Origin: SAR324 cluster bacterium SAR324-CTD7B
GTDB lineage: Bacteria; SAR324; NAC60-12
Assembly: GCA_002082305.1 (NCBI GenBank)
Contig: LSNO01000093.1
Coordinates: 1-64,000 of the forward strand
Reading direction: 5' to 3'
DNA length: 64,000 nucleotides
The notes under the pieces: model-generated
The model's database searches: none
Seen by the model: only the letters and a program-made list of their open reading frames with translations
What the model was told of the DNA's origin: nothing
Translations under genes and position numbers: made by a program
Part shown: piece after piece, positions 1 to 64,000 of the stretch
Layout of the letters: each line of letters opens with the position of its first letter
Position numbering within the stretch: the first letter of the stretch is position 1

Positions 1-718
1 ATATGGTGAAAGATCTATTACTCCCCTGTGAGTAGAATCTCTTAAATAACTTTCAACGGCCCAAATTCCATTTGGGGGAAATATCCACAAAAGCCCGGAA
101 CAAACAATAAAAAAATATTTCTTACAATTAAACATAGATCGTTATGGCTGTCTCAATTCTATCTTTTCCTGATGTCTTATAAGTAGGGTTTATTGAAAAG
201 TTTTAATTTTTTCATCCCGTACTTGATCCCGGATACTGGTCTCTGCTCATGTTGAGAACAGGATTTTGAAGCTGTATCCCAATTGGTTTATACTTTATGC
301 TCCGCACCAAGCAGTGACAATAAAACGGAATTGAAAGCGTAAATCAAGGTAAGCTTTTCCGGCTTTAATTTTTCATTCTACAAAATAACATCTTTCGTAG
401 CACATTGATTATAGCAAACTTTTTTACTGAAGCCAGTGAAATATTTCCTGTGGAACTTGAGTCCTGTCCATGTTGATATTAGAATAAACATATCAAACAG
501 TTTGAACTGTTTTAATAATTGCACACGCAAATCAATAATTCTTCAAACATTCTTAAATACCATTACTACGAAGATTGTCTCCAACCCGTTCGAAAAGCAG
601 GAACCTGTTTTTTCAATTACTGAGAGCAACTGTATTCTTGCACTCACTGGAGTTACACATTTTTAGGGGAACATCTTACTTAAAATACAAGAAATTATAC
701 AAACCACCACATTAAAAA
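1..718. other. Gene-free stretch upstream of selB
   Basis: I see no supportable gene here on either strand. The only reading frame of note, 436-666 on the plus strand, has no ribosome binding site, a biased composition and no recognisable motif. A perfect 7-bp hairpin with a 3-base loop lies at 60-76 (arms CCCAAAT and ATTTGGG), but no T-run follows, so it is not a convincing terminator. I looked for a selenocysteine tRNA because selB follows, and found no cloverleaf. Confidence 0.6.
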
Positions 719-2677
719 ATGGATTCAAATAAAACTGCAGCGCTTTCCTCCCGGCCTTTTGTTATCGGAACCAGCGGACATATTGACCATGGAAAAACTA
801 CTTTGGTCAAGGCTCTCACTGGAGTGGATACGGACCGCTGGGCAGAAGAAAAAAAACGTGGGATAACCATTGATCTTGGTTTTGCTCATTATGAGGATGA
901 ACAAGGAAATCAAATGGCATTCGTGGATGTCCCGGGTCACGAAAAATTTATTCACAACATGCTGGCAGGCGTGGCAGGACTGGATGCAGTTTTACTCGTT
1001 GTAGCTGCAGATGAAGGGGTGATGCCACAAACACGGGAACATCTGAATATCTGTAATCTGTTGAAAATTCAAACAGGGTTGGTGGTACTCACAAGAATTG
1101 ATTTGGTGGAAGAAGAAGAAATGGTCGAACTCTGTCGTGAGGAAGTTTCAGAATTGCTGAAAGGAACATTTCTTGAGGGGGCGCCGATTTTAGCTGTCTC
1201 TCCAGTGACGGGTGAAGGATTGGATGAACTCCGTAAGACACTGTCAAAACTACCGAAACAAATACAGCATCCGGCAACAGAAAAACCATTCAGGCTTCAT
1301 GTTGATCGTTCTTTCACGCTAAAGGGCTTTGGCACAGTCGTCACGGGAACTGTGCTCAGCGGAACCGTTAGACAAGATGAGGAAATACTGCAATATCCAC
1401 AACGGCGGAACGTACGTATTCGAGGATTGCAGAACCACGGCCAGGAAGTCAAAGAGATTAATGCAGGACAGAGGGCCGCCCTGAATTTAGCAGGAATCGC
1501 CAAAGAAGAAATTCAGCGTGGTGACCAGTTGGCGCATCCGGAATCATTACTGAACAGTTATTTGCTTAATGTGTCATTGACTCTGTTGGAAGACGTTTTA
1601 GCCCCACTGAAAAACAGGACCCGTGTTCGCGTTCATCTTGGCAGCAAGGAAGTTTTTGGACGAATTGCTTTGTTGGAAGGTGAAACTTTGTCTCCTGGAA
1701 AAACAGCGCTGGTTCAATTACGTTTGGAAAGTTTGGTAAGCGGTAGTTATGGAGACCGATTTATCGTCCGGAGTTATTCACCAATGATTACCTTAGGTGG
1801 AGGAATGGTGATTGACCCTTCTCCCGGTAAATCCAGGAGAGTACAGCACGAACTTCCTGAACGGCTGGAACGTCTTCATGTTGGTGATGAAAATATTCGA
1901 TCTGAAGAAGTGATCTATTTGCAGTCTGTTCGGGGAGTAACTGAGTCTGAATTTTCGGTTCGTACCGGCCTTTCCAGCAGGCAGTCCGGAAAAGCTTTGC
2001 AGCTTTTGCAAAGTCAGCAGAAAGTACTTTGTGTTGAACCTCTCACAGGACGTTATCTGCATGTGGAGCATATTGTGCGAATCGGCAAATTTTTGAGCAA
2101 AGCGTTGGAGCAGCATCACAAAAAATTCCCTGATCGCGATGGGATGACCCGTTCTGAACTTGGTGGTAAACTTTCCTTGATTTTTACAGAAAAAGAGGTT
2201 GAAAAACTGCTAAAATATCTGGTGAAGGTTGGTCTGTTTACACAAAATGATCAGTATATTTCCTTAGCAGAACATCAGCCGCAGGCATCACAAAGCAGGG
2301 AAGACAGTCTTGCACGCTGCCTTGAATTGATTAAGTCCGGTGGTTTTCAACCTTTACGCCGTACACATTTACTCCAGGAACTGGGTTTAAACGAAAAGGA
2401 TGGAATGACATTACTCAAATCTGCAGCACATTCAAAACGACTTGTACGGGTTGCAGAGGATTTACACTATATTCCAGAGCAAATTGCATCAATTATAGAA
2501 AGTCTGCGGTTTTATTTTAGTGAAAATCCAAACATTACTGTAATCCAATTCAAAGAATTACTAAACATTTCTCGCAAACATGCAATTGATTTGTTAGAGT
2601 ATTTTGACAGTCAACAGCTCACAATTCGGGAAGATAACCACCGAATTCCGGCCAGAATTACAGCTTTAAACAATTAA
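719..2677 (+). CDS. selB: Selenocysteine-specific elongation factor SelB
   Basis: SelB is the EF-Tu-like GTPase that carries selenocysteinyl-tRNA to the ribosome and recognises the SECIS hairpin of selenoprotein mRNAs at UGA codons. The 652-residue product has the P-loop GHIDHGKT at residues 20-27, the switch II DVPGHE at 70-75 and a G4 motif at 125-128. EF-Tu-like domains 2 and 3 follow, and then a winged-helix-rich C-terminal half (about residue 380 onward) typical of SelB. The length is close to the usual 610-650. The G4 motif reads TRID instead of the common TKxD or NKxD. The ATG at 719 follows an A-rich stretch with a weak Shine-Dalgarno signal. selA, selD and selC are not in the window, so the rest of the pathway must lie elsewhere. 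The LpoA-like gene starts 17 bases downstream. Confidence 0.95.
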
Positions 2678-2694
2678 AGAAAACGGCATACAAA

Positions 2695-5091
2695 GTGTTT
2701 TTACTTCAAGTTATAATTTTCCCAATTTTACTTGTCACTTTACTGAGCGTGTGGAACTTTCAAACAGTAACTGTAACAGCTCATGCCCAAAGTTTGCTGA
2801 GTGACAGCGAGTGGTTGGAGGAAAATAAGGATGTTTTCGGCAAACAGGAGCTTACTTTGCAAAATATTCCGTTGAGACCTTCTGACTTGTCCTCCACTCC
2901 TACAGTTCTGCCGGAATCGTTCCTAATTCCTCTTGAAACCGGCGGACAATATTTTTCAACAGTTCCTCAAAAACCTGCCCTGCCTTTGATAGAACAGAAA
3001 GATCAAAGCGAAAATCCTTCAGGCTCTTTTTTAAGCAGACTTTTTCCCTGGTTTAGCAGTACAGAGCAATCTACATCCACTAACCTGGATACTGCTTCAG
3101 AAATGCATAATGCAGAAACTAGGGTGGAGTGGGCTGATTCAGAATTTGCGGGAATAAAAATGCTGATAACAGAAATTGAAAGGCTGCTCATATCAGATCC
3201 GGTAGCGGCCAGGGAAATGTACGAGGAAATAGAAGATCAGTTGGAGATTGATGAGCGTACACGGCTGAAAGTACAATTGCTTTATTATTTGAAAAAGTGG
3301 TCTTCTGCAGAGCAGTTAGCAGAAGTATTTTTGAGCGAACGTCCAGAAAGTAAGATGGCCTCTTTGATGTTTTATTTTTTGAACAAATCACTGATGGCTC
3401 AGCATAAGCCTCTCAGTCAAAATTTGATTTTCAGGAAACGTGCAGTGGAAACTCTGGAAGCAAAATTCCGCAGTGATTTTTTGTTCATTCTCAGTAACGA
3501 AGCATTTCTTGAAGGCGATCTTTTAACTGCAATACAATATCGCCTTGAAGGAATGAATAAAGCAAAAACTGCTAATGTTGCCAGTATGGAAAAATTGAAT
3601 GGTTTGTTAAATCAAGTTCAGTCTCCTGAAATACTGCGAATTTTATCAGAGAATAATAAGAATGTTAAATGGCTGCAGAAAAAAATCTTCATAATGGAAT
3701 TGGAACTTCTGGCTAAACTGAAACGTTACCGTGATGCATTGGGGATTTTAGAGCAAAGAATGTCTGCTGCAAGGGTAATAGGAGATCAGGAAGAGCTTGA
3801 AGTTTTGAAGCAAATACAGATCCGCTATACAAATGCTTTGAACGTCAATCCTCGCCGAATTGGGGTAATACTTCCCTTGAGCAGTTCCAGCGTAAAAGTT
3901 TCCCGATTGGCACAGCAAACTATGAATGGTTTGTGGCTGGCACTTCATGCAAACGAAATTCCTGCAGTGCCTGAAAACATGGGTGACGATGAGGCTTCGC
4001 AAGAAAATGAAATAACCGGCAAATCAGAAGATAAAGACAATGCTCAGGCGGAATCTGATTCGAGGAAATTTGAAGATTCTTGGGAACTTGTGGTACGTGA
4101 TTCACAGTTGAATCCGGAAATAACCAAAAGCTTGGTACGCGAATTGGTGGAGACGGAAAGGGTGATTGCCATCATTGGACCTCTTGCCCGGAAAACATCA
4201 GAGGCTGCTGCAGAAGAAGCTGAGCGTTTGCGGGTTCCTTTAATTTCTCTTTCTTTGACAGAAAGCATTCCGGAACTTGGTGAATTTATATTTCGTAATA
4301 ATCAAAGCTGGAAACAGGAAATCCAAGAATTGTTGGAATATGCAACGAGTGAGCTCCAGGCTTGCCGTTTCCTGATACTTTATGCAAAAACACGGGAAGG
4401 TCGACAAAAAATGAGACTATTTTGGGATGCCGCAGTTCTGAAGGGATGCAAAGTAGTTGCAGTTGAAGGTTTTAAGGATGAAGGTCAAAAAAGTCTAGTG
4501 AACGAATTCGATACTTTCACAGGCAAAATAAGACGTTTGGGTACAGAAGACAAAATAATTTTGAAGGAACTTAAAGAGAAGGAAGTGCCGATTCACAACT
4601 TTGATGCCGTTTTTGTAGCCGTTGGTTCGGGTGGTGTAAAAAATTTAAGTCTCATCTTTCCATACAGTGAAGTGTACAAAATGAGAAAAACGACTTTTCT
4701 GGGAGATAGTGGTTGGAATGATTCAGCCCTGCCGTATGCTCCGGGACTTCGAGGAGTGAAAAACCCCGTATTTGTGGACAGTTTTTTCCTGCAAAGTAAA
4801 ACACCGGCCGTGCAGCAACTGTTAAGGCTGCATGAGCGGATTTTATATCGGCATCAAAATTATATTGGTCCTACAGCTTATACTGCTTTTGCCTATGATA
4901 CGCTAATAATCTTGATGCGGTTGCTTGAAGACGAGCGAAATCAGAGCCACCGCGATCTGCGGGATGCCTTGTTAAATATGCAGATGTTTCCCGGTGTTAC
5001 CGGCAATTTACGCTTCGATGAAATGGGTAAAGTTGAACGTGAATTGCAGCTGTTGACTTTGCGGAGGGGGAAAATTCAGCCTTTGAATTAA
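2695..5091 (+). CDS. LpoA-like penicillin-binding protein activator / periplasmic-binding-fold protein
   Basis: This 798-residue protein begins with a hydrophobic signal peptide ending near the AHA-Q site at about residues 29-32, so it is probably exported to the periplasm. Residues 150-380 are helical and TPR-like. From residue 389 (IGVILPLS) to the C-terminus it has a type 1 periplasmic-binding-protein fold, with the region RVIAIIGPLARKTSEAA and a late FDEMGKV motif. This order of helical N-domain plus binding fold is that of LpoA, the outer-membrane activator of peptidoglycan synthase PBP1A. No lipobox cysteine is visible, unlike enterobacterial LpoA, so anchoring may differ. A branched-chain amino-acid-type binding protein is the alternative. 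The start is GTG at 2695, 17 bases after selB, suggesting co-transcription. Confidence 0.7.
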   Translation: MFLLQVIIFPILLVTLLSVWNFQTVTVTAHAQSLLSDSEWLEENKDVFGKQELTLQNIPLRPSDLSSTPTVLPESFLIPLETGGQYFSTVPQKPALPLIEQKDQSENPSGSFLSRLFPWFSSTEQSTSTNLDTASEMHNAETRVEWADSEFAGIKMLITEIERLLISDPVAAREMYEEIEDQLEIDERTRLKVQLLYYLKKWSSAEQLAEVFLSERPESKMASLMFYFLNKSLMAQHKPLSQNLIFRKRAVETLEAKFRSDFLFILSNEAFLEGDLLTAIQYRLEGMNKAKTANVASMEKLNGLLNQVQSPEILRILSENNKNVKWLQKKIFIMELELLAKLKRYRDALGILEQRMSAARVIGDQEELEVLKQIQIRYTNALNVNPRRIGVILPLSSSSVKVSRLAQQTMNGLWLALHANEIPAVPENMGDDEASQENEITGKSEDKDNAQAESDSRKFEDSWELVVRDSQLNPEITKSLVRELVETERVIAIIGPLARKTSEAAAEEAERLRVPLISLSLTESIPELGEFIFRNNQSWKQEIQELLEYATSELQACRFLILYAKTREGRQKMRLFWDAAVLKGCKVVAVEGFKDEGQKSLVNEFDTFTGKIRRLGTEDKIILKELKEKEVPIHNFDAVFVAVGSGGVKNLSLIFPYSEVYKMRKTTFLGDSGWNDSALPYAPGLRGVKNPVFVDSFFLQSKTPAVQQLLRLHERILYRHQNYIGPTAYTAFAYDTLIILMRLLEDERNQSHRDLRDALLNMQMFPGVTGNLRFDEMGKVERELQLLTLRRGKIQPLN

Positions 5092-5115
5092 AAGTATTAT
5101 GAGGCTGAATATGTC

Positions 5116-5138
5116 CAGGCAGCAGATTTCACTGCCTG
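5116..5138. terminator. Inverted repeat between convergent genes, possible bidirectional terminator
   Basis: A perfect 7-bp stem (CAGGCAG and CTGCCTG) encloses a 9-base loop between the end of the LpoA-like gene and the end of the convergent 155-residue gene. The T-run on either side is poor, so termination activity is uncertain. Confidence 0.35.
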
Positions 5139-5150
5139 ATTAAGTCCTGA

Positions 5151-5618
5151 CTATTTTACAAAAAGTGATTCAAGGTCCTTAAATGGAACTTGTTCAGGCT
5201 TCACATTTTGCTGCGGTTCATTGGTATTTCCCGTGTTACCGGCGTCGCCTATTGCAGATTCTGGATAAGAATCATTGGGACCACCAATCATCAAGTCATC
5301 CTCTTTTTTCTCAAGGCGCTTTTCTGGTCGGATTTCTGCGTGAAAGTTGCGCTTTGACTGTGCTTTCATAAGAATTTTTTGTTCTTCCAGGGGCTCTTCA
5401 ACCAAATCTGCAACTTGCCGCAAACGATAACTATATTGACGACTAACCTCTAAAAGACGTCCGCCGGGAATGCACTCCGGACTGTCCTGGAATGTCCCAA
5501 AATCCTCTACTATGACTGCGTGTTTTAGAGCTTCAGGACCCAAATAAACTAAAATATAGGAGTTTTCAGGATCTGATACTTCCTCTTCCTCATGAGTTTC
5601 AAATTTTAACCATTTCAT
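5151..5618 (-). CDS. Hypothetical acidic protein, 155 aa
   Basis: I do not recognise this protein. It has 155 residues, is rich in Glu and Asp, and has no signal peptide or membrane segment, so it is probably cytoplasmic. The first 90 residues look like a small ordered domain (the segment SYILVYLGPEALKHAVIVEDF is strand-like). The last 65 are low in complexity and rich in Asn, Pro and Gly, probably disordered. A strong AGGAGG ribosome binding site lies just upstream of the ATG at 5618, which supports a genuine gene. It points away from the ArsR gene at 5929 and converges on the LpoA-like gene. No function can be assigned. Confidence 0.7.
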   Translation of the reverse strand: MKWLKFETHEEEEVSDPENSYILVYLGPEALKHAVIVEDFGTFQDSPECIPGGRLLEVSRQYSYRLRQVADLVEEPLEEQKILMKAQSKRNFHAEIRPEKRLEKKEDDLMIGGPNDSYPESAIGDAGNTGNTNEPQQNVKPEQVPFKDLESLFVK

Positions 5619-5928
5619 ATTTGCCTCCTAATAACTTAAATATTGTTAAATCATTGATTAAACCCCTGCGAAAAACATGCCATTTCCTGTGGATTATTAG
5701 AACATTTTACTATGGAATATTGAAAAACTTAGCGGGATGTGGATCCGCGGAATAATGAGAAAATATCAATAATAATTACAGTTACATAGTTAGTAATAAC
5801 GGTTTATACAAATTTTCTTTATCAAGTTCACCTAACAGGAATTGGATATTGCTTTCTGGTATTCAGAGAATAAATTTGATTTATTTATATTTGTATATTA
5901 CGATATTTACTAATGAAAAGGAGATACC
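5619..5928. other. Divergent intergenic region before the sulfide operon
   Basis: This 310-base region separates the 155-residue gene from the ArsR gene and should hold promoters for both. It becomes very AT-rich from about 5866. No gene is visible. The candidate promoter and operator for the ArsR gene are listed separately. Confidence 0.6.
5849..5883 (+). promoter_or_regulatory. Candidate promoter and operator of the BigR-like operon
   Basis: A sigma70-like pair TTGCTT (5849-5854) and TAAATT (5871-5876) is separated by 16 bases. The -10 box overlaps an inverted repeat TAAAT-TTG-ATTTA at 5871-5883. ArsR-family repressors of the BigR type commonly bind AT-rich palindromes over their own promoter, so this is the most likely operator; this is inference from position and symmetry only. 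Confidence 0.35.
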
Positions 5929-6270
5929 ATGAAAACTTCAGCAAGTAAAAACGAAATATTAAAACGTGAGCTCGAACAACTATTTGGCGAGCAGGATGCA
6001 AATATTGAAACTGCAGCACAGTGTTTAAAGGTTATGTCTCATCCTGCCCGCCTGCGTATTTTGTGTGCCTTGCGCGAGGGTGAACAAACAGTCCAGAACC
6101 TGGAATACTACACTGGAATTAAACAGTCGACTCTGTCACAGCACTTAGCTTTGTTGAAAAGCCGAGGCGTTTTAGTCTCACGACGTGAAACAACCTACTC
6201 TTTTTACAGTTTTTCCAACGATCAAATTACACAATTATTCGATTTGATAAAGGAAGTATTTTGTACCTGA
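5929..6270 (+). CDS. ArsR-family persulfide-sensing repressor, BigR/SqrR/YgaV type
   Basis: This 113-residue winged-helix protein is an ArsR/SmtB-type repressor. The helix-turn-helix lies at about residues 51-80 (TGIKQSTLSQHLALLKSRGVL). It carries Cys46 in RLRILC and Cys112 in the C-terminal EVFCT, 66 residues apart. As I recall, this is the same spacing as Cys42/Cys108 of BigR and Cys41/Cys107 of SqrR, which form a di- or polysulfide bridge on sensing persulfide and release DNA. Cys32 is an additional cysteine. An AAGGAG ribosome binding site precedes the ATG. The genes behind it encode exactly the enzyme set of BigR operons, so it probably represses its own operon until sulfide or persulfide accumulates. 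Confidence 0.88.
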   Translation: MKTSASKNEILKRELEQLFGEQDANIETAAQCLKVMSHPARLRILCALREGEQTVQNLEYYTGIKQSTLSQHLALLKSRGVLVSRRETTYSFYSFSNDQITQLFDLIKEVFCT

Positions 6271-6307
6271 ATTAAAATGACAAATTCAATGGCTAAACCA
6301 GCCCAAG

Positions 6308-7330
6308 TTGGTCTTCCGACAATTTTTTGACAAGGATACGGGAACATTCACGTATTTTTTGTTTGATTCTGAAACTATGGAAGGCCTGATAATTGATCCG
6401 GTTAAAGAGCAATTTGATCTAAGTCTACAGTTCATAGAAGAACTGGGAGTTGAGCTAAAATACGTAATTGATAATCATGTCCATGCGGATCATGTTACTT
6501 CTTCATGTATGCTGCGTGAAGCTACTGGAGCAAAAAGTGTTTTTGGTGAGCCTGCCGGAATTGAATGTGCAGATATTCTTCTTGAAGATGGAGATGAGTT
6601 AGAGTTTGGACACTTTAGCCTCAAAGCAATTGCGACTCCCGGACATACAGATGCCTGTACCAGTTTTTATACGGAAGGGATGCTCTTTACAGGAGACTCT
6701 TTGTTGATTCGCGGTTGCGGACGCACCGATTTCCAGTTGGGTGATCCGGAAAAACTTTATGAAAGTATTACTCAAAAACTGTACTCCTATCCGGACGACA
6801 CCTTGGTTTATCCTGGTCATGATTATCTGGGACGTACAGCCTCATGTATCAGAGAAGAAAAAGCTTTTAATCCCAGAATTGGCAGCGGACAAACGTTGGA
6901 AAAATTTGTCCAAATTATGAAAAATCTGGATTTGCCAAAGCCTAAACGCATTGATTCGACTGTTTCTCAGAATCTTCAATGCGGTTTTTCACTGGAACTT
7001 GGTCATGTAAATGAAGATAATTTTACTATGCATGATTTGTATCAGTTGCTGGATAATCTGAAATCTACAGAGAGGGTAATTGATGTACGGACGCCCAACG
7101 AGTATTCTCAAGGTCATGTCCCCGGTAGTTTAAATATTCCCATGGGTAACGAACAGTCGTTTCTTGAAGAGCTCAGCAGTTATCAAAGAATATTTGTACA
7201 TTGCCACTCTGGACGCAGGGCACAAACTGTTTACACAATGCTTGGAATGCAGGGTTTGGAAAATGTTGTCTGTATCAACAGTTCCGGAATGGCAGACTGG
7301 ACGATAGCAGGCTTTCCTGTGGAACGGTAA
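6308..7330 (+). CDS. blh: ETHE1-like persulfide dioxygenase fused to rhodanese (Blh type)
   Basis: The 340-residue protein fuses two domains. Residues 1-240 are a metallo-beta-lactamase fold of the ETHE1 class, with HVHADH at 57-62, His113 (PGHT), Asp130 (GDSLLIRGCGRTDF) and His171 (YPGHDY); His57, His113 and Asp130 correspond to the mononuclear iron ligands of persulfide dioxygenase. Residues 245-340 are a rhodanese domain with active-site Cys299 in the loop CHSGRRA. Together they should oxidise glutathione persulfide to sulfite and move sulfane sulfur to acceptors, as in Blh of BigR operons. No ATG is available in frame: a stop lies just upstream at 6278 and the start is TTG at 6308, which gives the family-typical N-terminus MVFRQFFDKDT. 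It lies 37 bases after the repressor gene. Confidence 0.9.
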   Translation: MVFRQFFDKDTGTFTYFLFDSETMEGLIIDPVKEQFDLSLQFIEELGVELKYVIDNHVHADHVTSSCMLREATGAKSVFGEPAGIECADILLEDGDELEFGHFSLKAIATPGHTDACTSFYTEGMLFTGDSLLIRGCGRTDFQLGDPEKLYESITQKLYSYPDDTLVYPGHDYLGRTASCIREEKAFNPRIGSGQTLEKFVQIMKNLDLPKPKRIDSTVSQNLQCGFSLELGHVNEDNFTMHDLYQLLDNLKSTERVIDVRTPNEYSQGHVPGSLNIPMGNEQSFLEELSSYQRIFVHCHSGRRAQTVYTMLGMQGLENVVCINSSGMADWTIAGFPVER

Positions 7331-7344
7331 GGGAGCCACCCTCA

Positions 7345-8286
7345 ATGAAGAAGAGTATCCTGGTCAAATTCAGTTTAATTCCCGCTTTATTACTTATTCC
7401 AACTATACTTTGGGCCGCTTCTACGGAAATATCTGGAATGCCCTGGTGGGGCTGGCCGACGGCCTTATTTTTCACAACCTTTTTCATGGGTGTTTTCGGT
7501 GTAATGGCCGGAATTGGCGGCGGTGTTTTGTTTGTCCCTCTGGTTAGTGGTTTTTTCCCGTTTCACATCGACTTTGTCCGAGGTGCAGGCTTGTTTATTG
7601 CCCTCGGCAGTTCACTTGCTGCTGCTCCACATTTACTGGAAAAAAACCTGGCTAGTTTGAAGCTCGCGCTACCGACTGCGTTGATTGCTTCTGCCTTTGC
7701 AATTGTAGGGGCATTTCTGGGACTTTGGCTTTCTGCACTGAATCCGGCATATATTCACGGGAGCCTGGGTCTAACGATTATCACTATCGTTTTCATCATG
7801 CTGTTTGCAAAAAACACGGAGAACCCTGAAGTGAGCAGGGGAAACAAATTGACCGAGCTTTTGCAAATCAATGGTATTTACACCGAAGAAACTACGGGCA
7901 AAGAAGTTAGTTGGACTGTTCACCACACAAAGAGAGGTATGTTCGGTTTTGTGGTCGTCGGTTTGCTGGCAGGTTTTTTTGGATTGGGTGCAGGCTGGGC
8001 GAATGTTCCCATTTTGAACTTGTTGATGGGAGCACCGGTAAAAGTCGCAGTTGCTACAAGCAGTTTTGCGCTTTCAATTACGGACAGCACAGCGGCCTGG
8101 ATTTACATGAATAAAGGAGCAGTTTTGCCAATAATAGTTGTTCCCTCAATGGTCGGTATCATGCTGGGGGCAAGAATTGGTTCAAAGTTGCTGCCAAAAG
8201 TTAAACCAACTGTAATTCGTTACATCGTCATCACAGTTCTTCTTTTGGCAGGAGTACGTTCCCTGTTGAAAGCTTTTGGTATTTGA
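7345..8286 (+). CDS. TauE/SafE-family sulfite/organosulfonate permease
   Basis: This 313-residue membrane protein begins with a signal-like hydrophobic segment and has about eight further membrane stretches. The two TauE/SafE half-repeats are visible as GVMAGIGGGVLFVPLV (near residue 54) and GLLAGFFGLGAGWANVPIL in the second half. Members export sulfite, sulfoacetate or thiosulfate. Its place 14 bases behind the persulfide dioxygenase-rhodanese gene implies export of sulfite made by that enzyme. I chose the ATG at 7345 after GGGAGCCACC; the same frame is open further upstream inside the previous gene but without need. A loop of about 45 residues rich in charged residues separates the two halves. 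Confidence 0.88.
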   Translation: MKKSILVKFSLIPALLLIPTILWAASTEISGMPWWGWPTALFFTTFFMGVFGVMAGIGGGVLFVPLVSGFFPFHIDFVRGAGLFIALGSSLAAAPHLLEKNLASLKLALPTALIASAFAIVGAFLGLWLSALNPAYIHGSLGLTIITIVFIMLFAKNTENPEVSRGNKLTELLQINGIYTEETTGKEVSWTVHHTKRGMFGFVVVGLLAGFFGLGAGWANVPILNLLMGAPVKVAVATSSFALSITDSTAAWIYMNKGAVLPIIVVPSMVGIMLGARIGSKLLPKVKPTVIRYIVITVLLLAGVRSLLKAFGI

Positions 8287-8305
8287 GCACAAACTTGGAG
8301 AACTA

Positions 8306-8725
8306 ATGGAAAAATCTATAGTTTTTGAAAATGCTCCAGAGCAGCATATATACGCAAAAATTATATATCACATAAGTAATCTGGGTTTGCTTGCTCTGAT
8401 TATGGGATTCATTTTGTATATTTTCGGAGTGCTGACTCCGCTCGTTCCGCTGGAAGAACTGCCTAAGTACTGGTCATTATCTTTAACGCAGTTTCTGGAA
8501 AAAACCGGAGCGCCTACCGGCTGGCGATGGACAGCAATGTTAGGTTATGGTGATGTAATACCGTTTTTAGGGGTTACCATTTTGGCCTCCGTTACTTTTG
8601 TTTGTTTTCTAGCTTTGTTGTTTAGTTTTCTGCAAAGAGGAGCCAAAGTGCTGGCATTTATTGCGGCAATGGAGTTGTTCTTCATTCTTATCTCTGCCTC
8701 TAATCTTATCCAGATTTCCCACTGA
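8306..8725 (+). CDS. Small integral membrane protein of the sulfide operon
   Basis: The 139-residue product has about three membrane segments (roughly residues 22-46, 83-107 and 112-136). I do not recognise the family with certainty; short membrane proteins such as DUF1634 often follow TauE/SafE genes, but I cannot confirm membership. The ATG at 8306 has a GGAG box eight bases upstream and lies 19 bases after the permease stop; an in-frame start at 8276 would overlap the permease and seems less likely. Its position at the end of the BigR-like operon suggests a role as partner of the permease. Confidence 0.75.
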   Translation: MEKSIVFENAPEQHIYAKIIYHISNLGLLALIMGFILYIFGVLTPLVPLEELPKYWSLSLTQFLEKTGAPTGWRWTAMLGYGDVIPFLGVTILASVTFVCFLALLFSFLQRGAKVLAFIAAMELFFILISASNLIQISH

Positions 8726-8837
8726 AATCTCTCAAATTGAAGCCTTATCTTCTTCCACTGGCAGTCGCCCAGAAAATCCCTGCCGAAATCAATAAGTCCA
8801 AAAATAAAGCTGATACCTCACTAAGAAGCGCTGCAGC

Positions 8838-10730
8838 TTAGACAAGGGCTTCCAGCAGCCGGTTTTGGTATGCAGTGATCAAAGCTTCGCCATAATGGGG
8901 TAGCTTCTCCAGGCGGCGTTTTACCGGTGTTTTGTCCGTTTGCGGGCGCATTACCTGATGTAAAGTGTAACGCAGAATATCCTGGGGATTTTGAATACAG
9001 TAAAGAATGAATGTCAAAGCATCGTTTTCCGGGTTTTTTTCGTAAATGAGCCACAACAGCCTAACTATGTGAAAATGATTGATTCCGCGTGAACATTGCC
9101 GGTCCACAAATTCCCAGATTGATTTAAGGTAATTATCGGCCCTGAAACCTTGCGGTAGCCCTGCTGATTCAGTGAACTCCTGATAATAAAGCAAAGTCAG
9201 CACCGAAGAGCAGAAATAGCTCCAGGCTTTTCTAAAATCATCCAGAGGTATCAACTGTCTTTGAGGGACCGTGTCCGGTTCTGCCTGCAGTACTGCCTCC
9301 TCGTTGGTGTCCAGTAACACTCCAAGGGAACTCTGTATTGACTTGATTGCCGGCAATCGAAATTTCATAACTGACATAAGCCTTTTCAGGCGCAGACCAT
9401 CAGCACTTTCCAAAAAACCTGCTGCCCTTGATTCCTCCGGCGACTGTGTCCACGCACTTAAACTGTGAAGTGCAGAATACAGTTTAGAATAAATTGACTC
9501 GGCATAGTGCTTTTCCATCTTTTTTATTTCTTTTGACCATTCTTTCAAAGGGGTTCCGGAAGGAAGCATTTTTATCAGGCGCAATGGAAATTTTTGCCGT
9601 ATATTGTCCAATTCCGAATTTTGCGGCATCTCCGGAACATAAAAGAGAATCACTTTTTTCTCTTTTCTCAACTGTCGCATTCTGGATCGAATTTGTGTAC
9701 CGACTCCGTCTAATTCTACAGCTTCCGGAGGTTGTTTCAATTGTTCGTACAGTTCTTCAATAAATCCGGTAAGTGCAGAAATTTCTTCCAATTTGTGAAG
9801 CACAGAGCGGATGTAATGTGAGAATCGTTCTTGTTCAAAATTTTCATAAACCCGCATCTCATGGGGCAGAATGAAATGTAAATGTGAATTCAACTGCTTG
9901 ACTCGTTCACTCACTTTCTGATTAAATTGCTCGGGATTTGTCCGGAACAATTCCTTAAACTCGGTAAAAATGGAGGAAAGTGTATGTTGTTCTTCGGTTG
10001 AGAGTGACTGGGCTTTCCACTTTTCGCGCCACTCATCTATTAATTGCTTCCGGATTTGATCTCCCTCTTTTTCCATGGAAAGACGGTATGACTTTGCAAC
10101 ACTTTCACAATGTCCTTCCAAACTATCTGAATGAAAATTAAATTCTTTGACCAGGTCCAGTATTTCAGGAATTGCGGCAGTAATTTGTTTTTGTCCTTTC
10201 ACACTTTGCTGGTAAAACTCAAGAGGCAGGATTTGCTCATTGAAGAATATATTTCCGAATAATTTTGAAAATACATTGCGAGTAATGTTGACGATAACTT
10301 CTGCAGTTTCCAGTTTTTTTGGCAGAATGATCGTCACCTTGAATGATCTTGAATCAATGAAGGAATCTATTCGTGAGGCAGGAAGTGTAACATTTTTTGG
10401 TAGAGGTGAGCCGATTTCAGTCTCGTATGTTGTCTGATCAATAAAACGCAGCAGATGGCTGGCGTAATTTATTTTCAAACCTAATCTGCCTGGAAAATCA
10501 AGCATGTCGGGAAGTTTTTCGCTCAAAAATGTTTTTGTCTCAAGCGGAATCGATTCAGAAAATTCTAACCGAAAAAATTTTGAGGTGGGAGTTTGTTCTT
10601 TTTCCTGATCATGATTTTGGAGTTGGGAGTCTCCAATTGTACGGAGCTTAGGATCAAAACGCTCTTCAAAAGATTTGTCGTTGCTGTCAAAGGACTTCAT
10701 GAAATTGTACCCTTGAATTGCCTGGCTCAC
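8838..10730 (-). CDS. Hypothetical protein, 630 aa, mostly helical
   Basis: I do not recognise this 630-residue protein. It has no signal peptide and no clear membrane segment, so it should be cytoplasmic. The first 60 residues are charged and probably disordered. Residues 60-180 alternate strands and helices, and the rest is helical and rich in Glu, Lys and Gln, with Arg/Lys-rich stretches near 350-365. No nucleotide-binding or metal-binding motif is visible. The start is GTG at 10730, nine bases after the stop of a small gene on the same strand, so the two form an operon. Base composition is like that of the neighbours. Confidence 0.75.
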   Translation of the reverse strand: MSQAIQGYNFMKSFDSNDKSFEERFDPKLRTIGDSQLQNHDQEKEQTPTSKFFRLEFSESIPLETKTFLSEKLPDMLDFPGRLGLKINYASHLLRFIDQTTYETEIGSPLPKNVTLPASRIDSFIDSRSFKVTIILPKKLETAEVIVNITRNVFSKLFGNIFFNEQILPLEFYQQSVKGQKQITAAIPEILDLVKEFNFHSDSLEGHCESVAKSYRLSMEKEGDQIRKQLIDEWREKWKAQSLSTEEQHTLSSIFTEFKELFRTNPEQFNQKVSERVKQLNSHLHFILPHEMRVYENFEQERFSHYIRSVLHKLEEISALTGFIEELYEQLKQPPEAVELDGVGTQIRSRMRQLRKEKKVILFYVPEMPQNSELDNIRQKFPLRLIKMLPSGTPLKEWSKEIKKMEKHYAESIYSKLYSALHSLSAWTQSPEESRAAGFLESADGLRLKRLMSVMKFRLPAIKSIQSSLGVLLDTNEEAVLQAEPDTVPQRQLIPLDDFRKAWSYFCSSVLTLLYYQEFTESAGLPQGFRADNYLKSIWEFVDRQCSRGINHFHIVRLLWLIYEKNPENDALTFILYCIQNPQDILRYTLHQVMRPQTDKTPVKRRLEKLPHYGEALITAYQNRLLEALV

Positions 10731-10739
10731 GACCGGGGA

Positions 10740-10979
10740 TCAATGCTTCCTGACAGAAGCTATATCTTCGTTCCATTCTCTCAGTTTATGCGGACCTTCG
10801 AGTGTAGTTTTCAGTTCGATTAAATCCAAAAACTTTTTATCTTCCAAATCAACATTGGGATACCTCCTTCTTAAATAACCCCAGAGGTTAAGGTAGTTCT
10901 CCTCTTTTTGCCAATCTTCATTCTGTGACTTCTGCTCTGTTTTGGGCTGTTCAGTAAATGGGTAAAAAACCTTGCTCAT
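10740..10979 (-). CDS. Hypothetical small protein, 79 aa
   Basis: This small acidic protein has a Gln/Glu-rich N-terminal half and a basic-aromatic patch YLNLWGYLRRRYPNVD in the middle. I do not recognise it. The ATG at 10979 is preceded by GAGAAAG; a TTG at 11030 would add 17 residues and cannot be excluded. It lies nine bases upstream of the 630-residue unknown protein and is probably its co-transcribed partner. Confidence 0.6.
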   Translation of the reverse strand: MSKVFYPFTEQPKTEQKSQNEDWQKEENYLNLWGYLRRRYPNVDLEDKKFLDLIELKTTLEGPHKLREWNEDIASVRKH

Positions 10980-11030
10980 ACTACTTTCTCGAAAACTCTG
11001 TTTATTATCTTTCCAAACTCGCTGTTCCAA

Positions 11031-11396
11031 AAAACTAATCCGGAAATTTAGAATTTATCACCAATGCTGCCGAAAGTTTTAACGGCCTTATACTCTATGT
11101 AGCAATATTGTTGCCTGAAAATATAATCAGGATAGGAAAAAGTTGAATAATCTATTAAATACTGGGCTAATATATTGTTAATACAGACTAATTTATTATT
11201 ATTTTAAAATAAAAAAATTATAAAATAATTTTCATAATTTACAATTGCGTTGATCAAAGAGCAAAACAATTTGTGGATTTGGGAGGAGAATTAAGATGTA
11301 AATCTATTTCATTAAATTCCCAATTACTTGTAAAAAATACAATATGAAGGTATATATTGGTTTCAACTAAAACCACCAAATTTGGGTTTCTATTAA
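11031..11396. other. Gene-free AT-rich region between divergent genes
   Basis: This stretch contains no supportable reading frame. It holds long A/T runs (about 11190-11240) and an inverted repeat CCTGA/TCAGG with an 8-base spacer near 11113. Promoters for the two-gene unknown operon (leftward) and the FecR-like pseudogene (rightward) must lie here, but I cannot place them confidently. Confidence 0.5.
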
Positions 11397-12149
11397 GTGG
11401 ATAACGATTCATTTGAAAAAATAAATCAGTACAGCAGGCGTGAGGTGCTGAAATTTCTTTCATACTCAGGAGTGATGGGTACAATCGTGTTTCTTCTGAA
11501 CAGTTGTACTCTGCCTGCCGGCATGAGACAAATCATTGGTGAAGTTTTCATTAACGGACGTAGAATCCGGCCCGACCAGTTGAAAGGAACTGATGGTGTG
11601 CTTGTAGAAAATGATGCTTTGATCAGTACAGGATCAGCCGGATCTGCTGTCTTTGTTATTGGTAGAGATGCATTTATTATCCGGGGAAACAGCAGACTGG
11701 AACTTAACCCTACACTTGACAGGAAACAAAACTAAATTTCCGGATTCGGTCTCAGATCATGAGCAATACTTTCAGTTTTTGCCGGGAAAAAGCGTACATT
11801 GAGAACCGTTACAGCCGTTATTGGAATCAAGGGAACTGGAGTCTATCTTGAGGCTGATTCTGAAAAAACCTACGTGTGTACCTGTTACGGGACTTCCCAT
11901 TTGCAGGTTAAGGATGCCCCCGAAATCAGTGAAACCGTCACCACCAGTCATCATGACCAACCACGTTTCATCTACTCTGGAGAAAAACGGATTGAACAAG
12001 CACCGGTGATCAACCATTCAGATCAAGAACTGATACTGCTTGAAAAATTGGTGGGCCGCATTCCTCCTTTCGTAAAACCGAATAGGAACGATGGAGGAAA
12101 ATCTTCAAAGTCAGATAACCCTTCTTCATCTAATAAATACGGATATTGA
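11397..12149 (+). pseudogene. FecR-domain Tat/lipoprotein gene broken by two in-frame stops
   Basis: One frame runs from GTG 11397 to the stop at 12149 and is interrupted only by TAA at 11733-11735 and TGA at 11760-11762. The N-terminal part has a twin-arginine signal (SRREVLKFL, residues 13-21), a hydrophobic stretch and a lipobox LLNSC (Cys37), followed by a FecR-like beta-rich domain (GEVFINGRRI, LISTGSAGSAVF). The frame continues after both stops with the expected FecR sequence (ISGFG, AILSVF, TVTAVIGIKGTGVYLEA, TYVCTCYG). Each stop could arise from one base change, so the gene looks recently inactivated, or two sequencing errors are present. Alternatively the two halves may be made as separate polypeptides, with the second starting near TTG 11799. 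FecR-domain proteins sense or bind ligands at the envelope. Confidence 0.75.
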
Positions 12150-12249
12150 TCCATTAATTAAGGTTTCCTGAATACCAAACCGGAATCGCTTTTATTGTGT
12201 TGGAGAGAGGCTTATACATTTTCACCCTGTTCCATTTTCCCGTTTAATA

Positions 12250-12264
12250 TGGAATTGAATTCCA
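12250..12264. repeat. Perfect inverted repeat upstream of eno
   Basis: TGGAATT and AATTCCA flank a single central G. It could be an operator, but it lies about 160 bases from the eno start and may be chance. Confidence 0.3.
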
Positions 12265-12345
12265 ATATACAGGGATTATTAAAACCACAGCAAGTTCAGA
12301 ATTACTGTCTTAAGGTGAAGGACAAAAGGGGAATTATGTTTTAGA

Positions 12346-12374
12346 TTGAAGCGGATTCAGATGAGTGATACTTT
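12346..12374 (+). promoter_or_regulatory. Candidate sigma70-type promoter of eno
   Basis: TTGAAG (12346-12351) and TACTTT (12369-12374) are 17 bases apart, about 50 bases before the eno start codon. The match to consensus is moderate. Confidence 0.35.
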
Positions 12375-12402
12375 TATGGAAGCTAAAATATTTTGCAAAT
12401 GA

Positions 12403-13692
<1,290 letters not shown>

Positions 13693-13737
13693 CCGCAAGT
13701 CTGCCGGGGTCGTGATTCTGAACCCAATCTGTCAACA

Positions 13738-15336
13738 TTGAACCACTTGACATTCATTCCTTTGAAAAACAATCCTGAGGAGTCCGGACGCATTCTGAAA
13801 AACGCGCGGACGGTTACAATCTTTACCCTTTTTTCACGAATCCTGGGTGCAGCGCGGGATTTAGTGATTGCGCATGTCTTTGGTGCCGGTTGGGTGACGG
13901 ATGCTTTTGTGCAGGCTTTTACAATTCCGAATGTCCTGCGCCGCCTGACTGCAGAGGGTTCGATGACTCTTGCTTTTCTTCCTCTCTACACAGAAATCCG
14001 TGAACGCAAGGATCCTGAAGCTGCAAAGAAATTTGCGGCAAAAACTTTAGGGCTCGTCCTGGCAGCAACAACTATTCTGACCGGCTTGGGAATTCTTTTC
14101 AGTCCTCAGTTGGTTTATCTGTTTGCGGCAGGTTTTGCTTCAAGTCCGGAAAAATACGACTTGACGGTGCTGCTGACCAGAGTCATGTTTCCATATTTGA
14201 TTTTTGTTTCGCTCGTTGCCTGGGCAATGGGGGTACTCAATGCCGAAGGCCGTTTTGCAGCTCCGGCTGCAGCACCGATTTTATTAAATATCGGAATTAT
14301 CGGGGCAGCATTCGGTATTTCTCCATTGTTGGAAGAACCGATGATCGGCATCGGTATCGGTGTTCTTCTGGGTGGAATCGCGCAAATATTAATTCAAATA
14401 CCCTCACTGAGAAAAGTTGGGCAATCCTTCAAACCGCAAAATTTTCTCAATGATGAGAATATTCAGCGCCTGCTGAAACTGCTTGGTCCGTCTTTGCTGG
14501 GAGTGGCGGTCTATCAAATCAATATCATTGTGCTGCGCAACCTCGCCAGTTTCATGCCCACAGGGCAAGTCACGCATTACTACAATGCCAGCCGACTCTC
14601 GGAACTGACTTTGGGTGTATTTGCTTTTGCAATCACTTCAGCCGGCTTTCCGGAATTAAGTCAGCACACTGCTGCCAAAAACTGGGAGAAAATCCGCAAC
14701 ACCCTGCGCTTTACCATGTCCACAACTTTACTGGTCATCTTTCCGGCCAGCGTGGGTTTGGCGGTTGTTGCAGAACCGATTGTGTCAATGCTATATCTGC
14801 ATGGAGCGTATGCATGGAGCGACGTTCAAAATACCTCGCTCACGCTGCAGGCTTTTGCATTGAGTATTCCTGCGGTAGCAATGATTCGGTTGCAGACTTC
14901 AGTGTTTTTTTCACTTAAAGATACCCGCACTCCGGTCAAAGTTTCAATGTTCAGTATTTTGCTGACAGGGCTTCTGGGTTGGTGGTGGAGTCAAAGCCTG
15001 GAAATATTTGGCCTGGCCCTGGGGCTTGCTGCAGGAACCTGGTTTCAGTGGATTCTGTTGTCGCTCTTTTTGCTCAAGCAATCCGAATTACGTAAAAATT
15101 GGTGGCCCCTGCGGTCGTCTTTGCTTTATATGCTGGCTTCAGCAGGAATGGGAGGTTTTGCCTGGTATTACAGAGGATATGGATCATGGGAAAACGGACC
15201 TTTTCTTGTTTACAACTGGGTGATTTTTGGAGGAATACTGCTTGGTTCAGCCTTGCTTTACGGATTATTGCTTTTAGTTTTCAGGGAAGAGCAAGTGCTG
15301 AGATTGAAAAACCATATGCTACAAATTAACACCTAA
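13738..15336 (+). CDS. murJ: Lipid II flippase MurJ
   Basis: MurJ moves lipid II across the inner membrane for peptidoglycan synthesis. The 532-residue protein has about 14 membrane segments and the MOP-superfamily signature near the N-terminus (TIFTLFSRILGAARD, FGAGWVTDAF, PNVLRRL, FLPLYTE). Length is as usual for the family. The start is TTG at 13738; a second TTG three codons later is equally possible, and no ATG fits because the first membrane helix begins soon after. The 3' end overlaps the convergent M20 peptidase gene by 18 bases. Confidence 0.93.
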   Translation: MNHLTFIPLKNNPEESGRILKNARTVTIFTLFSRILGAARDLVIAHVFGAGWVTDAFVQAFTIPNVLRRLTAEGSMTLAFLPLYTEIRERKDPEAAKKFAAKTLGLVLAATTILTGLGILFSPQLVYLFAAGFASSPEKYDLTVLLTRVMFPYLIFVSLVAWAMGVLNAEGRFAAPAAAPILLNIGIIGAAFGISPLLEEPMIGIGIGVLLGGIAQILIQIPSLRKVGQSFKPQNFLNDENIQRLLKLLGPSLLGVAVYQINIIVLRNLASFMPTGQVTHYYNASRLSELTLGVFAFAITSAGFPELSQHTAAKNWEKIRNTLRFTMSTTLLVIFPASVGLAVVAEPIVSMLYLHGAYAWSDVQNTSLTLQAFALSIPAVAMIRLQTSVFFSLKDTRTPVKVSMFSILLTGLLGWWWSQSLEIFGLALGLAAGTWFQWILLSLFLLKQSELRKNWWPLRSSLLYMLASAGMGGFAWYYRGYGSWENGPFLVYNWVIFGGILLGSALLYGLLLLVFREEQVLRLKNHMLQINT

Positions 15337-16590
15337 TAATTCCAGCGTTGATGCCGCCATCACTTTGGCTGCCGTAACCATATCATCAATCACTATGTAT
15401 TCGTCCGGCTGGTGAGCAAGGTCAAGGATGCCTGGACCGTAGGCAATACAGTCATGCAGATGTCCGATGCGGGCAATGTGTTTTTGATCATAGGTACCGG
15501 GAGAAATGACATGTTCAGGAGTTTTGCCCAGGATGCTCTGAATTGCAGAACTGACGGCTTGGACAACCGGGGCATCCGCGTCGGTCATGGTGGGTAAAAA
15601 TTCCATAATGTCCCGGATTTGATAGCGAAAATTCGGACGGGAATCAGCGAGTTCATCCAATAAGTTTGTGACTTCTGCTTTGACTTCCGTGATATCTTCT
15701 TCAATTAAAAAACGTCTGTCCATAATGAGTCTGCAGGAGTCCGGAACACAAGGGCTCGGTAAGCCTTCAAAAGATTCGGCTTCACCTCCGTGAACTGCCT
15801 GCAGATTCAAAGTGGATCGCCTTGCTCCTTCTGGAACAACCGGCATTCGTGTTTGTTTTTTGTCCAGTGCAGGAAAAAGCCGTGACTCAATTAGCTCCAA
15901 AAATGCACTCATGTGTCGAATGGCGGAATCGCCGAGAAAAGGCATTGAGCCGTGTGCGATTCGACCGAATGTTTCAACTTCCGCCCACCATGCACCCCGG
16001 TGTCCGAGACAGACACGATCAACATTCAAAGGTTCCGGAATAATTACATGATCGACCCGCGGTTTTGAGAAAAACCCTTTTTCTGCCAAAAAGGCAACTC
16101 CACCGTATCCTCCGGTTTCTTCATCAACAGTTCCGGAAATTTCGATTGCGCCCGGAAAATCAATGCTTTCTTCCAGGATAGCCTCCATGGCAATTACTGC
16201 GGATGCTAGTCCGCCCTTCATGTCGCAGGTGCCGCGCCCATAAATTTTTCCGTCACGCACCAGTCCCTCAAAGGGGTCAACAGTCCAGCCGCTGCCAGTA
16301 ACAACAACATCAAGGTGTCCGTTGAAATGAACACATGGTCCGGAATGTTTGCCTTCAATACGTGCAATCACATTATGACGGGGGTAACGCTCTGTGTCTC
16401 CGGGGGTATTATTGGCGCGTTCATAAAGCAGTGAAAAACCACTTTTCGCCAAACGGTTTCCCAGCAGTTCCGCGCATAGTAAATAATCCTCTCCCGGAGG
16501 ATTGATAGTTGGAATACGTACTAATTCCTGTGTAAATGAAACCAGTTCTTCACGTTTGGAGTCGATTCTGGCAAACAGTGATTCAATCAT
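15319..16590 (-). CDS. M20-family metallopeptidase (ArgE/DapE group)
   Basis: The 423-residue protein belongs to the ArgE/DapE/ACY1 family of zinc amide hydrolases. Visible residues are the zinc motif GHLDVV (about 96-101), GTCDMKGG, the catalytic pair in VDEETGG, a PEP-containing motif near 196, and the late zinc histidine in LDLAHQPDEYI. The dimerisation domain lies in the middle. Family members remove acetyl or succinyl groups from acetylornithine or succinyl-diaminopimelate, or hydrolyse small N-acyl amino acids. The sequence alone does not settle the substrate, and no arg or dap biosynthesis gene adjoins it. The ATG at 16590 gives the usual N-terminal helix. Confidence 0.85.
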   Translation of the reverse strand: MIESLFARIDSKREELVSFTQELVRIPTINPPGEDYLLCAELLGNRLAKSGFSLLYERANNTPGDTERYPRHNVIARIEGKHSGPCVHFNGHLDVVVTGSGWTVDPFEGLVRDGKIYGRGTCDMKGGLASAVIAMEAILEESIDFPGAIEISGTVDEETGGYGGVAFLAEKGFFSKPRVDHVIIPEPLNVDRVCLGHRGAWWAEVETFGRIAHGSMPFLGDSAIRHMSAFLELIESRLFPALDKKQTRMPVVPEGARRSTLNLQAVHGGEAESFEGLPSPCVPDSCRLIMDRRFLIEEDITEVKAEVTNLLDELADSRPNFRYQIRDIMEFLPTMTDADAPVVQAVSSAIQSILGKTPEHVISPGTYDQKHIARIGHLHDCIAYGPGILDLAHQPDEYIVIDDMVTAAKVMAASTLELLGVNL

Positions 16591-17079
16591 CTATGACCCT
16601 TTGATGGAGATTTGTAATCACGACATGATAACAATATCAATATCAATAAGACAATCTTCAATTGAAAAGTAAGTAAATGATTTCAGAAACAGGAGAGAAA
16701 ACCACGGGGATGAACATTGGAAACGGCAAACTGTAGATCTCTTGTTAGGAGGCTTAAAAACAAATGACCCAGCTGCCTGCCGGTTTCCTTTGAACTTCTG
16801 GTCAGATTCTTAACAGGGATGCGGTAAAATTTGGGAAAGCATGAGGGGGCACTTTGCTTTTCGGTCAATCTCCCGCAACCATAAACTAATATCTGTGTCC
16901 AGTGTGTTATACTATGCCACGGGATAATTTTGATTCATATTAGTAAATTTACGTAGATTGCAAAATAAAGTAAATTAGATGCAATATCAGTATTTTAAAT
17001 AAAAACTACTACTAAAATTCATGTGATTTTCGGTGAGTATGTAGAGTGCCGGAGAAAAAATTCTAAAGGAATTTAATAA
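16591..17079. other. Gene-free stretch between M20 peptidase and kynureninase
   Basis: I see no supportable gene or RNA here. A 61-codon minus-strand frame (16683-16868) lacks a ribosome binding site and family features. The right end holds a hairpin listed separately. Confidence 0.5.
17055..17074 (-). terminator. Weak intrinsic-terminator-like hairpin after kynU
   Basis: On the minus strand a 6-bp AT-rich stem (AAATTC, loop of five, GAATTT) is followed directly by a T-run, immediately downstream of the kynureninase stop codon. The stem is weak. Confidence 0.35.
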
Positions 17080-18342
17080 TTAGGTGACTTCGTGTTTCTG
17101 CCTGAAACGTTCTTCCCGCCATTCTTCCGTTTTGAGTACGTCAGCTAAAGCTTCCGCGGCATCCCACACATCAGTGTAGCGTAAATAAAGGGGAGCAAAA
17201 CCAAAACGCATACTTCCCGGCTCTCTGAAATCGGCGATTATTTTTCTGGCAATAAGAGCCTGAATGACAGCAAAACCATTTTCAAAATGAAGGGTGACTT
17301 GAGAGCCTCGTTTATCATGATCAGTTGGGCTCTGCAGAGTTACACCATAATTACGACATCCACTTTCAATAAGTTCAATAAATAGTTGAGTCAGACGCTG
17401 ACTTTTTTTTCGCACTTGCTGAAGATCGACTTCCTGCGCAATTTCAAGACCGGCCTGCAGTCCCCTCAGAGATAAAACAGGTTGTGTTCCTGTCTGGAAA
17501 CGACGAATGCCTTCTGCAGCATGGAAATTTTCTTCAAACTCAAAAGGACGTGCGTGTCCCCACCATCCTGAAAGAGGATTCTCAGCTTCGTTCTGGTGCC
17601 GCTTTGCCACATAGATAAAGGCGGGCGATCCCGGACCACCATTCAGATATTTGTAAGTGCAGCCAACCGCAAAATCCACACCCCATTGGTCAAGTTCTAC
17701 CGGCAAAACTCCTGCACTGTGACAGGTGTCCAGCACAAATAAAGCTCCTGCGTCATGAGTTTTTTGGACAAGTTCTTCAATGTGCAGGATTTCCCCTGTA
17801 CGGTAATTAACATGCGAAAACACGACTACCGCGACCTGATTGTCAATTAATTCTTCCAGTGAGTTTCCATCTTTGCCCAACAAACGCCTTTGAATGTTTT
17901 GATGAGTTGACGTGACTCCTTCCAATATGTAAAGATCAGTCGGAAAACTGTCAGCTTCGGAGATCATCACTGTGCGTTCCGGACGTAGGGTCAATGCGGC
18001 ATGGACGGTTTTAAACAGGTTTAGTGAAGTGGAGTCAGAAACAATAACTTGTCCGGAAGCAGCGCCGACAACAGGTGCTATTAATTCCCCTAGAGTTTCC
18101 GGCAACTCCCACCAGCCGGCCTTGTTCCAACTTGTTATGAGGTCTTCGGCCCACTCTTTCCGGATAGCCTGCTCCAGTTGTTCGAGTGCCTTTTTTGGCA
18201 TCGGGCCCAAAGAGTTTCCATCCAGATAAATCAGTCCTTGCGGCAAATAAAATGCCCCCTGCCAGCTGCGCAAAGGATCTGCCGCATCCTCTCTTTCACA
18301 AGCAGTTCTGGATTCAAGTAAATAAGAGATGTTGATCGGCAT
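17080..18342 (-). CDS. kynU: Kynureninase
   Basis: Kynureninase is a PLP enzyme that cleaves kynurenine to anthranilate and alanine in tryptophan breakdown. The 420-residue protein has the PLP lysine at about Lys231 in YKYLNGGPGSPAF, the upstream cofactor-binding LDTCHSAGVLP (about 204-214), and conserved segments YLDGNSLGPMP near the start and RFQTGTQPVLSLRGLQ. Length matches the family. Other genes of the kynurenine pathway (tdo, kfa) are not in the window. The ATG at 18342 starts 111 bases downstream of the LysE-type gene on the same strand, with an inverted repeat between them. Confidence 0.93.
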   Translation of the reverse strand: MPINISYLLESRTACEREDAADPLRSWQGAFYLPQGLIYLDGNSLGPMPKKALEQLEQAIRKEWAEDLITSWNKAGWWELPETLGELIAPVVGAASGQVIVSDSTSLNLFKTVHAALTLRPERTVMISEADSFPTDLYILEGVTSTHQNIQRRLLGKDGNSLEELIDNQVAVVVFSHVNYRTGEILHIEELVQKTHDAGALFVLDTCHSAGVLPVELDQWGVDFAVGCTYKYLNGGPGSPAFIYVAKRHQNEAENPLSGWWGHARPFEFEENFHAAEGIRRFQTGTQPVLSLRGLQAGLEIAQEVDLQQVRKKSQRLTQLFIELIESGCRNYGVTLQSPTDHDKRGSQVTLHFENGFAVIQALIARKIIADFREPGSMRFGFAPLYLRYTDVWDAAEALADVLKTEEWREERFRQKHEVT

Positions 18343-18368
18343 GGAAGGAATTTGAGCTGGGGATTTAT

Positions 18369-18397
18369 GAATTCAAATGCTTTTCTTTGTTGAATTC
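18369..18397. repeat. Inverted repeat upstream of kynU, possible operator
   Basis: Perfect 8-bp arms GAATTCAA and TTGAATTC are separated by 13 bases, 27-55 bases upstream of the kynU start. The position would suit a regulator-binding site; no regulator gene adjoins. Confidence 0.35.
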
Positions 18398-18453
18398 TAT
18401 AGACCCTCAGTCTGTATGTCGAGTAAATATTTTGGTTTGTTCGGCAGGTTAAA

Positions 18454-19092
18454 TTATCCTTGATGTAAAATTCCGAGAAAAATCAGACCGTCTCGAAACA
18501 GCATAATCGCGAATCCAATTAATGCAAAACCAAGGAATTGCATGATACGCCGATACAATATTCCGTGCAGGAAATTTCTTGATTTTCCTGCTGCAATTGC
18601 GAGCAAAAGTTTGACTCCACACAAGCCTAAATAAAAACTGAAAAGGAAAGTTATTCCGGAACCCAAAGTCTGTTGAAATGAGCGAACCATCAGAGGTGCT
18701 CCCACAGTAAACCAAAAAAGGTATGGATTGGGATTAACTAAATTTGCAATCATTAATTCTTTCAGGAGTAGCGGGCGGGGTGTAAAATCCGTAATTTCTG
18801 CATTGGTGGTTCGAATACTATTTGTGCCCAAATATAGTAGAAAAACTGATCCAAACAGAGAAATTGCACCCAGCAGGATATTCATATTTGAAATTTGGGC
18901 GAATAAGAATCCGGAAATTAATACGACAGGGGTATCTGTCAGTAAAGGAATACAAGCCACTTTTGCACCGGCGCGGATGCCGTGACGTAATGTTTCAGAA
19001 ATGATAAGTATCAACATTGGCCCGGGAGCAATTCCGGACGGAGCACCCAGGAGCAATCCAATAGTAAAGATTCCCCAAATACTATCGATCAT
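18454..19092 (-). CDS. LysE/RhtB-family amino-acid exporter
   Basis: The 212-residue protein has about six membrane segments and the LysE-family N-terminal signature GAPSGIAPGPMLILIIS. The family exports amino acids and derivatives such as lysine, threonine or homoserine. Its ATG overlaps the stop of the DapF-like gene by four bases (ATGA), so the two are translationally coupled. That suggests export of a product or substrate of that enzyme. The sequence does not show which amino acid. Confidence 0.87.
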   Translation of the reverse strand: MIDSIWGIFTIGLLLGAPSGIAPGPMLILIISETLRHGIRAGAKVACIPLLTDTPVVLISGFLFAQISNMNILLGAISLFGSVFLLYLGTNSIRTTNAEITDFTPRPLLLKELMIANLVNPNPYLFWFTVGAPLMVRSFQQTLGSGITFLFSFYLGLCGVKLLLAIAAGKSRNFLHGILYRRIMQFLGFALIGFAIMLFRDGLIFLGILHQG

Positions 19093-19949
19093 GCAGGAAT
19101 CTCAAAATCCAGACACTCTAAATCAAGGGTCATTTTGCCGATTCTAGTGACCGAGCCTTTCATAATGATATTATAATTTTCGCTGATTGTGATGTCGATT
19201 TGCCCTCCCGGCATTAAGACCGCGATTTCAGCATCGCACAAGCCCAGCCGATGAGCCACTGATGCCGCCGCACAACTGCTGCTTCCTGATGCCAAAGTGT
19301 AACCTGCACCACGTTCCCAGATTTCGATCCGGATCGTGTTGCGGTTCAGTACTTCCAAAAACTGCACATTTGTACGGTTTGGAAAGCTCGGATGCGTTTC
19401 AATCAAAGGCCCGAGCCGTCTGGTTTCGTCTGCCGATATTTTTCGCTGCAGCACCACACAGTGCGGATTACCGATGGTGGCGGAGCAGAATGTTAATTTT
19501 TCACCGTTTATTTCCAATGTTTCATTCAACACTTCCCGACTTTCCCCCGTGACCGGAATAATGTTGCTTTGAAAACTTACAGAGCCCATTTCGACAGTTA
19601 CGGACTGACCGGAACTGTCTACCTGTGCGCTGACAATACCTCCGGATGTAACGATTTTAAATTTTGACTGGTAAACCAGTTTCCGGTCCCAGAGCGAACG
19701 CGCAAAAATGCGTAAACCGTTTCCGCTTTTTTCAGCCGTGCTGCCGTCCGGATTATATATTTTAAGTGTGAAGCAGTTTCCGGAGTCGTCTTTTCCTCCC
19801 ACTAATATACCGTCTGAACCAAGTCCAAAGTTGCGGTGACATATTTTACGAACTTGTTCTGATGTCAGTTCATTTTCCGAAAAGTCCGGATGTTCACTGG
19901 TTGATACCAGGTAATCATTGCCAAGAGCATGATATTTGAGAAATTCCAT
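19089..19949 (-). CDS. DapF-like protein with both catalytic cysteines replaced by serine
   Basis: The 286-residue protein has the full DapF fold signature: HALGNDYLV at the N-terminus, GLGSDGILVG, NPDGSTAEKSGNG, IGNPHCVV, and ERGAGYTLASG. Diaminopimelate epimerase uses two cysteines, one in the motif C-G-N and one in A-C-G. Here both are serine: Ser75 (codon AGC) and Ser221 (codon TCA). The rest of the active-site loop is well kept, so this is not decay. It may therefore be a divergent isomerase rather than the cell-wall/lysine enzyme, or a serine-based DapF. It is coupled by a four-base overlap to an amino-acid exporter. No other lysine-pathway gene is close. A plain annotation as DapF would be risky. 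Confidence 0.85.
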   Translation of the reverse strand: MEFLKYHALGNDYLVSTSEHPDFSENELTSEQVRKICHRNFGLGSDGILVGGKDDSGNCFTLKIYNPDGSTAEKSGNGLRIFARSLWDRKLVYQSKFKIVTSGGIVSAQVDSSGQSVTVEMGSVSFQSNIIPVTGESREVLNETLEINGEKLTFCSATIGNPHCVVLQRKISADETRRLGPLIETHPSFPNRTNVQFLEVLNRNTIRIEIWERGAGYTLASGSSSCAAASVAHRLGLCDAEIAVLMPGGQIDITISENYNIIMKGSVTRIGKMTLDLECLDFEIPA

Positions 19950-20065
19950 TTTTTCAGGTTAAGATGATAACATTATAATAATTTAGGCCTTAAATAGTTA
20001 AACTATTATGCCCGGAGATTACTTTTGGTAAAACCACATTCTGAATCTAATTTTGCTAACTTTAT

Positions 20066-21685
20066 TCAATAATCAGCTATTTTCTGAGCGGCTTCTGTCG
20101 GAGTAAGCGGTTTGTCTAAAAGCTGGCCGTTACTCAGCCGCAATAAAACGCCTTCTTCAGTCATGTAAACTTGCATAGGGTCACCGTTTTCATCCAGCAT
20201 TTCCAGGGCATATGTCGATTTTCCGTCCAGAAAATCCGGAATTAATCTTACATTTTCCGGGGCGTTGTCGCCTATTTCTCTCCAAAGTGATTCTACTTCC
20301 TTGTATTGCTGGTCCAGCTGCCGGAGCTTTTTTTGCAAATCCTGGGGCGAAGCAAATTTTTCCAGTTTGCCTTTCCAAAAGAGAAACAATGATTTTGCTT
20401 CAGAAAAAACAAATACTGTATTTTTACCTATTTCCCGGAGGATATTATTCGCAATATTTTCCAAAATTTCTGGCGATGCAGTGACCATTTTTTTCAGGCG
20501 CTCACTGGATTCTTGAACAGGGATGTTAGAACCAAATGACTGCATCATATCTTCCAAATTAAACTCAGACAATTTATTTGCAGTAGAACTCTTTGCAGTC
20601 AAAGTTTTATTTTTTGGCACAAATTTTAAATGTTTCATTAAACTTTTCCCCGGAGGCTGTCCCTGATTCTGGAAAAAAAATATTAGAAACGTGCCCAGGA
20701 AAATAAACAATATAATCAGAATAATTTTCCGTAAAAATTTTCCCGCAGATTTATTTTCATTTTTACTCCCAGCGGCAGATCTTTCCCTGTGTTTAAAAGA
20801 GTGTTTGGTTTTTTCGAGCATTTTCGCAGAAATTATCGGCTCAGGGAAGTATGGCTGCAACTCCTGCATTAGTTGATCATTTCGTTCCTGAACCAGTTTT
20901 ACTCTTTTAATTAACTCAAAACCGTGTGTTTTGAGGTAGATTTTCCGGAGCTCTTCCACAAGAAATTTTACGCCAGGATGGGTAGCTTCTTTAATTTCTT
21001 CCGGATCTTGCTTCGTTCCATTCCTAAATCGCTGGCATTGATGAAGGACTTCTACTTCAAGTGCTTTTGAACCTACACGCAAGGCATGCCAGCGGTCCCG
21101 CGGAAACATAGGCGGCGAAACCGGCGGTGTTATATTTTCTTCATTTGAACTATTATTTGCAGAGTCTACAGATAGTGTTTTTGCCGATTTATGCTTACTT
21201 TTACGTACCTGACTTTTTTTCATTTGGAATATTTGCCAGTCTTTTTTGTAATTTGACCATGCCTGCTTGAATTCATCCCAATTATTGCGTAACTCTTTAT
21301 TATGCTTAAATAATTTATTAAAAAGTGGTGCAATATCTGGAAAAGAAAGTGGATCTTTTTTGCGGACGAGAATTGACAATTTCCGCATCTTTTCCATTTG
21401 CTTCTCCAGTAGCACGGACTCTTTGTCGATATGATTCCATTCAGTATTTGTCAATGGGCGTTTCCAATGTTCAACAACTGGAAAAATAAGCAATTCCATT
21501 CTGATTGTATCTACACAAATTCGATTCAGATCGATCGATTTGGTACTTGGGACATGTGTTTGAGTTTGCTGTTGCAATGCATGCCAGGCTTGCTTTGTTT
21601 TAGTGGATTTGTGATCCGGATTTGTGAGGAGCATAAAATCCTCAAAATGGTCACCTGAGATGGGAGTAATGTCTGATTTGTTCAT
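20066..21685 (-). CDS. Hypothetical single-pass membrane protein, 539 aa
   Basis: I do not recognise this protein. Residues 1-318 are hydrophilic and rich in Lys, Gln and Trp, with helical segments around 90-150 (possible coiled coil) and a Ser/Asn/Pro-rich linker near 172-200. One strong membrane helix spans about residues 319-339 (KIILIILFIFLGTFLIFFF), preceded by a basic patch. The remaining 200 residues follow, ending in a small domain with strand-like repeats (YALEMLDENGDPMQVYMTEE). By the positive-inside rule the N-terminal part is cytoplasmic and the C-terminal part periplasmic. The ATG at 21685 is the first start in frame. The gene diverges from the glutaredoxin gene at 21959. Confidence 0.7.
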   Translation of the reverse strand: MNKSDITPISGDHFEDFMLLTNPDHKSTKTKQAWHALQQQTQTHVPSTKSIDLNRICVDTIRMELLIFPVVEHWKRPLTNTEWNHIDKESVLLEKQMEKMRKLSILVRKKDPLSFPDIAPLFNKLFKHNKELRNNWDEFKQAWSNYKKDWQIFQMKKSQVRKSKHKSAKTLSVDSANNSSNEENITPPVSPPMFPRDRWHALRVGSKALEVEVLHQCQRFRNGTKQDPEEIKEATHPGVKFLVEELRKIYLKTHGFELIKRVKLVQERNDQLMQELQPYFPEPIISAKMLEKTKHSFKHRERSAAGSKNENKSAGKFLRKIILIILFIFLGTFLIFFFQNQGQPPGKSLMKHLKFVPKNKTLTAKSSTANKLSEFNLEDMMQSFGSNIPVQESSERLKKMVTASPEILENIANNILREIGKNTVFVFSEAKSLFLFWKGKLEKFASPQDLQKKLRQLDQQYKEVESLWREIGDNAPENVRLIPDFLDGKSTYALEMLDENGDPMQVYMTEEGVLLRLSNGQLLDKPLTPTEAAQKIADY

Positions 21686-21958
21686 GTTTTTTATATAGAC
21701 GAATTATGTTCCAACGAATATAATGTGTTTAGCATTGCAAAACTCGTACTTTAGTGTAATCCACTATCAAAACCGTGGTCGATCAGGGAATAAGTTATGT
21801 TTGACTTACAAATTAAATTACAGTAGAATATCCTAATCAGTACCAATTTGGTGCTGTTTCTCTAATTACTTGGTTGAATCATGCCGTTACTTGAGTATTG
21901 CACTTTGAATCACCATGCATTCACATTTAATTTTCAAATTATTTAACAGGGTTAGGTT

Positions 21959-22675
21959 ATGAAATTTAAAGTTGTTTCTCCAAATGTAGAAAGTTCAGGG
22001 AATTCCGGAACTGATCCGCAGGCTCAGATTGAGCAAATGCTTTCGGGCAGTCCTGTTTTTTTATTTATGAAGGGTACGCCCGAATCACCTCAATGCGGAT
22101 TTTCTTCCAAAATAGCAAATATTTTAAAGGCCTGGGAAGTCCCTTATCAGTCATTTAACGTACTTTCTGACGAAAGTATTCGGCAGGGAGTCAAGGACTT
22201 TGCAAACTGGCAGACCATCCCCCAACTTTACATCAACAAAGAATTTGTCGGTGGATCAGATGTAGTTGAAGAAATGTCGAATAACGGTGAGCTGGGTGAT
22301 TTGTTGAAAGAAGCGTTTCCTGGTCGAGACATCACACCACCCCCTCCTCCGGTAGAAGTACAGGAAGTAGCAGCCCTTGAAGCTGCTTCAATTCTGAAAG
22401 AAAATCCTGAAATTCGTCTTTTGGATGTGCGCACGCAGCATGAGCGGGAGACTGCATCTCTGGATAATTCTGTGTTGCTGGATCAGGAATTAGTGGAGGA
22501 GATCCTTGGTTCGTGGGATCAAAACACACCACTGATGTTTTTTTGCCACATGGGAGAACGCAGCAGACAAGCAGCTCAATATTTTACCTCACAGGGTTTT
22601 CAACAGGTGTACAACATCTCTGACGGAATAAAGGGCTGGTCAAGCAATGTGGACTCCTCAATTCCTCAATACTAG
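21959..22675 (+). CDS. Monothiol glutaredoxin (CGFS) fused to rhodanese
   Basis: The 238-residue protein has an N-terminal Grx4-type domain (about 20-122) with the CGFS motif at 46-49 and the glutathione-binding TIPQLYIN and GGSDVV. A Pro-rich linker (PPPPP near 127) leads to a C-terminal rhodanese domain (140-238) with active-site Cys196 in FCHMGERS. CGFS glutaredoxins bind and pass on [2Fe-2S] clusters; rhodaneses move sulfane sulfur. The next gene is an A-type Fe-S carrier, 37 bases away, so the protein probably acts in Fe-S cluster traffic in the cytoplasm. An AGGGTTAGG-like sequence precedes the ATG. Confidence 0.92.
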   Translation: MKFKVVSPNVESSGNSGTDPQAQIEQMLSGSPVFLFMKGTPESPQCGFSSKIANILKAWEVPYQSFNVLSDESIRQGVKDFANWQTIPQLYINKEFVGGSDVVEEMSNNGELGDLLKEAFPGRDITPPPPPVEVQEVAALEAASILKENPEIRLLDVRTQHERETASLDNSVLLDQELVEEILGSWDQNTPLMFFCHMGERSRQAAQYFTSQGFQQVYNISDGIKGWSSNVDSSIPQY

Positions 22676-22712
22676 AATTCATAATTTTTTTTACTTAGAA
22701 AGCTCCAGGGTT

Positions 22713-23102
22713 ATGAAAACAGAAAAACCACTTCCATCAGTCGTTCTAACAGAGCGTGCTGCACAAGTTTTTAAAGAATCTTGTGAAGCAGAAGGCTCAA
22801 CTTTGGAGGATACATTTTTACGCATTGGAGCACGTCCGGGTGGGTGTTCCGGATGGAAATATGAGCTTGAATCAAATACCTCGGAAGATATTGGGCCAAA
22901 TGATGTGCAAATTCTGTCAAGAGAAGTTTCTGTAATTGTAGACAGGGAAGCACTAACTGAAATCTTAGGGCCACTAAAGATTGATTTTTCAGACAAAAAT
23001 ATGGTTGAACAGGGGTTTGTCTTTGAACAACTGACAACCGGACACCAGTGCGGATGCGGAGAATCTTTCACTCCCGTAAAAGATTTGAATACCGTAAAAT
23101 AA
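22713..23102 (+). CDS. A-type iron-sulfur carrier protein (HesB/IscA/ErpA family)
   Basis: The 129-residue protein carries the three family cysteines: Cys45 in GARPGGCSGWKY and Cys113/Cys115 in HQCGCGESF near the C-terminus. A-type carriers receive Fe-S clusters from a scaffold or glutaredoxin and pass them to apo-proteins. I chose the ATG at 22713; the frame extends 22 codons further upstream into the previous gene, without family similarity. It sits between the Grx-rhodanese fusion and YggT, and the same operon likely contains all. The sequence does not tell IscA, SufA and ErpA apart. Confidence 0.9.
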   Translation: MKTEKPLPSVVLTERAAQVFKESCEAEGSTLEDTFLRIGARPGGCSGWKYELESNTSEDIGPNDVQILSREVSVIVDREALTEILGPLKIDFSDKNMVEQGFVFEQLTTGHQCGCGESFTPVKDLNTVK

Positions 23103-23103
23103 A

Positions 23104-23730
23104 ATGTTCCAGTTTCTTGAATGGCTGGCTGGGGCAACCTGCTTCGGGCTGTTTATTTACAAGTGGATTATCATTGCAGCAGTGGTAATGACCTGGGTCA
23201 GCGCTGATCCGCATAATCAGATTGTTCAGTGGATCGGACGTGTAACTCGTCCATTATGGGTCTGGTGTGAACAGCGGATGCCGGTGATGATGGCACATTT
23301 CAGTGCCTATGCCTCAATTCTTGTTGTTATCTTTGCCCAGATTGTATTACCGGCTGAAATACGCTCACTGAATTTGTTGTTTCAGGGGCAGACGGATTTT
23401 GCAGGTGTAGTGCTTCAGAGTGGAGGGCACTTGCTGCAGGGTATGAGTATTGTAGTTCAAAGCCTTTTGTTTTTTTGCATATTCGTATTGATTGCCTGGT
23501 TTGTACTGACTTTGGTAAACCCGTCTTTAAGTAATCCGTTGGTACGCATCATCCATGTACTTGCCGATCCTCTGATTACTCCTGTTCAAAGTTATCTTCC
23601 AAGAACCCGTACCGATTGGTCACCATTGGTTAGTGTACTGTTATTTTATCTGATCAGTTCAAGCATAATTTCACCAATAGGATTTTACGGGAGCACGCTT
23701 TCAAATCCGGTCTCTATCTGCATTTATTAG
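23104..23730 (+). CDS. YggT-family membrane protein
   Basis: The 208-residue integral membrane protein contains two YggT-like halves. The first (about 15-60) reads IYKWIIIAAVVMTWVSADPHN and RVTRPLWVWCEQRMP, and the second (about 120-170) LIAWFVLTLVNPSLSNPLVRIIHVLADPLITPVQSYLP. YggT proteins are linked to envelope stress and ion homeostasis or cell division; the exact role is unclear. The start is one base after the Fe-S carrier stop, so translation is probably coupled. Confidence 0.88.
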   Translation: MFQFLEWLAGATCFGLFIYKWIIIAAVVMTWVSADPHNQIVQWIGRVTRPLWVWCEQRMPVMMAHFSAYASILVVIFAQIVLPAEIRSLNLLFQGQTDFAGVVLQSGGHLLQGMSIVVQSLLFFCIFVLIAWFVLTLVNPSLSNPLVRIIHVLADPLITPVQSYLPRTRTDWSPLVSVLLFYLISSSIISPIGFYGSTLSNPVSICIY

Positions 23731-23889
23731 ATGATACTTTTAACATTACATATAGTCGCCATTGGAGCCGTGATTGGTGTAACTGCAAACTTTGCTTATT
23801 CTATGGGTAAAAAAGAAGGCCTCCGGGTCGCTCGCAAAGAGCACGAGGATAAGGAACTAAAAAAAGAAGTACCAAAAATCGAATCCTAA
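23731..23889 (+). CDS. Small single-pass membrane protein, 52 aa
   Basis: This short frame begins with ATG directly after the TAG stop of the YggT gene and encodes 52 residues. Residues 1-24 form one hydrophobic helix (MILLTLHIVAIGAVIGVTAN), followed by a highly charged Lys/Glu tail. The junction without spacing argues for translational coupling to YggT. I do not recognise the family, and it may be a YggT accessory peptide. Confidence 0.65.
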   Translation: MILLTLHIVAIGAVIGVTANFAYSMGKKEGLRVARKEHEDKELKKEVPKIES

Positions 23890-23900
23890 TAGAATTTATA

Positions 23901-25205
23901 TCAGAGTTTTTTTGCAGCTTGTTGGTTTTTCAAACGTACTTTAATTGCTTCAGCATGGGCAAACAATTGTTCTTCCTCTGCAAAACGAATTATTTGCTCT
24001 CCCTGACGCACAAGACGCTCAGGAGAATAGCTGATGACAGAACTGGTTTTTACAAAGTCCTGTACTCCAAGTGGTGATGAAAACTTTGCACTACCCGAAG
24101 TGGGCAAGGTGTGATTCGGGCCAGCAAAATAATCTCCGACTGGTTCGGGAGAATTTGGTCCAAGAAATATGGCTCCTGCATTGCGAATACGGTGCAGATC
24201 TTCAAAAGGTTGTTTTGTCAAAACTTCCAAATGTTCCGGGGCAAGCTCATTAATCACTTCAAAAATTTCTTCTAAATCTTCTGCCACAATTATTGCCGAG
24301 CGGTTTGCAAAAGATGCTTCTATGATTTCACGGCGCGGAAGTGTAGGTACCAATTTTTTAAGACGTTTAGATACATCTTTTGCCTGTTTTGCTGATGTTG
24401 TAACGAGAACGGCTCCAGCATCAGGATCGTGTTCGGCCTGGGACAGCATGTCCCGGACAAGGTATTCAACCGGAATATCGTCACGGTCACAAACAACCAT
24501 GATTTCACTTGGTCCTGCAAATGAGTCTATACCGACAGTTCCGAAAACCTGCCGTTTTGCTTCTGCAACATACGCATTTCCCGGTCCGGTAATTTTGACA
24601 ACTTGCTGAATCGATTCTGTACCATAGGCCAATGCTCCAATAGATTGTGCACCGCCTACTGAATAAAGTTCTTCGAGACCCATCAATGCTGCACTTGCCA
24701 TCACTAATTGGTGCGGAAGTCCGGAAGGTCCAGGTGGAGACACCATTGCAATTCGAGGCACTCCTGCAACCTGGGCCGGGATCACGTTCATAAGCAAAGT
24801 CGAAGGATAAGCTGCACGACCTCCGGGGATATAAATTCCGACACTATCCACTGGTGTGACTTTCCAACCCAGCACAGTGCCGTCTGGACTGAAATCCAGT
24901 TGGCTTTCTGTTTTTTGCCGCTCGTGAAAAAACATGATATTGTCTGCAGCTTCTTCCAAAATGTGAAACAGCTCGTGATCCAGGTTTTCGAGAGCTTCTG
25001 TCAGTAAAGGTTTTGGTACTAGCCACGATTCGGGAATCACGTTATCGAACCGTTCAGTATATTCACGCAAAGCCGAATCCCCTTTTTCCCTGACGGTTTC
25101 CAATATTTCCTGAACTGTAACGGAAACGTCTTTATTTTCTTTAGCATCGAAGGATTTTGAAAAGAGATCAAATCCTTCAAATATTTTAACCTGCATCGTT
25201 TTCAC
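23901..25205 (-). CDS. hisD: Histidinol dehydrogenase
   Basis: HisD performs the last two NAD-dependent oxidations of histidine synthesis, from L-histidinol to L-histidine, using zinc. The 434-residue protein has the usual length and motifs: GIYIPGGRAAYPSTLLM, GPGNAYVAEAKRQV, the zinc-site SQAEHD, the catalytic APEHLEV, GPNHTLPTSG and the final zinc histidine in LFAHAEAI. The gene stands alone without other his genes. It lies 96 bases downstream of smc on the same strand and converges with the small membrane gene at 23731. Confidence 0.96.
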   Translation of the reverse strand: MKTMQVKIFEGFDLFSKSFDAKENKDVSVTVQEILETVREKGDSALREYTERFDNVIPESWLVPKPLLTEALENLDHELFHILEEAADNIMFFHERQKTESQLDFSPDGTVLGWKVTPVDSVGIYIPGGRAAYPSTLLMNVIPAQVAGVPRIAMVSPPGPSGLPHQLVMASAALMGLEELYSVGGAQSIGALAYGTESIQQVVKITGPGNAYVAEAKRQVFGTVGIDSFAGPSEIMVVCDRDDIPVEYLVRDMLSQAEHDPDAGAVLVTTSAKQAKDVSKRLKKLVPTLPRREIIEASFANRSAIIVAEDLEEIFEVINELAPEHLEVLTKQPFEDLHRIRNAGAIFLGPNSPEPVGDYFAGPNHTLPTSGSAKFSSPLGVQDFVKTSSVISYSPERLVRQGEQIIRFAEEEQLFAHAEAIKVRLKNQQAAKKL

Positions 25206-25301
25206 TGTATAATTACAATTTTGTTACTGTTCGTTTACTGTATCAATCATGGAAAGAAACAATTTTCGTTCAGAAACAACACTTGAGATATGTTGTTCTA
25301 T

Positions 25302-28300
25302 TTAGGCAATTAAGCTCTCTGCTTCTTTAAATTCAACGGAAACAGTTTTGGAAATACCGGGCTCTTCCATTGTAACACCGTACAAAAGGTCGCCGATTTC
25401 CATAGTCTTTTTATTGTGGGTGACAATTATGAACTGAGAATCGTAAGATAAACCTGTAATAAGCCGGTTGAAGCGCACTACATTCACATCATCCAAAGGT
25501 GCGTCAACTTCGTCCAGTAAACAGAATGGGCTTGGTTTAACCAAAAAAATCGCAAAAATCAGTGAGATAGCAGTCAGGGCTTTTTCTCCTCCGGAAAGCA
25601 AATTGATGTTTTGTAATTTTTTCCCCGGAGGTTGTGCCAAAATATCAACTCCTGCATTCAACAGATCTTCAGACTCTGTCAGTAAAAGCTTTGCTTCTCC
25701 TCCTTCAAACAAAGAACTGAATACATTCATGAAATTCTCATTGACCTGATCAAACATTTCTCTAAATCGACGTCGGGACTCAATGTTGATGTCTTTGATG
25801 GTTTCTTTTAAATCATCTACGGCTTTTTGCAAATCTTCGGACTGTGATTTCAAAAAATCAATCCTTTCTTTCAGCGCCGCATATTCTTCCGGTGCAGCAA
25901 GGTTTACTGCCCCCATTGCATTCAAACTTGCCTTTAATGAACGTAATTCCAGTCCCATTTGTTTATGATCGGAAGTATCAATATCAATTTCTGTAAGTAT
26001 AGCTTCAGGAGTTTGCTCGGTAATTTCTCTCAATTGATCTTCAAGCTGTTCCCTTTGCAGTCTGAATTCAGTCAACCGAATTGATTCCTGATGTGCAACG
26101 CTCACTGAATTTTCAAGATGACCCTGACGTTCCTGCAATTTTTGAGAGAGCAGAGTCTGCTCTTCATTTTTCTGTTCGTGCAGTTGAATATCTTCTTCCA
26201 ACTCCCGCTTCATGTCGGAACGTTTCTCCAGCAAGTCCTCAAAAGATTCATCAATTTCAGTAATTCGTTTACGACTTTGTTCGAGCCTCAGATCTCCCTC
26301 ATTAAGTGCAGTTTTAAGCTGTTCAAGTCGCAGAGAGGTTTCTTCATGTTCTCTGTTCAAGCGACTTTCTGTTTCCTCAGTGTTTTTTTGCTGCTCAGTT
26401 GTCTCAGTCAAAGAAACTCGATGGGCAAGCAGTTCCTCAGCAATTGCATCGTTGCGACTTTGCAGCAGTTGTATGCGTTCCTGCAGCTGATTTGTTTTTT
26501 CTTCCAGTTCAGTACGTTCTTTTTCCAGTGAAATAATAGTTTCTGCGGCAGTTTTTTCTTTCAATCGTGATAAGTCCATTTCTTCAAGTATGCTGTCTGT
26601 ATCTTGAGAAAGTTGCGAAACTGTCTGCTCCATTCGGCGCTCCTCCAACTGGTGGTGTTCCAGTTCCTTGTTGTCGCTCAGCAGTGCAAATTCCAATTTT
26701 CGAGATTCCTCTTCTCGTGACTCCTGCTCCTCTTTCAAAGATTCATGTTTTTCCCGGAGAGTAAGCAATTCACTCTCAAACTTTTTTATCTTTTTTTGTA
26801 AATCATCAACATATGTTCCAACATCAATGATTTGCTGCTGACGCTGTAAAAAACCCAGAGATCCGGATTGTACTTTTCCCATGCTGGCGGAAGAATTTGA
26901 AAGACAAATTCCGGATGAGGAGAGCCACTCTTCAGGAGAGTCCGGCCACTTTTTATCAGCTTCATTCCAAAATTTTTTTTCATCTTTCAGCAGTGCAAAT
27001 CGTGAAAAAAACTTTTCTCCCCACTCTTGTAAAGGTTTCTTAAACTTGAGAATTTCCGGAAGAGGAATACCTTTGGTTCCTGCTGATTTCGGAACAGATG
27101 CAGGACGATCTAAAGCTACAAACCCGAGTTGCCCCAATTCGTGTTCAGCACAAAATATTTCTATTTGCGGAAGCTTTTCTGCTCGTTCAATAACCACCCA
27201 GTCCAGCACTTCAGCCATTACAGGAGATACGATATCTAATGTATCCGCAGGCACAGTAATAAAATCGGCAAGCAGTCCTGACACTCCCAGTTGCTTCTTA
27301 GTTTCCGGATTGTCCTGCATCAACTGCATGAAAATTTTTACACTGTCACTAAATCCTTCATAGTGAGTTTGGATTTGCTGCAGGGACTCAATACGAGATT
27401 CTGCAGTGCTTTGCTGATAACGCAGATCCTCAAGTTTTTTCTCCTCTTCAATTAGTTTCAAGTGCTGATCTTCTATGCTACTTTCAAGTTCAGTTAATTT
27501 TCCCGACAATTCTTCTTTCTGCAAACGGATGGTCTCCATCTGTTCTTCTCTGTCTGAAACCTGGAGAGTTACTTCCTGAAGCTGATTTTTGTGAGATTGT
27601 TGCTGGTCTTGAAGACGTTGCTGTCGTTCTGTAAGATTCTCCAGGCGTTCATCCAGGAAATTCTTCTGATTAGTTTGGTTAGTTAATTCAGTGTGTACAG
27701 TTAACTGTCGTTTTTGAAGTACAGAAGTTTCATCGGTGGATTTTTGGAGAGTTTCGTTTTCTTCAGCACGCTTCTCTTCGATAATAACAAGTTTTGCCTG
27801 CATTTCTCCCAAACGTTCTGCCAGTTCCATGCTCCGGTTATTTATATCAGCTCTTTCTTTTTCACGTTCAGTTAATCTTTGTTTCAACTCTTCGAGCTCT
27901 TTTTCCTGACCCTCCCTTTGTTCACTGACATTTTGCAGATTTTGTTTTTCCAGTTCACGTTGATTTTCAGCTTCCTGTATATTTTGCTCTGTTTTAAACA
28001 GTTGTTCGCGCCGCTCTCCAACCTGTGTACCCAATTGTGTTTGCTCTAACTTAAGCCGTTCTAAATCAGTTTCAACAACTGACTTTTCACTTTGCAGATC
28101 CTGCTGCTGCTGCTGCTGCCCCTGTACCAGTTCTTGTACTTTTTGTTCGTTGAGACCTGCTTGATGCCAACTTAAACAAAGATGCTGACGCTCCAGCAGG
28201 CCGCTCTGTTCCTGTAGCTCCAAATATTTTTCTGCCCGTTCGACATGTTCCCGCAACCCGTCTTCCTGTTCCGAAAGCGCTCCAAGCACGTCGTTCACCC

Positions 28301-28880
28301 GAAGCAGATTTTGTGTTGTTTCATCCAGCCGTTTTTCAGCATTTTCACGTTTGAAGCGAAACTTGACGATTCCTGCAGCATCATCAATCAAGATGCGTCG
28401 ATCAATAGGTTTGGCGCTGACAATTTCCTCTACGCGCCCCTGTTCAACAATCGAGTATCCGGTTCCGCCAATTCCTGTGTCCATAAACAATTCCCGCACA
28501 TCTTTCAAACGCACGGGTATTTTGTTGATCATGTAAATACTTTCACCTGAACGGTAAAGGCGGCGGGTCACCGCAATTTCTGTGTAATCTGCAAATTGTT
28601 GAAGTGTGTCTCCTTTGGGGTTGGAAAAAGTCAGTGAGACTTCAGCCATTCCGGAAGGCTTGTGAAAGGAGCTTCCGGAAAAAATTACATCCTCCATTGA
28701 ACTGCCGCGTAAATGTTTTACACGCTGTTCACCAAGTACCCAGCGGACTGCGTCAACAACATTGCTTTTTCCGCAGCCATTTGGACCCACTATAATTGTA
28801 ATTCCGTTTTGTTTAACCTGCAGATTGACAGGATGACAAAATGATTTGAATCCTGAAACTCTTATTTTTTTGATACGCAC
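25302..28880 (-). CDS. smc: Chromosome segregation protein SMC
   Basis: SMC forms the core of the bacterial condensin that organises and segregates the chromosome. The 1192-residue protein has the N-terminal Walker A GPNGCGKS at 32-39, two long coiled coils rich in Glu, Gln and Leu, a hinge around residues 510-640, and C-terminal ABC signature LLSGGEKALTA and Walker B FCLLDEVDAPLDD. Length is typical. A run of six CAG codons (28101-28118 on the plus strand as CTG repeats) encodes polyglutamine in the first coiled coil. scpA and scpB are not in the window. It is followed by hisD and preceded by a metallopeptidase gene on the same strand. Confidence 0.97.
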   Translation of the reverse strand: MRIKKIRVSGFKSFCHPVNLQVKQNGITIIVGPNGCGKSNVVDAVRWVLGEQRVKHLRGSSMEDVIFSGSSFHKPSGMAEVSLTFSNPKGDTLQQFADYTEIAVTRRLYRSGESIYMINKIPVRLKDVRELFMDTGIGGTGYSIVEQGRVEEIVSAKPIDRRILIDDAAGIVKFRFKRENAEKRLDETTQNLLRVNDVLGALSEQEDGLREHVERAEKYLELQEQSGLLERQHLCLSWHQAGLNEQKVQELVQGQQQQQQDLQSEKSVVETDLERLKLEQTQLGTQVGERREQLFKTEQNIQEAENQRELEKQNLQNVSEQREGQEKELEELKQRLTEREKERADINNRSMELAERLGEMQAKLVIIEEKRAEENETLQKSTDETSVLQKRQLTVHTELTNQTNQKNFLDERLENLTERQQRLQDQQQSHKNQLQEVTLQVSDREEQMETIRLQKEELSGKLTELESSIEDQHLKLIEEEKKLEDLRYQQSTAESRIESLQQIQTHYEGFSDSVKIFMQLMQDNPETKKQLGVSGLLADFITVPADTLDIVSPVMAEVLDWVVIERAEKLPQIEIFCAEHELGQLGFVALDRPASVPKSAGTKGIPLPEILKFKKPLQEWGEKFFSRFALLKDEKKFWNEADKKWPDSPEEWLSSSGICLSNSSASMGKVQSGSLGFLQRQQQIIDVGTYVDDLQKKIKKFESELLTLREKHESLKEEQESREEESRKLEFALLSDNKELEHHQLEERRMEQTVSQLSQDTDSILEEMDLSRLKEKTAAETIISLEKERTELEEKTNQLQERIQLLQSRNDAIAEELLAHRVSLTETTEQQKNTEETESRLNREHEETSLRLEQLKTALNEGDLRLEQSRKRITEIDESFEDLLEKRSDMKRELEEDIQLHEQKNEEQTLLSQKLQERQGHLENSVSVAHQESIRLTEFRLQREQLEDQLREITEQTPEAILTEIDIDTSDHKQMGLELRSLKASLNAMGAVNLAAPEEYAALKERIDFLKSQSEDLQKAVDDLKETIKDINIESRRRFREMFDQVNENFMNVFSSLFEGGEAKLLLTESEDLLNAGVDILAQPPGKKLQNINLLSGGEKALTAISLIFAIFLVKPSPFCLLDEVDAPLDDVNVVRFNRLITGLSYDSQFIIVTHNKKTMEIGDLLYGVTMEEPGISKTVSVEFKEAESLIA

Positions 28881-28984
28881 AATTTTTTTCTATTTTCTTT
28901 TCAGCTTTTTTTACAAACAAGACACTTCAAATTAAAATTACTTCTCTCAGAATCAGAGCTAAATGCACTTTATTTATCAGGCAT

Positions 28985-29758
28985 TTAAGATTTTAGCTGC
29001 AAACCGTTCAACTCTTTCCGACATAGTTTCCAGTTAGGATAAAACTGATCCATTAATGCCTTGAATCTGTTGTTGTGACTGGCTTCTAGCAAATGCACTA
29101 ACTCATGTACAACAATATATTCCAGACATTCAGGTGACTTTTTTACAAGCTCAAGATTGAAACGAATACCATGGGTTTTAGGTGTGCAGCTGCCCCACCT
29201 GGATTTCATGCTGCGAATGGAGAAGCGCTTGACTGAGACACCAAGTTTAAGTTCCCATTTTTTTATAAGAGGATTCAATAGCTCCATCAACTGTTTATGA
29301 TACCACTCATTCAGGACAGAACGCCTTTTTTCCATGTCAGCTCCAGTAGGAACATGAATCAATATTTCGTTTTTCACTAGCTCTGCAAAAGGAGGTTTGT
29401 TATTTTCCAACACTTTTAATTGATAGCTGTGACCTCTAAAGTAGTGAGTTTCCTGATTTATATATTTCAAAGGTTTTTCACGCACCTGATTTCGTATTTT
29501 TAAACGCTGTTTTCTGATCCAATCAAGCTTGGATAGCGCGAAAACACGAATTTTTTCCTGATTCATACGGAGTGGTGCAGAAACACGCACGATACCGTTA
29601 GGAGGGCATACCTTCAAGTGGAGATGTTTGATTTTCTTTTTAGTTACCTCTGCATCGATATCATCCAGCATAATCATTGAAATCATACGTTTTTGTTTAA
29701 CTTTCACAGCGCGTTGCTTTTCTGTAAACAAAGAGAGTACATTAATGCTTTCAAACAT
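28985..29758 (-). CDS. YgjP-like (DUF45, M48-type) metallopeptidase
   Basis: The 257-residue protein ends in the DUF45 signature: MKSRWGSC (about 184-191), the zinc motif HELVH at 218-222, the third ligand in SHNNRF (His228) and PNWK. Such proteins are putative zinc proteases related to SprT and the WLM family; substrates are unknown, and no signal peptide is present, so it is probably cytoplasmic. The first 30 residues are poorly conserved in type; an internal ATG at residue 25 (29686) is a possible alternative start. The gene precedes smc by about 100 bases on the same strand. Confidence 0.83.
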   Translation of the reverse strand: MFESINVLSLFTEKQRAVKVKQKRMISMIMLDDIDAEVTKKKIKHLHLKVCPPNGIVRVSAPLRMNQEKIRVFALSKLDWIRKQRLKIRNQVREKPLKYINQETHYFRGHSYQLKVLENNKPPFAELVKNEILIHVPTGADMEKRRSVLNEWYHKQLMELLNPLIKKWELKLGVSVKRFSIRSMKSRWGSCTPKTHGIRFNLELVKKSPECLEYIVVHELVHLLEASHNNRFKALMDQFYPNWKLCRKELNGLQLKS

Positions 29759-29989
29759 TGTAACAATGGTTGGCGGGTTAAGTGAAAAATTCTTGAACTG
29801 TATGGCTGGTTTCTTTTGTCAAATAGTTTTCATTCGTGGAAAGAGGCATAGCACCAGTTAAAAATATTCTGATCTTATATATTGTGGAAACTACCGGGGA
29901 ATGAAAAATATATGGAATAATTAGAGACTCCGCAAGCCACCCCACATGACACTTTACAAACTTTCAGGCATTTGAAATAAATTTTATAT

Positions 29990-30472
29990 CTAAAAAGGGA
30001 TATCATCCTTGATGAAACCGTCATCAGGTGGAGTTTCCTGGGCGTTCCCTGGATCCTGTGTTGATGCAGAGTCCTGTGTTGATGCAGAAGTTGCAGAATA
30101 ATTTGAAGAGCCTCCTTCCTGAGGAATTCCCCCATCAACATTTTTTGAATCCAGAAACTGCATGTTTGTGACTACAACCTCAGTTTTGTAGTGTTTTTGA
30201 CCTTGTTGATCTTCCCAGTCTCTAGTTTGTAAACGGCCTTCAACATAGACTTGCGAGCCTTTTTTCAAGTAAGACTGTGCCAAATCAGCAAGTCTTCCCC
30301 ACAACACGAGGCTGTGCCATTCTGTTCGCTCTTGTTTTTCACCCTGTTTGTCTGTCCAATAATCGTTAGTTGCAATGGTGGTATTAGCTACTGCACTGCC
30401 GGATTGTGTGTAGCGAATTTCAGGGTCCTGTCCTAATCGTCCAATCAACATCACTTTGTTCAGATTTGCCAT
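29990..30472 (-). CDS. ssb: Single-stranded DNA-binding protein
   Basis: SSB coats single-stranded DNA during replication, repair and recombination. The 160-residue protein has the OB-fold ([43 protein letters not shown]), a disordered Gln/Ser/Gly linker, and the acidic tip DDIPF that recruits partner proteins. An 18-bp tandem duplication in the linker (30054-30089) encodes a repeated SASTQD-type unit. It closes the ruvC-ruvA-ssb group, 39 bases after ruvA. Confidence 0.97.
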
Positions 30473-30511
30473 GTTTTCTCCTGAATATTAGTATTTCTAA
30501 GATACTCTGTT

Positions 30512-31129
30512 TTAACGCAATGGAGTCAATAAGGAAAGTGCTTTTTTCAGTCTACCTTCAAACGGCAAATCCGAACTGCCGGTTTCTCGAAGTACTGGCA
30601 GGATTTCCTTTTCCGAATAGCCAAGGTTTTTTAATGCAGAAAAAACTCCGTCAATTTCAGTTCCTGAAAGAGTTAATCCTGCTTTAGAGCTCCCTGCAGG
30701 TCCTGGTTCAAATCCTGAAATTGGATGCCGCTTCAGTTGATCTTTCAAATCCAGACACAACTTTGCTGCAGTTTTTTTTCCTATACCGGGAACCTGGCTG
30801 AAACTCTCGGTGCTGCTCTGATGAACAGCATCCACCAGTTGACTGGGAGAAAGTACTGAAAGAACCGCTAATCCCAACTTCGGACCTACACCTGAAGTTT
30901 TGATAAGCATTTCAAATAATTCTTTTTCCTCTAATTTTTGAAAGCCATACAGGGAAATATCGTCTTCCCTGACATTTGTATAGATGTGCAGAGTGATAAA
31001 TTCTTCCGGAGAGGCTTTAACAGCAAGATGTTGAGAAACATGAACTGCGTAACCCACGCCGTCAGATGTTTTGAGAACGATTAAATTTGCTTCTGAACGG
31101 AGGATCTGTCCTTCAAGATAGGCAATCAT
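30512..31129 (-). CDS. ruvA: Holliday junction branch migration protein RuvA
   Basis: RuvA binds Holliday junctions and loads the RuvB motor. The 205-residue protein shows the N-terminal OB domain (MIAYLEGQIL, DGVGYAVHVS, REDDISLYGF), two helix-hairpin-helix motifs (SGVGPKLGLAVLS and VPGIGKKTAAKL), a Gly/Pro-rich flexible linker, and the C-terminal RuvB-binding domain. It lies 47 bases after ruvC. ruvB is not in the window. Confidence 0.96.
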   Translation of the reverse strand: MIAYLEGQILRSEANLIVLKTSDGVGYAVHVSQHLAVKASPEEFITLHIYTNVREDDISLYGFQKLEEKELFEMLIKTSGVGPKLGLAVLSVLSPSQLVDAVHQSSTESFSQVPGIGKKTAAKLCLDLKDQLKRHPISGFEPGPAGSSKAGLTLSGTEIDGVFSALKNLGYSEKEILPVLRETGSSDLPFEGRLKKALSLLTPLR

Positions 31130-31176
31130 GAGATAAGTTATTCATAAAAATGTTCCTGCTCAGGCAGTTCATCAAG

Positions 31177-31674
31177 CTAAAGTGATTGTTTAAGGGAGAG
31201 TCCCAAATGAGCATGTGTGATAGCAACGGCAAGTGCATCCGCTTCATCTTCTTGAAGTGAGTTCTGTAAATTCAACAGAATCCTAACCATATGCTGTACT
31301 TGATCCTTGTCAGCCCTCCCCACACCGACTACAGTTTGCTTGACCTTCAGTGCCTGATATTCATGTATGGGTAAATGGCGCTCAGAAAATTTCAATAAAA
31401 TAACACCACGGGCATGCCCTAAAGTAAGTGCTGACTGAGCATTCTTTGCAAAAAAGACTTTTTCGACAGCTCCACAATCCGGTCTGAATTCTTCAATCAA
31501 TTGTTCCAGTTCTCTGGAGAGCATTGACAAACGATCAGAAAGCTGGTCCCTTTCATTCAGTCGGATACAGCCGCTGGCTAAATGTCTGGTACGGTTTCCG
31601 GTGTTTTCAATCAGACCGTAACCTGTTTTCCTGCTCCCGGGGTCTATACCTAAAATTCGCAGTGTTTCAACCAA
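31177..31674 (-). CDS. ruvC: Holliday junction resolvase RuvC
   Basis: RuvC cuts Holliday junctions as a dimer. The acidic residues of the RNase H-like site are visible in ILGIDPGSRKTGYG, VEKVFFAKN and DEADALAVAITHAH. I place the start at TTG 31674, which overlaps the yebC stop (TTGGTTGA), giving 165 residues and a family-typical N-terminus. A GTG at 31719 in the same frame would add 15 residues inside yebC and has no ribosome binding site. The overlap implies translational coupling with yebC. Confidence 0.92.
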   Translation of the reverse strand: MVETLRILGIDPGSRKTGYGLIENTGNRTRHLASGCIRLNERDQLSDRLSMLSRELEQLIEEFRPDCGAVEKVFFAKNAQSALTLGHARGVILLKFSERHLPIHEYQALKVKQTVVGVGRADKDQVQHMVRILLNLQNSLQEDEADALAVAITHAHLGLSLKQSL

Positions 31675-32419
31675 GTTCTGCCATAACGCTTTCGCTGATG
31701 TCAAAATTGGAATGGACACTGTTTACGTCATCATCTTCTTCCAATAGATCAATCAGTTTTATTACTTGTTCAGCTTTTTTATAATTGTCGATTTCTATAC
31801 GGTTTTGAGGATTCCAGATAACCTCTGCACTTAGCATGGCAACACCATTTTCTTCCAAGTATGAACGTACAGTATCAAAATCAGCAGGAGCAGTAATAAT
31901 CTGATACGCGTCTGGGTTTTCAGTGTTTAAATCTTCTGCACCAGCTTCCAGAATTAATTCAGTAAGCCGGTCTTCGTCAATAACAGTGTTGTCAACCAAA
32001 ATTGATCCCTGTCGGTCAAACATGTACTGAACAGAGTTAGCTGAACCCAGATTCCCATTGCATATACTGAAAGCATGTCTTACTGATGCAATGGATCTGT
32101 TCCTGTTGTCAGTCATCACTTCTACAATAATTGCAACATTGTGTGGTCCATAGCCTTCATAAATAATTTCTTCAAAAATTACTCCGTCTAATTCTCCTGC
32201 ACCTTTTTTGATAGCCCTATCAATATTGTCTTTGGGCATGCTTTGACTTTTTGCATTGGCAACTGCTGTACGTAAACGTGGATTGGCATCGAGATCGCTT
32301 CCGCCAATTCTTGCTGCTATAGTTAGTTCTTTAATTATTTTTGTAAAAGCTTTACCACGTTTTGCATCTTGAGCTGCCTTGCGATGCTTGATTGTACTCC
32401 ATTTGCTGTGTCCTGACAT
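31667..32419 (-). CDS. yebC: YebC/TACO1-family translation or transcription factor
   Basis: The 250-residue protein begins with the family hallmark MSGHSKWSTIKHRKAAQDAKRG and contains IYEGYGPHNVAIIVEVMTDN. YebC proteins have been described as DNA-binding regulators (of ruvCAB in some bacteria) and more recently as ribosome-associated factors easing translation of proline stretches. It directly precedes and overlaps ruvC, the common arrangement yebC-ruvC-ruvA. It follows rimO by 77 bases. Confidence 0.96.
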   Translation of the reverse strand: MSGHSKWSTIKHRKAAQDAKRGKAFTKIIKELTIAARIGGSDLDANPRLRTAVANAKSQSMPKDNIDRAIKKGAGELDGVIFEEIIYEGYGPHNVAIIVEVMTDNRNRSIASVRHAFSICNGNLGSANSVQYMFDRQGSILVDNTVIDEDRLTELILEAGAEDLNTENPDAYQIITAPADFDTVRSYLEENGVAMLSAEVIWNPQNRIEIDNYKKAEQVIKLIDLLEEDDDVNSVHSNFDISESVMAELG

Positions 32420-32496
32420 ATAAATTCAGATTTAAAAGTTTGAAAAGGCTTTGATTCACAAACTACTGTAAATATAATAACGCAGACTACACTAAA

Positions 32497-33873
32497 TCAG
32501 ACAATGCGTCCAATTAAATCATAAGTGTGGGATTCCGTAATTTCAACATTATTGAAAGTTCCAGGACGAGCAGTCCCATCATTGATATAAACTAACCCGT
32601 CTACATCAGGTCCTTGAAATTCACTTCGGCCTTGAAGTAGCAAGTCACTTTCTTCACTAAGGCCATCCACAAGGACTTTCAATTGTTTTCCAATCCAGCT
32701 TTTATTTCTACCACTGCTGACTTTTTGTTGTGCTTCCATCAGTTGCTTACGCCGTTCTTGCTTAAGAGAATTTGGAACAGGATCTCCCAATTTTGCCGAA
32801 CGGATATTATCTTCATGGGAGTATGAAAATACTCCAACATGCAGAAAATGTCCTGCTGAAACAAACTCAAGTAATTCCTGGAAATGATCTTCTGTTTCAG
32901 TAGGAAAGCCAACAATAAAAGTAGTACGCCAAGCCAAATCCGGAAGATGTTTCTGTATCTCCTGTATTTTATTTTCTATCTGAGCACGGTCTATTTTTCG
33001 GTTCATTGCTTTCAAGACTTCATTATTAATATGTTGAAACGGCATATCGAGATACCGGCAAAATCTTTTATCACCTGCAATCACCTCCATCACTTCATCA
33101 GTAAAGGAGTTGGGATAGCAGTAAAAAAGACGTATCCAGAAATCCCCTTCTATTTTACTGATGTTTTTTAAAAGTGTTGCCAGTCCAGTACCGTTCTTAA
33201 AATCTTTTCCGTAAGATGAAGTGTCTTGCGAAATCAGATTGATTTCCTTCACTCCTTTTTTTGTCAGATTAATGATTTCAGTTACAATAGAGTTGACTGT
33301 ACGGCTACTGAAATTTCCTCTTAACGCAGGTATGTTGCAAAACGAACACATGTTGGAACAGCCCTCCGCCACTTTAAGGTATGTATAATGACGAGGTGTA
33401 GTTTGTATACGGGCCTGTTTTTCAAATTGTCTGTAGTGAGGTTTTTGCTTCAAATTAAGTTTTGTTTGTCCGGTACCCTCATACATTGAGTACACAAGTT
33501 CCGGAATCTGTTCAAATCCGTTTGAACCAAACAGTCCATCCAGTTCTGGAATCTGCTCCGCGAGACTGTCCTGGTAACGTTGAGTCAAACAACCTGTTGC
33601 GACAAGCTTTTCACAGTTGCCAGTACTTTTGAAATCACTTAGTTCAAGAATCCTGTTGATTGACTCTTCACTTGCTTCTGTAAGAAAAGCACAGGTGTTG
33701 ACAATAATTACTTCTGCAGAATCCGGAGTCTTTGTCATCTCAAAACCCTGGTTTTGCAGACTGGCCAGCATTATTTCTGAATCAACTTGGTTTTTGGAGC
33801 AACCCAATGTTTCCAAATAAATTCGCTTCTTTTCGTGCGAAGGCGATACAGATTCTGCAACAGGACTTGTCAT
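32497..33873 (-). CDS. rimO: Ribosomal protein S12 methylthiotransferase RimO
   Basis: RimO is a radical-SAM enzyme that adds a methylthio group to the conserved aspartate of ribosomal protein S12. The 458-residue protein has the N-terminal UPF0004 cysteines Cys25, Cys61 and Cys95 for one [4Fe-4S] cluster, the radical-SAM motif Cys172-x3-Cys176-x2-Cys179 (CSNMCSFC), and a C-terminal TRAM domain. MiaB is the close alternative, but the motif region IPALRGNFSSR and TRAM type suit RimO. It lies about 100 bases behind rplQ, at the downstream edge of the cluster that starts with its substrate gene rpsL. Confidence 0.9.
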   Translation of the reverse strand: MTSPVAESVSPSHEKKRIYLETLGCSKNQVDSEIMLASLQNQGFEMTKTPDSAEVIIVNTCAFLTEASEESINRILELSDFKSTGNCEKLVATGCLTQRYQDSLAEQIPELDGLFGSNGFEQIPELVYSMYEGTGQTKLNLKQKPHYRQFEKQARIQTTPRHYTYLKVAEGCSNMCSFCNIPALRGNFSSRTVNSIVTEIINLTKKGVKEINLISQDTSSYGKDFKNGTGLATLLKNISKIEGDFWIRLFYCYPNSFTDEVMEVIAGDKRFCRYLDMPFQHINNEVLKAMNRKIDRAQIENKIQEIQKHLPDLAWRTTFIVGFPTETEDHFQELLEFVSAGHFLHVGVFSYSHEDNIRSAKLGDPVPNSLKQERRKQLMEAQQKVSSGRNKSWIGKQLKVLVDGLSEESDLLLQGRSEFQGPDVDGLVYINDGTARPGTFNNVEITESHTYDLIGRIV

Positions 33874-33972
33874 AGTGAACAGTTTTTTTCTAGAAGTACA
33901 AATGGTAGGAGTAAAAAAAGACTCCTGTAGAAAAAAGAAGCCTTTAAAGGAGGGATTACTTGAAGGTCAGTC

Positions 33973-34836
33973 TTAAGTTTTTGTCTCAGGATCCTTTTCT
34001 TCAGTTATAACTTTCTCGGAAGTGATCTCAGTTTCTTCCTGTACTGCTTCAGAATCTGCCTGTACCTCCTCTTTTTCAGGTTCTGTTTTAGCTTCATCCT
34101 CTGCTGAATCAGTTTCAGTTGTAACAGGTTCTTCCTTTTTTGTATCAGCTTCAAGTTGTTCTTCCGGAACAGTCTCTGTCTGAATATTCTCTTCCGGTTT
34201 TTGCTTTGCTGCCGGTTCTATTTGAACAGATTCTACAGGTGATTCTTCTTTTGAAGTTTCATTCTCAACTTGAGATATTTCTTTCTTCGTTTCTACTTCT
34301 TCACCTTCGGCCAAAGTAGGTTCCGCTTCTATAGGTTTAACTGATTCGTCATTTTTTTCTGAAGATGAGTTCTCAGTCCGGATTTCTTCACTTACCTCCT
34401 TTAAAACAGGGCTTTCCTTTTTCTTGGCTTTTTTCTTTTTACCTGACTGAGATTTAAGTTCGCTTAATCGGTCGGTTTCACTTCCAAGCAACTGTACAAT
34501 CGCCATTTCAGAGTTGTCACCAAGTCTGTTTTTACCCAATTTGATAATTCGGCAATAACCACCTTGTCGATCTTTGTAGCGCTCAGCCAATTCTTCAAAA
34601 AGCTGTGTCATTGCTTCTTTGCTTTTCACAAAACTCAATGCTTGACGGCGAGCATGCAGACTGCCCTGCTTTCCCCAGCCTATCATTTTTTCAAGAGGCT
34701 TGCGTACCTCTTTTGCCCTGGCAAGAGTGCAGGTAATCTGGCCATATTCCAGGATAGATGTAACCATATTCCGCATCATTGCACGGCGATGTGCCGTTGT
34801 AACTCCTAAACGGTTTCCAGCTTTTAAATGTCGCAT
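33973..34836 (-). CDS. rplQ: 50S ribosomal protein L17 with long acidic C-terminal extension
   Basis: Residues 1-120 are a normal L17 (MRHLKAGNRLG, RAMMRNM, CTLARAKEVRKPLEKMI). L17 lines the exit-tunnel region and normally ends at about 115-130 residues. Here a basic Lys stretch (about 133-140) leads into roughly 145 further residues dominated by Glu, Thr, Val, Lys and Ser, with no ordered domain visible. The frame is continuous and codon use looks normal, so the tail is real rather than a read-through artefact. It lies 14 bases after rpoA. Confidence 0.93.
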   Translation of the reverse strand: MRHLKAGNRLGVTTAHRRAMMRNMVTSILEYGQITCTLARAKEVRKPLEKMIGWGKQGSLHARRQALSFVKSKEAMTQLFEELAERYKDRQGGYCRIIKLGKNRLGDNSEMAIVQLLGSETDRLSELKSQSGKKKKAKKKESPVLKEVSEEIRTENSSSEKNDESVKPIEAEPTLAEGEEVETKKEISQVENETSKEESPVESVQIEPAAKQKPEENIQTETVPEEQLEADTKKEEPVTTETDSAEDEAKTEPEKEEVQADSEAVQEETEITSEKVITEEKDPETKT

Positions 34837-34850
34837 CGTATTATTGAGCC

Positions 34851-35984
34851 CTAATTTGTGTGTGGATTATTCATTGGATCAAAATTTTCCACTTCTGTTC
34901 CCAATGATAAGCCCATTTCTGTCAAGATTACTTTAATTTCGTTCAGTGATTTCCGACCAAAGTTTTTTGTTTTGAGCATTGCCTGTTCACTCTTCTGGAC
35001 AAGATCTCCTATGGTTTCAATCTTTGCATTTTGCAGACAGTTGATTGAACGGACAGACAATTCCAGTTCGCTAACACTGCGATATAAGTTTTCGTTCAGT
35101 GGTTCTTCCTCAATTTCTTCTTCAGGCTCATCCTTTATGCTGCTTTCATCAAAGTTAATAAACACATCCATGTGTTCTTTGATTATTTTTGCTGCATAGG
35201 CCAGGCAGTCGGTAGGTTTTACAGAACCATTTGTCCATAGTTCAAAATTCAGGCGATCATAGTCTGTTTTTTGATCAACTCTTGAATTTACAACGTCATA
35301 GTTAATTCTACTGACAGGCGAGTGATTTGAGTCAAGGTAGATGGTGCCGACGGGTAAATCCTCCTGTTGATTTTCCTCTGAGGTAACATAACCTTTGTTG
35401 AAGCGGGAATACATAGTCATACTGACAGTTGCCCCATTTTGTAAGGTAGCCAAAACAAGATCTGGATTCAATATTTCTGCTTTTTCAAAGGTTGAAATAT
35501 CTCCAGCTTTTATTACGCAAGGTCCTTCTCCGATCAGTTCCAGTTCAACAACTTCATCAACAAATTGCTCAACTTGAAGTTCCTTGATATTAAGGATAAC
35601 TTGAACCATGTCCTCTACGATTCCAGGGATGTTGCTGAATTCGTGGGTGACACCGTCAATTTGTACTGCAAAAACTGCTGATCCCCTGATTGAAGACAGG
35701 AGAACCCGCCTTAAAGAATGCCCAATTGTCGTTCCAAATCCAGGCTCTAATGGATCCAGTGAAAACTTCGCATAATCAGATTTTAAGTTTTCCGACTCAA
35801 ACTGTAGTTTCTTCGGCTTTGCAATTGACATCCAATTTTTAGCAAAGAACGGATTTTCGTCCGTTGATTCCTCTTCACTGTTGGAATCCGATTCTGTTCC
35901 GGTTATTGCATTATCTTCCGGAGAGACATTCTCTGCCTCCGGATCTGCTTCTTCTATAGTTTCATTTAATTCAGTCATCTGCAT
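34851..35984 (-). CDS. rpoA: RNA polymerase alpha subunit with acidic N-terminal extension
   Basis: The 377-residue alpha subunit has the dimerisation domain (EPGFGTTIGHSLRRVLLSS, HEFSNIPGIVEDM) and the C-terminal helix-hairpin-helix domain (SVRSINCLQNAKIETIGDL, LKTKNFGRKSLNEIK). It is about 45 residues longer than usual because of a Glu/Asp/Ser-rich segment before the normal start region at about residue 50. The inter-domain linker is also acidic. rpsD, which normally precedes rpoA, is missing; the upstream neighbour is rpsK, 99 bases away. Confidence 0.97.
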   Translation of the reverse strand: MQMTELNETIEEADPEAENVSPEDNAITGTESDSNSEEESTDENPFFAKNWMSIAKPKKLQFESENLKSDYAKFSLDPLEPGFGTTIGHSLRRVLLSSIRGSAVFAVQIDGVTHEFSNIPGIVEDMVQVILNIKELQVEQFVDEVVELELIGEGPCVIKAGDISTFEKAEILNPDLVLATLQNGATVSMTMYSRFNKGYVTSEENQQEDLPVGTIYLDSNHSPVSRINYDVVNSRVDQKTDYDRLNFELWTNGSVKPTDCLAYAAKIIKEHMDVFINFDESSIKDEPEEEIEEEPLNENLYRSVSELELSVRSINCLQNAKIETIGDLVQKSEQAMLKTKNFGRKSLNEIKVILTEMGLSLGTEVENFDPMNNPHTN

Positions 35985-36083
35985 CCCAGTTAAGTTTTCT
36001 GGTTTTTATTCAGTCAAAAAAGACAATACTAATCGATGAAATAATCATCCTGAGAGTATTGTAATTAATGACGTTTAATTAAA

Positions 36084-36467
36084 TTAAATCCGCCGTTGCT
36101 TTGGTGGACGGCATCCGTTATGAGGAATCGGTGTTATATCGTTGATTGACGTGACACGCATTCCTTCAATTGCTGAAATTGCTCGAAGTGCAGACTCCCG
36201 TCCTGAACCGGGTCCTTTGACAAAAACATCAACACTTTTCATACCACTATCAACAGCCTTTTTCAGGGCGTCGTCTGCAGCCACTCTTGCTGCAAAAGGA
36301 GTACTTTTTCTTGAACCTTTAAATCCATGTACACCTGTACTAGACCATGCGATTGTGTTGCCTTGAGTATCGGTAATTGTCACGATTGTATTATTGAATG
36401 TGGCCTTGATATAAATTCGACCCTGTTCAACTGTTCTTTTTTCTTTTTTCTTTTTTGCTTGCGCCAT
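36084..36467 (-). CDS. rpsK: 30S ribosomal protein S11
   Basis: The 127-residue S11 belongs to the small-subunit platform. The family segments [43 protein letters not shown] and the C-terminal [13 protein letters not shown] are all present. It has the usual length with a Lys-rich N-terminus. It follows rpsM by 27 bases; the next gene is rpoA rather than rpsD. Confidence 0.98.
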
Positions 36468-36494
36468 AAGTTCGGCTCAATTCAACGTTTAGGT

Positions 36495-36863
36495 TTATTT
36501 ATTTTTACTGACTGCCAATCTTCGGGGGCCTTTTCGCGTCCTTGCATTTGTTTTAGTCCTTTGTCCTCTGACAGGCATATGCTTGCGATGCCTTAATCCA
36601 CGGTAATTACCCAAATCCATTAGACGCTTGATATTCAAGCTGACTTCTCGTCGAAGATCACCCTCAACCTGATATTCTTTTTCGATAATTGTACGAATCT
36701 TATTTACCTGGTCGTCATCAAGGTCACGAACTCGTACATTTTTATCGATCTTTGCTTTGAGTAATATATCATTTGAAACTTTTCTGCCTACACCATAAAT
36801 GTAAGTCAAACCAATTTCTACCCTTTTAGCATTTGGTAAATCAATACCGGAAATTCTTGCCAT
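36495..36863 (-). CDS. rpsM: 30S ribosomal protein S13
   Basis: The 122-residue S13 sits at the head of the small subunit and contacts the P-site tRNA through its basic tail. [24 protein letters not shown]-type N-terminus, the helix-turn region and the [22 protein letters not shown] segment identify it. It lies 11 bases after rpmJ. Confidence 0.98.
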
Positions 36864-36874
36864 CCAGCTCCTTG

Positions 36875-36988
36875 TTATCCCTGTCGCTGTTTATGTTTTG
36901 GATTCTCACAAATTACCCGCAAGACGCCTTTTCTTTTAATGATTCTGCACTTTTCGCAGATTTTCTTTACAGATGAACGTACTTTCAT
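36875..36988 (-). CDS. rpmJ: 50S ribosomal protein L36, zinc-binding type
   Basis: This 37-residue gene lies in the gap between secY and rpsM. The product begins [15 protein letters not shown] and has the zinc ligands Cys11, Cys14, Cys27 and His32 of the zinc-containing L36 form. It ends KHKQRQG, as usual for the family. In the classical spc order adk, map and infA may separate secY and rpmJ; they are absent here. Confidence 0.95.
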
Positions 36989-37006
36989 TTCTTTTTCTTC
37001 AAAGTA

Positions 37007-38335
37007 TCATAAACGCAGTGCTGCAGACATCTGTCGTCGTTTAGTCTTTTTCATGAAGCCGTCATAATTTTGGTTCAGCAGAAAAGCTTCAATTTGATTA
37101 ACCAGATCGAGTCCTACTCCTACCACAATTAATAGTGCCGTCCCTCCAAAATAGAAAGGAATGTCAAAAAGATCAAAAAGGATGTATGGGAAAAGGCAAA
37201 CAACAGCCAAGTAAGCTGCCCCTCCAAATGTTAATCGTGTTAGAACTAAGTTAACATATTCAGCTGTTTTTTTACCTGGTCGAATACCCGGTATGTATCC
37301 ACCATGTTTCTTCATCTCTTCTGCTATCTTTACTGGGTTAAATGTAATTGCCGTGTAAAAAAACGCAAAAAAGAAGATCATAATTGCAAACAAAAAATTA
37401 TACAACATCCTGCCTGGTAGCAACTGACTGCCGACTGCCTGCACCCACGGTACAGCAATGAAGCCGGTGATTGTTGCCGGGAAAGCAAGGATCGAAGATG
37501 CGAAAATTGGAGGTATAACTCCAGCAGTGTTTATTTTCAAGGGAAGATGAGAAGACTGTCCCCCGTACATACGATTCCCCTGCATTCGTTTTGCGTATTG
37601 TACTGGAATCTTTCTGTAAGCAGTCTCAGCAAAAATGACCAGGAATACGACTACTATCATCAGAATACCGACAACTGCAAGTACTAATGGTGACAATACA
37701 TTGTCCTGCACCAAACGGACTGAATTTATAATTGCGCCCGGGATACCAACCACAATTCCTGCAAAAATCAATAACGAAATTCCATTTCCAATTCCACGTT
37801 CACTAATCTGCTCGCCTACCCACATCAGAAAAGCTGTACCAGCTGTTAATGTGATTACAGTTAGTGCCCTGAAAGCCCATGGGCTTAATGTCGAAATTAC
37901 GATTGGTTGTCCATTTGGTGCCGCCATACTTTCCAGTCCAACCGCAATGGCAAAACCTTGAACCACACTGAGAACAATTGTTCCGTATCTGGTATAACCT
38001 GTAATCTTTTTTCGACCGGCATCGCCCTCTTTTGATAATCTTTCAAGGTAGGGAAATACTGCAGTCAATAACTGAATTATGATTGAGGCACTAATGTAAG
38101 GCATCACACCCAGTGCAAAAACGGTCAATCGTGCCAGTGCTCCTCCGGTAAACATATCGAAGAAGCGTAATATAGAACCTTGTTGCGCCTCAAAAAAAGC
38201 TGTCAGAGCAGCTCCGTCTATTCCGGGAGTAGGTATATGTGCACCAAGGCGAAAAATAAAAAGCATTGCCAGAGTGAAAAAAATACGTTGCCTCAGCTCT
38301 TCAATTCTAAAAATGTTCTGAATTATATTTAACAT
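37007..38335 (-). CDS. secY: Protein translocase subunit SecY
   Basis: SecY forms the channel of the Sec translocon in the inner membrane. The 442-residue protein has ten membrane helices, the plug region FDMFTGGALARLTVFALGVMPYISASI, the GISLLIFAGI stretch and the C-terminal cytoplasmic loops with RPGKKTAEY. I prefer the ATG at 38335; a TTG codon directly before it is in frame. It follows rplO by 10 bases and precedes rpmJ. Confidence 0.98.
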   Translation of the reverse strand: MLNIIQNIFRIEELRQRIFFTLAMLFIFRLGAHIPTPGIDGAALTAFFEAQQGSILRFFDMFTGGALARLTVFALGVMPYISASIIIQLLTAVFPYLERLSKEGDAGRKKITGYTRYGTIVLSVVQGFAIAVGLESMAAPNGQPIVISTLSPWAFRALTVITLTAGTAFLMWVGEQISERGIGNGISLLIFAGIVVGIPGAIINSVRLVQDNVLSPLVLAVVGILMIVVVFLVIFAETAYRKIPVQYAKRMQGNRMYGGQSSHLPLKINTAGVIPPIFASSILAFPATITGFIAVPWVQAVGSQLLPGRMLYNFLFAIMIFFFAFFYTAITFNPVKIAEEMKKHGGYIPGIRPGKKTAEYVNLVLTRLTFGGAAYLAVVCLFPYILFDLFDIPFYFGGTALLIVVGVGLDLVNQIEAFLLNQNYDGFMKKTKRRQMSAALRL

Positions 38336-38345
38336 CAAAGAAGCC

Positions 38346-38792
38346 TTAGCCTATCGTAACCACTTCACCACCAGCTTTTTTTACTGCTTCTGCAGCACTT
38401 GCGCTAGTCATGTCAACTTCTATATTTAATTTTTTGCTCAGTTTGCCCTTACCTAAAAGCTTTACAGGCTTGTCTTCTTTTTTGATTAAACCTAAAGCTT
38501 TTAATTTTGTTTTATCAAGGCTGCTTCCTGTTTCGACATCTGCATTATCTTCCAGGTTTTGTAAATTTATCAACTGAGCATACACCTTGTTAGGACTTGT
38601 AAATCCAAACTTAGGCAATCTACGGTTGAGTGGATTTTGTCCACCTTCAAATCCTCGCTTCCTTTTATAGCCGGATCGTGATTTCGCACCGTTTTGTCCG
38701 CGTCCGCAGTTTTTTCCGCTACCGCTGCCTGGGCCACGTCCAACACGTTTACGACGTTTGTTTTTACTGGATTCAAGATCGTGGAGATACAT
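38346..38792 (-). CDS. rplO: 50S ribosomal protein L15
   Basis: The 148-residue L15 has the basic glycine-rich N-terminal arm (RRKRVGRGPGSGSGKNCGRG) and the segment GFEGGQNPLNRRLPKFGF that define the family. It lies between rpmD and secY as in the spc operon. Confidence 0.97.
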   Translation of the reverse strand: MYLHDLESSKNKRRKRVGRGPGSGSGKNCGRGQNGAKSRSGYKRKRGFEGGQNPLNRRLPKFGFTSPNKVYAQLINLQNLEDNADVETGSSLDKTKLKALGLIKKEDKPVKLLGKGKLSKKLNIEVDMTSASAAEAVKKAGGEVVTIG

Positions 38793-38809
38793 ATATTACC
38801 GTAATTCTA

Positions 38810-38995
38810 TTAACCTGCTGTCTCAATCCTGACAAGATGACTAACCTTTTTGATCATCCCTCGAACTGCCGGAGTGTTTTCAAGCACTGAAAAATTGTTT
38901 ATTTTCCGTAATCCCAATCCACTTAGACATGCTTTTTGTTTTTTTTGTGCCCCAATCCTACTGCGAATCTGGGTTACTTTTATCTTACTGGCCAT
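38810..38995 (-). CDS. rpmD: 50S ribosomal protein L30
   Basis: The 61-residue product starts at ATG 38995 (MASKIKVTQIRSRIGAQKKQ) and continues with GLGLRKINNFSVLENTPAVRGMI, the L30 signature. A longer frame upstream overlaps rpsE and is not needed. It starts two bases after the rpsE stop, which implies coupling. Confidence 0.95.
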   Translation of the reverse strand: MASKIKVTQIRSRIGAQKKQKACLSGLGLRKINNFSVLENTPAVRGMIKKVSHLVRIETAG

Positions 38996-38997
38996 TT

Positions 38998-39498
38998 TTA
39001 TTGTTTCAAATAATCGATGTCTTTGCCTCTTGCTCTGGCAATCCAATCGTTACTCCTGAGATTGTATAATCCATCAAGTGTTGAGCGTACCAGGTTGTTT
39101 GGATTTCTGGAACCAATGCACTTAACACTGATGTCCATGATACCAGCTGCTTCCATAACAGCTCTAACAGCACCGGCTGCAATAATTCCATGTCCTTTGT
39201 CTGCAGGTTTCATTAAAACCTTTCCGGATCCAAAACGACCTATTGCTACATGTGGTATTGATGTGCCTTCCACACATATTTTTTTCATGTTAACCGAAGC
39301 CTGTTCAACTGCTTTACGAATTGCCTCAACAACCTCGTTAGCCTTCCCGAGACCAAGACCAACCTGACCTCGCCCATCACCAACAACGATTAATGCGCTA
39401 AAGCTGAATCTACGACCGCCTTTTACCACCTTGGCAACACGGTTTACGCGAACTACTTTTTCTATCAGCTCATTCTTTTCTCTATTTTTTTCTGCCAC
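38998..39498 (-). CDS. rpsE: 30S ribosomal protein S5
   Basis: The 166-residue S5 helps decoding accuracy. The double-stranded RNA-binding-like domain ([28 protein letters not shown]) and [31 protein letters not shown] region are typical. It lies 31 bases after rplR. Confidence 0.98.
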
Positions 39499-39529
39499 TA
39501 CTTCACCATTATTCCGGTTTTACCGGTTT

Positions 39530-39898
39530 TCAGAATTTCAGGCCAGCTTCCCTAGCTCCTTCAGCTAAGGCCTGTACACGTCCATGAAAAATAAATCCAC
39601 CGCGGTCGAAGACAACGGAGGAAATGGACTTTTCCATAAGTTTATTTGCTACGTCTGCGCCAACCGCTTTAGCTGCCTCTTTGTTCCCTGTGTAGATTTT
39701 TTTCAAGGACTTCTGGATTGCTACAGTTGAAGAAGCTGCCAAAGTACTTCCTGCATTATCATCAATAGCCTGCACATAAATATGTCGTGCAGATCTGAAT
39801 ACCGCTAGTCTAGGACGCGTATTAGTTCCAGAAATTTTTTTTCGAATACGTCTGTGTCTAGTTTCTCTTCCTTTCAGACGTGTTGCAGCATTATTCAT
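39530..39898 (-). CDS. rplR: 50S ribosomal protein L18
   Basis: The 122-residue L18 binds 5S r[23 protein letters not shown] near the middle and the C-terminal [24 protein letters not shown] are diagnostic. It follows rplF by 20 bases. Confidence 0.98.
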
Positions 39899-39918
39899 TT
39901 CAAGCTCTTACTTGCGTA

Positions 39919-40458
39919 TTAAGTTTTGCCGCTTTTACCGGCTTTACGTTTTATTTGAACACCTTCAAACAAAATTCCTTTTCCTTTGTATGGCTCAGGT
40001 GGTCTAAATTTTTGAATCTCTGCAGAAACCTGCCCCAAAAGCTGTTTATCGGAACTTTCAAGAAGTATCTTAGTATTTGCATTTACAGATGCTTTTATTC
40101 CTTCCGGCAACGTGTAATTTATTGAGTGTGAATAGCCCAGGTTTAATAACAAACTTTTCTGATTTACAACTGCTTTGTATCCGACACCTACCAAATTTAG
40201 CTGTTTTTCAAAACCTTCTGTGACACCGTGAATCATATTACTAATCAGTGCCCGGGTTGTTCCTAGCATAGGTGTCATTGGAGCACTCAGATCAGAAGGC
40301 AACACTGAAATATTTTCAGTATCAATTATTAACTCAATCGCAGGATGTGCCCTTAGTTCCAGCTCGCCTTTAGGACCCTTCACTGAAAGCAGGCGCTCCT
40401 TAAAATTTACTTCAACTCCCTGTGTTAGTTTAATGGGTCTTTTACCAATTCTTGACAT
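39919..40458 (-). CDS. rplF: 50S ribosomal protein L6
   Basis: The 179-residue L6 lies near the sarcin-ricin loop and factor-binding site. The two homologous halves are present, with MSRIGKRPI, VKGPKGEL and the C-terminal PPEPYKGKGILFEGVQIKRKAGKSGK. It follows rpsH by 23 bases. Confidence 0.98.
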   Translation of the reverse strand: MSRIGKRPIKLTQGVEVNFKERLLSVKGPKGELELRAHPAIELIIDTENISVLPSDLSAPMTPMLGTTRALISNMIHGVTEGFEKQLNLVGVGYKAVVNQKSLLLNLGYSHSINYTLPEGIKASVNANTKILLESSDKQLLGQVSAEIQKFRPPEPYKGKGILFEGVQIKRKAGKSGKT

Positions 40459-40481
40459 TGTCTTTCTTGATTAAATCCAGT

Positions 40482-40877
40482 CTAACAGACCGTACAAAGT
40501 ACTTCCCCACCAATATCATCGGCACGGCACTGTCGGTCACTCATTATTCCTTTTGAGGTAGAAAGGATAGAAATACCTTGCCCATTAAGTACAGGTTTAC
40601 AATCCTTGCCCTTGCTGTAGAGACGAAGTCCAGGCTTGCTGATTCGGGTAATTTTACGAATAACAGGTAAATCGTCCACATACTTCAACCAAATTCGCAA
40701 TTCCGGAAACTTACCTTTTTCGTCCAGTTCCCAGTTTACTATGAAACCTTCATCTTTCAGAACCTTTACTATGTTAAGTTTCATCTTGGAGGACAGCATT
40801 TCCAGACTTTCTTTTTTCCTCATGTTTGCATTGCGGATGCGAGTTAATAAATCCGCAATAGGGTCACTCATTGACAT
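40482..40877 (-). CDS. rpsH: 30S ribosomal protein S8
   Basis: The 131-residue S8 binds the central domain of 16S rRNA and in many bacteria also represses the spc operon. MSDPIADLLTRIRNA at the N-terminus and ISILSTSKGIMSDRQCRADDIGGEVLC at the C-terminus are typical. It lies 32 bases after rpsN. Confidence 0.98.
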   Translation of the reverse strand: MSMSDPIADLLTRIRNANMRKKESLEMLSSKMKLNIVKVLKDEGFIVNWELDEKGKFPELRIWLKYVDDLPVIRKITRISKPGLRLYSKGKDCKPVLNGQGISILSTSKGIMSDRQCRADDIGGEVLCTVC

Positions 40878-40909
40878 AACACAATCTTTTTCAGTATCTT
40901 ATGTTGTTT

Positions 40910-41095
40910 TTACCAACTGGCTTTTGTCACGCCCGGCAGAAGGCCTGCATTAGCGTTTTTTCTAAAACAAATCCTGCACATACCGAACTTTCTCAAATAT
41001 CCACGCGGACGCCCGCAATATCCACATCTGCTGTATTGGCGGACTTTAAACTTTTGAGTACGTTCGCTTTTTGCGATCATTGATTTTTTTGCCAT
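40910..41095 (-). CDS. rpsN: 30S ribosomal protein S14, zinc-binding type Z
   Basis: The 61-residue form carries four cysteines at 24, 27, 40 and 43 (CGYCGR and CRICF), marking the short zinc-containing S14. It has the [10 protein letters not shown] segment and an N-terminal basic stretch. It lies five bases after rplE. Confidence 0.97.
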
Positions 41096-41100
41096 TTAAC

Positions 41101-41646
41101 CTATTTTCTAAAGGGAAATCCCAAGTCCTGCATCATTGCAAGGCCCTCTTCATCTGTAAGCGCACTGGTTACAATGGATATATTCATACCTCGGATATTA
41201 TCTACATCATCAATTTCAATTTCAGGAAAAATCAGTTGTTCTTTAATTCCCATGGTATAATTTCCTGCTCCATCAAAGGCTTTTGGGGAAATACCCCTAA
41301 AGTCACGAATACGAGGCATTGCAATGTGAAGCAATTTATCTAGAAAAGTCCACATTTGTACGTTACGCAGAGTTACCATGCAACCGATAGGCATGCCTTC
41401 ACGTAACTTAAATCCAGCAATTGAACGTTTTGCCTTGGTAACCACAGGCTTTTGTCCGGAAATCAAGGCTAACTGCTTGCTGGCTGCCTCGACTGCTTTG
41501 GGGTTCTGTACAGCTTCACCAAGTCCTATATTCAGGGTTACTTTATTGATAGCAGGAATTTGGTGCTTGTTCTTGTATTTAAACTTCTCCTGAAGCAACG
41601 GCACAACTTTCGAATTATAGGTCTGTAACAAGTGACTCTCTGACAT
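41101..41646 (-). CDS. rplE: 50S ribosomal protein L5
   Basis: The 181-residue L5 binds 5S rRNA and touches the P-site t[41 protein letters not shown] and the [17 protein letters not shown] stretch define it. Its start overlaps the rplX stop by one base (TAATG), so the two are translationally coupled. Confidence 0.98.
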
Positions 41647-41987
41647 TATCCTAATACCTCTCCAGATTTTACACAGACTCTATTTTTAACACCAGCATCA
41701 CTTGTCTGTATTTTTACACGCACGCCTCTTTCTAGAGTTGGATTGTAAAGCTGAACGTTTGAATAATGAACTGGTGCTTCAATTTTGATCAAGCCACCCT
41801 TTTGATTTGCTGCATTGGGTTTTGTATGACGCGTGACCATATTTACACCTTCAATCAGTAAGCGTTCGCGCTTCCAATCTACAGTAATTACACGTCCGGT
41901 ACGCCCCTTATCTTTTCCGGAAATAACCATCACAGTGTCTTCACGACGAATTGTGGCCCTTCTTTTTTTGCGTTGCTTAGCTTTCAT
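41646..41987 (-). CDS. rplX: 50S ribosomal protein L24
   Basis: The 113-residue L24 starts large-subunit assembly. The KOW motif region [21 protein letters not shown] and the segment [23 protein letters not shown] are clear. It follows rplN by 11 bases. Confidence 0.97.
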
Positions 41988-41998
41988 GAATCAGACTA

Positions 41999-42367
41999 CT
42001 ATAATACTTCAGGTGCAAGTGACAGGATTCGCATGAATTTTCCAGCGCGCAGCTCTCTGGCTACAGGGCCGAAAATGCGGGTACCTACCGGTTCTCTTTT
42101 TCCGTCTATTACAACAGCAGAATTTGTATCGAATTTAATATAACTGCCATCTGGTCGACGGAACTCTTTTTTGGTACGAACTACAACGGCTTTCACAACA
42201 TCTCCGGATTTTACTTTGGAATGAGGTTGGCAGTCCTTGATTGATGCAACAATTATATCACCTACCCGAGCATAACGTCTCTTGGATCCTCCAAGAACCT
42301 TTATACACATCAGGCTTTTTGCTCCTGAGTTATCAGCAACTTCAAGGATACTTTGTGTTTGTATCAT
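41999..42367 (-). CDS. rplN: 50S ribosomal protein L14
   Basis: The 122-residue L14 sits at the subunit interface. [27 protein letters not shown] and the C-terminal [23 protein letters not shown] are diagnostic. Its start overlaps the rpsQ stop by four bases. Confidence 0.98.
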
Positions 42368-42603
42368 TTTGACGGTTTAAATAATCGGTAGCGCTTACGT
42401 CTACTCAATGGTCTGCACTCTGCAATTTGAACCAAGTCACCTACCTTGCATTCGTTCTGCTCATCATGTGCAATATATTTTTTTGAGCGTTTGATGGTTT
42501 TCTTGTAAAGGGGGTGTTTTATTTTTCTTTCAATCTTTACAACAATGGATTTATCCATCTTGTTACTGACAACAATTCCACTCTGTAGCTTCAATGTACT
42601 CAT
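42364..42603 (-). CDS. rpsQ: 30S ribosomal protein S17
   Basis: The 79-residue S17 binds the 5' domain of 16S r[30 protein letters not shown] and [20 protein letters not shown] are typical. It lies 16 bases after rpmC and overlaps rplN by four bases. Confidence 0.97.
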
Positions 42604-42619
42604 TTTAATTTTATTTTCG

Positions 42620-42814
42620 CTATTGTTTGGCCAGTTTTTCAGTTAACACTGTATTCAAACGAGCTATATTGCGTCGAGCTTTCTTGATCAAATTAACATC
42701 AGCCAATTGCCGGGAAACGTGCCCGCAGCGTAACCGCAGATATTCTTCTTTGAGATCGTATTTTTTGGCTTCCAATTCATTGACTGGTAATGCCCGTAAT
42801 TCAGACGCATTCAT
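42620..42814 (-). CDS. rpmC: 50S ribosomal protein L29
   Basis: The 64-residue, two-helix L29 lies near the tunnel exit where trigger factor docks. The segments [21 protein letters not shown] and [20 protein letters not shown] fit the family. Its start overlaps the rplP stop by four bases. Confidence 0.96.
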
Positions 42815-43227
42815 ATTACAGCTGCTCTTTTGATAATTTTTGTATTTATTGATAATTTATAAGCAGCCAGGCGTAATGCTTCAGTTGCTACTTCTTCAGG
42901 AACTCCGTCAATTTCATAAAGCACACGTCCCGGATGCACAGAAGCTACCCAAGTGTCGACAGCTCCCTTGCCCTTCCCCATTCTTGTTTCAGCAGGTCGT
43001 TTTGTAACCGGCTTGTCAGGAAACACCCGAATCCAAGTTTTTCCACCTCGTTTTAACGTCCGTGTGATCACCCTGCGAGCAGCCTCAATCTGTCGTGTTG
43101 TCACGTAACCTCGTCCGGTTGCCTGAAGTCCGATGGAACCAAAACTAATTTTGTTTCCAGTATGTGCGTCCCCCCGCATTCTGCCGCGCATCTGCTTGCG
43201 AAATTTTGTCTTTTTTGGCATTAACAT
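42811..43227 (-). CDS. rplP: 50S ribosomal protein L16
   Basis: The 138-residue L16 is needed for the A-site and peptidyl-transferase region. [19 protein letters not shown] and [33 protein letters not shown] are typical. The first ATG gives the common MLMPK N-terminus. It follows rpsC by 12 bases. Confidence 0.98.
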
Positions 43228-43239
43228 AGCTAAAACTCC

Positions 43240-43893
43240 TTAACTGAACGACCGTCTTCCACGTGATTTACCATAATCTTCTCCGCGGTACACCCAGACT
43301 TTTACGCCGATAATACCATATGTCGTATTTGCTTCAGCAACACCATAGTCAATATCTACACGTAAAGTGTGTAAACGTACCTGTCCTTCTCGTACCCATT
43401 CTGATCTGGCTATCTCTGCTCCATTCAAACGCCCGCCTACCATTACTTTGCAGCCTGCTATATTCATTCGCATCGCAGCCTGTATGGACCGTTTGACTGC
43501 TCTTCTGTATGCAATTCGCCGTTCAAGCTGACTTGCGATATTTTCTGCAATCAACGTTGCATCAATTTCCGGTCGTTTAATTTCCTTTATATTAATGGTG
43601 ACATCGTTATAATTACGCTTGCTGAGTTCCTTTTTTAAACGCTCAACCTCATCGCCCTTTCGTCCAATGATGATTCCCGGACGTGCTGAGAAAATATTTA
43701 TTTTGGTTCTTTTTGCTGTGCGTTCGACTTCTATTTTTGAAATTGCGGCATGCTTCAAACGAGCCTTCACAAACTTTTGAATATCCAGATCCTGTCTCAG
43801 CTGGCTTGCATAATCTTTTTCTGCAAACCACTTTGAGTTCCATGTTCTGGAAATACCCAGTCTTAGACCTATTGGATTAGCTTTTTGACCCAC
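43240..43893 (-). CDS. rpsC: 30S ribosomal protein S3
   Basis: The 217-residue S3 helps unwind mRNA at the entry channel. It has MGQKANPIGLRLGI, the KH-domain loop IFSARPGIIIGRKGDEVERLK and the C-terminal GVKVWVYRGE. It lies 61 bases after rplV, a slightly larger gap than most in this cluster. Confidence 0.98.
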   Translation of the reverse strand: MGQKANPIGLRLGISRTWNSKWFAEKDYASQLRQDLDIQKFVKARLKHAAISKIEVERTAKRTKINIFSARPGIIIGRKGDEVERLKKELSKRNYNDVTINIKEIKRPEIDATLIAENIASQLERRIAYRRAVKRSIQAAMRMNIAGCKVMVGGRLNGAEIARSEWVREGQVRLHTLRVDIDYGVAEANTTYGIIGVKVWVYRGEDYGKSRGRRSFS

Positions 43894-43954
43894 AGTTTAC
43901 CTTGAAAAACGTGAATTCCCCTTGAAATAGAATAGGGAATTAAATTATTTAACT

Positions 43955-44287
43955 TTATTCTCCAACTTCCAGTGTAATATGGCTGGAGCGTTTTTTAATT
44001 CCAGATGCGCGGCCCATAGCTCTAGGGCGGAATCGCTTGAGCATCCGTGCCTCATCAACGTAAGCGGTAATCACACGGAAATTATCCACATCAGCTTCTG
44101 GATGGTGCTGGTCCGCATTTGCGAGTGCAGACTGCAAGACTTTCATTATCGGTTCAGCAGCTCTGTTTCGTATCGTGCTTAATTGTGCCATTGCCCGGAC
44201 AACATTTTGCCCTCTAATCATATCGACAACCAGACGGGCTTTTCTTGGTGCCACTCTTACATTTCTTGCAGTTGCTTGAGCAGTCAT
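43955..44287 (-). CDS. rplV: 50S ribosomal protein L22
   Basis: The 110-residue L22 lines the exit tunnel. [18 protein letters not shown] and the C-terminal [26 protein letters not shown], including the tunnel-loop residues, are present. Its start overlaps the rpsS stop by one base (TAATG). Confidence 0.98.
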
Positions 44288-44568
44288 TATCGCCTTACCC
44301 TCTTATCACTTTTTCCTACATGTCCCCGATATGTCCGGGTTGGTGCAAATTCACCCAATTTATAACCCACCATATCTTCTGTAATAAAAACAGGAATAAA
44401 TTTGTTGCCATTATGAACAGCGATATTTGTACCAATAAAATCCGGTAAAATTACAGAGCGTCGGGACCATGTTTTGATCAAACGTCGGTCGTTGTTTCCT
44501 TTAGCTGCAGCAACTTTTTTTTCAAGATGAGCGTCTACGAACGGTCCTTTCTTTAGGGATCTTGGCAC
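44287..44568 (-). CDS. rpsS: 30S ribosomal protein S19
   Basis: The 93-residue S19 sits on the head of the small subunit with S13. [29 protein letters not shown] and [15 protein letters not shown] identify it. It starts three bases after the rplB stop. Confidence 0.98.
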
Positions 44569-44571
44569 TGT

Positions 44572-45390
44572 TTATCTCCTCTTCAATATATATTTGTCTG
44601 TATCTTTACGTTTCCTGGTCTTTGCTCCTTTTGTGGGTTTACCCCACGGAGTTACTGGATGTCGACCACCGGAAGATTTTCCTTCGCCTCCGCCATGTGG
44701 ATGGTCAACTGGATTCATAACTACACCACGAACAGTAGGGCGGCGACCTAACCAGCGATTCCGACCTGCTTTACCTTTATTAATGTTCATATGCTCTGCA
44801 TTACCAACTGTTCCAACAGTTGCCATGCATTCTATTCTTACTTTTCTGATTTCACCGGAGCGAAGTTTGAGTTGAGCATAATCATCACCCTTTGCCATCA
44901 ATTGAATTGCTGCTCCGGCACTGCGTCCTAATTGTGCTCCTTTTCCAGGACGTAATTCAATGCAGTGAAGCATCGTTCCAACAGGAATATTTTTTAATGG
45001 AAGAGCGTTACCGGTCTTAATATCAGAATTTTCTCCAGAAAAAATAACATCTCCAACTTTTAATCCGAAAGGTGTCAGGATGTAGCGTTTCTCACCATCT
45101 GCATAATGCAGTAAACTGATTCGTGCACTTCGGTTAGGGTCATATTCAACGCTGGCTACTTTTGCTGGAATCTCTTGTTTGTTTCTGGAAAAGTCGATTA
45201 TCCGATATCTGCGTTTGTGTCCACCACCGTGATGCCTGACCGTAATCCTGCCATTATTGTTTCGGCCTCCCTTCTTTTTCAAAGGGGCCAAAAGACTTTT
45301 TTCCGGCGTGGATGCAGTTATTTCTTCAAATACAAAGCCACTCATTCCCCTTCTTCCAGGAGATGTAGGTTTGTGGAATTTAATTCCCAT
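44572..45390 (-). CDS. rplB: 50S ribosomal protein L2
   Basis: The 272-residue L2 is essential for subunit joining and peptidyl transfer. The family histidine-containing motif [33 protein letters not shown] and the C-terminal [11 protein letters not shown] are present. It lies 17 bases after rplW. Confidence 0.98.
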
Positions 45391-45407
45391 AATTCTTAGC
45401 AGTCAGT

Positions 45408-45695
45408 TTACGCACCTTCAAAATATTCAATAGTATCCCCTTCCTTTAGGGTTACTATTGCTTTTTTCCAGCTGGACTTAAGTCCCTGATAACGTCCAAG
45501 GCGTTTTTTCTTGCCCCGTACATTCATTGTTCTTACTTTCAGCACTGAAACCTTAAAGGATTTTTCAATGCTTTCCTTAATTTGAATTTTATTTGCCCTT
45601 TGGTCAACTTCAAAAGCGAACTGATTAGCTTCTTCTTTTAGTGACAAAGTCTTTTCTGACATTTTTGGTGCTCTAAGCACATCAAAAATATTCAT
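45408..45695 (-). CDS. rplW: 50S ribosomal protein L23
   Basis: The 95-residue L23 lies at the tunnel exit and is a docking site for trigger factor and SRP. APKMSEKTLSLKEEANQFAFEVD and VRTMNVRGKKKRLGRYQG are typical. It overlaps rplD by four bases. Confidence 0.97.
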   Translation of the reverse strand: MNIFDVLRAPKMSEKTLSLKEEANQFAFEVDQRANKIQIKESIEKSFKVSVLKVRTMNVRGKKKRLGRYQGLKSSWKKAIVTLKEGDTIEYFEGA

Positions 45696-46318
45696 CTAGC
45701 CAACCTTTCCTTGTATGCCTCAAGAGCATCTTTGAGGAAAACCACTTTTGTGTATTTCATCATCTCATAAACATTTAGGCTTCGAAAACTCAGAACATGT
45801 ACGTCTGGAAGATTTCTCGAAGCAAGTCTCAAGTTTTCAGACACCTCGTCTGCTACTATTAAAACTTTTTCTGGAAGCTCAAGCTTGGTCAGCATTGCCT
45901 TCAGGTTTTTAGTTTTATTATCAGTCAGATTGAGGCTGTCAAGCACCAAGATTCCGTCCTGTCGAACTTTCTCTGCAAACACTGAACGTGTTGCAAGACG
46001 CTTAGTTTTCTTGTTCAGTCTAAAAGAGTGGCTACGCATTTGCGGCCCGAAAATCGTGCCGCCGTGGCGACGTATGGGCGATTTTGCACTACCCGCTCGG
46101 GAACTGCCTGTACCTTTTTGTCGATATAGTTTACGGGTACTGTAAGCTACTTCTGCTCGATTTTTAGTAGAATGTGTCCCCTGTTGATTTGCAGCCAGAA
46201 ACTGGCGCACAACTTCTGAAACAGCTTTTCTGTGATATGGTGTTTCCAGAATTGTATCGTCAATTTCTATCTTACCTGCGGCTTTGTTGCCTGCATCAAC
46301 GGTTTTTAATGTTGCCAT
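45692..46318 (-). CDS. rplD: 50S ribosomal protein L4
   Basis: L4 lines the exit tunnel and in many bacteria controls the S10 operon. From the ATG at 46318 the product has 208 residues ([16 protein letters not shown]), with the tunnel-loop segment [34 protein letters not shown] five codons upstream is in frame but unneeded. The upstream neighbour is rpsJ, 21 bases away, although rplC normally lies between them. Confidence 0.97.
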
Positions 46319-46339
46319 GATTATACTTCCCAATAAACT

Positions 46340-46651
46340 TTATCCTTCTTGCTTTATGGCGATATCAACTCCAGCAGAAATATCCAGGCGCATCAAAGCA
46401 TCCATTGTCTGTGGTGTTGTTTCCAAAATATACAGGAGCCGTTTGTGGGTACGAATCTCAAACTGTTCTCTCGACTTTTTGTCAACATGTGGAGAACGCA
46501 AAACAGTGTAGCTGTTCTTTCGAGTTGGAAGCGGAATGGGGCCTACAATTTCAGCTCCAGTTCGCTTAACCGTATGAACAATTTCTCCAATTGTTTTATC
46601 GAGAAGTTTCTCGTCGTATGCCTTGAAACGTACTTTAATTTTTTGTTCCAT
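46340..46651 (-). CDS. rpsJ: 30S ribosomal protein S10
   Basis: The 103-residue S10 ([18 protein letters not shown]) also serves as NusE in transcription antitermination. [29 protein letters not shown] is diagnostic. The ATG at 46651 is chosen by family length; the open frame runs further upstream into tuf. It lies 16 bases after tuf, joining the str and S10 operons. Confidence 0.97.
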
Positions 46652-46667
46652 CAAACCACCTGGTAGC

Positions 46668-47867
46668 TTATTCAATAACTTCCGTGACGACTCCGGAGCC
46701 AATAGTCCGTCCGCCTTCCCGAATTGCAAAACGTACTTCTTTTTCCATTGCAATGGGACATATCAACTCAATAGTCATTTCCACGTTGTCACCCGGCATT
46801 ACCATCTCAATCCCGCTTGGTAAAGTAACGACACCGGTTACGTCAGTTGTACGGAAATAAAATTGTGGGCGGTAGTTTGTAAAAAACGGAGTGTGTCTTC
46901 CGCCTTCATCTTTATCTAGTACATAAACCTGGCCTTTGAACTTTGTGTGCGGTGTAATTGAGCCCGGCTTACAAATGACTTGTCCTCGTTCAATATCTTC
47001 ACGCTTGATACCTCTCAACAAAATTCCAACGTTGTCTCCAGCCTGTCCCTGGTCAAGTGATTTACGGAACATTTCTACGCCGGTAACAGTGGTTGTTTGG
47101 GTCTCACGGATTCCAGTGATTTCAATGTCCTCACCGACCTTCACTATTCCGCGTTCAATTTGTCCGGTTGCAACTGTACCGCGTCCGGAAATAGTAAACA
47201 CATCTTCAACGGACATCAGGAGGTCCTTGTCAAGGTCACGTACAGGTTCAGGAATAAAACTGTCAACTGCATCCATCAGCTCTTTAATACACACAAATGC
47301 AGGGTCGCTTGAATCAGTTGCTGAACTTTCCATAACCGCCAGAGCTGAACCTTTGATAATAGGAGTGTCATCTCCGGGGAAATCATAGTAATCAAGCAAT
47401 TCACGGACTTCCATTTCCACCAGCTCAAGCAACTCTTCATCATCGACTTGATCAATTTTATTCAGAAACACCACAAGGTGCGGAACATTGACCTGGCGGG
47501 CCAACAAGATATGTTCACGGGTTTGAGGCATCGGGCCGTCAGCAGCGGATACAACAATTATCGCACCGTCCATCTGTGCTGCACCGGTGATCATGTTTTT
47601 AACATAATCGGCGTGACCCGGACAATCGACGTGTGCGTAATGCCGATTCTTAGTTTCATATTCAATATGTGATGTCGCAATGGTGATCCCACGCTCTTTT
47701 TCCTCTGGTGCACCGTCAATTTCATCAAAGCCTTTTGCTTCAGCTAAACCGTCCATTTGCAGTACTTTGGTGATTGCTGCAGTTAAAGTTGTTTTCCCGT
47801 GGTCCACGTGTCCAATTGTTCCAACATTAACATGTGGTTTTGAGCGGTCAAATTTTTCTCTTGCCAT
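46668..47867 (-). CDS. tuf: Elongation factor Tu
   Basis: EF-Tu brings aminoacyl-tRNA to the ribosome. The 399-residue protein has GHVDHGKT at 19-26, [13 protein letters not shown] from 81, NKID at 136-139 and the three EF-Tu domains. It ends [16 protein letters not shown]. This is the only tuf copy in the window. It follows fusA by 46 bases. Confidence 0.99.
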
Positions 47868-47913
47868 CTCGTCTCCTGTTCCTTTTTCTGTTTTGACTAA
47901 TTAAAATTAACGC

Positions 47914-50007
47914 TCAGCCTAAGCTGACCGGTTCTCCAATGAGAATCTTTCTTGTCGATTCAGTCACAGACGTGTAGTGACTGAAATGCATGGTAAATGA
48001 TGCCCGCCCCTGAGTGAGCGAACGTAATCGGGTGGAATAGCCGAACATTTCCGCCAACGGAGCTTCAGCCTCAACAACCTGAATTCCTCCCTGCTCTTCC
48101 ATACCCCGGATACGTCCGTGGCGAGCATTCAGGTCTCCAATAACTTCACCTGTAAAAGATACAGGCGTAACGACCTCTATTTTCATTGAGGGTTCAAGTA
48201 AGGCCGGTCCTGCCTTACGTACCCCTTCCCGAAGAGCGTTTACCCCCGCAATAGTGAAGGCAACTTCGGTCGAAGATTCTTCCAGATATTCTCCTGCAAC
48301 CAAGCAAACTTTCAAGTCAATTAATGAAAATCCGGCAAGGACTCCATTACTCATTGCATCTTGAATCCCTTGTTCCAGGGCCTCTGCAAACTGCGTTGGC
48401 AATTCTTCAGCCGAAAGTTTGTTTTCAAATTCAAAACCCCCTCCTGCCTCCAGTGGTTCAAGGCTTATCCTGCAGAAAGCAAATTGGTCTTTTCCGTCAA
48501 GTTGTTGCTCAAATCGTGTTTCTGAGTCTGCAGCCTGCGTAATTGTTTCCCGGTATGCTACTCTGGGCGTTCCGGCTTTACAGTCGATCCGGAACTCCCG
48601 CTGGAGTCTGTGAACCATAACTTCCAAATGAAGTTCGCCCATTCCGGAAATTATGTTTTGTCCTGTTTCAGCATCAATCCTGCTCCGGAATGATGGGTCT
48701 TCCTGCATCAGGCGTTTCAGGGCTTCTTCAAGTTTGTCCTGATCCTGTTTTGTTTTTGGCTCAATAGCCTGATCAATTACCGGTTCCGAAAACTGAGTTC
48801 TTTCCAGAATTATCGGATGATCCTTTGGGCAGAGCGTGTCCCCCGTGATCAGTTCCATACCGATCACTGCCCCGATATCTCCTGCTTTTATCACGGAGAT
48901 ATCTTCACGCTTGTTTGCGTGCAGTTTTACTAGATTCCCAATCCGTTCGTGCTTACGTTTACGCGGATTAAATACTGTTTTCCCGGTTTCAAATGAACCT
49001 GAATAAACACGAACAAAAGTCATCTGACCGGCGAAAGGATCACTTGCCACTTTGAATGCAAGTGCACACAAGGGGTCTGATTCAGAAGCCTCTCGGCTAA
49101 CCGGTTTTTTCGTTACCGGATGATCTCCCTGTACCGGCGGAATATCAAACGGAGACGGGAGGTAATTTACTACAGCATCAAGAAGTTGCTGCACTCCCTT
49201 GTTCTTAAAGGCACTTCCACACAAAACCGGTGTGATTTTGCCGCTTAAAGTTGCTTTACGCAGAACTTTGACGATCTCTTCCTGTTCTACCTGTTGCTCT
49301 TCAACAATTTTTTCGAGCAAGTCATCATCAAAAAGAGAAAGATGCTCCAGCATCTGCCTGCGCCAATCCTGCGCTGATGCTCTCAATTCATCGGAGAGTT
49401 CGGCACTTTCGTATTCTTCACCAAATCCTTCATCTTTGAAACGCAGTTCCTGCATCGAAACCAGGTCGATCACTCCTGTAAATTCCTCCTCGGCGCCAAT
49501 CGGTATTTGTATGGCTACCGGACTTGCAGAAAGCTGGTCTTCAATTGAAATGACAGCTTTCTCAAAATCCGCACCAACACGATCCATTTTATTGACAAAT
49601 GCAATACAGGGGACGTTATAGCGTTTTGCCTGTTTCCAAACTGTTTCTGTCTGAGGCTGTACTCCTGCTACTGCGCATAGCACCATTACTGACCCATCCA
49701 GTACTCTCAAAGAGCGCTCGACCTCCGCTGTAAAATCTACATGTCCCGGAGTGTCAATAATGTTTAAAACATATTCTTTTTTATCAGTCTCCCAGGAACA
49801 AGTAGTTGCAGCTGAGGTAATCGTGATCCCACGCTCCTGCTCCTGTTCCATCCAATCCATTGTAGCAGAGCCGTCATTGACCTCCCCGATCTTGTGAATC
49901 CGTCCCGTGTAATAAAGGATACGCTCGGTGGTTGTAGTCTTCCCTGCATCAATGTGTGCCATGATGCCAAGGTTACGCCGTTGTTTTAGAGGAACTGTTC
50001 TTGCCAC
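47914..50007 (-). CDS. fusA: Elongation factor G
   Basis: EF-G drives ribosomal translocation by GTP hydrolysis. The 697-residue protein has [14 protein letters not shown] near residue 17, [19 protein letters not shown] and all five domains ([10 protein letters not shown] in domain [17 protein letters not shown] and [20 protein letters not shown] in domain V). It stands in the str position between rpsG and tuf, which favours the housekeeping factor over a tetracycline-protection homologue. Confidence 0.97.
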
Positions 50008-50057
50008 GTCGGTTTATTGATAGAGGCACTGATTTGTTTCAGTAAAAGCCAGTTCGT

Positions 50058-50531
50058 TTACCAACGGTAATGCGCAAAAGCCTTGTTGGCCTCAGCCATC
50101 TTATGCGTATCTTCCTTCTTTTTTACTGCGCTGCCTCTGCTGTTTGAAGCATCTGCGAACTCATCTGCCAGCTTCGCACGCATTGATAAGCCGCTGCGGG
50201 CATTTGCATTTTCAATTAGCCAGCGAATTGCCAGTGACTGACTCCTGCTGTGTCGGACTTCCATCGGCACCTGATAAGTTGAACCGCCCACACGCCGAGA
50301 TTTTACTTCTACAGACGGCATCACGTTTTCAATGGCGGCTTTAAAAATCTCCAATGATGACATTTCAGATTCACGCTCTGAAATTTTGTCCAGTGCACTA
50401 TAGAAAATATTTTCTGCAATACTTTTCTTACCATGCTTCATTAACGAATTAATGAATTTACTGACTAACAGATCCTTATATTTTGGATCAGGTAAGATTA
50501 CTCTTTTTGTTGCGGCTCTACGTCGTGGCAT
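50058..50531 (-). CDS. rpsG: 30S ribosomal protein S7
   Basis: The 157-residue S7 organises the 3' major domain of 16S r[38 protein letters not shown] and the C-terminal [21 protein letters not shown] are typical. It lies nine bases after rpsL. Confidence 0.98.
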
Positions 50532-50540
50532 ATAGTTTTT

Positions 50541-50912
50541 CTACTGATCCTTTTTGACGCCGTACTTGGAACGGGACTGCTTACGTTCATTTACTCCAAC
50601 TGTATCAAGTTTACCGCGTACAACGTGATAACGAACTCCGGGAAGATCTTTTATTCGTCCGCCTCGTATCAGCACAACTGAATGTTCTTGAAGATTGTGT
50701 CCTATTCCTGGAATATAACTCGTCACCTCAATACCATTGGTCAAACGAACACGGGCAACTTTTCGTAATGCGGAGTTCGGCTTCTTGGGTGTTGAAGTGT
50801 AAACCCGCACACAGACGCCTCGGCGTTGTGGGCATGCTTCCAGTGCAGGGGTATCCTTTTTGGTTAATTTGCTTTTACGTCCCTTCCGGACCAACTGACT
50901 TAATGTCGGCAT
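50541..50912 (-). CDS. rpsL: 30S ribosomal protein S12
   Basis: The 123-residue S12 controls decoding accuracy. [29 protein letters not shown] and [13 protein letters not shown] are present; Asp89 in the last motif is the methylthiolation site of RimO, whose gene is in the same cluster. I chose the ATG at 50912; an in-frame start at 50945 would lie almost at the predicted transcription start. Confidence 0.98.
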
Positions 50913-50965
50913 ATTTTGTAAGTTCGACTTTGCTGCTTTATCCAATTATTAATAATCAATCTGCC

Positions 50966-50994
50966 AATTTAACATTGAATTAAATTTTCGTCAA
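50966..50994 (-). promoter_or_regulatory. Sigma70-type promoter of the rpsL ribosomal cluster
   Basis: On the minus strand TTGACG (50994-50989) and TAAATT (50971-50966) are exactly 17 bases apart. Transcription would begin about 45 bases before the rpsL ATG. This is the best promoter match in the translation cluster. Confidence 0.65.
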
Positions 50995-51168
50995 CATCTT
51001 TTTCATTAATTCTTGAAAAAAAGACAAAAACCTTACAAAAACCTTTTTCTTGAGTGAAAATTAGACATCCATCATACTTGTCTCCTGAGAAAAACTTTGT
51101 ATTGCATCATTTGTAAACAGTCTTAGAATGGCAATAAAAAAACACTAATTTCTTTTCCATCTTGAAAA

Positions 51169-53241
51169 ATGCCTGAACATTCATTCACCAACAAGTTGAT
51201 AAACGAAAAAAGCCCGTACCTATTACAGCATGCGCACAACCCGGTAAACTGGTACCCCTGGGGCCAGGAAGCCTTTGAGAAAGCAAAAAGTGAAGACAAG
51301 CTGCTGCTGGTCAGCATCGGTTATGCAACCTGTCACTGGTGTCACGTGATGGAGCGCGAGTCGTTTGAAGATCCAGAATTGGCTCTATATCTTAACAAGC
51401 ATTTTGTACCAGTGAAAGTAGACAGAGAGGAGCGCCCTGATGTGGACAAAATCCACATGGATGCACTACACGCCCTTGGTCAGCAGGGAGGATGGCCTCT
51501 GAATATGTTTTTGACTCCGGAAGGAAAGCCTGTTACGGGGGGCACTTATTTCCCTCCGAAACCAATGTATGGGCGAAAATCCTTCCGTGAGCTGCTGGAA
51601 AACTTAGTCTTTATTTGGGAAAATGAGCGCGAAAAAATTTATTCCACTGCTGATGAAATTACTTCTCATTTACAGCAACAAGCTGTTCCATCTTATAACG
51701 GACTACCTGAACTGAATTGGGAGGTGGAAGAGAAGGCGGTTGCACAATTTCGGGAATCGTTTGATTCACGGCACGGTGGTTTCAATCAGCAGCTTCAAAA
51801 CAAGTTTCCGCCTAGCATGGGATTGATGCTTTTGCTTCGTCACTATGACAGAACAGGTAACGCAATGTCACTGGAAATGGTGGAAAAGACTTTACAAAAA
51901 ATGTTTGCCGGGGGAATTTATGATCAACTTGGCGGTGGACTGAGTCGCTACAGTACCGATTATGAGTGGCTGGTTCCGCATTTTGAGAAAATGCTTTATG
52001 ATAATTCTCTGTTTATCTGGGCTTTGATAGAGACTTTTCAAGTTACCAGGAATCCACTTTATGAAACAGCGGTGCGGGATGTTCTGACTTATGTTGCACG
52101 GGATATGACTTCTCCGCAGGGAGCATTTTTTTCTGCGGAAGATGCGGATAGCGAGGGTGTTGAAGGGAAATTTTATCTCTGGTCAAAAGCAGAAGTAACG
52201 GAAATTTTAGGTGCTGAAACTGGAAAGCTGGCCTGCGCATATTGGGATATTACGGAGAAAGGAAATTTTGAGAGCAGCAACATTCCGAATCGTCCAATGT
52301 CCGATGAAGAAGTTGCAGAGCAATTCAGTATCACTACTGAAGAGATGCAGGTTCAACTCCGGGCTGCACGGGAAAAGTTGCTTGCAGTTCGTTCACAACG
52401 TATTCGTCCTCTATTGGATGACAAAGTACTTACATCCTGGAATGCCTTGATGATTTCTGCTTTTGCTCGGGCAGCACGGGTATTTGATGATACTGATTTT
52501 GAAATGAGGGCAGTGCGTGCGGCTGACTTTATTTTCGAAAATCTACGGGACGAGTCTGGACGCTTGCTCCGGCGATGGCGTGACGGAGAGGCTCGTTATC
52601 CGGCTTATCTCTGTGATCATGCTCAACTTGCTGCTGCTTGTCTGGATCTTTACGAAACCACCTACGATCCTGAATGGTTCCGGAAAGCTGTTGAATTATC
52701 TCAGGGAATCAATCGTCTGTTCCGGAACGATGACGGTCCATATTATGATACTGGAATAGATGGTGAAACCCTGTTAACCCGTAATGCAGAAGGCTATGAT
52801 GGTGTGGAACCTTCGGGAAACAGCAGTGTGACAAATGCATTTTTGAGGCTTCGCTCTTATGGTTTGTCCCCTGAATTTTACAGCGATGCTCAACGAATTT
52901 TAAGAAGTTTTGCTCCCCATCTGAAACAGGCCGGAGTCAGCTTTTCAGCAATGCTTGGTGCCCTGCATTTCAGCCTTTCTGAACCGAAAGAGATTATCAT
53001 TTCCGGAAGACGTGGTGATCCTGAGACAGAAGCTTTACTGAAGGAAGTACGTAGTGAATTTCATCCGAATATAGTAGTGGCCTTCGTTGAAAACGGAGAG
53101 AGTCCGGAAACAGAAAAAATCATCCCGCTGGCTTCCGGAAGAGTAATGGTAAATGAACGTGCGACCGCTTATGTTTGCCAAAATCAAACCTGTCAATTGC
53201 CGGTCCATTCAATTAAAGAGTTGCGGAAACTTTTGAACTGA
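51169..53241 (+). CDS. YyaL/DUF255 thioredoxin-domain protein (spermatogenesis-associated protein 20 family)
   Basis: The 690-residue protein has an N-terminal thioredoxin-like DUF255 domain with the motif [14 protein letters not shown] (Cys55 and Cys58) and [16 protein letters not shown]. An alpha/alpha-barrel domain resembling N-acylglucosamine 2-epimerases and glycosidases follows ([44 protein letters not shown]). The family is widespread and its biochemical role is still unclear. The ATG at 51169 opens with the family-typical [21 protein letters not shown] region. It diverges from rpsL. Confidence 0.93.
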
Positions 53242-53357
53242 GTTTTTCCTTGTAGAAAATTGAGGAGTGGTAGTCAACTTGAGCAGAAAGTTTGTTGTGT
53301 TATTAACTGGCTTTGGAAAGATTTTCGGTAAAACTGCTGGTTACTTCATCTGTTTTT

Positions 53358-53375
53358 TTGGTATATTTGGTATAT
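53358..53375. repeat. Tandem 9-bp repeat upstream of the cyanophycinase gene
   Basis: TTGGTATAT occurs twice head to tail, about 70 bases before the start codon. A TACAAT hexamer follows shortly and could be a -10 box with TTGGTA as -35. Whether the repeat binds a regulator is unknown. Confidence 0.35.
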
Positions 53376-53444
53376 TAGTTACAATTTAAGCTCGGCAAGT
53401 AATTCAACTTAGCTAAGATCTACTTAATAAAGAAAGGATGATTT

Positions 53445-54260
53445 GTGGCGTCGCACGTAGCTGAGGGCAGTCAAAGGGGCTATATTATACCGATAGGGGG
53501 GGCTGAAAATAAAAGGAGAAAGCCTCTTATTTTGCAAAAGTTTGCCGAACTATGCGGAGGTAAAAACGCTCGTCTGGCAATTATTCCGACTGCCTCAAAA
53601 CTCAAAGAAACTGGCCAAAATTACATTGATATTTTCAGGGACATAGGGGTTGATTACTGTGTAAGTCTCCCGATTGAAGAACGCTCTGACAGCGAATGTG
53701 TAGAATATCTACAAGAACTCAATGAAGCGAGTGGGATTTTTGTGACAGGAGGCAATCAGTTACGTTTGTCCACTATTATGGGTGGTACTCCCGTTGCGCA
53801 GGCAATTCGACGAAGAAATGCGGTTGGTGTTCACTTTGCCGGAACTTCTGCGGGCGCGGCAATAATTCCGGAACATATGATCGCAGGGGGTAAGGCAGGG
53901 CCAACTCCACGTGAAGGCGGGGTGATCTTTGCTCCCGGACTGGGATTGACAAACAAGATAGTGGTAGATCAGCACTTCCGGCAGCGAGACCGTTTAGGCC
54001 GGCTGCTTTCTGCAGTGGCTTTCAATCCGTTTGCAACCGGAATCGGTATTGATGAAAACACTGCAGCCTTTATTGATCCGGAAGGTATGTTGGAAGTTGT
54101 AGGTTCTGGTGCAATTACCGTTGTTGATCCCAGCGAACTGTCTCATTCTTCTATGGAATCAGAAAACAGAGGAAAGGCCATTAACCTGACCAATTTACGA
54201 TTGCATCTTTTAACAAGTGGTGCAAAATACGATATCAATTCCAGGCAGGTTTTTAAATGA
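53445..54260 (+). CDS. cphB: Cyanophycinase
   Basis: Cyanophycinase is a serine exopeptidase of the S51 family that cuts cyanophycin into beta-Asp-Arg dipeptides. The 271-residue protein has the nucleophile Ser135 in GTSAGAA, the upstream GIFVTGGNQLRL and the DQHFRQRDRLGRLL segment that carries the catalytic histidine. Length fits the family. The start is GTG at 53445 with an AGGATG box upstream. It is the first gene of the cyanophycin cluster, 43 bases before cphA. Confidence 0.93.
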   Translation: MASHVAEGSQRGYIIPIGGAENKRRKPLILQKFAELCGGKNARLAIIPTASKLKETGQNYIDIFRDIGVDYCVSLPIEERSDSECVEYLQELNEASGIFVTGGNQLRLSTIMGGTPVAQAIRRRNAVGVHFAGTSAGAAIIPEHMIAGGKAGPTPREGGVIFAPGLGLTNKIVVDQHFRQRDRLGRLLSAVAFNPFATGIGIDENTAAFIDPEGMLEVVGSGAITVVDPSELSHSSMESENRGKAINLTNLRLHLLTSGAKYDINSRQVFK

Positions 54261-54303
54261 TGAATTTCTTCCAAATATTTTCTTTAGATTCAAGTGAAGT
54301 TTT

Positions 54304-57111
54304 ATGAAGATTCTTTCAACCAATGTTTTTCAAGGTCCAAGCTTGTATGCCCATTTCCCGGTGATTAGACACGTTTTGGATTTAGGAGTGCTTGAAGAAT
54401 GGCCCTCCACGCGTATTGGGCAGGATTACGTTGATCAGTTAGTTGAAATACTGCCGGGACTGAAAGAACATGGATGCTCCTATCGTATTCCCGGTGGGTT
54501 CATTCGTCGATTACGTGAAGATGATGGTACATGGATGGGACACATCATGGAGCATGTTGCTTTGGAACTGCAGGGCATTGCAGGGTCTGAGGTAACATTT
54601 GGCCGCACCCGCTCCACAGGCAATCCCGGCGAATATAACATGGTGTTCCAGTACATGCAGCGGGATGTAGGCTTGAAAGCCAGTGAACTCGCACTGAGGT
54701 TGCTTCTGTGTCTGCTTCCGGACTCACTCAAAAAACAACTGGATACTCCCCCTTCTGCTGATTTTAATTTTGAAGAGGAGCGCGATGCTTTCATTCGCTT
54801 TGCACAGCGTCATGAATTTGGACCCAGTACAGCCTCTTTAGTCAATGCTGCCAAAGAGCGTGGAATTCCATACCTGCGACTGAACCGGTTTAGCCTTGTG
54901 CAGTTTGGTCATGGAAAATATCAACGCCGAATACAGGCCACAATCACCAGTGAAACTCGGCAGATTGCTGTAGTCATTGCCGGTGATAAAGAAGAAACCC
55001 ACACCATACTGTACGATCTTGGCCTGCCCACCACCATGCAGCGTCTGGCCTATAGTGAAGAGGAAGCGGTCAGTCAAGCAGAAAATCTTGGATTCCCTGT
55101 GGTTGTGAAACCACTCGATGGCAACCATGGACGTGGCGTCTCGATCAATCTCATTAGCGATGAGCAAGTTGTATTGGGTTTTAATGAAGCTCGTGCCCAA
55201 AGCAATAACGAGGCGATCATTATCGAAAATTACGTTACGGGTTTTGATCATCGAATGCTGGTGGTCAACGGAGAGTTGGTTGCCGTTTCCAAACGTGTTC
55301 CGGGACACGTAGTAGGCGATGGAGAAAAAACTATTGAGGAACTGGTGGAAATTGTCAATAGTGATCCTCGCCGTGGAATTGGTCACGAAAAAGTACTGAC
55401 TCGTCTGAAGTTTGATGAGCAGGCGGAAAGACTGATGAAAAAATCTGAATACAGCAGTCAAACAGTTTTAACCAAGGGTGAAATTTTTTACCTGCGTTCC
55501 ACAGGGAATCTATCAACTGGTGGTACAGCGATTGATTTGACAGATGTAGTGCATCCTGATAATCGAGAAATGGCTGTAAGAGCAGTAAAATCTATTGGGT
55601 TGGATGTAGGTGGAGTTGATTTTCTGACGGACGATATCACCCAGTCTTACAAGGATATTGGCGGCGCCATTGTTGAAGTTAACTCTGCTCCCGGATTCCG
55701 TATGCATGTAGCTCCCAGCGAAGGTAAACCGCGTGATGTCGCAACCTCTGTAATGGACATGCTGTTTCCACCAGGATCTCCCAGTTGTATACCGATTGCC
55801 GCTATTACAGGAACTAACGGAAAAACCACTACTGCCAGGATGCTTTCATATATCATGAAGACCAGCGGGAATACAGTGGGAATGACTTCCACAGATGGGG
55901 TTTATATAGATGGTCACCTGACTGTAAAAGGTGACATGACCGGTCCAGTTTCCTCTCAAATGGTACTCCGTGATCCATCGGTAGATGTAGCAGTGATGGA
56001 AGTTGCCCGTGGTGGAATGCTGAAGAAAGGAGTTGGATTCCCCAAATGTGATGTGGCAGCATGCCTCAATGTTTCTGCAGATCACCTCGGACTAAGAGGC
56101 ATTGATACCGTAGAACAACTTGCTCGAGTAAAGCGCATTATTATTGAAATTGCCACTGATACTGCAGTACTAAATGCAGACGATTCACTTTGTCTGGAAA
56201 TGGCAAATCATACCAAGGCGGAAAATATTTGTTATGTAACTTTAGCTGACAATCATCCTCTGGTGCGTAAACACATCCGTGCTGAAGGCAGGGCGGTAGT
56301 GCTGGAAAAGGGGCTCAATGGAGACATGATCACACTTTACGATAAGGGCGCTCATATTCCTTTGCTCTGGACACACCTGATTCCGGCAACTTTGGAAGGC
56401 AAAGCAGTACATAATGTTCAAAATGCAATGTTTGCCGCAGCTCTCTCCTTCAGCATGGGAGTGCCATTGGATGACATCCGTCATGGATTGCGTACCTTTA
56501 ACACTACTTTCTTCCAGGCTCCGGGACGCATGAATATTTTTGATGATCATCCATTTAAAGTTATCCTGGATTATGCCCATAACCCTGCAGCTTTCAAGGG
56601 TATGTGTCACCTGGTATCACGCATGGAAACTCCTGGAAAAAATATTTGTGTGATTTCCATGCCCGGTGATCGGCGTGATGAGGACATTCAGGAAGTTGGA
56701 AAAACTGTCTCTGGAGTTTTTGACCATTTTATTTGTAAAGCAGATGATGATCGCCGAAAGCGGGGTTATGACGAAATACCAAAAATGCTCCGGAAAATCC
56801 TGCTGAAAAATGGTGTTTCTGAAGACTGTATTGATGTGGTTCCGGATGAAGTTGAATCAATTCATCGGGGGTTGACTCTGGCTCAGCCAGGTGATTTACT
56901 GATGGTGTTTGGAGATAATGTCTCCCGCAGTTGGAAACAGATTGTCCACTTTAACGAAGATTTAGAGTTACCGAGTATCCAGCCAAAACAGCAACCCAAA
57001 GAGGAGGATTCAGTTGAGGCCTTTGTTGAACCATTTACTATGGTGGCCGGACAACGTATTATTCAAGATGAACGGGGAGTACGTCTTGCCAGTGAAGAGG
57101 AAGCGGATTGA
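54304..57111 (+). CDS. cphA: Cyanophycin synthetase
   Basis: CphA builds the storage polymer cyanophycin by adding aspartate to a backbone and arginine to its side chains, with ATP. The 935-residue protein has an N-terminal primer-binding domain (1-160), an ATP-grasp domain (about 190-480, with FPVVVKPLDGNHGRGV and the ligand motif IVEVNSAPGFRMH), and a C-terminal Mur-ligase-like domain with P-loop GTNGKTT at 503-509 and DYAHNPAAF. Length and order are those of CphA1-type enzymes, so both activities should be present. It lies between cyanophycinase and a second Mur-type gene. Confidence 0.96.
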   Translation: MKILSTNVFQGPSLYAHFPVIRHVLDLGVLEEWPSTRIGQDYVDQLVEILPGLKEHGCSYRIPGGFIRRLREDDGTWMGHIMEHVALELQGIAGSEVTFGRTRSTGNPGEYNMVFQYMQRDVGLKASELALRLLLCLLPDSLKKQLDTPPSADFNFEEERDAFIRFAQRHEFGPSTASLVNAAKERGIPYLRLNRFSLVQFGHGKYQRRIQATITSETRQIAVVIAGDKEETHTILYDLGLPTTMQRLAYSEEEAVSQAENLGFPVVVKPLDGNHGRGVSINLISDEQVVLGFNEARAQSNNEAIIIENYVTGFDHRMLVVNGELVAVSKRVPGHVVGDGEKTIEELVEIVNSDPRRGIGHEKVLTRLKFDEQAERLMKKSEYSSQTVLTKGEIFYLRSTGNLSTGGTAIDLTDVVHPDNREMAVRAVKSIGLDVGGVDFLTDDITQSYKDIGGAIVEVNSAPGFRMHVAPSEGKPRDVATSVMDMLFPPGSPSCIPIAAITGTNGKTTTARMLSYIMKTSGNTVGMTSTDGVYIDGHLTVKGDMTGPVSSQMVLRDPSVDVAVMEVARGGMLKKGVGFPKCDVAACLNVSADHLGLRGIDTVEQLARVKRIIIEIATDTAVLNADDSLCLEMANHTKAENICYVTLADNHPLVRKHIRAEGRAVVLEKGLNGDMITLYDKGAHIPLLWTHLIPATLEGKAVHNVQNAMFAAALSFSMGVPLDDIRHGLRTFNTTFFQAPGRMNIFDDHPFKVILDYAHNPAAFKGMCHLVSRMETPGKNICVISMPGDRRDEDIQEVGKTVSGVFDHFICKADDDRRKRGYDEIPKMLRKILLKNGVSEDCIDVVPDEVESIHRGLTLAQPGDLLMVFGDNVSRSWKQIVHFNEDLELPSIQPKQQPKEEDSVEAFVEPFTMVAGQRIIQDERGVRLASEEEAD

Positions 57112-57137
57112 AAACCCCACTATTACTGTAAGCAATC

Positions 57138-58886
57138 TTGGTGAAACTAACACTCGAAAGCTGTCGCCGTTTAACGGGTCCAAGTCTGTATTTCCAGAAT
57201 CCTGGAACTGTACTTGACGTTTTTGTTTCCGGGGTTAGGTTGGAAGATGTTGTGGCATGCTGGCAGGAAGAAGTTAATAAATTACGGGAGGCAGTCTCTT
57301 GGAAACTGTCACCCTTGCATGTCAGGGAAACACATCCACAGGGAGCGAGTTTGGCCTTCAATGCGTCTATGGACCTGGTTTACTCTGCATCTGAACTTAA
57401 TGAAGCAGCTTGGAACAACTCAGTCGCACGGCTTTATGGTGAAGTTCCTGAAGACTTCGATGGTATTGTATCAAAACTCAAAGCGCAAATAGAGCAGGAA
57501 AGCAACCCAGTCCTGCTAAAACTTAATGAGGCGGCAAACAAAAAAGGCATTCAACTACTGTCTGATGACGAAACCCTTACACTTGGCCTTGGAGTTGGCT
57601 CACAAAGCTGGTCTTTAAGGGAGCTTCCCAGTCCGGATGAGGTGGATTGGAATGCTCTCCACAACATCCCCGTAACACTTATCACCGGAACTAATGGCAA
57701 ATCTACCTCCGGTAGAATGCTAGCTGCTATTGTCAGTGCTGATGGGAAAACTCCTGGACTGACTTCTACCGACTGCATCCAGGTCGGAACTGATATTCTA
57801 GATACAGGAGATTATTCCGGACCGGGGGGAGCACTCGCGGTACTGAGTGATAAACGTGTGGAATTTGGTGTGCTTGAATCAGCGCGTGGCGGCATTCTAC
57901 GTCGGGGGCTGGGAGTGACTCAGGCTCAGGCCGGAATTATTACTAATGTAGCTGAAGAGCATTTGGGCGAATATGGTGTCCGGAGTCTCGCCGACCTTAT
58001 AGATGTAAAATTTACAATCCTACGTCCTCTTGAAATATTCGGGGGCATGCTGGTTCTCAATGCAGACGACGAAGGACTGGTGGAATACGCCAAAAATTTA
58101 AACCATCCTTTGTGTTGGTTCAGTCTGGAGAAAGACTCTCATATCCTGTATGAACACCGGAAACAGGGAGGTCCCATTTGTTATGTTGAACAGGGAAAAA
58201 TATATTTTCTGCATCACGATTCTGTCCAATTCATCCTGAATGTGAATGAAATTCCGATTACTCTAAATGGTGCTGCACGTTATAATGTAGCCAATTCTCT
58301 CGGTGTTATTGCTTTGGCCAAAAATTTGGGTTTCTCAAATGAAGTGATTGCAGGAGCACTTAAGAGCTTTCAGGGTGACCTCAAGGATAATCCCGGGCGA
58401 GGCAATTATCTGACACTTCCTCTTCCCAAACCAAATCGTTCTCAAAATTCAACAGAGGAGCAATCCTTTCAGGTGTTGATAGATTTTGCACATAATGCAC
58501 ACGGATTGAGTGCAATTTGTGAAACTCTCATCAGGCTTCCTGCAAAACGAAGGCTGGTTGTGGCTGGTCATGTTGGCAGCCATAGCGACGAAGAAATACG
58601 GGAAATGACTCGTGTGGTTGCCAAAATCAAACCGGAATATTTTTATTCTCCTGAAATGCTGGATTATTTACGGGGGAGAAAAGCAGGAGAAATCTCCAAA
58701 TTGGTTTTTGATGAATTACGGCAACTGGGATATGCTGAAGAAAAACTCAGCACGGCTAACACTTGCCTGGAGGCTGTAAAATCTGCAGTTGAGCATGTTC
58801 AAGCGGGCGACCTGCTGATGCTGGTTGGTCTTGACGAGCGAAAAGAAACTCTTGCTTATCTTGAAGAACTTAAATTGCAAATATAA
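57138..58886 (+). CDS. Cyanophycin-synthetase-like Mur ligase without ATP-grasp domain
   Basis: The 582-residue protein matches the C-terminal Mur-ligase half of CphA: P-loop GTNGKST at 184-190, GLTSTDCIQVG, VLESARGGILRRGLG, NVAEEHLGEYG, and DFAHNAHGLSA near the end. Residues 1-175 are not an ATP-grasp domain and resemble nothing I can name. It therefore could form only one of the two bonds, or work together with CphA. The start is TTG at 57138 (GTG at 57141 is the alternative), 26 bases behind cphA. Such stand-alone homologues next to cphA have, to my knowledge, no agreed function. Confidence 0.88.
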   Translation: MVKLTLESCRRLTGPSLYFQNPGTVLDVFVSGVRLEDVVACWQEEVNKLREAVSWKLSPLHVRETHPQGASLAFNASMDLVYSASELNEAAWNNSVARLYGEVPEDFDGIVSKLKAQIEQESNPVLLKLNEAANKKGIQLLSDDETLTLGLGVGSQSWSLRELPSPDEVDWNALHNIPVTLITGTNGKSTSGRMLAAIVSADGKTPGLTSTDCIQVGTDILDTGDYSGPGGALAVLSDKRVEFGVLESARGGILRRGLGVTQAQAGIITNVAEEHLGEYGVRSLADLIDVKFTILRPLEIFGGMLVLNADDEGLVEYAKNLNHPLCWFSLEKDSHILYEHRKQGGPICYVEQGKIYFLHHDSVQFILNVNEIPITLNGAARYNVANSLGVIALAKNLGFSNEVIAGALKSFQGDLKDNPGRGNYLTLPLPKPNRSQNSTEEQSFQVLIDFAHNAHGLSAICETLIRLPAKRRLVVAGHVGSHSDEEIREMTRVVAKIKPEYFYSPEMLDYLRGRKAGEISKLVFDELRQLGYAEEKLSTANTCLEAVKSAVEHVQAGDLLMLVGLDERKETLAYLEELKLQI

Positions 58887-58887
58887 A

Positions 58888-60384
58888 ATGTCTCAAACCA
58901 AAAAAGTCGATCTCATTCTGCGCAACGCCCGAATAATCGATGGTACAGGCGGGCCCTCTCAATACGGCGACGTGGCAATCCAAGACGATCGTCTGCTGGC
59001 AGTGGGTGAAACAGGTAATATTCAGGCAAGTCGTGAACTTGATGTGGGAGGAAAAGTGGTTTGTCCCGGTTTTGTTGATAGCCATACTCACGATGATCGA
59101 TTGTTACTCTCTGATCCAAACATGAGTTGTAAGGTTAGCCAGGGTGTAACCACTGTGGTTGCCGGAAACTGCGGGATAAGTCTCGCACCATTGCAAATAG
59201 ATCATCGGCCTCCTCCTCCGCTAGATGTGCTGGTTAAACACCAGGATCAATTCTTTAGCGGCTTTGGCACATACCTCCAGACATTAGCCGAAGAACCTCC
59301 TTCACTCAATGCTCTTTGTCAGGTGGGTCACACTACACTTCGGGCAGCTGTCATGGATTCTTATGATCGTCCTGCAAATGCAGAAGAAGTAAGTAAAATG
59401 CGAAAAATGCTGGAGGATTCTCTGGAAGCTGGAGCCTGTGGAATGAGTACCGGGCTTTTTTATGCACCCGCAAACGCAGCGCCAACTTCGGAGGTTATCG
59501 AACTCGCCCGCGCTTTGCATGAACACGGGGCTTTTCACACGACTCACATGCGGGACGAAGGCGAAGGGGTTGCCGATTCGTTGCGTGAAACATTCACTAT
59601 TGGAGCCGAAGCAGAAATTCCAGTGGTGATTTCACATCACAAATGCAGCGGTGCCCCCAATCACGGCCGTTCGTTGGAAACTTTAGCCCTGATTGATAAA
59701 GCAAGAAAGGTTCAAGCTTTAGGACTTGATGCTTATCCCTACACAGCCAGTTCGACTGTTCTTTCAGCCTATCGAAATTTCGAAGCAAAGAAGGTGTTGA
59801 TAACTTGGTCGGAGCCGATGCCGGAATATGCAGGGAGAGAGCTCTCTGAAATCGCCAAGGAACTAGGAATGAGCGAGAAAGAGGCCGTGGAAGCCCTGAA
59901 TCCTGGAGGTGGAATTTTTTTCATGATGGATGAAGAAGACGTACAACGCATCCTCGCCTTTCCACAAACCATGATCGGCTCGGATGGTCTGCCCTCCGAT
60001 ACGCACCCTCATCCACGGCTTTGGGGAACTTTCCCACGGGTCTTGGGACACTATGTCCGGGAGGTCAAGCTGTTCAGTCTCGAAGAGGCAGTGCGCAAAA
60101 TGACATCCCTGCCGGCAGCCTGTTTTGGTCTCAAGGAACGGGGAATACTTAAGCCTGGAAACTATGCCGATTTGGTTATTTTTGATCCGGATACCATTGT
60201 GGACAGTGCAACTTTTGATGACCCTGTTCGTCCTGCACAGGGCATTGAACAAGTTATGGTCAACGGTCGAGTGGTATGGAAAGATGGTGAACACACTGGC
60301 GATCGTCCTGGCCGGGCCCTGCGTCTTCAAGATTTGGCACCATTTCGTTTTGATGCGCACCCTGAAAACGTTTCTTCAATCTAG
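58888..60384 (+). CDS. N-acyl-D-amino-acid deacylase-like amidohydrolase
   Basis: The 498-residue protein is an amidohydrolase-superfamily member of the D-aminoacylase type: metal ligands HTHDD at 66-70, the cysteine ligand in GNCGIS (about Cys95), HMRDEGE, SHHKCSG, the catalytic aspartate in GSDGLPSDTHPHPR, and the C-terminal ADLVIFDPDT. Known members hydrolyse N-acyl-D-amino acids. The ATG follows the previous stop by one base, so translation is coupled to the Mur-type synthetase. I infer a role in breaking down beta-linked Asp-Arg dipeptides or a related acyl amino acid; the family itself does not show this. Confidence 0.88.
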   Translation: MSQTKKVDLILRNARIIDGTGGPSQYGDVAIQDDRLLAVGETGNIQASRELDVGGKVVCPGFVDSHTHDDRLLLSDPNMSCKVSQGVTTVVAGNCGISLAPLQIDHRPPPPLDVLVKHQDQFFSGFGTYLQTLAEEPPSLNALCQVGHTTLRAAVMDSYDRPANAEEVSKMRKMLEDSLEAGACGMSTGLFYAPANAAPTSEVIELARALHEHGAFHTTHMRDEGEGVADSLRETFTIGAEAEIPVVISHHKCSGAPNHGRSLETLALIDKARKVQALGLDAYPYTASSTVLSAYRNFEAKKVLITWSEPMPEYAGRELSEIAKELGMSEKEAVEALNPGGGIFFMMDEEDVQRILAFPQTMIGSDGLPSDTHPHPRLWGTFPRVLGHYVREVKLFSLEEAVRKMTSLPAACFGLKERGILKPGNYADLVIFDPDTIVDSATFDDPVRPAQGIEQVMVNGRVVWKDGEHTGDRPGRALRLQDLAPFRFDAHPENVSSI

Positions 60385-60487
60385 GACAGTAAGTACCCTC
60401 CTCCTTTTCTATAGCAAATAAAGGGAACTATAAAATCGTAGACCTGCACAAAGACTTTGCATTCACTGGATTTTAAGTTGTCAGGAA

Positions 60488-60516
60488 TTGACAGTGCTTA
60501 AAACTGGTAATAAATA
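60488..60516 (+). promoter_or_regulatory. Sigma70-type promoter of the M14-HpaB-RidA operon
   Basis: TTGACA (60488-60493) and TAAATA (60511-60516) are exactly 17 bases apart. The likely start of transcription is about 40 bases before the ATG at 60563. The perfect -35 box makes this one of the best promoter matches in the window. Confidence 0.65.
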
Positions 60517-60562
60517 TTCGAAATGTTATAGTGTTTCACTACTTTAACCATGAACAGAAATC

Positions 60563-61531
60563 ATGCCGACAAAAGACGATCTCACGTATCCTGTTTCGCT
60601 GACACCACCGGATATTTCCGCCTATCGAGCAGGAAATATTGGCGTGGAATATGTCCATCAATTTGATTCAGGAAAACCGGGTCCACATGTGATGATCAGC
60701 GCGGTGGTGCATGGAAACGAGTTATGTGGTGCTATAGCTGTGGATCATCTCCTGAAAAACGAAGCGCGTCCTCTTCATGGAAAACTGACTATGGCTTTTA
60801 TGAATGTGGAGGCATTCCTCAGATTTGATCCGGAAAATCCCACCGCGTCCCGGTATGTTGATGAAGACTTTAACCGACTTTGGACTACAGAAGTTTTAGA
60901 TGGGAATCGTGACAGCGTCGAATTAAGAAGAGCCCGTGAATTGCGTCCAATTGTGGATACCGTTGATTTTTTGCTGGACATCCACTCCATGCAAACCGTA
61001 ACCCCACCATTAATGATGGCCGGGCCACTTTCTAAAGGACGGAGATTTGCTGAACAGATTGGTATTCCTGAAACAGTTATCACGGATTCCGGACACAAAG
61101 CTGGACGTCGGATGCGTGACTACGAAGGATTTTCTGATCCGGACAGTCCAAAAAATGCTTTGCTTGTTGAATGCGGACAGCACTGGGAAAAAAGCAGTTC
61201 TGAGTTAGCAATCACCTCTGCTTGGCGTTTCCTTAGTATTCTTGGTGTAATTTTGGCAGAAACAGCTGCACCTCATTTACGTGTTTTGTCTCCGACTAAA
61301 CAACACTTCGTTGATGTTTCCGGACCGTATACCATCCAGACTGATTCGTTCCAATTTGTCGAACCGTTTGTCGGACTTGAGGTGATTCCTGCTGCAGGAA
61401 CTATTATCGGTCACGATGGGGACGACCCGGTAAAAACACCGTACAATAACTGCGTCCTCATCATGCCTTCCCGTCGACAGTTGCGGGGGGATTCGGCGGT
61501 TCGTTTCGGAAGGTTTTTAGACATGGCCTGA
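60563..61531 (+). CDS. M14 succinylglutamate desuccinylase/aspartoacylase-family protein
   Basis: The 322-residue zinc enzyme has the family motif VVHGNELCG with His50 and Glu53 as ligands, DEDFNRLW (about 100-107) for substrate binding, the third ligand His141 in LLDIHSMQ, and the catalytic glutamate Glu203 in LLVECGQHW. Relatives remove acyl groups from amino acids (AstE, aspartoacylase) or open related amides. The C-terminal third is a beta-rich domain typical of the family. The gene begins a plus-strand run with the HpaB, RidA and DUF1028 genes, so it probably serves the same unknown pathway. Confidence 0.85.
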   Translation: MPTKDDLTYPVSLTPPDISAYRAGNIGVEYVHQFDSGKPGPHVMISAVVHGNELCGAIAVDHLLKNEARPLHGKLTMAFMNVEAFLRFDPENPTASRYVDEDFNRLWTTEVLDGNRDSVELRRARELRPIVDTVDFLLDIHSMQTVTPPLMMAGPLSKGRRFAEQIGIPETVITDSGHKAGRRMRDYEGFSDPDSPKNALLVECGQHWEKSSSELAITSAWRFLSILGVILAETAAPHLRVLSPTKQHFVDVSGPYTIQTDSFQFVEPFVGLEVIPAAGTIIGHDGDDPVKTPYNNCVLIMPSRRQLRGDSAVRFGRFLDMA

Positions 61532-61565
61532 GTTAGGACAATTTCACTTAAAATTAAGGATCAAC

Positions 61566-63023
61566 ATGCTACGCACAGGAAACGAATACCGCGAATCTAT
61601 CAGGGACGGACGCGAAATCTGGATTGACGGAGAGCGCGTCCACGACATGACCACCCATCCGGCTTTCAAACCGATTATTGACGTGCGGGCAAGGATGTAC
61701 GATATGGCTCATGAAACTCAATATCAAGCTCAGTTGAGTTATCAAGATGCAGAAACCAAAGAACTCAATACCACTTTTCATAAACCGCCCCGAACTCCTG
61801 AAGATTGGCAGGAAAAAGATGCGGCTTTGGATGCCGTGATGAAAGACATCGGCGGCGTGGTGATTCGCGTGAGTGATGAATCGGTTGGAGAAATGTGGTC
61901 GCTTTACGATGGTCAGGAAATGCTCAATGAGGTCGATCCGCAGTTTGCGAAAAACATTGAACAGCATATTCTCCGGACAACCCGCGAAGACCCTTTTCAC
62001 GTTTCGGCCAATACCGATCCCAAAGGCGACCGCTCCAAAACGCCGCAGGAGCAAGACCCGGATATGTTACTGCACGTCGTCAAAGAAACCGATGCAGGGA
62101 TCATTGTGCGCGGTGCAAAATTTGAAACGGCGGCGTCCTATGCCAATCAAGCTTTTGTCAAACCGACCATTGCCGGATGGGCCGGAAACGAAAAACTTTC
62201 GGATTATGCGGTCAGTTTTATTTGCGATATGGGTGCTTCCGGACTCAAACACATTTGCCGGAGCGGATTCGCCGGACGCTTGCCGATCGAAGATTATCCG
62301 CTGGCCAACCGTTTTGATGAAGTCGATACTTTGCTGGTGTTTGATAATGTTTTGATTCCGTGGGAAAATGTGCTTTTTTATCGCCACACCAAAGCGGCGG
62401 CGTTTATCCGCGCCACGCTTCACCGTTACAGTGCTTATCCTTTTGTGATGCGTCTGCGTTATGTTGCGGACATGATCATCGGAGCCGCACTTTTCAATGT
62501 CAAACAAACCGGACTCGACAAAAATCAGGCAGTCCGCGAAAAACTGGCCACACTCGCCTGTTACCGCGAAGGAATTCACGCCCATCTCACGGCTTCGATT
62601 GCGTTGGCGGAAAAAAGCCCCGGCGGTTTGCTGATGCCAAACCAATCACTACTTTACACCGGACGAATTCACGCGTGTTCCGGACTTCCGGAAATGATAC
62701 ATTTAGCGCGTGAACTTTGCGGCGGACAAATTTGCATCACGCCCAACCATGCCGCATTTCAAGATACCGATTCCGGACAATGGCTGGAAAAATACTACAC
62801 CGTTAACGAAAACTGGATTGCGGAAGACCGCCGGAAATTGCTGGCTTTTGCCCGTGATTTACTCAATTCCGATTATGCCGGACATCGTTTGACTTTTCAG
62901 TTGTTTGCGCAGTCTCCGCCTTTTGCGCATCTGAATGCAGTCTATAACAATTTCGATTTTTCCGGGCCGCTGGATTTTGTCCGTAATGCCGCCGGATTGT
63001 CGGAAAAAGTGATGAAAACTTGA
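61566..63023 (+). CDS. 4-hydroxyphenylacetate 3-hydroxylase-family (HpaB) flavin monooxygenase
   Basis: The 485-residue protein belongs to the HpaB/PvcC family of FADH2-dependent monooxygenases with an acyl-CoA dehydrogenase fold. Supporting segments are MLRTGNEYRESIRDGREIWIDG at the start, DETD-like VKETDAGIIVRGAK in the middle, VLIPWENVLFYRH and the late GGQICITPNHAAFQ. The substrate is not evident; relatives hydroxylate aromatic or pyrrole-type compounds and need a separate flavin reductase, which is not in view. The gene has noticeably higher GC than those left of it. It is followed by a RidA gene 13 bases away. Confidence 0.85.
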   Translation: MLRTGNEYRESIRDGREIWIDGERVHDMTTHPAFKPIIDVRARMYDMAHETQYQAQLSYQDAETKELNTTFHKPPRTPEDWQEKDAALDAVMKDIGGVVIRVSDESVGEMWSLYDGQEMLNEVDPQFAKNIEQHILRTTREDPFHVSANTDPKGDRSKTPQEQDPDMLLHVVKETDAGIIVRGAKFETAASYANQAFVKPTIAGWAGNEKLSDYAVSFICDMGASGLKHICRSGFAGRLPIEDYPLANRFDEVDTLLVFDNVLIPWENVLFYRHTKAAAFIRATLHRYSAYPFVMRLRYVADMIIGAALFNVKQTGLDKNQAVREKLATLACYREGIHAHLTASIALAEKSPGGLLMPNQSLLYTGRIHACSGLPEMIHLARELCGGQICITPNHAAFQDTDSGQWLEKYYTVNENWIAEDRRKLLAFARDLLNSDYAGHRLTFQLFAQSPPFAHLNAVYNNFDFSGPLDFVRNAAGLSEKVMKT

Positions 63024-63036
63024 AAAGGAACATTTG

Positions 63037-63453
63037 ATGGCACACCAACGAATCAGAAAATTCAACACCAAAGACACTTATCCGGATCAGGATTTGGATA
63101 ATGATTTGTGTCAAGTGGTACGCGCCGGAAACACGCTTTATTTGCGTGGACAAGTCGGCACAGATTTTGACGGAAATCTCATTGGTTTCAATGACCCCGA
63201 AGCTCAAACCGAACAAGCGATGAAAAATGTCAAACAACTTTTGGAAGAAGCCGGAAGTTGTCTCGATCATGTTTGTAAAATCACGATTTATTTGACGAGC
63301 AGGGAAATTCGAGAAGCCGTTTATCGCACGGTCGGCAAATGGCTCAAAGGCGTGTTTCCGGTTTCAACCGGAGTCATTGTGGCAGGGTTGGCAAAACCGG
63401 AATGGTTGCTGGAAGTAGATGTGATTGCCGTAATACCGGAGGAGGACAAATGA
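63037..63453 (+). CDS. RidA/YjgF-family protein
   Basis: The 138-residue protein has the RidA fold: GNTLYLRGQVGTDFDGNL, QTEQAMKNVKQLLEEAGSCLDHVCKITIYLT and a C-terminal strand GLAKPEWLLEVDVIAVI. RidA proteins hydrolyse reactive imines or enamines, or act as deaminases in catabolic operons. The usual binding arginine in the VxxR-type motif is replaced in the late strand region, so activity may differ from canonical RidA. The ATG at 63037 follows a GGAAC box; the stop overlaps the DUF1028 start by four bases. Confidence 0.85.
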   Translation: MAHQRIRKFNTKDTYPDQDLDNDLCQVVRAGNTLYLRGQVGTDFDGNLIGFNDPEAQTEQAMKNVKQLLEEAGSCLDHVCKITIYLTSREIREAVYRTVGKWLKGVFPVSTGVIVAGLAKPEWLLEVDVIAVIPEEDK

Positions 63454-64000
63454 CGCTTTCCATTGTCGGACGCTGTCCGGAAACAGGGATGCTCGGCGGA
63501 TCAATCACTTCATCAAGCATTTGCGTGGCGAGTCGTTGTTTGTTCACGCGTTCCGGAGTTGGTGCGGCACTGTCGCAAAATGTCACGGATCCGCGTTTGG
63601 GAATCCGGATGCTCGATTTGCTGGAATCTCGCACCGGACGTTCCGGGGGAGCAGACGTAAACACGGCGATTTCCCAAGTTGTAGCGGAGGCAAATCACAT
63701 TGAATGGCGGCAACTCGTGCTTTTGGATTCTTCCGGAAAATCAGCCATTCACACCGGAGAAAAGGCATTGGGCCGAAACGCTTCCGCACAAGGAAATCAG
63801 TGCGCCGCCGCCGCAAATCTTTTGGCAAATGAAGAAGTTCCGCAAACAATGGTGACCGCTTTTGAACAAAGCTCCGGACATCTCGCACAAAGGCTTATCA
63901 CCGCTCTCGAAGCCGGAATTGCCGCCGGTGGCGAAGAAGGGCCGGTGCGTTCTGCCGGAGTGCAGGTCGTTCATAAAGTTTCGTGGCCCGTCGTTGATTT
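63450..64000 (+). CDS. DUF1028-family protein, cut by the window end
   Basis: The frame starts at ATG 63450, overlapping the RidA stop (ATGA) with a GGAGG box upstream, and stays open to the last base (183 codons seen). The N-terminus MTLSIVGRCPETGMLGGSI and the later GAALSQNVTDPRLGIRMLDLL are those of DUF1028, an Ntn-hydrolase-like family of unknown function found in catabolic clusters. A full-length member has about 220-300 residues, so up to about 115 are missing. Its coupling to RidA supports a shared pathway. Confidence 0.85.
   Translation, partial: MTLSIVGRCPETGMLGGSITSSSICVASRCLFTRSGVGAALSQNVTDPRLGIRMLDLLESRTGRSGGADVNTAISQVVAEANHIEWRQLVLLDSSGKSAIHTGEKALGRNASAQGNQCAAAANLLANEEVPQTMVTAFEQSSGHLAQRLITALEAGIAAGGEEGPVRSAGVQVVHKVSWPVVD

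Follow-up and report, generated by a model that had tools for sequence, protein, structure and literature searches.

The dapF gene described here probably encodes a working diaminopimelate epimerase, which would convert LL-diaminopimelate (LL-DAP) to meso-DAP and would belong to a large clade of cysteine-free DapF proteins, a reading drawn from sequence comparison. The gene is located in the window, by which we mean the whole stretch of 64,000 nucleotides that was analysed; the window is part of a 2.8-Mb metagenome-assembled genome of the SAR324 cluster that is 87.7% complete. The features of the locus are as follows.

19089..19949, minus strand: putative Ser/Ser diaminopimelate epimerase gene dapF, 286 aa (open reading frame, TIGR00652 match, structure model)
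19728..19730, minus strand: Lys74 codon, AAA (Lys in 122/123 Ser/Ser and 0/94 Cys/Cys proteins)
19725..19727, minus strand: Ser75 codon, AGC (aligned with the catalytic Cys73 of H. influenzae DapF; helix 76-88 follows directly)
19299..19301, minus strand: Tyr217 codon, TAC (Tyr in 123/123 Ser/Ser and 0/94 Cys/Cys proteins)
19287..19289, minus strand: Ser221 codon, TCA (position of the catalytic Cys217, just before helix 222-234)
18454..19092, minus strand: LysE-family (RhtB-like) amino-acid exporter gene, 212 aa (PF01810, 62 bits)
17080..18342, minus strand: kynureninase gene (TIGR01814, 324.8 bits, cut-off 246.4)
15319..16590, minus strand: gene for an M20 deacylase of the ArgE/DapE superfamily, a possible but unproven DapE (NF009558, 709 bits)

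The window DapF scored 237.5 bits against TIGR00652 (cut-off 114.65) and 177.5 bits against PF01678 (cut-off 34.7), and both profile and structure searches matched it to DapF families alone, with no membership of a PLP-enzyme family. Its AlphaFold model (pLDDT 90.6) has the DapF fold; the best PDB match was the cyanobacterial DapF 9mro (TM 0.88), and the nearest matches were almost all DapF. The protein was aligned with H. influenzae DapF, the reference sequence being a 100% match to PDB 1gqz. Ser75, in the segment N66-PDGSTAEK-S75-GNGLRI, aligns with C73 of the reference, and Ser221, in WERGAGYTLA-S221-GSSSC, aligns with C217, which, together with the codons AGC and TCA, bears out the initial annotation in its claim that serine occupies both catalytic cysteine positions. 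The two catalytic cysteines of DapF are likewise absent from 123 clade members. In the model, Ser75 and Ser221 directly precede helices 76-88 and 222-234, the place of the DapF cysteines. The DAP ligands (the set was taken from PMC12039745; ligands are also given in PMC5885031) are retained in the window DapF and in the clade members read, namely N11, N66, N161, N194, E212, R213 and H163, which in H. influenzae numbering are the distal Asn64, Asn157, Asn190, Glu208 and Arg209 and the active-site Asn11 and His159. Given that its score is well above the cut-off of the NCBI DapF model, the protein would be named plain DapF, and annotation of this kind would not show the Ser/Ser difference.

Compared with known DapF (EC 5.1.1.7; TIGR00652, PF01678; 1gqz, 3ejx and 9mro), the Ser/Ser clade has the same fold, the same length and both half-domains, and it retains the distal DAP ligands and the active-site His and Glu, but it lacks the cysteine at either position and carries Lys74, Tyr217, Ile81, Gln196 and Glu209 of its own. 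A comparison of 123 Ser/Ser with 94 Cys/Cys proteins showed that Tyr217 (four residues before Ser221), Gln196 and Ile81 (which replaces the second cysteine of GNGxRC) are present in 123 of the 123 Ser/Ser proteins, Lys74 in 122, Ser224 in 121 and Glu209 in 118, and that each of these residues occurs in 0 of the 94 Cys/Cys proteins. Other enzymes of the DapF fold have departed from DapF in a different way. HisR, CntK, the 2,4-diaminobutyrate racemase PddB and O-ureidoserine racemase have shifted their substrate from DAP, and HisR, CntK and PddB reportedly keep the Cys/Cys pair, whereas the Ser/Ser clade has lost the cysteines but still has the DAP site. The proline racemase/hydroxyproline epimerase superfamily comprises distant fold relatives (TM about 0.7, ~15% identity), in which the catalytic pairs are Cys/Cys, Ser/Cys or Cys/Thr, so that the known pairs contain at least one cysteine.

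The Ser/Ser pair is fixed in 31 SAR324 genomes, which belong to the window's family and its sister family, and the remaining families of the SAR324 class have a Cys/Cys DapF in the genomes with a readable DapF. Two genomes of the window's family (G021, locus L050; G022, locus L051) carry a divergent Cys/Cys DapF in place of the Ser/Ser protein. When GTDB genomes were scanned with an alignment of Ser/Ser proteins, at least 566 confirmed relatives came to light, and among the matches listed the pair was Ser/Ser in 80 of 80; these come from about ten phyla (Verrucomicrobiota, Planctomycetota, Thermodesulfobacteriota, Myxococcota, Cyanobacteriota, Pseudomonadota, Armatimonadota, Chloroflexota, Actinomycetota and SAR324). 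The invariance of Tyr217 and Gln196 in the 80 listed loci is partly by construction, since the peptide patterns of the scan contained both; residues 74, 75 and 221 were outside the patterns, and HMM-based samples gave the same signature. Trees computed after removal of the active-site columns united the Ser/Ser proteins in one clade requiring one change (SH-aLRT 97), and the support was 100 in a tree with 58 Cys/Cys rows. No mixed Ser/Cys or Cys/Ser pair was found among the full-length proteins examined. A mobile origin was considered and rejected on overall sequence identity, as the plasmid and phage collections contain only DapF of <60% identity.

Serine codons of the TCN and AGY families are each present at both sites, a sign that selection acts on the serine as such, and the Ser/Ser dapF is under purifying selection (dN/dS within the genus ~0.12). 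Fixation in the 31 SAR324 genomes and at 80 of 80 listed loci, the use of both codon families and the low dN/dS together indicate that the Ser/Ser pair is more than chance. It is scarcely conceivable that the serines stem from a pseudogene in decay or from errors of sequencing or assembly. Although the window is from a metagenome-assembled genome, the pair is also found in closed isolate genomes, in single-cell genomes and in more than 120 sequences that form one clade, and we regard this explanation as refuted by that breadth, the serine codons and the dN/dS.

The finding goes further than the initial annotation in one point: it indicates a widespread, thiol-free DapF clade, which is apparently undescribed. 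Our literature search, which covered open-access papers, turned up nothing on such a clade, and the suggestion of the initial annotation that the variant is new appears to hold. A literature "dapF2" was considered as a possible Ser/Ser DapF and rejected, because it is a PLP-type protein. This DapF2, predicted in Staphylococcus (PMC9026213), would also be an alternative solution to the LL-to-meso step, but it is alanine-racemase-like and of a family unrelated to the Ser/Ser DapF.

The initial annotation had suggested a separate function for the protein, for which a second, Cys/Cys DapF in the same genome would speak. No second DapF was found in the window's genome (87.7% complete), which counts against a separate function, nor was one found in the 31 Ser/Ser SAR324 genomes or in closed genomes such as those of Adhaeretor mobilis and Verrucomicrobia IMCC26134. 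Among 50 other Ser/Ser genomes, 34 carry exactly one DapF, closed chromosomes included, and 13 have two or more DapF genes. The cyanobacteria and a few others have the Ser/Ser protein beside a Cys/Cys DapF, which points to another or a redundant role in those genomes. Dulcicalothrix and Westiellopsis (G073 and G083) each have three DapF genes, Ser/Ser together with Cys/Cys.

The lysine pathway around the Ser/Ser protein is in agreement with a role as the cell's DAP epimerase. LysA acts on meso-DAP only; besides the window's genome, most relatives have it, as do 34 of 35 other Ser/Ser genomes. A bypass via meso-DAP dehydrogenase (Ddh) was ruled out, since none was above the cut-off in the genomes scanned (0/58 and 0/50; the single weak match, in G049, was below it), and LL-DAP must therefore be epimerised for LysA to yield lysine. 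DapL, the product of which is LL-DAP, was detected in 31 of the 50 Ser/Ser genomes. The window's genome has LysA and a DapD homologue, lacks Ddh, and no MurE was found in it. The SAR324 DapD homologue scored 172-187 bits, below the DapD cut-offs, and is located as follows.

L381:1122-2258 (G000:C121), also L380, L383 and L384: SAR324 DapD homologue

It is a protein of ~380 aa in which an N-terminal DUF2322 domain (PF10084) is fused to the succinyltransferase part. Two closed genomes, G058 and G104, each have one DapF, DapL, LysA and a MurE with the DNPR motif, and have no Ddh. The MurE of 14 Ser/Ser genomes bears DNPR, the motif of DAP-adding enzymes, which alone does not settle the stereochemistry of the DAP. 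Adhaeretor mobilis has a weak MurE match without DNPR and no DapL match. For context, the MurE of Verrucomicrobium spinosum is meso-specific (PMC3681970).

At three Verrucomicrobiota loci (L133, L180 and L183) dapA and dapB come after the Ser/Ser dapF, and apart from these no common conserved neighbourhood was found outside SAR324. Among 96 Verrucomicrobiota genomes surveyed with an HMM, each at least 95% complete, 17 proved to have a Ser/Ser DapF and 72 a Cys/Cys one; 6 gave none, and 1 could not be read. Sixteen of the 17 Ser/Ser genomes had no second gene, and one had a further DapF-family gene of which the residues were unread. The two forms were largely exclusive in this phylum (Fisher p = 2e-12, kinship ignored), and this pattern, taken with the pathway context, looks like functional replacement. 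The common DapF of Verrucomicrobiota (L259-L344) belongs to a second subfamily, which is Cys/Cys and has Val for Asn157 among the distal DAP-binding residues; this subfamily also occurs beside the Ser/Ser DapF in some Desulfobacteraceae (L346, L347 and L349).

The Ser/Ser DapF could instead be a DAP binder that does not epimerise, i.e. a sensor or regulator, with meso-DAP made by an unrelated and probably PLP-dependent racemase. We think this unlikely. It would accommodate the finding that enzymes engineered from Cys to Ser lose most or all of their activity (PMC11602996, PMC8225329), and for Staphylococcus a replacement of the PLP type has been predicted (PMC9026213); however, it demands an extra, unseen epimerase wherever the Ser/Ser protein stands alone, in several phyla. 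Moreover, the catalytic face strictly retains its Ser, Lys and Tyr while serine is encoded by either codon family, which is what catalysis would lead one to expect, and the gene is placed with dapA-dapB. It is very unlikely that the protein carries out a different or wider reaction on DAP, such as the dual DAP epimerase and glutamate racemase activity of C. trachomatis DapF, which requires PLP for glutamate racemization. Many PVC bacteria are without MurI and have been suggested to use DapF for D-glutamate (PMC5885031), and the invariant Lys74 is a possible Schiff-base residue. The C. trachomatis enzyme, however, still needs its cysteines (PMC5885031), and the window DapF scored only 64.8 bits against the bifunctional model NF038284, the cut-off of which is 350.

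We also examined the neighbours of the gene. The dapF stop and the LysE start share four bases (19089-19092, ATGA on the coding strand), in accordance with the overlap noted in the initial annotation. The kynureninase gene comes next after LysE in the same direction and is a neighbour at the dapF locus in nine genomes of the genus, and the M20 deacylase gene is the third downstream of dapF, a position that is also kept in nine genomes of the genus. It had been stated that no lysine-pathway gene is near; this is strictly true, but an enzyme of the ArgE/DapE superfamily lies three genes away. A LysE gene accompanies the Ser/Ser dapF at 13 of 14 readable loci of the window's genus (g1) and at 2 of 2 in a sister genus (g4); the remaining 15 Ser/Ser SAR324 loci and the ~75 loci from other phyla lack it. 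Its confinement to one genus and one sister genus argues for a late, local addition to the operon, and the exporter was rejected as a clade-wide partner. The check proposed in the initial annotation, whether the Ser/Ser proteins form a clade that keeps its LysE neighbour, thus came out positive as to the single clade (SH-aLRT 97-100) and negative as to the exporter, which is limited to genera g1 and g4. Against each specific efflux model the LysE-family open reading frame scored far below the cut-off, and its substrate is therefore not assignable from the models.

The same distribution bears on the proposal, made in the initial annotation, of a distinct amino-acid isomerase or other activity (a lyase, for example), the product of which is exported via the LysE neighbour in a dedicated two-gene system. 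The four-base overlap and the retention of LysE at 13 of 14 loci of the genus would fit such a system, as would the alteration of both catalytic positions along with many others and the retention by cyanobacteria of Ser/Ser beside Cys/Cys. Nevertheless, we judge it quite unlikely and do not uphold the coupling to the exporter, because LysE is absent from the other 15 SAR324 loci and ~75 loci of other phyla, the Ser/Ser protein in most lineages replaces the Cys/Cys protein rather than adding to it, the order dapF-dapA-dapB is found in three Verrucomicrobiota, and the DAP-binding site is complete. If the Ser/Ser protein is the DAP epimerase, the LysE-type exporter would have joined the operon later, in one SAR324 genus.

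In DapF-like enzymes, one of the two positions has to supply a thiolate and the other a thiol. The activity of HisR is greatly reduced by C67S and C209S (PMC11602996), that of PddB is abolished by C101S and C233S (PMC8225329), and C. glutamicum DapF is nearly dead with C83A or C221A (PMC5296763); serine mutants hinder catalysis and hence have been used to trap open forms (PMC12039745). In view of this loss of most or all activity in the cysteine mutants of relatives, an epimerase with a Ser/Ser pair is mechanistically surprising. According to the Anabaena DapF paper, no basic residue is near the cysteines, and the residues that precede the first cysteine form a loop curving around the substrate. 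The Ser/Ser clade has a Lys directly before the first site, and for this reason we propose Lys74/Ser75 and Tyr217/Ser221 as the proton-transfer sites. Substrate recognition would be of the ordinary DapF type, and helices 2 and 4 would each have a serine at the N-terminus, where the proton donor or acceptor is located. Lys74, Tyr217, Ile81, Gln196 and Glu209 may supply the base strength that is lost with the thiols, and Lys74/Ser75 on one face and Tyr217/Ser221 on the other would move the alpha proton. It is possible, if rather less than probable, that the protein is a cofactor-independent, thiol-free amino-acid epimerase in which Lys-Ser (74/75) and Tyr-Ser (217/221) pairs replace the thiol-thiolate two-base machinery; Lys/Tyr assistance as the actual chemistry is a tentative and somewhat doubtful proposal.

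How a thiolate (pKa about 8.5) can remove a proton with a pKa of about 29 is studied with DapF, an enzyme of cell-wall and lysine synthesis, as the model; DapF is also the model for inhibitors directed at its cysteines. With the Ser/Ser pair distributed over about ten phyla, often as the sole copy, the reaction probably runs in nature without the textbook chemistry. A natural family that seemingly does the job of DapF without a thiol makes the question of mechanism directly testable and offers a ready comparison for enzyme design. If the reading as an epimerase is true, the Ser/Ser enzymes would be unaffected by inhibitors that target cysteine, by the thiol reagents to which the known DapF enzymes succumb, and by the disulfide switch of C. 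glutamicum DapF (PMC5296763). If the Ser/Ser proteins are not epimerases, no route to meso-DAP is known for many bacteria of several phyla, and that too would be a discovery.

A search for canonical MurE at E<=1e-30 was negative in seven genomes of family f1, that of the window (G000, G003, G004, G016, G017, G018 and G024), and SAR324 genomes outside this family have MurE at 400-475 bits. The need for meso-DAP in family f1 may thus be for lysine only. Both MreB (L222:1554-2594) and MurJ (window 13738-15336) were found, and a CphA-like ligase (window 54304-57111) is the best MurE match in family f1. As read from the sequence, window positions 53445-58886 contain a cyanophycinase-like open reading frame followed by two CphA-like ligases of 935 and 582 aa, and this region is likely a cyanophycin cluster in a marine SAR324 bacterium.

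What the first reader, a model, noticed from the sequence alone, without database searches (positions are those of the whole stretch)
60488..64000. Unassigned catabolic operon: M14 acylase, HpaB monooxygenase, RidA, DUF1028
Four genes behind a strong promoter pair a flavin monooxygenase with an imine-handling protein, an acyl-amino-acid hydrolase and an Ntn-hydrolase-like protein. The combination resembles ring-opening pathways such as the Rut system in logic but not in families. The substrate is unknown and further genes probably continue past the window.
Basis: partly seen in the sequence, partly recalled or inferred. Interest (0 to 1): 0.6.

Follow-up and report, generated by a model that had tools for sequence, protein, structure and literature searches.

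The report
Variant histamine-breakdown operon with swapped oxygenase
Four linked genes in a marine SAR324 bacterium most likely break down imidazole-acetate, the acid made from histamine, to the amino acid aspartate, using a different kind of oxygen-adding enzyme and probably a different final hydrolase from those in the known bacterial histamine pathway.

Summary
The four genes are real: M14 hydrolase, HpaB-family monooxygenase, RidA-family protein and DUF1028. HpaB, RidA and DUF1028 are co-conserved in dozens of loci across several phyla. The "strong promoter" is not supported.

The pathway can be assigned. In close SAR324 relatives the next gene is a histamine dehydrogenase. Elsewhere the cassette sits with LysR, M20 deacylase, aldehyde dehydrogenase, class III aminotransferase and permease. 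That matches the published Pseudomonas histamine genes (hinFLHG: FAD monooxygenase, enamine deaminase, two amidases). The window therefore most likely encodes the lower pathway, imidazole-4-acetate to aspartate.

It is a variant. The oxygenase slot is filled either by HpaB or by an unrelated FMO-like flavoprotein. The two exchange at least seven times on a RidA+DUF1028 tree, including inside SAR324. All 91 HpaB orthologues replace two of three phenol-binding residues of true HpaB (residue roles recalled). M14 occupies the deformylase role usually filled by M20.

Enzyme activities are inferred. HinF's own family could not be checked directly. A close relative has lost the whole block cleanly.

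The parts
60563..61531 (+). M14 AstE/AspA-like zinc hydrolase; proposed N-formyl-aspartate deformylase in the role of HinG (an M20 enzyme elsewhere)
   Evidence: PF24827. H50, E53, R97, N104, R105, H141, E203 invariant in 12-13 homologues. Fold matches AstE and EutE/DoeB best. Adjacent to the oxygenase-RidA-DUF1028 genes in seven SAR324 genomes.
61566..63023 (+). HpaB-family FADH2-dependent monooxygenase; proposed imidazole-4-acetate monooxygenase
   Evidence: PF11794/PF03241. Misses the HpaB equivalog cut-off, 207.9 vs 480.2 bits. Clade-invariant Glu105 and Ser147 in place of Tyr104 and His142. Exchanges with an FMO-like enzyme at the same slot.
63037..63453 (+). RidA-family protein, HinL-like; proposed C=N (formimino) hydrolase
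   Evidence: PF01042. Present in 84 of 91 loci. Lacks the archetypal RidA Arg (PVST; S110), with R37, R92, T111, G112 and E126 invariant.
63450..64000 (+). DUF1028, HinH-like, Ntn-hydrolase-like amidase; continues to contig position 64139; proposed imidazolone (lactam) hydrolase
   Evidence: PF06267, 197.9 bits. Thr2 after Met1 in all 42 aligned starts. Solved relative 2imh.
60488..60493 (+). TTGACA, -35-like hexamer without a scored -10 partner
   Evidence: Read; not called by the scan.
58888..60384 (+). Amidohydrolase upstream; possible but unproven member of the module (precedes M14 in two other SAR324 genomes)
   Evidence: PF07969. Amidohydrolase-M14 pairs in G011 and G012; in G003 it occurs with cyanophycin genes without M14.

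Best explanation
The operon encodes the lower part of histamine catabolism: imidazole-4-acetate is turned into L-aspartate, formate and ammonia. Proposed steps: (1) the HpaB-family enzyme, fed FADH2 by a flavin reductase encoded elsewhere in the genome, oxygenates imidazole-4-acetate to the imidazolone; (2) the Ntn-like DUF1028 protein opens the imidazolone lactam to N-formimino-aspartate; (3) the RidA-family protein hydrolyses the formimino C=N to N-formyl-aspartate plus ammonia (steps 2 and 3 could be the other way round, or partly spontaneous); (4) the M14 AspA-like hydrolase removes formate to give aspartate. Shown here: gene content, operon structure, co-conservation, linkage to histamine dehydrogenase and other hin-type genes, and exchange of HpaB with an FMO-like enzyme at the same slot. 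Inferred: every reaction, which step each hydrolase performs, and the supply of imidazole-acetate in this genome, which lacks the operon-linked histamine dehydrogenase.
For: HpaB-RidA-DUF1028 co-conserved. The gene after DUF1028 in L013 is a histamine dehydrogenase homologue (3k30 E 5.6e-268, 6de6 5.3e-267; trimethylamine dehydrogenase only 2.6e-159); homologues of at least 56% identity lie in nine HpaB-type, five FMO-type and two mixed cassette loci. Order and roles match published hinFLHG plus HinK, HinC, HinD, HinI and HinA. The oxygenase slot alternates between HpaB and FMO-like inside SAR324 with M14, RidA, DUF1028 and histamine dehydrogenase kept. At least seven exchanges on the tree. 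In Caballeronia the same transporter-Rieske-LysR module (75-85% identical) accompanies either cassette. Ten of 12 HpaB-type genomes lack an FMO orthologue. HutI above its curated cut-off, aspartase and HutD recur as neighbours. Active-site changes away from phenol binding.
Against: No assay. In the window itself histamine dehydrogenase, flavin reductase, M20 HinG and LysR are absent from the locus; only a 58% histamine-dehydrogenase paralogue, two flavin-reductase-family genes and a 38% aspartase/fumarase-type gene exist elsewhere. Two loci (L097, L098) and two genomes (G067, G068) hold both oxygenase types, which a strict exchange would not need.
Confidence: 0.77

Rival explanations
1. Same cassette logic but a different imidazole or N-heterocycle substrate (for example a methylated imidazole-acetate), with HpaB widening the substrate range rather than replacing HinF.
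For: L097 and L098 carry both HpaB and FMO; in L098 HpaB sits beside its own transporter, apart from RidA-DUF1028. PhyH and Rieske oxygenases, which could demethylate, recur near the cassette.
Against: Clean one-for-one replacement in SAR324 with the same histamine dehydrogenase downstream; most HpaB-type genomes have no FMO orthologue; the Rieske gene accompanies both types in Caballeronia.
Confidence: 0.13
2. A genuine phenol or aminoaromatic hydroxylase pathway (4-hydroxyphenylacetate, anthranilate) in which the RidA protein acts as a 2-aminomuconate-type deaminase.
For: Pfam family HpaB, and RidA-family proteins serve as 2-aminomuconate deaminases in such pathways (recalled).
Against: HpaB equivalog cut-off missed, 207.9 vs 480.2 bits. 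Tyr104/His142 replaced in all 91 orthologues. No ring-cleavage dioxygenase family recurs beside the cassette.
Confidence: 0.04
3. Rut-like opening of a pyrimidine or pyrrole ring.
For: Flavin monooxygenase plus RidA plus hydrolase is the Rut logic.
Against: RutC cut-off missed, 41 vs 169 bits. No Rut-type oxygenase or hydrolase among the recurrent neighbours; histamine dehydrogenase instead.
Confidence: 0.03
4. For M14 alone: it belongs to the upstream cyanophycin gene set as a CphZ-like dipeptide hydrolase, and only HpaB-RidA-DUF1028 form the imidazole-acetate operon.
For: Cyanophycinase-type S51 peptidase and cyanophycin synthetase genes lie directly upstream, also in L013. CphZ (8ein, 8eip) is among the fold matches of M14, behind AstE and EutE.
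Against: G002 and G003 have the cyanophycin genes but no M14, while G005, G013 and G014 have M14 next to FMO-RidA-DUF1028 (in G005 and G013 directly after the DsbH-like gene, without cyanophycin genes between). M14 also lies by the cassette in Paraburkholderia and Caballeronia. No sequence match to CphZ at E 0.01.
Confidence: 0.18

Closest known systems
hinFLHG operon, histamine catabolism of Pseudomonas putida U / P. aeruginosa PAO1 (PA5393-PA5390)
   Same: Order and roles: flavin monooxygenase, RidA-family protein, amidase (DUF1028 by position), N-acyl-aspartate hydrolase; in relatives also histamine oxidation, ALDH, LysR and permease.
   Different: HpaB-family oxygenase instead of what is most likely an FMO-type HinF; M14 instead of M20 HinG and placed first; no LysR, permease or histamine dehydrogenase at the window locus.
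4-hydroxyphenylacetate 3-monooxygenase HpaB (two-component, FADH2-dependent; T. thermophilus 2yyk)
   Same: Fold family and full-length alignment (E 2.3e-47); flavin reductase neighbours in most relatives; Arg100 equivalent kept.
   Different: Equivalog cut-off missed; Tyr104 and His142 replaced by invariant Glu and Ser; neighbourhood not aromatic.
Histamine dehydrogenase clusters (TMADH family; PDB 3k30, 6de6)
   Same: Direct downstream neighbour in six SAR324 relatives (and L014).
   Different: Lost from the window locus; only a paralogue remains elsewhere.
Rut pathway (RutA-RutC)
   Same: Overall logic: flavin monooxygenase, RidA-family protein, hydrolase.
   Different: No shared gene family except the broad RidA superfamily; RutC cut-off missed.
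AstE/AspA/EutE (DoeB)/CphZ hydrolases
   Same: Family PF24827, conserved metal and substrate residues, same fold.
   Different: Only 14-19% identity to the solved members; genomic context is the RidA-DUF1028 operon.

Membership tests
hin (histamine) lower pathway | RidA-family HinL and amidase HinH directly after the monooxygenase | tested here: met
   Order HpaB-RidA-DUF1028; that HinH is DUF1028 rests on position in Pseudomonas and Burkholderia operons, not on HinH's own sequence.
hin (histamine) lower pathway | HinF orthologue in the monooxygenase slot | tested here: inconclusive
   The slot holds HpaB. Whether HinF is FMO-type or HpaB-type could not be read; FMO-type is favoured by order and by Brevibacterium values of 60-63% over 92-94%.
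hin (histamine) lower pathway | M20-type HinG N-formyl-aspartate hydrolase in the operon | tested here: not met
   No M20 in the locus; M14 at the other end.
hin (histamine) lower pathway | Linkage to histamine or imidazole-acetaldehyde oxidation genes | tested here: not met
   Absent at the window locus; present in six SAR324 relatives. A 58% paralogue lies on C85.
hin (histamine) lower pathway | Conversion of imidazole-4-acetate to aspartate | not testable with these tools
   Needs enzyme assays.
4-hydroxyphenylacetate 3-hydroxylase (HpaB, TIGR02309) | Curated equivalog score | tested here: not met
   207.9 vs 480.2 bits.
4-hydroxyphenylacetate 3-hydroxylase (HpaB, TIGR02309) | Phenol-binding residues Arg100, Tyr104, His142 (roles recalled) | tested here: not met
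   R / E / S in all 91 orthologues.
HpaB superfamily | PF11794 and PF03241 above cut-off | tested here: met
   276 and 182 bits vs 35 and 25.
RutC / RidA archetype | Curated RutC or Rid (TIGR00004) score and the archetypal Arg105 (role recalled) | tested here: not met
   41 vs 169 and 58 vs 106 bits; Ser110 at the Arg position.
AstE/AspA M14 hydrolases | PF24827 score and conserved metal and substrate residues | tested here: met
   54.7 vs 25 bits; residues; fold. Substrate not testable.
DUF1028 / Ntn-hydrolase-like | PF06267 score; N-terminal nucleophile candidate | tested here: met
   197.9 vs 26.2 bits; Thr2 in 42 of 42 aligned starts. Amidase activity not testable.

The most novel reading that the evidence does not exclude
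A clade of HpaB-family two-component flavoproteins is a second, unrelated imidazole-4-acetate monooxygenase that has exchanged with the single-component enzyme of the histamine pathway at least seven times, with a parallel M20-to-M14 exchange at the deformylase step; and DUF1028, so far without function, is an amidase of this pathway.
Probability: 0.65. Interest if true: 0.6.

Novelty: new variant of a known kind. Interest (0 to 1): 0.5.

Why it matters
It gives a testable function to a broad clade of proteins now annotated as '4-hydroxyphenylacetate 3-hydroxylase' and points to a role for DUF1028. It extends imidazole-acetate/histamine breakdown to an uncultured ocean lineage (SAR324), and offers a case of repeated replacement of one enzyme by an unrelated one at a fixed slot in an operon.

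Tried and rejected
Anthranilate 3-monooxygenase / kynurenine-type pathway: first guess, dropped because no ring-cleavage dioxygenase recurs and histamine-type genes do. Rut membership: cut-offs missed. True HpaB: cut-off and residues missed. M14 as a cyanophycin-operon gene: disfavoured by M14's distribution. The C85 histamine-dehydrogenase-like gene as the missing first enzyme: it is a paralogue, since G005 has both. Longest-ORF gene calling failed in high-GC loci and was replaced by codon-usage scoring. Paper searches for DUF1028 plus monooxygenase, and for HpaB or RidA with histamine catabolism, found nothing. I first labelled the scrap after DUF1028 a glyoxalase; on reading it it looks like the C-terminus of a GNAT acetyltransferase.
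Full report
WHAT IS THERE. The four genes exist as described: M14 60563-61531, HpaB 61566-63023, RidA 63037-63453, DUF1028 from 63450, all on the + strand with gaps of 34 and 13 bp and a 4-bp overlap. DUF1028 ends at contig position 64139; the contig ends at 67034. There is a perfect TTGACA at 60488, but no promoter is called there and promoter-like sites are not above chance in the region. The genome is 87.7% complete in 148 contigs; its nearest named relatives are SAR324-cluster MAGs.

CO-CONSERVATION. HpaB orthologues of 55-86% identity were gathered from genomes and plasmids. In 91 loci (a few from the same genome) RidA is present in 84 and DUF1028 in 75; some absences are contig ends.

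WHAT PATHWAY. Gene families that recur beside the cassette: LysR in 59 loci, flavin reductase 43, M20 deacylases 27 and 10, class III aminotransferase 17, aldehyde dehydrogenase 17, a 692-aa FMN-type oxidoreductase 10, cytosine-type permease 8, HAL-like lyase 7, HutI-like 7, HutD 6, aspartase-like 5. The 692-aa family member placed directly after DUF1028 in the SAR324 relative L013 is a histamine dehydrogenase homologue: 3k30 E 5.6e-268 and 6de6 5.3e-267, against 2.6e-159 for trimethylamine dehydrogenase. HutI in gammaproteobacterial loci passes its curated cut-off. The published histamine pathway of P. putida U has hinFLHG encoding HinF FAD monooxygenase EC 1.14.13.5, HinL enamine deaminase, HinH amidase and HinG EC 3.5.1.8 amidase, which turn imidazole-4-acetate into aspartate, with HinK a LysR regulator, HinC aminotransferase, HinD aldehyde dehydrogenase and HinI aspartase; in PAO1 the four are PA5393-PA5390 (PMC8231116, PMC6467879). 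The chemistry between imidazole-acetate and aspartate (imidazolone, formimino-aspartate, formyl-aspartate) is recalled textbook knowledge. Pseudomonas loci L040 and L064 show HpaB-RidA-DUF1028-M20 with LysR, ALDH and aminotransferase, the same order of roles.

THE OXYGENASE EXCHANGE. SAR324 genomes without HpaB (G005, G012, G013, G014) have the same operon with a 462-aa FMO-like flavoprotein in its place: M14 - FMO - RidA - DUF1028 - histamine dehydrogenase, followed by an HDAC-like gene where the contig allows. The same FMO type heads FMO-RidA-DUF1028 operons, mostly with an M20 gene, in Burkholderia, Caballeronia, Streptomyces, Klebsiella and others on plasmids. On a tree of concatenated RidA+DUF1028 from 88 loci (70 HpaB, 16 FMO, 2 both) the oxygenase type changes at least seven times on starred branches, and the SAR324 clade (100*) holds 3 HpaB and 4 FMO loci. 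The sample was drawn with HpaB and FMO queries, so the number holds for this sample and is not a rate; the tree was the quick kind. In Caballeronia the transporter, Rieske and LysR genes (75-85% identical) accompany either the FMO or the HpaB cassette, and there the whole catabolic cassette differs. Of 12 HpaB-type genomes, ten lack an FMO orthologue. I infer that both oxygenases do the same job. That HinF itself is the FMO type is inferred, not shown: the four-gene Burkholderia order matches hinFLHG, and the coverage and identity published for Brevibacterium HinF look like FMO hits.

RESIDUES. Against T. thermophilus HpaB, Arg100 is kept, while Tyr104 and His142 are Glu105 and Ser147 in all 91 clade members. 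I recall these three residues as the phenol-hydroxyl binders, so the clade is unlikely to act on 4-hydroxyphenylacetate; the equivalog cut-off is missed too. RidA lacks the archetypal Arg105 (Ser110). DUF1028 has Thr2 after Met1 in all 42 aligned starts and a distant solved relative, 2imh. M14 keeps the AspA-type metal and substrate residues, and its model (pLDDT 86) matches AstE and EutE best, with AspA and CphZ also found.

IS M14 PART OF IT? The window places M14 between a cyanophycin gene set and HpaB. In the genus, M14 occurs next to the oxygenase-RidA-DUF1028 genes in all seven genomes where this can be read (G000, G005, G006, G012, G013, G014, G016), while G002 and G003, which have the cyanophycin genes, lack M14. 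M14 also accompanies the cassette in Paraburkholderia sprentiae (no M20 in the fetched stretch) and one Caballeronia. More distant M14 homologues sit beside oligopeptide transporters, so the family is not specific to this pathway.

WHAT THIS GENOME LACKS. The flavin reductase is intact in L013, decayed with several stops in L014 and absent here; two flavin-reductase-family genes exist elsewhere in the genome. Histamine dehydrogenase and the HDAC-like gene are missing after DUF1028. A 58% paralogue lies on contig C85 beside a class III aminotransferase and a glutamine-synthetase-like gene; G005 has both paralogues. So the window organism may start from imidazole-4-acetate or use another first step.

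LOCUS HISTORY. G004, 95-97% identical in DNA, joins position 53315 to 64266 directly, with CTGGCT at both block ends and the tail of the GNAT-like fragment kept, which favours deletion in G004. G003 carries other cargo at the same place. The operon is thus a strain-variable module.

VERDICT. A new variant of a known kind: works like the lower hin pathway, with an HpaB-family oxygenase and an M14 hydrolase in two roles. It is not filed as the hin operon proper because the M20 HinG feature and linkage to histamine oxidation were tested and not met at this locus.

Noticed in passing
window 53316-64000 (block runs to contig 64265); L161: A relative 95-97% identical in DNA (G004) lacks the whole 10.95-kb block (cyanophycin genes, amidohydrolase, M14, HpaB, RidA, DUF1028); CTGGCT occurs at both ends, suggesting a short-homology deletion in G004.
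   Followed up: partly
window 53445-58886; L013:303-5735: Cyanophycinase-type peptidase, cyanophycin synthetase and a second Mur-ligase-like gene lie directly upstream of the operon here and in another SAR324 species; aspartate made by the operon could feed cyanophycin.
   Followed up: partly
L162:7215-11290: At the same variable site genome G003 carries a crotonase-like gene and a glycyl-radical-type enzyme with its activase instead of the imidazole-acetate operon.
   Followed up: no
L149: A mobilizable Klebsiella pneumoniae plasmid carries FMO-RidA-DUF1028-argE plus cytosine permease and ALDH, a hin-like operon; 105 Klebsiella plasmid records hold the FMO-type gene, context not checked in the others.
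   Followed up: no
L046, L048, L055, L058, L065, L067, L072: Gammaproteobacterial loci combine the cassette with an imidazolonepropionase (HutI) and a HAL-like lyase, which may mark a related imidazole substrate.
   Followed up: no
L111 (contig C85 of the window genome): A histamine-dehydrogenase-like paralogue lies beside a class III aminotransferase and a glutamine-synthetase-like gene; substrate unknown.
   Followed up: partly
L014:1056-1412: The flavin reductase upstream of HpaB is a pseudogene with stops in one SAR324 genome, intact in L013 and absent in the window.
   Followed up: yes
L002:8143-8310 (contig 64143-64310): C-terminal scrap that looks like a GNAT acetyltransferase at the right edge of the variable block.
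   Followed up: partly
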